From the NCBI GenBank assembly GCA_002395925.1, contig DGVM01000173.1, forward strand, positions 329 to 16,114: a stretch of DNA of 15,786 nucleotides. The letters are read 5' to 3'. Source of the DNA: Bacteroidales bacterium UBA4284. GTDB taxonomy: Bacteria; Bacteroidota; Bacteroidia; Bacteroidales; UBA932. The notes under the pieces were generated by a model. That model ran no database searches. It was not told where the DNA came from and was given only the letters and a program-made list of their open reading frames with translations. The position numbers and the translations under genes were made by a program. Positions 1 to 15,786 of the stretch are shown piece after piece; the first letter of the stretch is position 1, and each line of letters opens with the position of its first letter.

Positions 1-23
1 TTCGAATCTCGTCCCCTCCGCCA
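1..23 (+). tRNA. 3' end of a tRNA, probably tRNA-Ser (5' part outside window)
   Basis: The first bases read as a T-loop (TTCGAAT, 1-7), the 3' half of the T-stem (CTCGT, 8-12), the 3' half of the acceptor stem (CCCCTCC, 13-19), discriminator G (20) and an encoded CCA (21-23). The implied 5' acceptor strand is GGAGGGG. That strand plus G73 suits tRNA-Ser best; tRNA-Asp also has G73 and a similar start. The anticodon lies outside the window, so the isotype is tentative. A terminator follows directly. Confidence 0.75.
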
Positions 24-27
24 AATG

Positions 28-60
28 CCTCCTGCAGCGATGTGGGAGGTTTTTTGTTTT
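28..60 (+). terminator. Rho-independent terminator of the tRNA
   Basis: An inverted repeat CCTCC (28-32) / GGAGG (45-49) has a 12-nt loop that could add G-U pairs. It is followed by six T, a G and four T (50-60). It sits 4 nt after the tRNA CCA and should end tRNA transcription. The T-tract ends only 8 nt before the ATG of the sigma factor gene. Confidence 0.8.
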
Positions 61-68
61 AATTGTGT

Positions 69-593
69 ATGCCGGAGATAACTCCACAGACCGTCCAGGG
101 AATCGTCCATTCAGACCTCAAGTGCTTCCGCAGCTTGTATGAGGTTTATTATTCATACCTCTGCGGATTAGCGGTGAGTTATATTCACGATTTCGAGAAA
201 GCCCGCGAACTGGTCAACGACGTCTTCCTGCGCGTATGGGAGCGCCGGGCACAACTGAAGTATCCGCCTCTCCCGTACTTGATTTCCGGTGTCCGCAATG
301 CCTGCTACAATTATTTGAGGGACAGCCGGGGTGCCGGAAGCATTTCGCTCTCGCTGTTAGAACGTGTGCCGGATGTCGCCCTCTACGACGAAAACGAGGT
401 TGAGGATATCGTCAAGTTAATTTCCGGGCTGGCCCTGCAGCTGCCGAAGCGCTGCTCCGAGGTCTTTTATCTCCATTTCAGCGAAGGCCTGGACACGGCC
501 GAGATAGCCGAGCGCCTGCGCATTTCTCCCTCCACCGTCCGGGTGCAGTTAAAAATCGCCCTGGATAAAATCCGCGAAAGTCTGAAGAAATAA
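69..593 (+). CDS. ECF-type RNA polymerase sigma-70 factor
   Basis: A 174-aa extracytoplasmic-function sigma factor of the type expanded in Bacteroides and paired with FecR anti-sigma factors. Region 2 spans about residues 16-80 and includes the core-binding stretch with ARELVNDVFLRVWERR. Region 4 spans about 118-170 and carries the helix-turn-helix LDTAEIAERLRISPSTVRVQL. No sigma-70 regions 1 or 3 are present, as expected for ECF factors. I chose the ATG at 69; a TTG at 63 is in frame but adds only two residues. The next gene is a FecR homolog, and the downstream SusC has an STN domain, so the likely role is to switch on this PUL when substrate is sensed. The gene starts just after a tRNA terminator and is followed by another terminator, so it may be its own transcript. 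No clear promoter is visible in front of it. Confidence 0.95.
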   Translation: MPEITPQTVQGIVHSDLKCFRSLYEVYYSYLCGLAVSYIHDFEKARELVNDVFLRVWERRAQLKYPPLPYLISGVRNACYNYLRDSRGAGSISLSLLERVPDVALYDENEVEDIVKLISGLALQLPKRCSEVFYLHFSEGLDTAEIAERLRISPSTVRVQLKIALDKIRESLKK

Positions 594-615
594 GAAATAA
601 ATAAAAAAAATCAAT

Positions 616-642
616 CCGCCTTAAACGCCAGGGCGGTTTTTT
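616..642 (+). terminator. Intrinsic terminator between sigma factor and fecR
   Basis: CCGCC (616-620) pairs with GGCGG (632-636) around an 11-nt loop, and six T (637-642) follow. It begins 22 nt after the sigma factor stop codon. It should separate, or partly separate, sigma factor transcription from the anti-sigma gene, which are usually co-transcribed. It could also act as an attenuator. Confidence 0.7.
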
Positions 643-669
643 GTGTATATAGGGTCAGAAATACTATTG
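640..669 (+). promoter_or_regulatory. Possible Bacteroides-type promoter for the anti-sigma gene
   Basis: TTTG at 640-643 resembles the Bacteroides -33 element. TACTATTG at 662-669 matches the -7 consensus TAnnTTTG at all but one defined position. The 18-nt spacer is slightly shorter than the usual 19-21. The -33 element would overlap the T-tract of the preceding terminator. A second identical TACTATTG lies at 672-679. This is suggestive only; no transcript start is known. Confidence 0.3.
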
Positions 670-680
670 TATACTATTGT
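661..680 (+). repeat. Perfect 10-bp tandem repeat in front of fecR
   Basis: ATACTATTGT occurs twice in immediate succession (661-670 and 671-680). It runs into a perfect 10-bp palindrome TACGCGCGTA (680-689) that ends 2 nt before the ATG at 692. The repeat doubles a -7-like element. It could vary in copy number or bind a regulator; neither can be shown from sequence alone. Confidence 0.7.
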
Positions 681-691
681 ACGCGCGTATT

Positions 692-1672
692 ATGACCGAA
701 ACACAAGAAAATCTGCTGGCCGCCTACTTTGCCAACCAGCTCACGGACCAGCAAAGAGAAGAAATCCTTACTCTTTTAGATACAGATTCCGAATTTGCCA
801 CCCGCTTTGCCCAGATGGAAGAAGCCTACGTGGCCGCCTTCATCCCGGCGTTTGAAAAGACCAGGGAGGAAGATTTCCGGATTCTGGAGGAGAAAATCAA
901 TCCCCGCCGCCGGGTGTTCCCGTTCTGGAAACCCTTTGCCGTCGCCGCCAGCATCGCGGCCGTCATTGCCTGCGGCCTGGCTATCTACAACGGAAAGAAG
1001 TATCAGGATGCCGAGCGTTTCATCGCCCAGTCCGATGTCACCACCATCTCTGCCACGCAGGGATTCGGCACACAGACCCTGCTCCCGGACGGCACGCGTG
1101 TCTTCGTGAACGCTGCTTCTTCCGTGAGTTTCGGGAGGGATTTCGGCCGGGAAGGCCGGGAAGTGAAGATGGAAGGCGAGTGCCTCTTCGAAGTGGCCGC
1201 CGATGCCTCCCGTCCGTTCCGCGTCCACGCAGGAAACACTTGTGTTACGGTTAAGGGAACCGTCTTCAACGTACGCAGTTATGCCGACGAAGCCTCCATT
1301 TCCGTGTCTCTGCTGGAAGGTTCCGTGTTGCTCAGTTCCCCCTCCGGAGAAGTAACGCTCCGTCCCGGTACCTGCGCCATCGTCTCCCGGGAAGACGGGA
1401 AAATCCGGATGGAAAAAGCAGATCTGTCCGTTTCGGAATGGACCCGTGGCAAAATTGTTTTCACCGACAAAACCATCCCCGAGATTCTGAGTTACGTAGA
1501 GCGAATCTACGGTGTCCGCTTCCTCTACAACGAAGACCTTTTCCAGGGAGAACGCTTCACCGGCATCATCTCGTCCCGGCTTTCCATCGATGAGATCCTC
1601 TCCTACATAGACGTAGACCAAAAGTACGTGTGGCAAAAGCAGGAAGACTCGATCGTAATCCACAAAAAATAA
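692..1672 (+). CDS. FecR-type anti-sigma factor (inner membrane)
   Basis: A 326-aa anti-sigma factor expected to hold the neighbouring ECF sigma factor at the inner membrane and release it when the partner SusC signals. The N-terminal ~75 residues form the cytoplasmic sigma-binding part. One hydrophobic segment follows at about residues 80-100 (FAVAASIAAVIACGLAIY). The periplasmic FecR domain spans about 113-210 and includes LLPDGTRVFVNAASS, GECLFEVAADASRPFRV and VKGTVFNV. The C-terminal ~70 residues match the DUF4974 domain usual in Bacteroidetes FecR proteins (FTDKTIPEILSYVERIYGV). I chose the ATG at 692 because the in-frame TTG at 677 would place the start inside the tandem repeat. The length is normal for the family. 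The susC gene follows after 41 bp and carries the matching STN domain. Confidence 0.95.
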   Translation: MTETQENLLAAYFANQLTDQQREEILTLLDTDSEFATRFAQMEEAYVAAFIPAFEKTREEDFRILEEKINPRRRVFPFWKPFAVAASIAAVIACGLAIYNGKKYQDAERFIAQSDVTTISATQGFGTQTLLPDGTRVFVNAASSVSFGRDFGREGREVKMEGECLFEVAADASRPFRVHAGNTCVTVKGTVFNVRSYADEASISVSLLEGSVLLSSPSGEVTLRPGTCAIVSREDGKIRMEKADLSVSEWTRGKIVFTDKTIPEILSYVERIYGVRFLYNEDLFQGERFTGIISSRLSIDEILSYIDVDQKYVWQKQEDSIVIHKK

Positions 1673-1713
1673 CACACACACCATCCTATTTATTCTATCC
1701 ATCTATCCATTCT

Positions 1714-4700
1714 ATGAAAAAAATAACCACAAAGATTCTGGCAGCCGTATTCTGGCTCCTCCTGTCCCTGGCACCCGCCTGGGCCCAGGATGCAGGGAGC
1801 ACGGAGATTTCAGTCTCCTGTGACGGGACGGTCAAGGAAGTCCTTGACATCCTGTGCGAGAAGATTGACGGCAGCCTGCTTGTCCGAAGCACGGATGTAG
1901 ACCTTCCCCGGAAAGTGAGCATCCACGAGACCGAAGTGACGGTCAATGAAGTCCTGAGCCGGCTCTTTGAGGGCACGGACATCAAGTGGACCATCAACGG
2001 CAAGCAAATCCAGGTTTATCGTCCTCAAGCGCGGGACTCCAAGCTCAAGGGCGGGAACCGGACAGTAAGCGGTACCGTCATCGACGAAAGCGGCCTGCCG
2101 GTAATCGGTGCTGTCGTCCTCCTGGAAGGAACCGGGATAGCCAACATCACGGATGAGGACGGCCGCTGGTCCCTTACCGTCCCGCAATCGACCCGCGCCC
2201 TCAAGGTTTCCTGCCTGGGCTATGCCGATGCCTGGCTGTCCCTGGGGAACGAGACAATTTATGCGATGACCCTGAAGGAGGACATCTCTCTTTTGGAGGA
2301 ATCGGTGGTCGTCGGTTACGGCATCCAGAAAAAGAGCGTCGTGACGGCCGCCATCTCCAGTGTGAAGGGAGAGCAACTCGCGGGGATCGCGCCTACGCGT
2401 GTCGATAATGTATTGAAAGGTATGGTTTCCGGCGTTACCATCACGCCGGCCTCCGGCCAGCCCGGCAGCGGAACGCGCGTACGCATCCGCGGTACCGGTA
2501 CCATCAACGACTCCAACCCGCTGTACATCGTGGACGGAATGCCCGTCACCGGCGGCATCGAATACATCAACCCGGCCGATATCGAATCGGTAGAAGTGCT
2601 CAAGGACGCCGCCTCGGCCGCCATCTATGGTGCCCGCGGCGCCAACGGCGTTATCCTGGTCACCACCCGTCAGGGCTCGGAGGGCAAGAGCACGCTCAGT
2701 TACAATGCATCCTATGGCATCCAAAACCCCTGGAGAATGCCCTCGGTCCTGAACGCTACGGATTATGCGCTCATTATGAACGAGATGGAAATCAACGCCG
2801 GCCGTATGCCCATCTATTCCGACCCTTATTCCTTCGGGGAAGGCACCAGTTGGGTGAATGAAGTCTTTAACCGGAATGCTCCCGTGCTGGACCATCAGCT
2901 GAGCGTCTCCGGCGGCAACGCCAAGATGAACTACTTCATCTCCGGCAGTTATTTCTACCAGGAAGGTATCATCGGCGGTAACTACAACCACTCCAATTAC
3001 AGCCGTGCCACCCTGCGGGCCAACAACAACTACACCGTCTTCGACGCCGAGGACCGTTCTTTCCTCAAGCGTCTGCGCCTGGGAGTCAACATCACCTATT
3101 CTCACGACAACTCCAAGTCCATCCGCGCCAACTCCGAACAGGGTTCCGTGCTGGGCTCTGCGATGTCCCTCTCGCCGATGCTTCCGGTCTATGCCGAGAA
3201 TCCCGAAGCCCTGCTGGCCGAACATCCCAATGCCATCAAGGATTCCGAGGGACGTCCTTTCTCCATCGCCGGAGACCAATACGCGATGATGCCCAACCCG
3301 CTTTCCATCCTGCATATGCCCATTGACGACTACATCCAGGACAAACTGGTGGCCGGCGGCTATGCAGAATTGGAGATTATTCCCGGGCTGGTGTTCAAGT
3401 CCTCCGTGGGAGCCGACCTTCTCATTGTCAAGGACGACGGCTACAGCCTTCCCTACTATATGAATTCCAACCAGCAGAACGACGGTTCCACGGTCTGGTC
3501 TTCCCTGAGCCGGGGGTTCTCCTGGCAGTTGGAAAACACGCTGTCCTATACGTTCACGCTGGGAGAGAATCATCATTTCGTGGCCCTGCTGGGCCAGAGT
3601 GCCTATTCCCACGGGTCGGCCTATGTAAGCGGCACCAGTTACAAAATCCGCAATGCTTCCCAGCCCTGGATTGATGCTACGGACCAGGACTCGAACCAGC
3701 GCGGCGCAAGCGGGTCGCCGGATCCCCAAAGCCGCCTGGCCTCCTATTTCGCCCGTCTCAGTTACAACTACCAGGAGCGTTATATGGCCGAATTCACCCT
3801 GCGCCGGGACGGTTCCTCAAACTTTTCCCCGGCCAACAAGTGGGCCAACTTCCCGTCCGTCTCCCTGGGCTGGAACATTATGAACGAACCCTATATGGCT
3901 TCCGTCCGCCCCTCCTGGCTGGACCGCACCAAACTGCGCGTGAGTTACGGTGTGAACGGTAACCAGAACATCGGTTCCTTTGCCTACACCTCCATGATGC
4001 GTGGCATCGCCGGCTACCTCCTGGGCGTGGGCAACTTCACCGCCATCGCCCCCGGTATCATCCCCACCGCATATTCCAATGCAGACCTCAAGTGGGAGGA
4101 ATCCTCCCAGTTCAACGTCGGTTTGGATCTGGGTATCCTGAAAAACCAGCTGAGCATTTCGCTGGACTATTACGACAAGCGTACCAACGGGATGCTGATG
4201 AAGATGGCCCTGCCCTCCTACATCGGCAATTCGCTTCCCTGGGGCAACGTGGGTAATATGCGCAACTCCGGTTTCGAGTTCGACTTTACCTGGAAGCAGC
4301 AGCTGGGAGATTTTGGTTACAGCGTTGGCGCCAACGGCTCCTACAACAAGAACGTGCTCCTGAAAATGGGTAACGAGACCGGCTATCAGAACTACGACAC
4401 CGTCCAGGGTACCCTGGGAACCATCTCCCGAGGAGAAAACGGCAAGCCCTTCCCCTTCTTCTGGGGTTATAAGACGGCCGGCATCTTCCAGAGCGACATC
4501 GAAGCGATGGCCTATGTCAACGAAAGAGGCGAGCGCCTGCAGCCCAGTGCCGTGGCCGGCGACGTTAAGTTCGTGGACGTAAACGGAGACGGAGTCATCG
4601 ACGACGACGACCGCGTGATGATTGGTAAGGGTATGCCGGACTGGACCTTCGGCGTCAATCTGTCCGCCACCTGGAAAGGCTTCGACCTTTCCGCCAACTT

Positions 4701-5127
4701 CTATGCCGCCGTAGGTTGCGACATCTTCGACGCCACCTACCGTGCCGACTTTCCGAAGGTGAATATGCAGTCCTATATGCTGGGCCGATGGACTGGTCCC
4801 GGTACCTCCAGCCGCCTGCCCCGCCTCACCGGAGACGCAGACGGCGGCGCCAACCAGAACTGGCGCTGCTCGGACCTGATGGTCTACGACGGCTCGTTCC
4901 TGCGCCTGAGGAATCTCACCCTGGGATACACCCTGCCGGAGCATATCACCCGTCACGTGTTCATCTCGAAACTTCGTTTCTACCTGAACGCCGAGAACCT
5001 CTTCACGCTCACTCCCTACCACGGGCTGGATCCGGAAATCTCTTCCGGAGGCACCTCCCTGGGAATCGACAGGGGCGTATATCCGCAGGCCCGCACCTTA
5101 TCGGCCGGTATCAACTTAACCTTCTGA
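1714..5127 (+). CDS. SusC/RagA-family TonB-dependent glycan transporter with STN signalling domain
   Basis: A 1137-aa outer-membrane transporter that imports oligosaccharides with its SusD lid. A signal peptide (residues 1-24, ending AWA before Q25) is followed by an STN/secretin-TonB N-terminal domain (about 30-102), a carboxypeptidase-D regulatory-like domain (about 116-200, VSGTVIDESGLPVIGAVV), the pre-plug motif EESVVVGYGIQKKS, a plug with VRIRGTGTINDSNPLYIVDG, and the beta-barrel. Near the C-terminus are the usual NGDGVIDDDDR segment and LNAENLFTLTPYHGLDPE, and the protein ends in an aromatic residue (F). The STN domain marks a transporter that signals to FecR, which fits the two upstream genes. 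I chose the ATG at 1714 because it begins the signal peptide; longer in-frame starts overlap fecR. The susD start codon lies next to, or overlaps, the stop, so the pair is co-translated. Confidence 0.97.
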   Translation: MKKITTKILAAVFWLLLSLAPAWAQDAGSTEISVSCDGTVKEVLDILCEKIDGSLLVRSTDVDLPRKVSIHETEVTVNEVLSRLFEGTDIKWTINGKQIQVYRPQARDSKLKGGNRTVSGTVIDESGLPVIGAVVLLEGTGIANITDEDGRWSLTVPQSTRALKVSCLGYADAWLSLGNETIYAMTLKEDISLLEESVVVGYGIQKKSVVTAAISSVKGEQLAGIAPTRVDNVLKGMVSGVTITPASGQPGSGTRVRIRGTGTINDSNPLYIVDGMPVTGGIEYINPADIESVEVLKDAASAAIYGARGANGVILVTTRQGSEGKSTLSYNASYGIQNPWRMPSVLNATDYALIMNEMEINAGRMPIYSDPYSFGEGTSWVNEVFNRNAPVLDHQLSVSGGNAKMNYFISGSYFYQEGIIGGNYNHSNYSRATLRANNNYTVFDAEDRSFLKRLRLGVNITYSHDNSKSIRANSEQGSVLGSAMSLSPMLPVYAENPEALLAEHPNAIKDSEGRPFSIAGDQYAMMPNPLSILHMPIDDYIQDKLVAGGYAELEIIPGLVFKSSVGADLLIVKDDGYSLPYYMNSNQQNDGSTVWSSLSRGFSWQLENTLSYTFTLGENHHFVALLGQSAYSHGSAYVSGTSYKIRNASQPWIDATDQDSNQRGASGSPDPQSRLASYFARLSYNYQERYMAEFTLRRDGSSNFSPANKWANFPSVSLGWNIMNEPYMASVRPSWLDRTKLRVSYGVNGNQNIGSFAYTSMMRGIAGYLLGVGNFTAIAPGIIPTAYSNADLKWEESSQFNVGLDLGILKNQLSISLDYYDKRTNGMLMKMALPSYIGNSLPWGNVGNMRNSGFEFDFTWKQQLGDFGYSVGANGSYNKNVLLKMGNETGYQNYDTVQGTLGTISRGENGKPFPFFWGYKTAGIFQSDIEAMAYVNERGERLQPSAVAGDVKFVDVNGDGVIDDDDRVMIGKGMPDWTFGVNLSATWKGFDLSANFYAAVGCDIFDATYRADFPKVNMQSYMLGRWTGPGTSSRLPRLTGDADGGANQNWRCSDLMVYDGSFLRLRNLTLGYTLPEHITRHVFISKLRFYLNAENLFTLTPYHGLDPEISSGGTSLGIDRGVYPQARTLSAGINLTF

Positions 5128-5135
5128 TGCATCCT

Positions 5136-6686
5136 ATGAAAGCGAAATATATCCTTTTATCCCTTCTCGCCGTGCTGGGTTCCTGCACTACCTCCTTCCT
5201 GGAGGTGGAGCCCACTACCATCATCCCGGAAGAGGACAGCTATAAGACAGAGTCGGACATCTCCAAGGCCCTGATGTCGGCCTATGCCCCGCTCATCGCC
5301 CTGGACTTCTGCCGCAGCGATTTCACGCCCAAGGGCGAGTATCATCCCTACCAGTTCATCTCGGACATCCTGGCCGATGATTACAACGCGGTGGGCGGCA
5401 GCGGTGAAGCCGACTGCCCCTATCTGCAGCTTATGTTCAAATACCGCCTCACCCCACAGCAGAGCCTCATTTCCCTTTGGGAGGCCATTTACAGGGGCAT
5501 CTACCGCAGCAACATCGTGGTAAACCGTATTGACGAAGTGGAAGGCATCTCGGAAGCAAACCGGGACCGCTATGTGGCCGAGGCCAGATTCCTCCGCGCC
5601 TTCTACTATCACATCCTGTGGAAGTTCTGGGGCAACGTTCCCTACTACAACGTGAACCCGAACGGAAAAGACGTCCCCTACATCGTTCCGCAGTTTACGG
5701 CCGACCAAGTCTACGACAAGATTATCGAAGACCTGGACTGGGTTACCTCGGAGGACCGCCTGCCCGAAGCCGTTACGCTTACGCAGGTGGGCCGCGTAAA
5801 CCGTTACGCCGCCTATATGCTCCGTGCCGACGTCGTGATGCTCCAGAAAGATGCTTCCCGCTACAGCAGCGTGCTCAAGCAGTTGCAGGATATCATCGGC
5901 TCGGATATTTACGCCCTGATGCCTGACTTTGCCGACATCTGGCAGGAGTCCGGCGAATGGTGCTGCGAATCCATCTGGGAGATCAACTACTCGGACAATC
6001 CCTCGAACCGCGAGTGGGGAGACGAATACGCTCCCGGCGGCACCATCTATCCCACGTTCATCTGCCCGGATTCCTATAAGGGAACGCGCTTTGCCCGGGA
6101 AGGCTATGGCTTTGGTCCTGTGAGCAAGGCCCTCAAGGCCGCCTATGCCGATGGAGACCAGCGTCGCGACGCCTCCATTATGGACTTCAACACCGACGCC
6201 CTGCCCGGAGAGAAATACAACCCCCGTATGGGAGATACCGGGATGTTCAACAAGAAGTATATGGGCCGGGCCGACGGATATTCGGCCTATATCGGAACCG
6301 GCAGCCCGGAACTGAACTTCCGCTACAACCTGCGCATCTACCGTTACTCGGAGGCCCTTCTCCGCGCTTCGGAACTGCTGGTCCGCACCGGCGGCTCGCA
6401 GGCTCAGGCAGACATTTACCTGAATATGGTTCGGGCCCGCGCCTTCTCCACCACGGTAGACCAGTTGCCCGCCAGTCTCAAGAAAACCGCCACCCTGGAC
6501 AACCTCCTGGATGAATATCGCCTGGAATTCGCGATGGAAGGTCACCGCTTCTTCGACCTGGTCCGCTTTGACAAGGCCGATGCCGTCCTGGGCGCCAAAG
6601 GTTATTCCGCGCTCAAGCGCTACCTGCCCATTCCGCAGTCGGAGATCGACCGCAGCGAAGGCACCCTCAAGCAAAACGATTATTAA
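5136..6686 (+). CDS. SusD/RagB-family outer-membrane glycan-binding lipoprotein
   Basis: A 516-aa lipoprotein that caps the SusC barrel and binds oligosaccharide. The signal peptide ends in the lipobox LGSC with Cys17 lipidated. SusD hallmarks are AEARFLRAFYYHILWKFWGN in the tetratricopeptide-like core, the C-terminal EYRLEFAMEGHRFFDLVRF, and the final PIPQSEIDRSEGTLKQNDY. It is full length and lies directly after susC. I chose the ATG at 5136 because it gives a compact signal peptide. The ATG at 5127 overlaps the susC stop (TGATG) and would add three residues; it remains a real alternative and would couple translation. Substrate cannot be read from the sequence. Confidence 0.96.
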   Translation: MKAKYILLSLLAVLGSCTTSFLEVEPTTIIPEEDSYKTESDISKALMSAYAPLIALDFCRSDFTPKGEYHPYQFISDILADDYNAVGGSGEADCPYLQLMFKYRLTPQQSLISLWEAIYRGIYRSNIVVNRIDEVEGISEANRDRYVAEARFLRAFYYHILWKFWGNVPYYNVNPNGKDVPYIVPQFTADQVYDKIIEDLDWVTSEDRLPEAVTLTQVGRVNRYAAYMLRADVVMLQKDASRYSSVLKQLQDIIGSDIYALMPDFADIWQESGEWCCESIWEINYSDNPSNREWGDEYAPGGTIYPTFICPDSYKGTRFAREGYGFGPVSKALKAAYADGDQRRDASIMDFNTDALPGEKYNPRMGDTGMFNKKYMGRADGYSAYIGTGSPELNFRYNLRIYRYSEALLRASELLVRTGGSQAQADIYLNMVRARAFSTTVDQLPASLKKTATLDNLLDEYRLEFAMEGHRFFDLVRFDKADAVLGAKGYSALKRYLPIPQSEIDRSEGTLKQNDY

Positions 6687-6710
6687 AACAAATATTAAAT
6701 ATATACCACA

Positions 6711-8072
6711 ATGAAGAGCATCATCAAACTTATGACCGTCGCCGCCCTGTGCGCAGCCCTGGCTGCCTGCGGCGAGAAAAACAAGGGCGGTGAAGAACCC
6801 GCCGGCAAACCTGTCATCACTCCCGATATGTTCTCGGTGAATGCCAACTCAGAAACGGGCGTGGTTGTCTTCCAGTTCCTGGATGCCAACCTGAATCCCT
6901 TCTGGACCGTCAAGGACCCCAACAACGAAACTATGACTTTCACAGACCGCAATGTCACCAAGACCTTCGAAGCGAAGGGCCCGTACAGCGGTACGCTGGT
7001 AGCCTACGGCGCCGCAGGCCAGAGCGACCCGGCCGAGTTTAACTTCGTCATTGGAAACGGCTCCTGGGATTCGGATCTGAGCTACATCGAAAATATGCTT
7101 ATGGCCAACACCTGGAGGCCCTACTTCCTGGGCTGGAAAGGCGGAGAAGGCGAGGAGAGCTGGAATTCTGTAGACAGGGCTCCCGGATACCTCTTCGACG
7201 ACCGTGTCGTCTTCAAGAAAGGCGGGGTCATCGAGTGGAACCAGGCCGAAACCAAAACCATTTATGACGACCGCGTAGGCGGCGTGGAGTATTCGTTTAC
7301 CGGCAGTGAGAAGTGGGCCTATGTGAAGGAGGGCGACAAAGAGTACCTTCAGTTCTCGAACGGCGGTTTCCCGGGCATCCTGGCCGACGAAGCTTCCAAG
7401 AATGGCAAGTACCTGATTACCGATGTAACTGCCACTTCCGTCACCCTGAACTACTATGTGGTCCAGGAAGAGCCTTACTGGCTGTATGTGACCCTCGCCC
7501 CCGAAGACTGGGTGGCACCGGATCCGTCCATCAACACCGACGTCACCGTAGATGAGGCCAAGGCAGCCCTCTCCGGCAAGAAGTTCAAGATCTCCGAACT
7601 GGGCTGGTGGGGCGGCACGCCTGGTGGCGAGGATTACTGGGAATATTTCACCGTGGCATCGGAGGGTGAACTCCCCGCCTATATGAATAACGATTATATC
7701 ATTTTCAACGCCAACGGTTCCCTGGTATATGAACTTGCTATGGACGAGATTGTCAAGGAAGGGGAAGATCCTAAGAGCGGCCATTTCATCTACAATGATG
7801 CCGGTCTTGTCGATTATACTGCTACCGGCAGTGAGAAATGGAGCGTTATCACCGACGGCGGTGCCACTACAGTCCAATTTGCCGACGGTGGTTTCCCGCT
7901 GGCAATTGCCGGTAATGCAGCGGTAGCCTCCACGGAGCCGGAATACTGGTTCGGCCAAAGCGGCAAATGGCTTGTGATGTCCATCGATACGGACGGAACC
8001 GTGCGTCTGGATATCTACCAGAGTTTCAATGGACAGTATGTTTCCGTATCCCTTACCCCTGTCGCTGAATAA
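6711..8072 (+). CDS. Probable surface glycan-binding lipoprotein with duplicated lipocalin-like module
   Basis: A 453-aa lipoprotein in the position after susD where PULs usually encode SusE/SGBP-type surface binding proteins. The lipobox LAAC puts the lipidated Cys at residue 20. About residues 33-117 look like a PKD/Ig-type beta domain, common as the spacer in such proteins. Two homologous modules follow, about 124-270 and 280-453. They share LGWKGGEGEESW / LGWWGGTPGGEDYW, TGSEKW (from residues 198 and 373) and FSNGGFP / FADGGFP. The modules look like lipocalin-like beta-barrels and resemble the middle domain of the lipoprotein at 9245-11008. No catalytic motif is seen. Aromatic-rich loops fit glycan binding, but that is inferred from context. 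The gene starts 24 bp after susD in an AT-rich gap and is followed 11 bp later by the GH16 gene, so it is probably in the same operon. Confidence 0.75.
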   Translation: MKSIIKLMTVAALCAALAACGEKNKGGEEPAGKPVITPDMFSVNANSETGVVVFQFLDANLNPFWTVKDPNNETMTFTDRNVTKTFEAKGPYSGTLVAYGAAGQSDPAEFNFVIGNGSWDSDLSYIENMLMANTWRPYFLGWKGGEGEESWNSVDRAPGYLFDDRVVFKKGGVIEWNQAETKTIYDDRVGGVEYSFTGSEKWAYVKEGDKEYLQFSNGGFPGILADEASKNGKYLITDVTATSVTLNYYVVQEEPYWLYVTLAPEDWVAPDPSINTDVTVDEAKAALSGKKFKISELGWWGGTPGGEDYWEYFTVASEGELPAYMNNDYIIFNANGSLVYELAMDEIVKEGEDPKSGHFIYNDAGLVDYTATGSEKWSVITDGGATTVQFADGGFPLAIAGNAAVASTEPEYWFGQSGKWLVMSIDTDGTVRLDIYQSFNGQYVSVSLTPVAE

Positions 8073-8083
8073 ATCCCGGCACA

Positions 8084-9085
8084 ATGAAGCACCTTCTTTT
8101 CTTCATACTAAGTGGTTGCTTGATTCTCGCGTCCTGTTCCGGCAAGGATCCGGTGTACTGGTACAATCCGGAAACCGGAACAGGGAGCGCGGGGAGCAAT
8201 GTTCCCTATTATCCGGAAAAGCCCGGCAGCGGCAGTTCCACGAACCCTACGGACGGCTATGCCCCCGCGGGCTACAACCTGGTCTGGAGTGATGAGTTCA
8301 CCTCGGCCACGCAGCTCTACTCGGACTGGTACTTCGAGTCCGGCGGCACCGGCTGGGGTAACGGCGAACTGCAGTACTACTGCCCCGCAGGCACTTTTGA
8401 CGCCACGGGTCAGAAGACGGCCGCGCTCACCAGTGACGGCACGCTGAAGATCACGGCCTACAAGATTGCCGACCAGTACAAGGCCTACACCAACGGGAAG
8501 TCCTACATCTCGACCCGTATGAACACCAACAAGGGCTGGATGCACGGCTACATCGAGATGCGCGCCAAACTGCCTCTGTCCAAGGGGATGTGGCCCGCTT
8601 TCTGGATGCTGCTCAAGGACGGTCCCTATTGGGTGCTGGATCCCAGCAAGACGGGAGCCGAGATTGATATTATGGAGTATGTAGTCAATCCTCCGGACAA
8701 TCCGAAGGATATGGTCTATTTCTCGGCGCACAGCTACAATGCCACCCCGGAAGGGGCCGAAGGCAAGAACTCCGGCTATGTAGATCCGCAGACTCACGTC
8801 AAGTATGCTTACTGCCAGTGGGTCAAGATTAACAAGCCCGAGGAGTGGCACTGCTACGGGATGGAATGGACGCACGAGTTCATCCGCGGCCTGTTGGACG
8901 GGGTAGAGTATTTCTATGTACCCAATCCCAAGCCCAATGAGGTCGATCTTGCCACCTGGCCGTTCGACCAGGTGTTTAATCTCAAGCTCAATCTCGCCGT
9001 GGGCGGCAGTTGGGGCGGTGAACCCGCCGCTACCTTTACCGAGGACTCGTACGAGATTGATTGGGTAAGAGTTTTTCAAAAATAG
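8084..9085 (+). CDS. GH16 family endo-beta-glycanase lipoprotein (laminarinase/O-glycanase-like)
   Basis: A 333-aa lipoprotein (lipobox LASC, Cys18) with a Gly/Ser/Pro-rich tether to about residue 60 and one GH16 beta-jelly-roll domain (about 64-333). The active-site motif is EIDIME: E193 nucleophile, D195, E198 acid/base. The extra residue before the last Glu is the beta-bulge form found in laminarinase-type GH16. Substrate-cleft motifs GTGWGNGELQYY (88-99) and WPAFWML (170-176) are intact, as is the C-terminal NLAVGGSWGG. The enzyme should cut internal beta-glycosidic bonds at the cell surface. GH16 of this form includes beta-1,3-glucanases and host-glycan endo-beta-galactosidases (O-glycanases); sequence alone does not choose between them, but the nearby GH20 favours a GlcNAc-containing substrate. 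The ATG at 8084 lies 11 bp after the previous stop and begins the signal peptide. Confidence 0.93.
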   Translation: MKHLLFFILSGCLILASCSGKDPVYWYNPETGTGSAGSNVPYYPEKPGSGSSTNPTDGYAPAGYNLVWSDEFTSATQLYSDWYFESGGTGWGNGELQYYCPAGTFDATGQKTAALTSDGTLKITAYKIADQYKAYTNGKSYISTRMNTNKGWMHGYIEMRAKLPLSKGMWPAFWMLLKDGPYWVLDPSKTGAEIDIMEYVVNPPDNPKDMVYFSAHSYNATPEGAEGKNSGYVDPQTHVKYAYCQWVKINKPEEWHCYGMEWTHEFIRGLLDGVEYFYVPNPKPNEVDLATWPFDQVFNLKLNLAVGGSWGGEPAATFTEDSYEIDWVRVFQK

Positions 9086-9091
9086 CGAATT

Positions 9092-9232
9092 ATGAAAACA
9101 CTAGAACTAGAATATACCACCCCCACATCGACTCTGGTCGAGATTCAGATTGAACAGAGTATAGCCGTCCTCTCATATGACAAGACGAACGGAACCAATA
9201 ACTTCGACGAAGACGAAGAGGAAGAGATCTAA
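9092..9232 (+). CDS. 46-aa acidic peptide, first member of a paralogous pair
   Basis: A short gene in the 159-bp gap between the GH16 and lipoprotein genes: ATG 9092, TAA 9230-9232. It starts 6 nt after the GH16 stop and ends 12 nt before the next ATG. It has no signal peptide or membrane segment and ends in a very acidic tail (FDEDEEEEI). Its reality is supported by a homolog at 11063-11200. The two align without gaps at an offset of one residue, with 15 identities over residues 8-41 here (Y8, P11, T12, L15, E17, E21, I24, A25, L27, S28, Y29, N33, T35, F38, D41). Both precede a fimbrillin-like lipoprotein gene by the same distance. I do not recognise the function. A conserved first part with a variable hydrophilic tail recalls leader-type small ORFs; no peptide-modifying enzyme is nearby. 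Confidence 0.7.
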   Translation: MKTLELEYTTPTSTLVEIQIEQSIAVLSYDKTNGTNNFDEDEEEEI

Positions 9233-9244
9233 AAGAATACAGCC

Positions 9245-11008
9245 ATGAAAAAGATTTGGAAATATATGATGGTTGCTCTTGCGGGTCTTGCCCTGCTTGC
9301 TTGCAGCAATAAGGAACTAGTTCCGGAAGAGGAGCCCGTTGAGGAAGGTTATATCTATAACATTGAAATAGTTCAAACCAAGGCCGTTTTTGATGAGAAT
9401 CATATGGCCTGGGAGGGGGGCGATGTGATTGGCTGGTTTACTGACAAGGCCGGCAGCTCGGGGATTGATATGTCTAAAGATCCCCGCCGTTTCACCGTGA
9501 GCAGCACAGCTGCTATGGCGGCCGGGTCTAAGGTGTATGCCTACGCGCCCTATAAAGCTGGCGAGCAAAGCGAGACGGCTGCGCCGCTGAGTATTCCTAC
9601 GTCTCAGAGTGGTGACGATATCAAGGACGCAATGCCTATGGTGGCACTGCCAATCGAACTGGCGGCTGATATGGATGCCGATACTCCCACGTCTGCCGGG
9701 CAGGCCTACTTTATCGGCCTGGGCTCTGTTATCAGGTACAATGTGTACACGTCGGATGATACCTACGGTGAAGAGAAGGTGGAAAGCATTACCTTCACCT
9801 CCACGTCCAACATTGCCGGTGACTTTACGGTAGATCTCACGGGCGTATCCGAGGAATCCCTTCCTACCATTGACGGCTTGGACCAGAAATCTGTCACTTC
9901 CACTCTGCCCATCGCCACTACCGTGGGTAATAGCAAGCCCAATGGCATCAAGGTTTACCAGGTTATTGCGCCGGGGACCTATTCCGGTACGATTAGAGTC
10001 TTTACGGATCAGGCTGTTTATGAGTATAGCATTAGTAACAAGGTGTTTACCTTTGGTAAGATTAAACCATTCAATGTAGATTTAGCCAGCGTCAATGCTA
10101 CGCGGTTAAGTTGGACCGAGTATCTGTTGACGAAATCTGCATGGCGTCTTACTGGTGTAAAGAAAGATGGAGAGAGCCAGACAACTTCCGTTGGAAATAT
10201 CGTTTCTTTCAAGAGAGATGGGACACTCGTGTTTGACTGTCTGGCAAATGATGGAAAGTCCTATGACCATACTTGGACGGGAAGCCTTATAGACATTCCT
10301 AAATACTATGGTTGGTCTCTTGATGATATGAGATGGAGCATCAATACACGAGATGAAAAGCGTTTCATCGATATTAACGATGGTTATCTTCTCGTTTATG
10401 TTCAAGGTGATCAAGGGAAGGAATACGGATATTATGAAATTGTCGAAATTAACGCCTCCTCGTTAACAGTCTCCATTAAAACGTATGGACAGACATATAC
10501 TCTCTATTTTGAAGCCGCAGATAGATCACGCGCTTATGAGCATTCGTTTGCTATTGGAGATTTTGGACTTACAGAAGAGAATATTTGGTCAGATCCCATT
10601 ACTGACAACTTGAGCGGAGTGTCCTGGACTCTAGCGAACGATCAAGGAGCATATAAGATCACTACGCCATGGGAATGGGCCGGAACTGTGATTTGGAACG
10701 GTTGGGCTTGGGAATATGAACCTACCGTTGTCACTCTTACCTCCTCATCTATTGGAGGAACGATCACATCTATTAATTTGGACTTCACAATCGGAGCTAA
10801 TTGGGAGTTGACTGCGAATTGTACAGTCGGTGGTGCAGATTTCGGCACGCAGAATCAGCATTTTACTAATACTACAGGGGACACTCCTAAACAAACTGCG
10901 ACTTTTACTGGTAATGGTAACGGGACGATAGTAATCACAGTTACTCAACCGTCGAATACTGGGACGCCCATTATGCTCCGAGGAATCAACGTGACATATT
11001 TACTTTAG
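9245..11008 (+). CDS. Fimbrillin-like lipoprotein with lipocalin-like and beta-sandwich C-terminal domains
   Basis: A 587-aa lipoprotein (lipobox LLAC, Cys20; the following SNKE resembles a Bacteroidetes surface-export signal). Residues about 34-286 form a fimbrillin/Mfa-like domain (MAWEGGDVIGWF, FTSTSNIAGDFTVDLTGVSE). It is clearly homologous to the N-terminus of the 11213-13996 protein, and both end VDLAS-x-NATR. Residues about 287-430 resemble the lipocalin-like modules of the 6711-8072 protein. Residues 433-587 are a diverged copy of the beta-sandwich repeated twice in the GH16 fusion; HSFAIGDFG, LTSSSIGGTITS and CTVGGADFG match HTFANGDWG, LTSSSFPGEITK and CKVGGFDFG. No catalytic motif is seen, so a surface glycan-binding or adhesion role is inferred. 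From about 10100 onward the DNA is much more AT-rich than its neighbours (10381-10440 has 21 G+C in 60), suggesting that the C-terminal half has a different history. Confidence 0.8.
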   Translation: MKKIWKYMMVALAGLALLACSNKELVPEEEPVEEGYIYNIEIVQTKAVFDENHMAWEGGDVIGWFTDKAGSSGIDMSKDPRRFTVSSTAAMAAGSKVYAYAPYKAGEQSETAAPLSIPTSQSGDDIKDAMPMVALPIELAADMDADTPTSAGQAYFIGLGSVIRYNVYTSDDTYGEEKVESITFTSTSNIAGDFTVDLTGVSEESLPTIDGLDQKSVTSTLPIATTVGNSKPNGIKVYQVIAPGTYSGTIRVFTDQAVYEYSISNKVFTFGKIKPFNVDLASVNATRLSWTEYLLTKSAWRLTGVKKDGESQTTSVGNIVSFKRDGTLVFDCLANDGKSYDHTWTGSLIDIPKYYGWSLDDMRWSINTRDEKRFIDINDGYLLVYVQGDQGKEYGYYEIVEINASSLTVSIKTYGQTYTLYFEAADRSRAYEHSFAIGDFGLTEENIWSDPITDNLSGVSWTLANDQGAYKITTPWEWAGTVIWNGWAWEYEPTVVTLTSSSIGGTITSINLDFTIGANWELTANCTVGGADFGTQNQHFTNTTGDTPKQTATFTGNGNGTIVITVTQPSNTGTPIMLRGINVTYLL

Positions 11009-11024
11009 TATTTATGGGATTTGA

Positions 11025-11044
11025 TCCCTCCCGCCGGGGAGGGA
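11025..11044 (+). terminator. Strong GC hairpin after the fimbrillin-like gene (weak terminator or attenuator)
   Basis: TCCCTCCC (11025-11032) pairs perfectly with GGGAGGGA (11037-11044) around a GCCG loop. It lies 16 nt after the stop codon and 18 nt before the next peptide ATG. Only three T follow (TTTAAAAC), so it is not a classic intrinsic terminator. It may pause RNA polymerase or protect mRNA ends, giving different amounts of the genes on either side. Confidence 0.5.
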
Positions 11045-11062
11045 CCGTTTAAAACAAAGAAT

Positions 11063-11200
11063 ATGAAAGACACTAAAGCTTATATACCTCCCACAGTGGA
11101 ACTGCTGGAGCTCCGGACAGAGAGCACCATCGCAACGCTTTCCTACAACGAGGAGAACTTCACTGAGTATTTCGGCTTTGATTCAGAATATACCCTCTAA
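11063..11200 (+). CDS. 45-aa acidic peptide, second member of the paralogous pair
   Basis: A short gene (ATG 11063, TAA 11198-11200) between the hairpin at 11025-11044 and the GH16 fusion gene, ending exactly 12 nt before its ATG. It is homologous to the peptide at 9092-9232, sharing the pattern Y-x2-PT-x2-L-x-E-x3-E-x2-IA-x-LSY and then N-x-T-x2-F. The C-terminal tail (about 32-45) differs and is acidic and aromatic rather than poly-acidic. There is no signal peptide, Cys or membrane segment. Recurrence of both sequence and spacing makes a chance ORF unlikely. Function unknown. Possibilities are a translational leader for the lipoprotein, a small cytoplasmic partner, or a precursor peptide without a visible maturation enzyme. 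Confidence 0.7.
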   Translation: MKDTKAYIPPTVELLELRTESTIATLSYNEENFTEYFGFDSEYTL

Positions 11201-11212
11201 AACGACACTACG

Positions 11213-13996
11213 ATGAAAAAGTTATTCAAATACCTTTTCGTTGCTGCCGCGGCCTGTACCCTGGCAGCCTGCGCCGTGAAAGAGGAACAGCCTATCGACA
11301 ACGGCGAAGAATCTATTACCTTCTTCCTGAGTGATGGAGTAAAGGCCGTAATGGAAAACAACTATATGGCCTGGCAGGAAGGAGATATGATTGGATGGAC
11401 CAACTCAAGAGCCAGTTCAGGCGGTTCTTCCGTCGTGAATCTGGAAACCAATCCGCACTCCTTCACGGTTACCAATAATACTGGTACACCCTGGGGAACC
11501 ATCAGTTCGCATAAGACGACCTTCTATTTCTATGCGCCTTACAAAGAAGGCTCGACAAAAAATGCCGTTCATTTTTCCATTCCCACAGCACAAGATGGAA
11601 AACTGACAAACTCAATGCCCTTGGTGGCGGCTCCGTTTGAGCATACCGGTTCCATCAAGAATACCGAATCTGCCAGCTTCAACAACAATGAAAACCGAAT
11701 GATCCAGTTTATGGGTCTGGCTTCCATTGCGCAGTTTAAGGTATTCACCACCAATGCAGAATATGGTACCGAACAGGTCCAGAGCGTCAATTTCACCTCC
11801 GACTCCGACATTGCTGGAGATTTCACGGCCGATATTACCGGAGTGAGCGAGGAAAACCTCCCGACCATCACTGGGCTCAGCGGAAAGAGCATCACTGCCA
11901 CTCTCGCAACTTCCGCTACCGTGGGTGCTAACAAAGCAGCGGCAATCGATGTGAATATGAGCCTTGCACCTGGCACCTGGTCCGGCACCGTGACCGTGGA
12001 GACCACCGGCGCCACCTATGTCATTCCGCTCAATAACGTTCCCTTCAACCGTGGCCGAATCAGGCCCCTTGTCGTGGACCTCGCAAGTCCCAATGCCACC
12101 CGTACACCGAAGAGCAGTGGCCCCGCCAGCCCGTACTGGCATACCTTTGCCAACGGCGACTGGGGTATTGGCCCTGTCAAAGACTGGGGCGGATGGGAAG
12201 ATGGCTATTACTACGAGCAACTCACTCACCCCGTCACCCTTGACGGCGCTACTTGGGACCTGACCGACGCCGGTTATTTCGAATGGGCTGGAACTCAGGC
12301 AGAATCCGGCTGGCGTCACGGCATCCAGCTAGGGACGGGTGGTATGACTGTCTACTCCTTTAAACTGACCTCCTCCTCCTTCCCCGGAGAAATAACGAAA
12401 GTTACCCTGGGCTACAACTCCGGTATTACGGACGGCAGCAGTCTCACCGTCAGCTGTAAGGTAGGTGGTTTTGACTTTGGTTCCCCCGTGGCACACGGAG
12501 ACGGGGATTATGAAGCCGAATTCACCGGCAGTGCTTCCGGCAACATTGAGATTTCAGTTTCTTCCACGGCAAAAGGAGCCATTTATCTCTACTACGTTGC
12601 CGTAGAGTATGATCCCAACTCCGGTGGCGGTGCAGATTCCGGACCGGCTTGCCCGTATTGGCATACTTATGCCAACGGTGACTGGGGTGTCGGCCCTGTC
12701 AAAGACTGGGGCGGATGGGAAGATGGCTATTACTATGAGCAGCTCACCCATCCTGCAACCCTGGACGGCGCTTCTTGGAATCTGACCGACGCAGGCTACT
12801 TCGAATGGGCTGGAACTCAGGCAGAATCCGGTTGGCGCCACGGTATCCAGCTGGGGACGGGCGGTATGACGGTTTCTTCCTTTAAAATGACCTCTTCCTC
12901 CTTCCCCGGAGAAATAACGAAAGTTACCCTGGGCTACAACTCCGGTATTACGGACGGCAGCAGCCTCACCGTCAGTTGTAAAGTGGGTGGTATCGCCTTT
13001 GGCACCCCCGTGGCACACGGAGATGGGGATTATGAAGCCGAATTCACTGGCAGTGCGTCCGGTACCATTGAGATTTCCGTTTCCTCTACGGTAAATGGAG
13101 CCATCTATCTCTACTACGTTGCTGTAGAGTATAATCCCAGCTCCGGTGGCATAGATCCTTTCGACAGTATGACGCCGGCCGAAATCCGTGCCGCCTATTC
13201 TCCAACCTGGCAGGATGAATTCGAAGGAAGTTCTGTCAATACCGGGAGTAATGGCTGGGTCTTCCAGACGGGTGGTACCGGTTGGGGGAATAACGAAATT
13301 CAGTATTATGTCAACCAGTCCGTCAAGATTGGGGGCGCCACCTACAACACGGCTGAAGTGAGCGACGGAACGCTCAAAATCAACAGCTACAATGTTCCGT
13401 ACCAGGGTAAGAATTATATATCTGCCCGTATGTACACGAAGCAGCACTGGAAGCACGGCCTCATTGAGATGAAAGCCAAGCTCCCTACAACCAAGGGCTG
13501 CTGGAGCGCCTTCTGGATGCTGCCCCAGTCCGGTTCTTCCTATGTGCGTGACGCCAGTATGGACGGTGGAGAACTTGATATCGTAGAGTATGTACCGAAT
13601 GACGACCCGAAGAATGCTTACTTCTCTGCACACAGCTACTACACAACGAAGGAAGCCATAGATGAGGGAGATTTCGTTTACTACCCCGGCAACGTAGATT
13701 ACCACGACAGCTATACTCTCAGTTCTAACACCACGGCCCAGAATGACTGGCATACCTATTCTATGGTGTGGACTGACAAGTACGTCAAGGCCTACGTGGA
13801 CGACAATCTGTTCTACACCGCTCCGAACCCTTATCCGGGTCAGCACAACCTGCCCTATTGGGCATTCGACCAGGATTACTACATCCTGCTCAACCTGGCC
13901 ATCGGAGGAGACTGGGGCGGCATTCCGGCTGCCTCCTGGCCCAATCCGGCTGTGTTTGAGGTAGATTACGTCAAGGTTTATCAATCCGGTTATTGA
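11213..13996 (+). CDS. Multidomain GH16 lipoprotein: fimbrillin-like domain, two beta-sandwich repeats, GH16
   Basis: A 927-aa surface lipoprotein. The lipobox LAAC gives Cys20, and the next residues AVKEE fit the acidic surface-export signal of Bacteroidetes lipoproteins. Residues about 30-301 are fimbrillin/Mfa-like, homologous to the 9245-11008 protein and ending NATR. Two beta-sandwich repeats begin at residues 307 and 481, with a period of exactly 174 residues. They are about 90% identical, rich in Trp/Tyr, and probably bind carbohydrate. The GH16 domain runs from about residue 662 to the end. Its catalytic motif is ELDIVE (E787, D789, E792, beta-bulge form), with GTGWGNNEIQYY and WSAFWMLP as in the other GH16. 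The enzyme should cut internal beta-glycosidic bonds while held to its substrate by the repeats. The family's catalytic domain is about 250-270 aa, so the extra ~650 residues are accessory. The GH20 start codon follows after 5 nt. Confidence 0.92.
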   Translation: MKKLFKYLFVAAAACTLAACAVKEEQPIDNGEESITFFLSDGVKAVMENNYMAWQEGDMIGWTNSRASSGGSSVVNLETNPHSFTVTNNTGTPWGTISSHKTTFYFYAPYKEGSTKNAVHFSIPTAQDGKLTNSMPLVAAPFEHTGSIKNTESASFNNNENRMIQFMGLASIAQFKVFTTNAEYGTEQVQSVNFTSDSDIAGDFTADITGVSEENLPTITGLSGKSITATLATSATVGANKAAAIDVNMSLAPGTWSGTVTVETTGATYVIPLNNVPFNRGRIRPLVVDLASPNATRTPKSSGPASPYWHTFANGDWGIGPVKDWGGWEDGYYYEQLTHPVTLDGATWDLTDAGYFEWAGTQAESGWRHGIQLGTGGMTVYSFKLTSSSFPGEITKVTLGYNSGITDGSSLTVSCKVGGFDFGSPVAHGDGDYEAEFTGSASGNIEISVSSTAKGAIYLYYVAVEYDPNSGGGADSGPACPYWHTYANGDWGVGPVKDWGGWEDGYYYEQLTHPATLDGASWNLTDAGYFEWAGTQAESGWRHGIQLGTGGMTVSSFKMTSSSFPGEITKVTLGYNSGITDGSSLTVSCKVGGIAFGTPVAHGDGDYEAEFTGSASGTIEISVSSTVNGAIYLYYVAVEYNPSSGGIDPFDSMTPAEIRAAYSPTWQDEFEGSSVNTGSNGWVFQTGGTGWGNNEIQYYVNQSVKIGGATYNTAEVSDGTLKINSYNVPYQGKNYISARMYTKQHWKHGLIEMKAKLPTTKGCWSAFWMLPQSGSSYVRDASMDGGELDIVEYVPNDDPKNAYFSAHSYYTTKEAIDEGDFVYYPGNVDYHDSYTLSSNTTAQNDWHTYSMVWTDKYVKAYVDDNLFYTAPNPYPGQHNLPYWAFDQDYYILLNLAIGGDWGGIPAASWPNPAVFEVDYVKVYQSGY
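12131..12628 (+). repeat. Intragenic repeat copy 1 (beta-sandwich module)
   Basis: First of two 498-bp units inside the GH16 fusion gene, coding from PYWHTFANGDWG to about SGGG. It matches 12653-13150 at a constant 522-bp offset with no indel visible. A block of more than 60 bp (from TCCTTCCCCGGAGAAATAAC) is identical in both, so the duplication looks recent or kept uniform by gene conversion. Confidence 0.9.
12653..13150 (+). repeat. Intragenic repeat copy 2 (beta-sandwich module)
   Basis: Second unit of the tandem duplication, about 16 amino-acid differences from copy 1 over ~166 residues. The differences are mostly conservative (F/Y, I/V, T/S, D/N), but FDFGS to IAFGT and VYSF to VSSF change residues that could alter a ligand surface. 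It leads directly into the linker before the GH16 domain. Confidence 0.9.
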
Positions 13997-14001
13997 TTAA
14001 T

Positions 14002-15585
14002 ATGAAACTACACCTTCTCCCTATAGTTCCCCTATTGGCCGCAGCCTGCACGCAGGCTCCTGTAGAAGAACCGCATATCGTCCCCCAGCCAGCGCACCTG
14101 ACCCGGCTGGAGGGGACGGCTCCGGTGTCCGAAATCCGCTTCGTCCGCGATGAATCCCTGGCTCCGGAAGCATACATCCTCGATGCCCGGGAAGACGGCA
14201 TCACCATCACGGCGTCATCCCGCAGCGGCGAGCTATATGCCCTGGCTACGATCAAGCAGATGCTGCCGCCTTCCGCCCTCCCGTGGAACGGGGAGAAGGG
14301 CGTTTCGTGGCGTATCCCCGCCGTTCACATCGAAGATGCCCCTCGCTTTGCCTACCGCGGTCTGCACCTGGACCCCTGCCGTCATTTCTTTGACGTTGCC
14401 GAGGTAAAGCGCTACATAGACGTAATGGCCCTTTACAAACTGAACAATCTTCACCTGCACCTGAACGACGATCAAGGCTGGCGCGTGGAAATCAAGTCCC
14501 GCCCCCGTCTCACGGAAGTGGGTGCCTGGCGCAGCGGTTCCTGCATAGAGGCCGAGCACGGAAACTCCGACGGAATTCCCCACGGCGGCTTCTATTCGCA
14601 GGAAGAGTTGAAGGAACTGGTGGCCTACGCGGCAGAACGCGGCATCAACATCGTCCCGGAAATCGACCTTCCCGGCCATATGCTGGCCGCCCTGGCTTCT
14701 TATCCCGAACTCGGCTGCACCGGCGGCCCCTATGAGGTCTGGACCCGCTGGGGCATTTCCGACGATGTGCTGTGCGTGGGCAAGGAAGAGACGTTCCGTT
14801 TCCTGGAGGATGTGTTGGGAGAGATTTGCGAGGTTTTCCCTTCTCCCTATATCCATATCGGAGGAGACGAGTGTCCCAAGAAACGCTGGGCCTCCTGCCC
14901 GCGTTGTCAGGCCAAAATGAAGCAGCTGGGGCTTCGCGACACCGAGTACGGAACCAAGGAACAGTATCTTCAGAACTATGTAACCGCCCGTATGCAGGCT
15001 TTTCTGGAAGGGAAGGGCCGCAAGATTATCGGCTGGGACGAGATTCTGGAAGGGGAGCTGGCACCCGGTGCCACCGTGATGTCCTGGCAGGGGACCCAGG
15101 GTGGAATCGATGCATCGGCCCGCGGCTTCGACGTGATTATGTCGCCTTATACCTTCCTGTACCTGGACTACTATCAGAGCCGGGAGCGAGACAGAGAGCC
15201 CTATGCCATTGGAGGATACCTTCCCACGGAGCAAGTGTACAGCTATGAGCCGTTTGACGAACTGGATTCCTTCCAGCAGAGCCACATCCTGGGTGTACAG
15301 GCCAACTTATGGACGGAGTATATCCCTACCGCTCACCAGTTAGAGTATATGCTTCTGCCGCGTCTATGTGCCCTGAGTGAAATCCAGTGGTGCACGCGCG
15401 AGAACCGTGACTTCGTGCGATTCAAGGAGAGCCTGCATCACCAGTTTGCCATCCTGGACGCCCTGGGCTATACCTACTGCCAGGAGGTCTTTGGCATTAT
15501 TGGGATGCCCCCCAACCAATATCCGGCCCGTACCCCCGAAGAATTGGAAGCCTACCTGGCCCAACCCACCGACCGTACGTGGTAG
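14002..15585 (+). CDS. GH20 beta-N-acetylhexosaminidase lipoprotein
   Basis: A 527-aa lipoprotein (lipobox LAAAC, Cys16) of glycoside hydrolase family 20, which removes terminal beta-linked GlcNAc or GalNAc by substrate-assisted catalysis. A short GH20b-type N-terminal domain (about 20-100) is followed by the TIM-barrel from residue 116 (FAYRGLHLDPCRHFF). HLHLNDDQGW, the catalytic pair D289-E290 in HIGGDE, GWDEI, MSWQG, LDYYQ and LWTEY (W437, E439) are all present, so the enzyme should be active. I chose the ATG at 14002, which begins the signal peptide; an in-frame TTG at 13993 overlaps the previous stop. It is the last gene of the apparent operon, 5 nt after the GH16 fusion. The N-terminal domain seems somewhat shorter than usual. 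With the GH16 enzymes it suggests stepwise breakdown of a HexNAc-containing glycan. Confidence 0.95.
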   Translation: MKLHLLPIVPLLAAACTQAPVEEPHIVPQPAHLTRLEGTAPVSEIRFVRDESLAPEAYILDAREDGITITASSRSGELYALATIKQMLPPSALPWNGEKGVSWRIPAVHIEDAPRFAYRGLHLDPCRHFFDVAEVKRYIDVMALYKLNNLHLHLNDDQGWRVEIKSRPRLTEVGAWRSGSCIEAEHGNSDGIPHGGFYSQEELKELVAYAAERGINIVPEIDLPGHMLAALASYPELGCTGGPYEVWTRWGISDDVLCVGKEETFRFLEDVLGEICEVFPSPYIHIGGDECPKKRWASCPRCQAKMKQLGLRDTEYGTKEQYLQNYVTARMQAFLEGKGRKIIGWDEILEGELAPGATVMSWQGTQGGIDASARGFDVIMSPYTFLYLDYYQSRERDREPYAIGGYLPTEQVYSYEPFDELDSFQQSHILGVQANLWTEYIPTAHQLEYMLLPRLCALSEIQWCTRENRDFVRFKESLHHQFAILDALGYTYCQEVFGIIGMPPNQYPARTPEELEAYLAQPTDRTW

Positions 15586-15595
15586 TTTCCCTCAT

Positions 15596-15734
15596 TTGCC
15601 ACGTTGACGAACAGAAAGCACACGTGGCCGATTTCTTGTCAACGCGGCAACGGAATCGGCTTATTTGGCATAAAATACGGCCGCGTTGACGTGTAGAGGG
15701 CCGCACAATGCTGTTTTCACGTCAACGCGGCAAA
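15596..15734. repeat. Four alternating copies of a TTGCCGCGTTGACGTG-like motif (two inverted-repeat pairs)
   Basis: Copies lie at 15596-15609 (+, one base changed: TTGCCACGTTGACG), 15638-15650 (-), 15680-15693 (+) and 15718-15734 (-). The last two form a perfect 14-bp inverted repeat (GCCGCGTTGACGTG / CACGTCAACGCGGC) with a 24-nt loop. The first two match over 13 bp with one mismatch and a 29-nt loop. No U-tract follows the last arm on the + strand; on the - strand ATTTTAT lies just beyond the 15680 arm. They could be an intergenic palindromic repeat family, operators, or a convergent terminator. There is no coding support here. Confidence 0.75.
15598..15628 (+). terminator. Possible terminator hairpin after the GH20 gene
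   Basis: GCCACGT (15598-15604) pairs perfectly with ACGTGGC (15622-15628) around a 17-nt loop, 12 nt after the GH20 stop. It is followed by CGATTTCTTG, a weak T-rich stretch. A second, overlapping hairpin, GCCGATT (15627-15633) / AATCGGC (15654-15660), is followed by TTATTT. One of these probably helps end PUL transcription, but neither has a classic U-tract. Confidence 0.4.
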
Positions 15735-15740
15735 GGTGAC

Positions 15741-15786
15741 GCCACCTCGCATTACGCGGCTCGGTGGCTACGGCTCGCCGCTGCGG
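15741..15786. other. GC-rich partly palindromic sequence at the right edge; no gene seen
   Basis: GCCACC (15741-15746) is complementary to GGTGGC (15763-15768), and GCGGC (15756-15760) to GCCGC (15777-15781). The window ends inside this stretch. It may be the start of another repeat or the end of a gene lying outside. No start codon, protein motif or RNA gene can be supported here. Confidence 0.3.

Follow-up and report, generated by a model that had tools for sequence, protein, structure and literature searches.

Short leader ORFs, on which ribosomes terminate and then reinitiate at the gene behind, are a known system. The capture of glycans at the cell surface determines which fibres are eaten by gut and rumen Bacteroidales, and the described proteins closest to those considered here are the Mfa/FimA-type fimbrillin-like proteins (PF13149 and relatives; structures 4k4k, 3ufi and 3t2l) and, from Bacteroides fluxus, the surface glycan-binding protein SGBP-B (7kv7, with laminaritriose, and 7kv5). 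With regard to translation initiation, ribosomes of Bacteroidia are reported not to recognise Shine-Dalgarno (SD) sequences, SD-bearing ribosomal-protein genes (rpsU, rpsR) exist in Bacteroidota, and SDs are described as "most rare" in Flavobacteriales (PMC9976891), so that Bacteroidales may be less strict.

Gene organisation of the window

The window, i.e. the whole stretch of 15,786 nucleotides of Bacteroidales bacterium UBA4284 that was analysed, contains the following features (window positions):

8084..9085, + strand: GH16 lipoprotein gene 5' of peptide 1, separated from it by a 6-nt gap (PF00722, E 8.2e-17)
9092..9232, + strand: gene of small acidic peptide 1 (46 aa), whose core contains Y-x2-P and whose tail is acidic (basis: ORF and similarity to peptide 2)
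9233..9244, + strand: gap of 12 nt between peptide 1 and lipoprotein 1, without GGAGG; lipoprotein ATG at 9245
9245..11008, + strand: lipoprotein 1, 587 aa, with three domains (~31-287, ~287-426 and ~427-587)
11063..11200, + strand: gene of small acidic peptide 2 (45 aa) (basis: ORF and similarity to peptide 1)
11201..11212, + strand: gap of 12 nt between peptide 2 and lipoprotein 2, without GGAGG; lipoprotein ATG at 11213
11213..13996, + strand: lipoprotein 2, 927 aa, made up of an N-domain resembling the one in lipoprotein 1, a pair of similar repeats and a C-terminal GH16 domain

For peptide 2, the ORF list gives a longer TTG start at 11021; P0002 is likewise this protein with a longer start. 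Both lipoprotein genes lie within a locus of polysaccharide-utilisation type, including its putative SusC and SusD genes. An ECF sigma gene and a FecR gene are also present in the window, and no Rfam family was found there at the gathering threshold. The order GH16 gene, peptide gene, three-domain lipoprotein gene is found again in locus L001, whose GH16 gene was named by its likeness to the one at 8084-9085, and homologs of peptide 1 occupy the equivalent position in L001, L002 and other loci.

A preliminary description of this DNA had noted 15 identical residues between the two small ORFs over residues 8-41 of the first, a count that is borne out and extends to 16 identities over residues 8-43, with a one-residue offset. 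The local alignment scores 75, a value that none of 20000 shuffles reached (highest 54), and BLASTP gives E 1e-8 for this single comparison. Also as described, each peptide ORF stops exactly 12 nt before a lipoprotein ATG (9245 and 11213), and the lipoprotein N-termini are homologous: they align over their first ~290 residues, with 44% identity in the N-domain and an E of 2e-63 for the alignment as a whole. The identical spacing could not be upheld as the mark of a unit, since no gap is more frequent than 12 nt within the operons of related genomes, and control junctions (22/125) have it about as often as peptide-lipoprotein junctions (22/113; p 0.74). Nor did a recent local duplication find support, as lipoprotein 1 resembles 18 of the 23 other homologs in alignment A2 (45-67%) more than it does its neighbour (44%), which suggests that the two copies of the module are old or arrived separately.

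The lipoprotein partners

Lipoprotein 1 has no match in Pfam or NCBIfam. Structure matches to its AlphaFold2 model (mean pLDDT 84.7) indicate a fimbrillin-like N-terminal domain with a predicted Mfa/FimA-like fold (~31-287), a domain that resembles the C-terminal portion of SGBP-B from B. fluxus (~287-426) and a carbohydrate-binding-module-like domain (~427-587). In lipoprotein 2, PF00722 (GH16) matches residues 720-876 (E 9.9e-14), and the two repeats were read from the sequence. PF13149 (Mfa_like_1) matches neither lipoprotein up to E 0.1, but does recognise some of the partners from related genomes; among solved structures, the lipoprotein profile found none for the N-domain and two weak viral-capsid matches outside it. 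Lipoprotein 1 combines a lipobox, recognised in its sequence, with SGBP-B-like and carbohydrate-binding-module-like domains in a locus of polysaccharide-utilisation type, and may be a surface glycan-binding protein. On sequence and predicted structure, the window partners are glycan-utilisation proteins, namely a fimbrillin-like scaffold with putative glycan-binding domains and a GH16 enzyme. The earlier label "fimbrillin-like" accordingly suits the N-terminal scaffold but not the further glycan-binding-type domains or the GH16 domain. These further domains distinguish the window lipoproteins from Mfa/FimA-type proteins, as does the presence of a companion peptide, which strong PF13149 genes do not have (see below). 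Lipoprotein 1 differs from SGBP-B in its N-terminal scaffold, and its glycan binding is putative, as judged from the model.

A family of small acidic peptides

A protein search with the two window peptides alone as queries matched only these peptides themselves. With an alignment of 40 peptides it yielded 134 clusters, and among the 120 listed the only name given is "hypothetical protein". No Pfam or NCBIfam family matches either window peptide, seven wider members gave two sub-threshold Pfam matches and none in NCBIfam, and a literature search covering titles and abstract starts found no paper on such peptides. By these sequence searches, the family is unnamed in Pfam and NCBIfam, and it is rich in paralogs, with 23 peptide matches in genome G008 and 24 in G218. 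Its conserved N-terminal half consists of Y-x2-P, a hydrophobic-alternating stretch and then often [IVL]-C-x-S, and is followed by a variable acidic tail with Gly, Asn and aromatic residues and nearly without Lys or Arg (K+R about 2.5%). An acidic residue is present within the last six positions in 99 of 110 peptides, and an aromatic one within the last five in 84 of 110. There is no signal-like hydrophobic stretch in the family (15-residue hydropathy above 1.6 in 1/110), and the fold of the peptide was not predicted with confidence by AlphaFold2 (mean pLDDT 68.8).

Substitution patterns show that the amino-acid sequence is constrained in the family: pN is lower than pS in 26/26 pairs, which are not mutually independent and none of which includes a window peptide, and dN/dS is 0.08-0.68 for the 20 pairs that gave a value. 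Chance or non-coding ORFs, which might be suspected from the shortness of the genes and the lack of a library match, are extremely improbable in view of the shuffles, this substitution pattern and the association tests given below. The conserved N-terminal half, variable tail and numerous paralogs also recall a RiPP-like precursor, in which a conserved leader precedes the variable core of an exported or modified peptide. We consider this quite improbable, because no maturation enzyme or peptide transporter is recognised among the main genes of the window (outside it, the check covered the next gene on each side), no NCBIfam entry matches, and the tails are acidic and patterned, including an R-x3-W-x3-E motif in the second lineage described below.

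Association with lipoprotein genes

When a profile search was run and the downstream gene tabulated, the peptides were found to adjoin lipoprotein genes elsewhere as well, as had been anticipated: a lipoprotein gene comes next in 113 of 153 distinct members (276 records), within 60 nt in 110. Lipoproteins were labelled by a sequence pattern, which missed several that were recognised by eye, and some of the 40 peptides not called as having a lipoprotein next are, on such inspection, followed by one; among the 113, three gaps exceed 60 nt, and at least one of the 113 (L117, gap 387 nt) looks spurious. Peptide and lipoprotein profiles were also run separately: of 93 lipoprotein matches, 35 have a peptide match beside them on the same strand and none on the opposite strand, the other 58 having no peptide found in front. 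These 93 are out of 101, the excluded eight being frame pieces or matches to later profile parts only, and the peptide matches are the 97 listed out of 107 in G001-G010. Some peptides in this test were profile seeds, and every seed goes back to a locus to which the lipoprotein had led, so that the peptide and lipoprotein profiles partly depend on each other. Scanning genome contigs with the lipoprotein 1 sequence found no relative, and with the lipoprotein alignment 16 loci; among the first 16 loci, 9 are without a peptide in front of the partner relative.

In control loci, a peptide was found upstream in 1/30 for PF13149 (L143, a weak match) and in 0/29 usable SusD loci (30 less L182, whose locus does not include the start of the gene). 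PF13149 genes scoring at least 80 have a peptide in 0/21 cases; the 48 rows of this test comprise 21 of the 25 such genes and 27 weaker ones, partly picked for an apparent nearby peptide. Judged from their sequence similarities, peptide and partner travel together above chance: for 26 of 106 nearest peptides the partner is in the top three, compared with a shuffled mean of 2.9 and maximum of 9. Over all pairs, by contrast, the Mantel correlation of peptide and partner similarity is 0.085, which is below the best of 500 permutations (0.094). The adjacency, co-inheritance, tail and start-signal counts all refer to loci fetched via a match to the peptide, the partner or a control family, and hence to a non-random genome sample.

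A small regulator, anti-sigma-like or RNA-binding, which would signal surface-protein synthesis and control genes other than the partner, would agree with small, soluble peptides with many paralogs and with the ECF sigma and FecR genes of the window. It is nevertheless an unlikely explanation, as no known regulator family is matched and as the same locus contains two peptides with a separate lipoprotein gene behind each.

Start signals at the junctions

The sequence GGAGG occurs within 22 nt at 35 of 98 peptide-lipoprotein junctions, compared with 6 of 125 other operon junctions (one of these six, L269, being itself a start behind a peptide), and in ten genomes at 15/60 junctions compared with 5/108 controls. 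It is placed 7-8 nt 5' of the ATG in 31 of 38 cases, and is absent from 63 of the 98 junctions as well as from both window junctions. Because Bacteroidia ribosomes are reported to be SD-blind (PMC9976891), the enrichment needs a reason, and it offers a sharp case, open to testing, of departure from the SD-independent initiation described for the class. As with rpsU and rpsR, a set of genes bears SDs in a class reported as generally SD-blind; the difference is that these are lipoprotein genes behind a peptide, with GGAGG in place of rpsU's extended SD.

Such start signals, together with stop/start overlaps of -4 and -1 in 5/113 modules, favour a cis-acting leader ORF, whose translation and termination would set lipoprotein expression, either through reinitiation or through effects that the acidic tail exerts as a nascent chain; once released, the peptide would be idle. 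The likeness to leader ORFs with termination-reinitiation lies in the short upstream ORF, the small gap and, in a third of junctions, the SD at the stop; the differences lie in conservation of a family at the protein level and in the reversed gene order described next. Masking of the lipoprotein start by RNA structure was considered and is unsupported (unpaired 0.515 vs 0.533, p 0.19), the window junctions are without GGAGG, and no Rfam element was found in the window. We regard a leader of this kind as a possible, minority explanation.

A second lineage with reversed gene order

In a second Bacteroidales lineage, the partner lies 5' of the peptide. In 23 of 30 loci, several of which are near-duplicates, the peptide follows, at a distance of -4 to +63 nt, a gene for an exported-type protein that ends in a shared, sorting-like C-terminal motif (judged by eye, then aligned), and behind these 23 peptides no ATG ORF of at least 100 codons starts within 160 nt. 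Four of the 30 loci show neither arrangement, and in three the peptide is followed at 42-78 nt by an exported-type gene. A later, partly overlapping set (from L286-L335) has the motif in 31 of 34 loci, which is no unbiased count since these loci were chosen after the first count; three of the 34 do have such an ORF behind the peptide, at 6, 87 and 128 nt. The reversed order means that "the regulated gene follows the ORF" fails as a rule for the whole family.

The peptides of the two lineages have mainly the N-terminal core in common and were assigned to one family via a profile match, with a best E of 5.8e-8 (one genome); R-x3-W-x3-E is nearly invariant in the second lineage. PF18962 and TIGR04183, which we take to represent the Type IX secretion C-terminal sorting domain, match 0/27 C-terminal pieces of the second-lineage partners up to E 0.05. 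The C-terminal profile matches C-terminal parts of the solved chains 4kca, 8bbl and 7jvi, and its weak matches to chains of an unrelated toxin (E 0.01-0.03) were taken as chance. What the two lineages have in common is that the peptide gene adjoins the gene of an exported surface protein; the order of the two genes differs.

A proposed companion protein

We propose that each ORF encodes a real, non-exported companion of ~46 residues, made together with one large exported surface protein of the polysaccharide-utilisation system. On the sequence patterns above we give this proposal about an even chance, and we consider a purely cis-acting leader less likely. The peptide ORFs would be translated, and their translation would be coupled to that of the partner, ribosomes ending at the peptide stop restarting at the lipoprotein ATG with the help, in about a third of related modules, of GGAGG at the stop. 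The peptide would then act in trans, in the cytoplasm, on the synthesis or export of its partner, for instance by keeping hold of the partner chain while it is being made or before it is exported, or by tuning how much partner is produced; this is the weakest step of the proposal. Among the roles offered in the preliminary description, the best fit is a partner of the exported protein that stays in the cytoplasm; a leader is possible for the window lineage but does not account for the reversed order, and a precursor is unsupported.

More tentatively, and with rather less confidence, it may be speculated that at least two Bacteroidales groups make cytoplasmic companions of exported surface proteins (lipoproteins in one group, proteins with a sorting-like C-terminal domain in the other), one per partner, in part with an SD at the companion stop from which the partner is started. 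With up to about two dozen such genes per genome, mostly for one surface protein each, this would, if true, amount to a hidden layer in the making and export of surface proteins. Also in favour of the companion proposal are two loci in which the peptide motif forms part of a longer frame: in L330 it makes up the in-frame C-terminal end of a large protein, and in L317 it lies at the N-terminus of a lipoprotein frame.

Gene layout and the peptide pair

The window resembles a Bacteroidales polysaccharide-utilisation locus and contains the following genes:

63-593, ECF sigma factor gene
677-1672, FecR-type gene
1630-5127, ORF taken to be a SusC-like gene, with a true start later than the ORF start
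4716-6686, ORF taken to be a SusD-like gene, its true start also later
6711-8072, lipoprotein gene, no family over its cut-off
8084-9085, GH16 lipoprotein gene
9092-9232, peptide 1 gene
9245-11008, lipoprotein 1 gene
11063-11200, peptide 2 gene
11213-13996, lipoprotein 2 gene, with two near-alike repeats between N-domain and GH16 domain
13993-15585, GH20 gene

The coordinates and lengths of the two peptides and both 12-nt gaps were correct in the preliminary description, as was the claimed likeness of the pair: 16 identities at a one-residue offset, a local alignment score of 75 (best of 20000 shuffles, 54) and a BLASTP E of 1e-8.

Extent and constraint of the peptide family

Genome loci with a related N-domain numbered 16. 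In 6 of them (L001, where the start is GTG, L002, L007, L011, L012 and L015) a peptide-like ORF precedes the lipoprotein; at 9 others none was found in front, and at 8 of these 9 a long ORF occupies the place. Locus L001 repeats the gene order of the window, i.e. GH16-like gene, peptide and three-domain lipoprotein, the last with 46% identity over 599 columns to its window counterpart. Behind this first module lies a GH16-like frame (2993-3640), listed as lacking an N-terminal signal part, which is cut, broken or differently started.

Ten genomes searched at E<=1 with a profile of 8 members (A4) gave 3-13 matches each, and a profile of 40 members (A5) gave 162 matches (E<=0.01, summed over genomes) in 15 genomes, most of those listed in open frames of 41-100 codons. 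The family is concentrated in some lineages, since a match occurs in only 22 of the 99 genomes in the family to which genome G001 belongs (A4, E<=0.1) and in only 7 of a sample of 198 from the order of G001 (A5, E<=0.001).

Evolution at the protein level is constrained: pN was below pS in each of the 26 pairs of peptides that are at least 55% identical, and dN/dS was 0.08-0.68 (median about 0.27) in 20 of them, the other six being saturated. The 110 members standing before a lipoprotein have a median length of 46 and all carry Y-x2-P; Cys before x-S/P occurs in 61, and the tails have a mean net charge of -4 and 2.5% Lys+Arg. Searches without reach to subscription papers and supplements found no literature on these peptides, which may already be listed somewhere as a small-protein cluster.

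Linkage to lipoprotein genes

Homologs beside lipoprotein genes, the expectation of the preliminary description, were found in other genomes. The 276 records contain 153 distinct peptides. An ORF follows within 400 nt for 142 of them; for 113 the gene downstream is a lipoprotein according to a pattern call, at a distance of 60 nt or less in 110. Separately run lipoprotein and peptide profiles, not fully independent because the seeds of the latter trace to such loci, met on the same strand, no more than 250 nt apart, for 35 of 93 lipoprotein matches, and on opposite strands for none of the 93. As controls, a peptide lay upstream in 1/30 PF13149 loci and in 0/29 usable SusD loci. Weak PF13149 matches stood behind a peptide in 11 of 27 rows, which had been picked, and strong ones in 0/21. 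In 26 of 106 modules the nearest peptide was that of one of the three closest partners; shuffling gave a mean of 2.9 such modules and at most 9. Peptide and partner similarity correlated weakly across all pairs (0.085, against 0.094 in the best of 500 permutations).

Some peptides (L052, L053, L055, L056, L003, L005, L010) directly precede another gene, with a 1-nt overlap or 18 nt between, whose protein begins with a short hydrophobic stretch and carries a motif resembling QGWV.YP.Y.DR.

Junction spacing and start signal

The peptide-lipoprotein gap peaks at 12 nt (22/113). This spacing, initially regarded as special to the module, is ordinary for the lineage of the window, because control operon junctions peak there too (22/125, p 0.74). 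The start signal differs. GGAGG lies within 22 nt upstream of the ATG in 38/110 lipoproteins behind a peptide, against 2/151 peptide starts, 10/119 other lipoproteins and 5/165 other ORFs. At junctions with gaps of 4-40 nt the counts are 35/98 versus 6/125 operon controls (Fisher 4e-9), one of these six itself standing behind a peptide, and within ten genomes (G001-G010) 15/60 versus 5/108 (p 2e-4; stratified chi-square 11.4). Relative to the end of the peptide stop, the motif starts at -1 to +7 nt in 36 of 43 occurrences; it lies 7-8 nt from the ATG in 31 of 38 junctions. This signal suggests coupled restart of translation in part of the modules; both window junctions lack GGAGG, and RNA structure near the start showed no difference.

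One study reports Bacteroidia ribosomes as blind to Shine-Dalgarno sequences because bS21, bS18 and bS6 hold the 16S tail; certain ribosomal-protein genes bear such sequences as exceptions (PMC9976891). Junctions with GGAGG at or adjoining the peptide stop codon (G004, G006-G009, G044, G062, G094, G107 and others) occur in this class, which that study describes as not recognising the signal.

Reversed order in a second lineage

A further profile (A7, E<=1e-4) found peptides in G218, a genome of a second Bacteroidales lineage, and in 13 of the 15 genomes from its family; such peptides occur in 7 of 295 genomes drawn from its order. They share the N-core of the window's lineage and have a tail with R-x3-W-x3-E. 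The peptide follows a large exported-type gene at -4 to +63 nt in 23 of 30 loci, precedes one in 3, and shows neither arrangement in 4.

What both gene orders have in common is a small peptide, without a signal and under constraint at the protein level, next to one exported-type surface protein. This favours a trans-acting companion, made together with the partner, rather than a leader ORF and nothing more; judging from adjacency, such a companion might act in the synthesis or export of the partner.

The exported-type genes before these peptides have a common end motif like Y.L.G.R....KG..I.NGKKV.VK, and their last 45-85 residues form a shared C-terminal domain (L286-L335). No sorting-domain model matched any of 27 such ends, and Pfam and NCBIfam name none. 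A profile of the domain matches three solved chains in their C-terminal parts (4kca, 8bbl and 7jvi, with E from 4e-6 to 2e-5), and by this similarity these chains seem to carry it. L330 carries the peptide motif in frame as the C-terminus of a large protein, and L317 carries it at the N-terminus of a lipoprotein frame; each is a single locus and could be an assembly or mutation effect.
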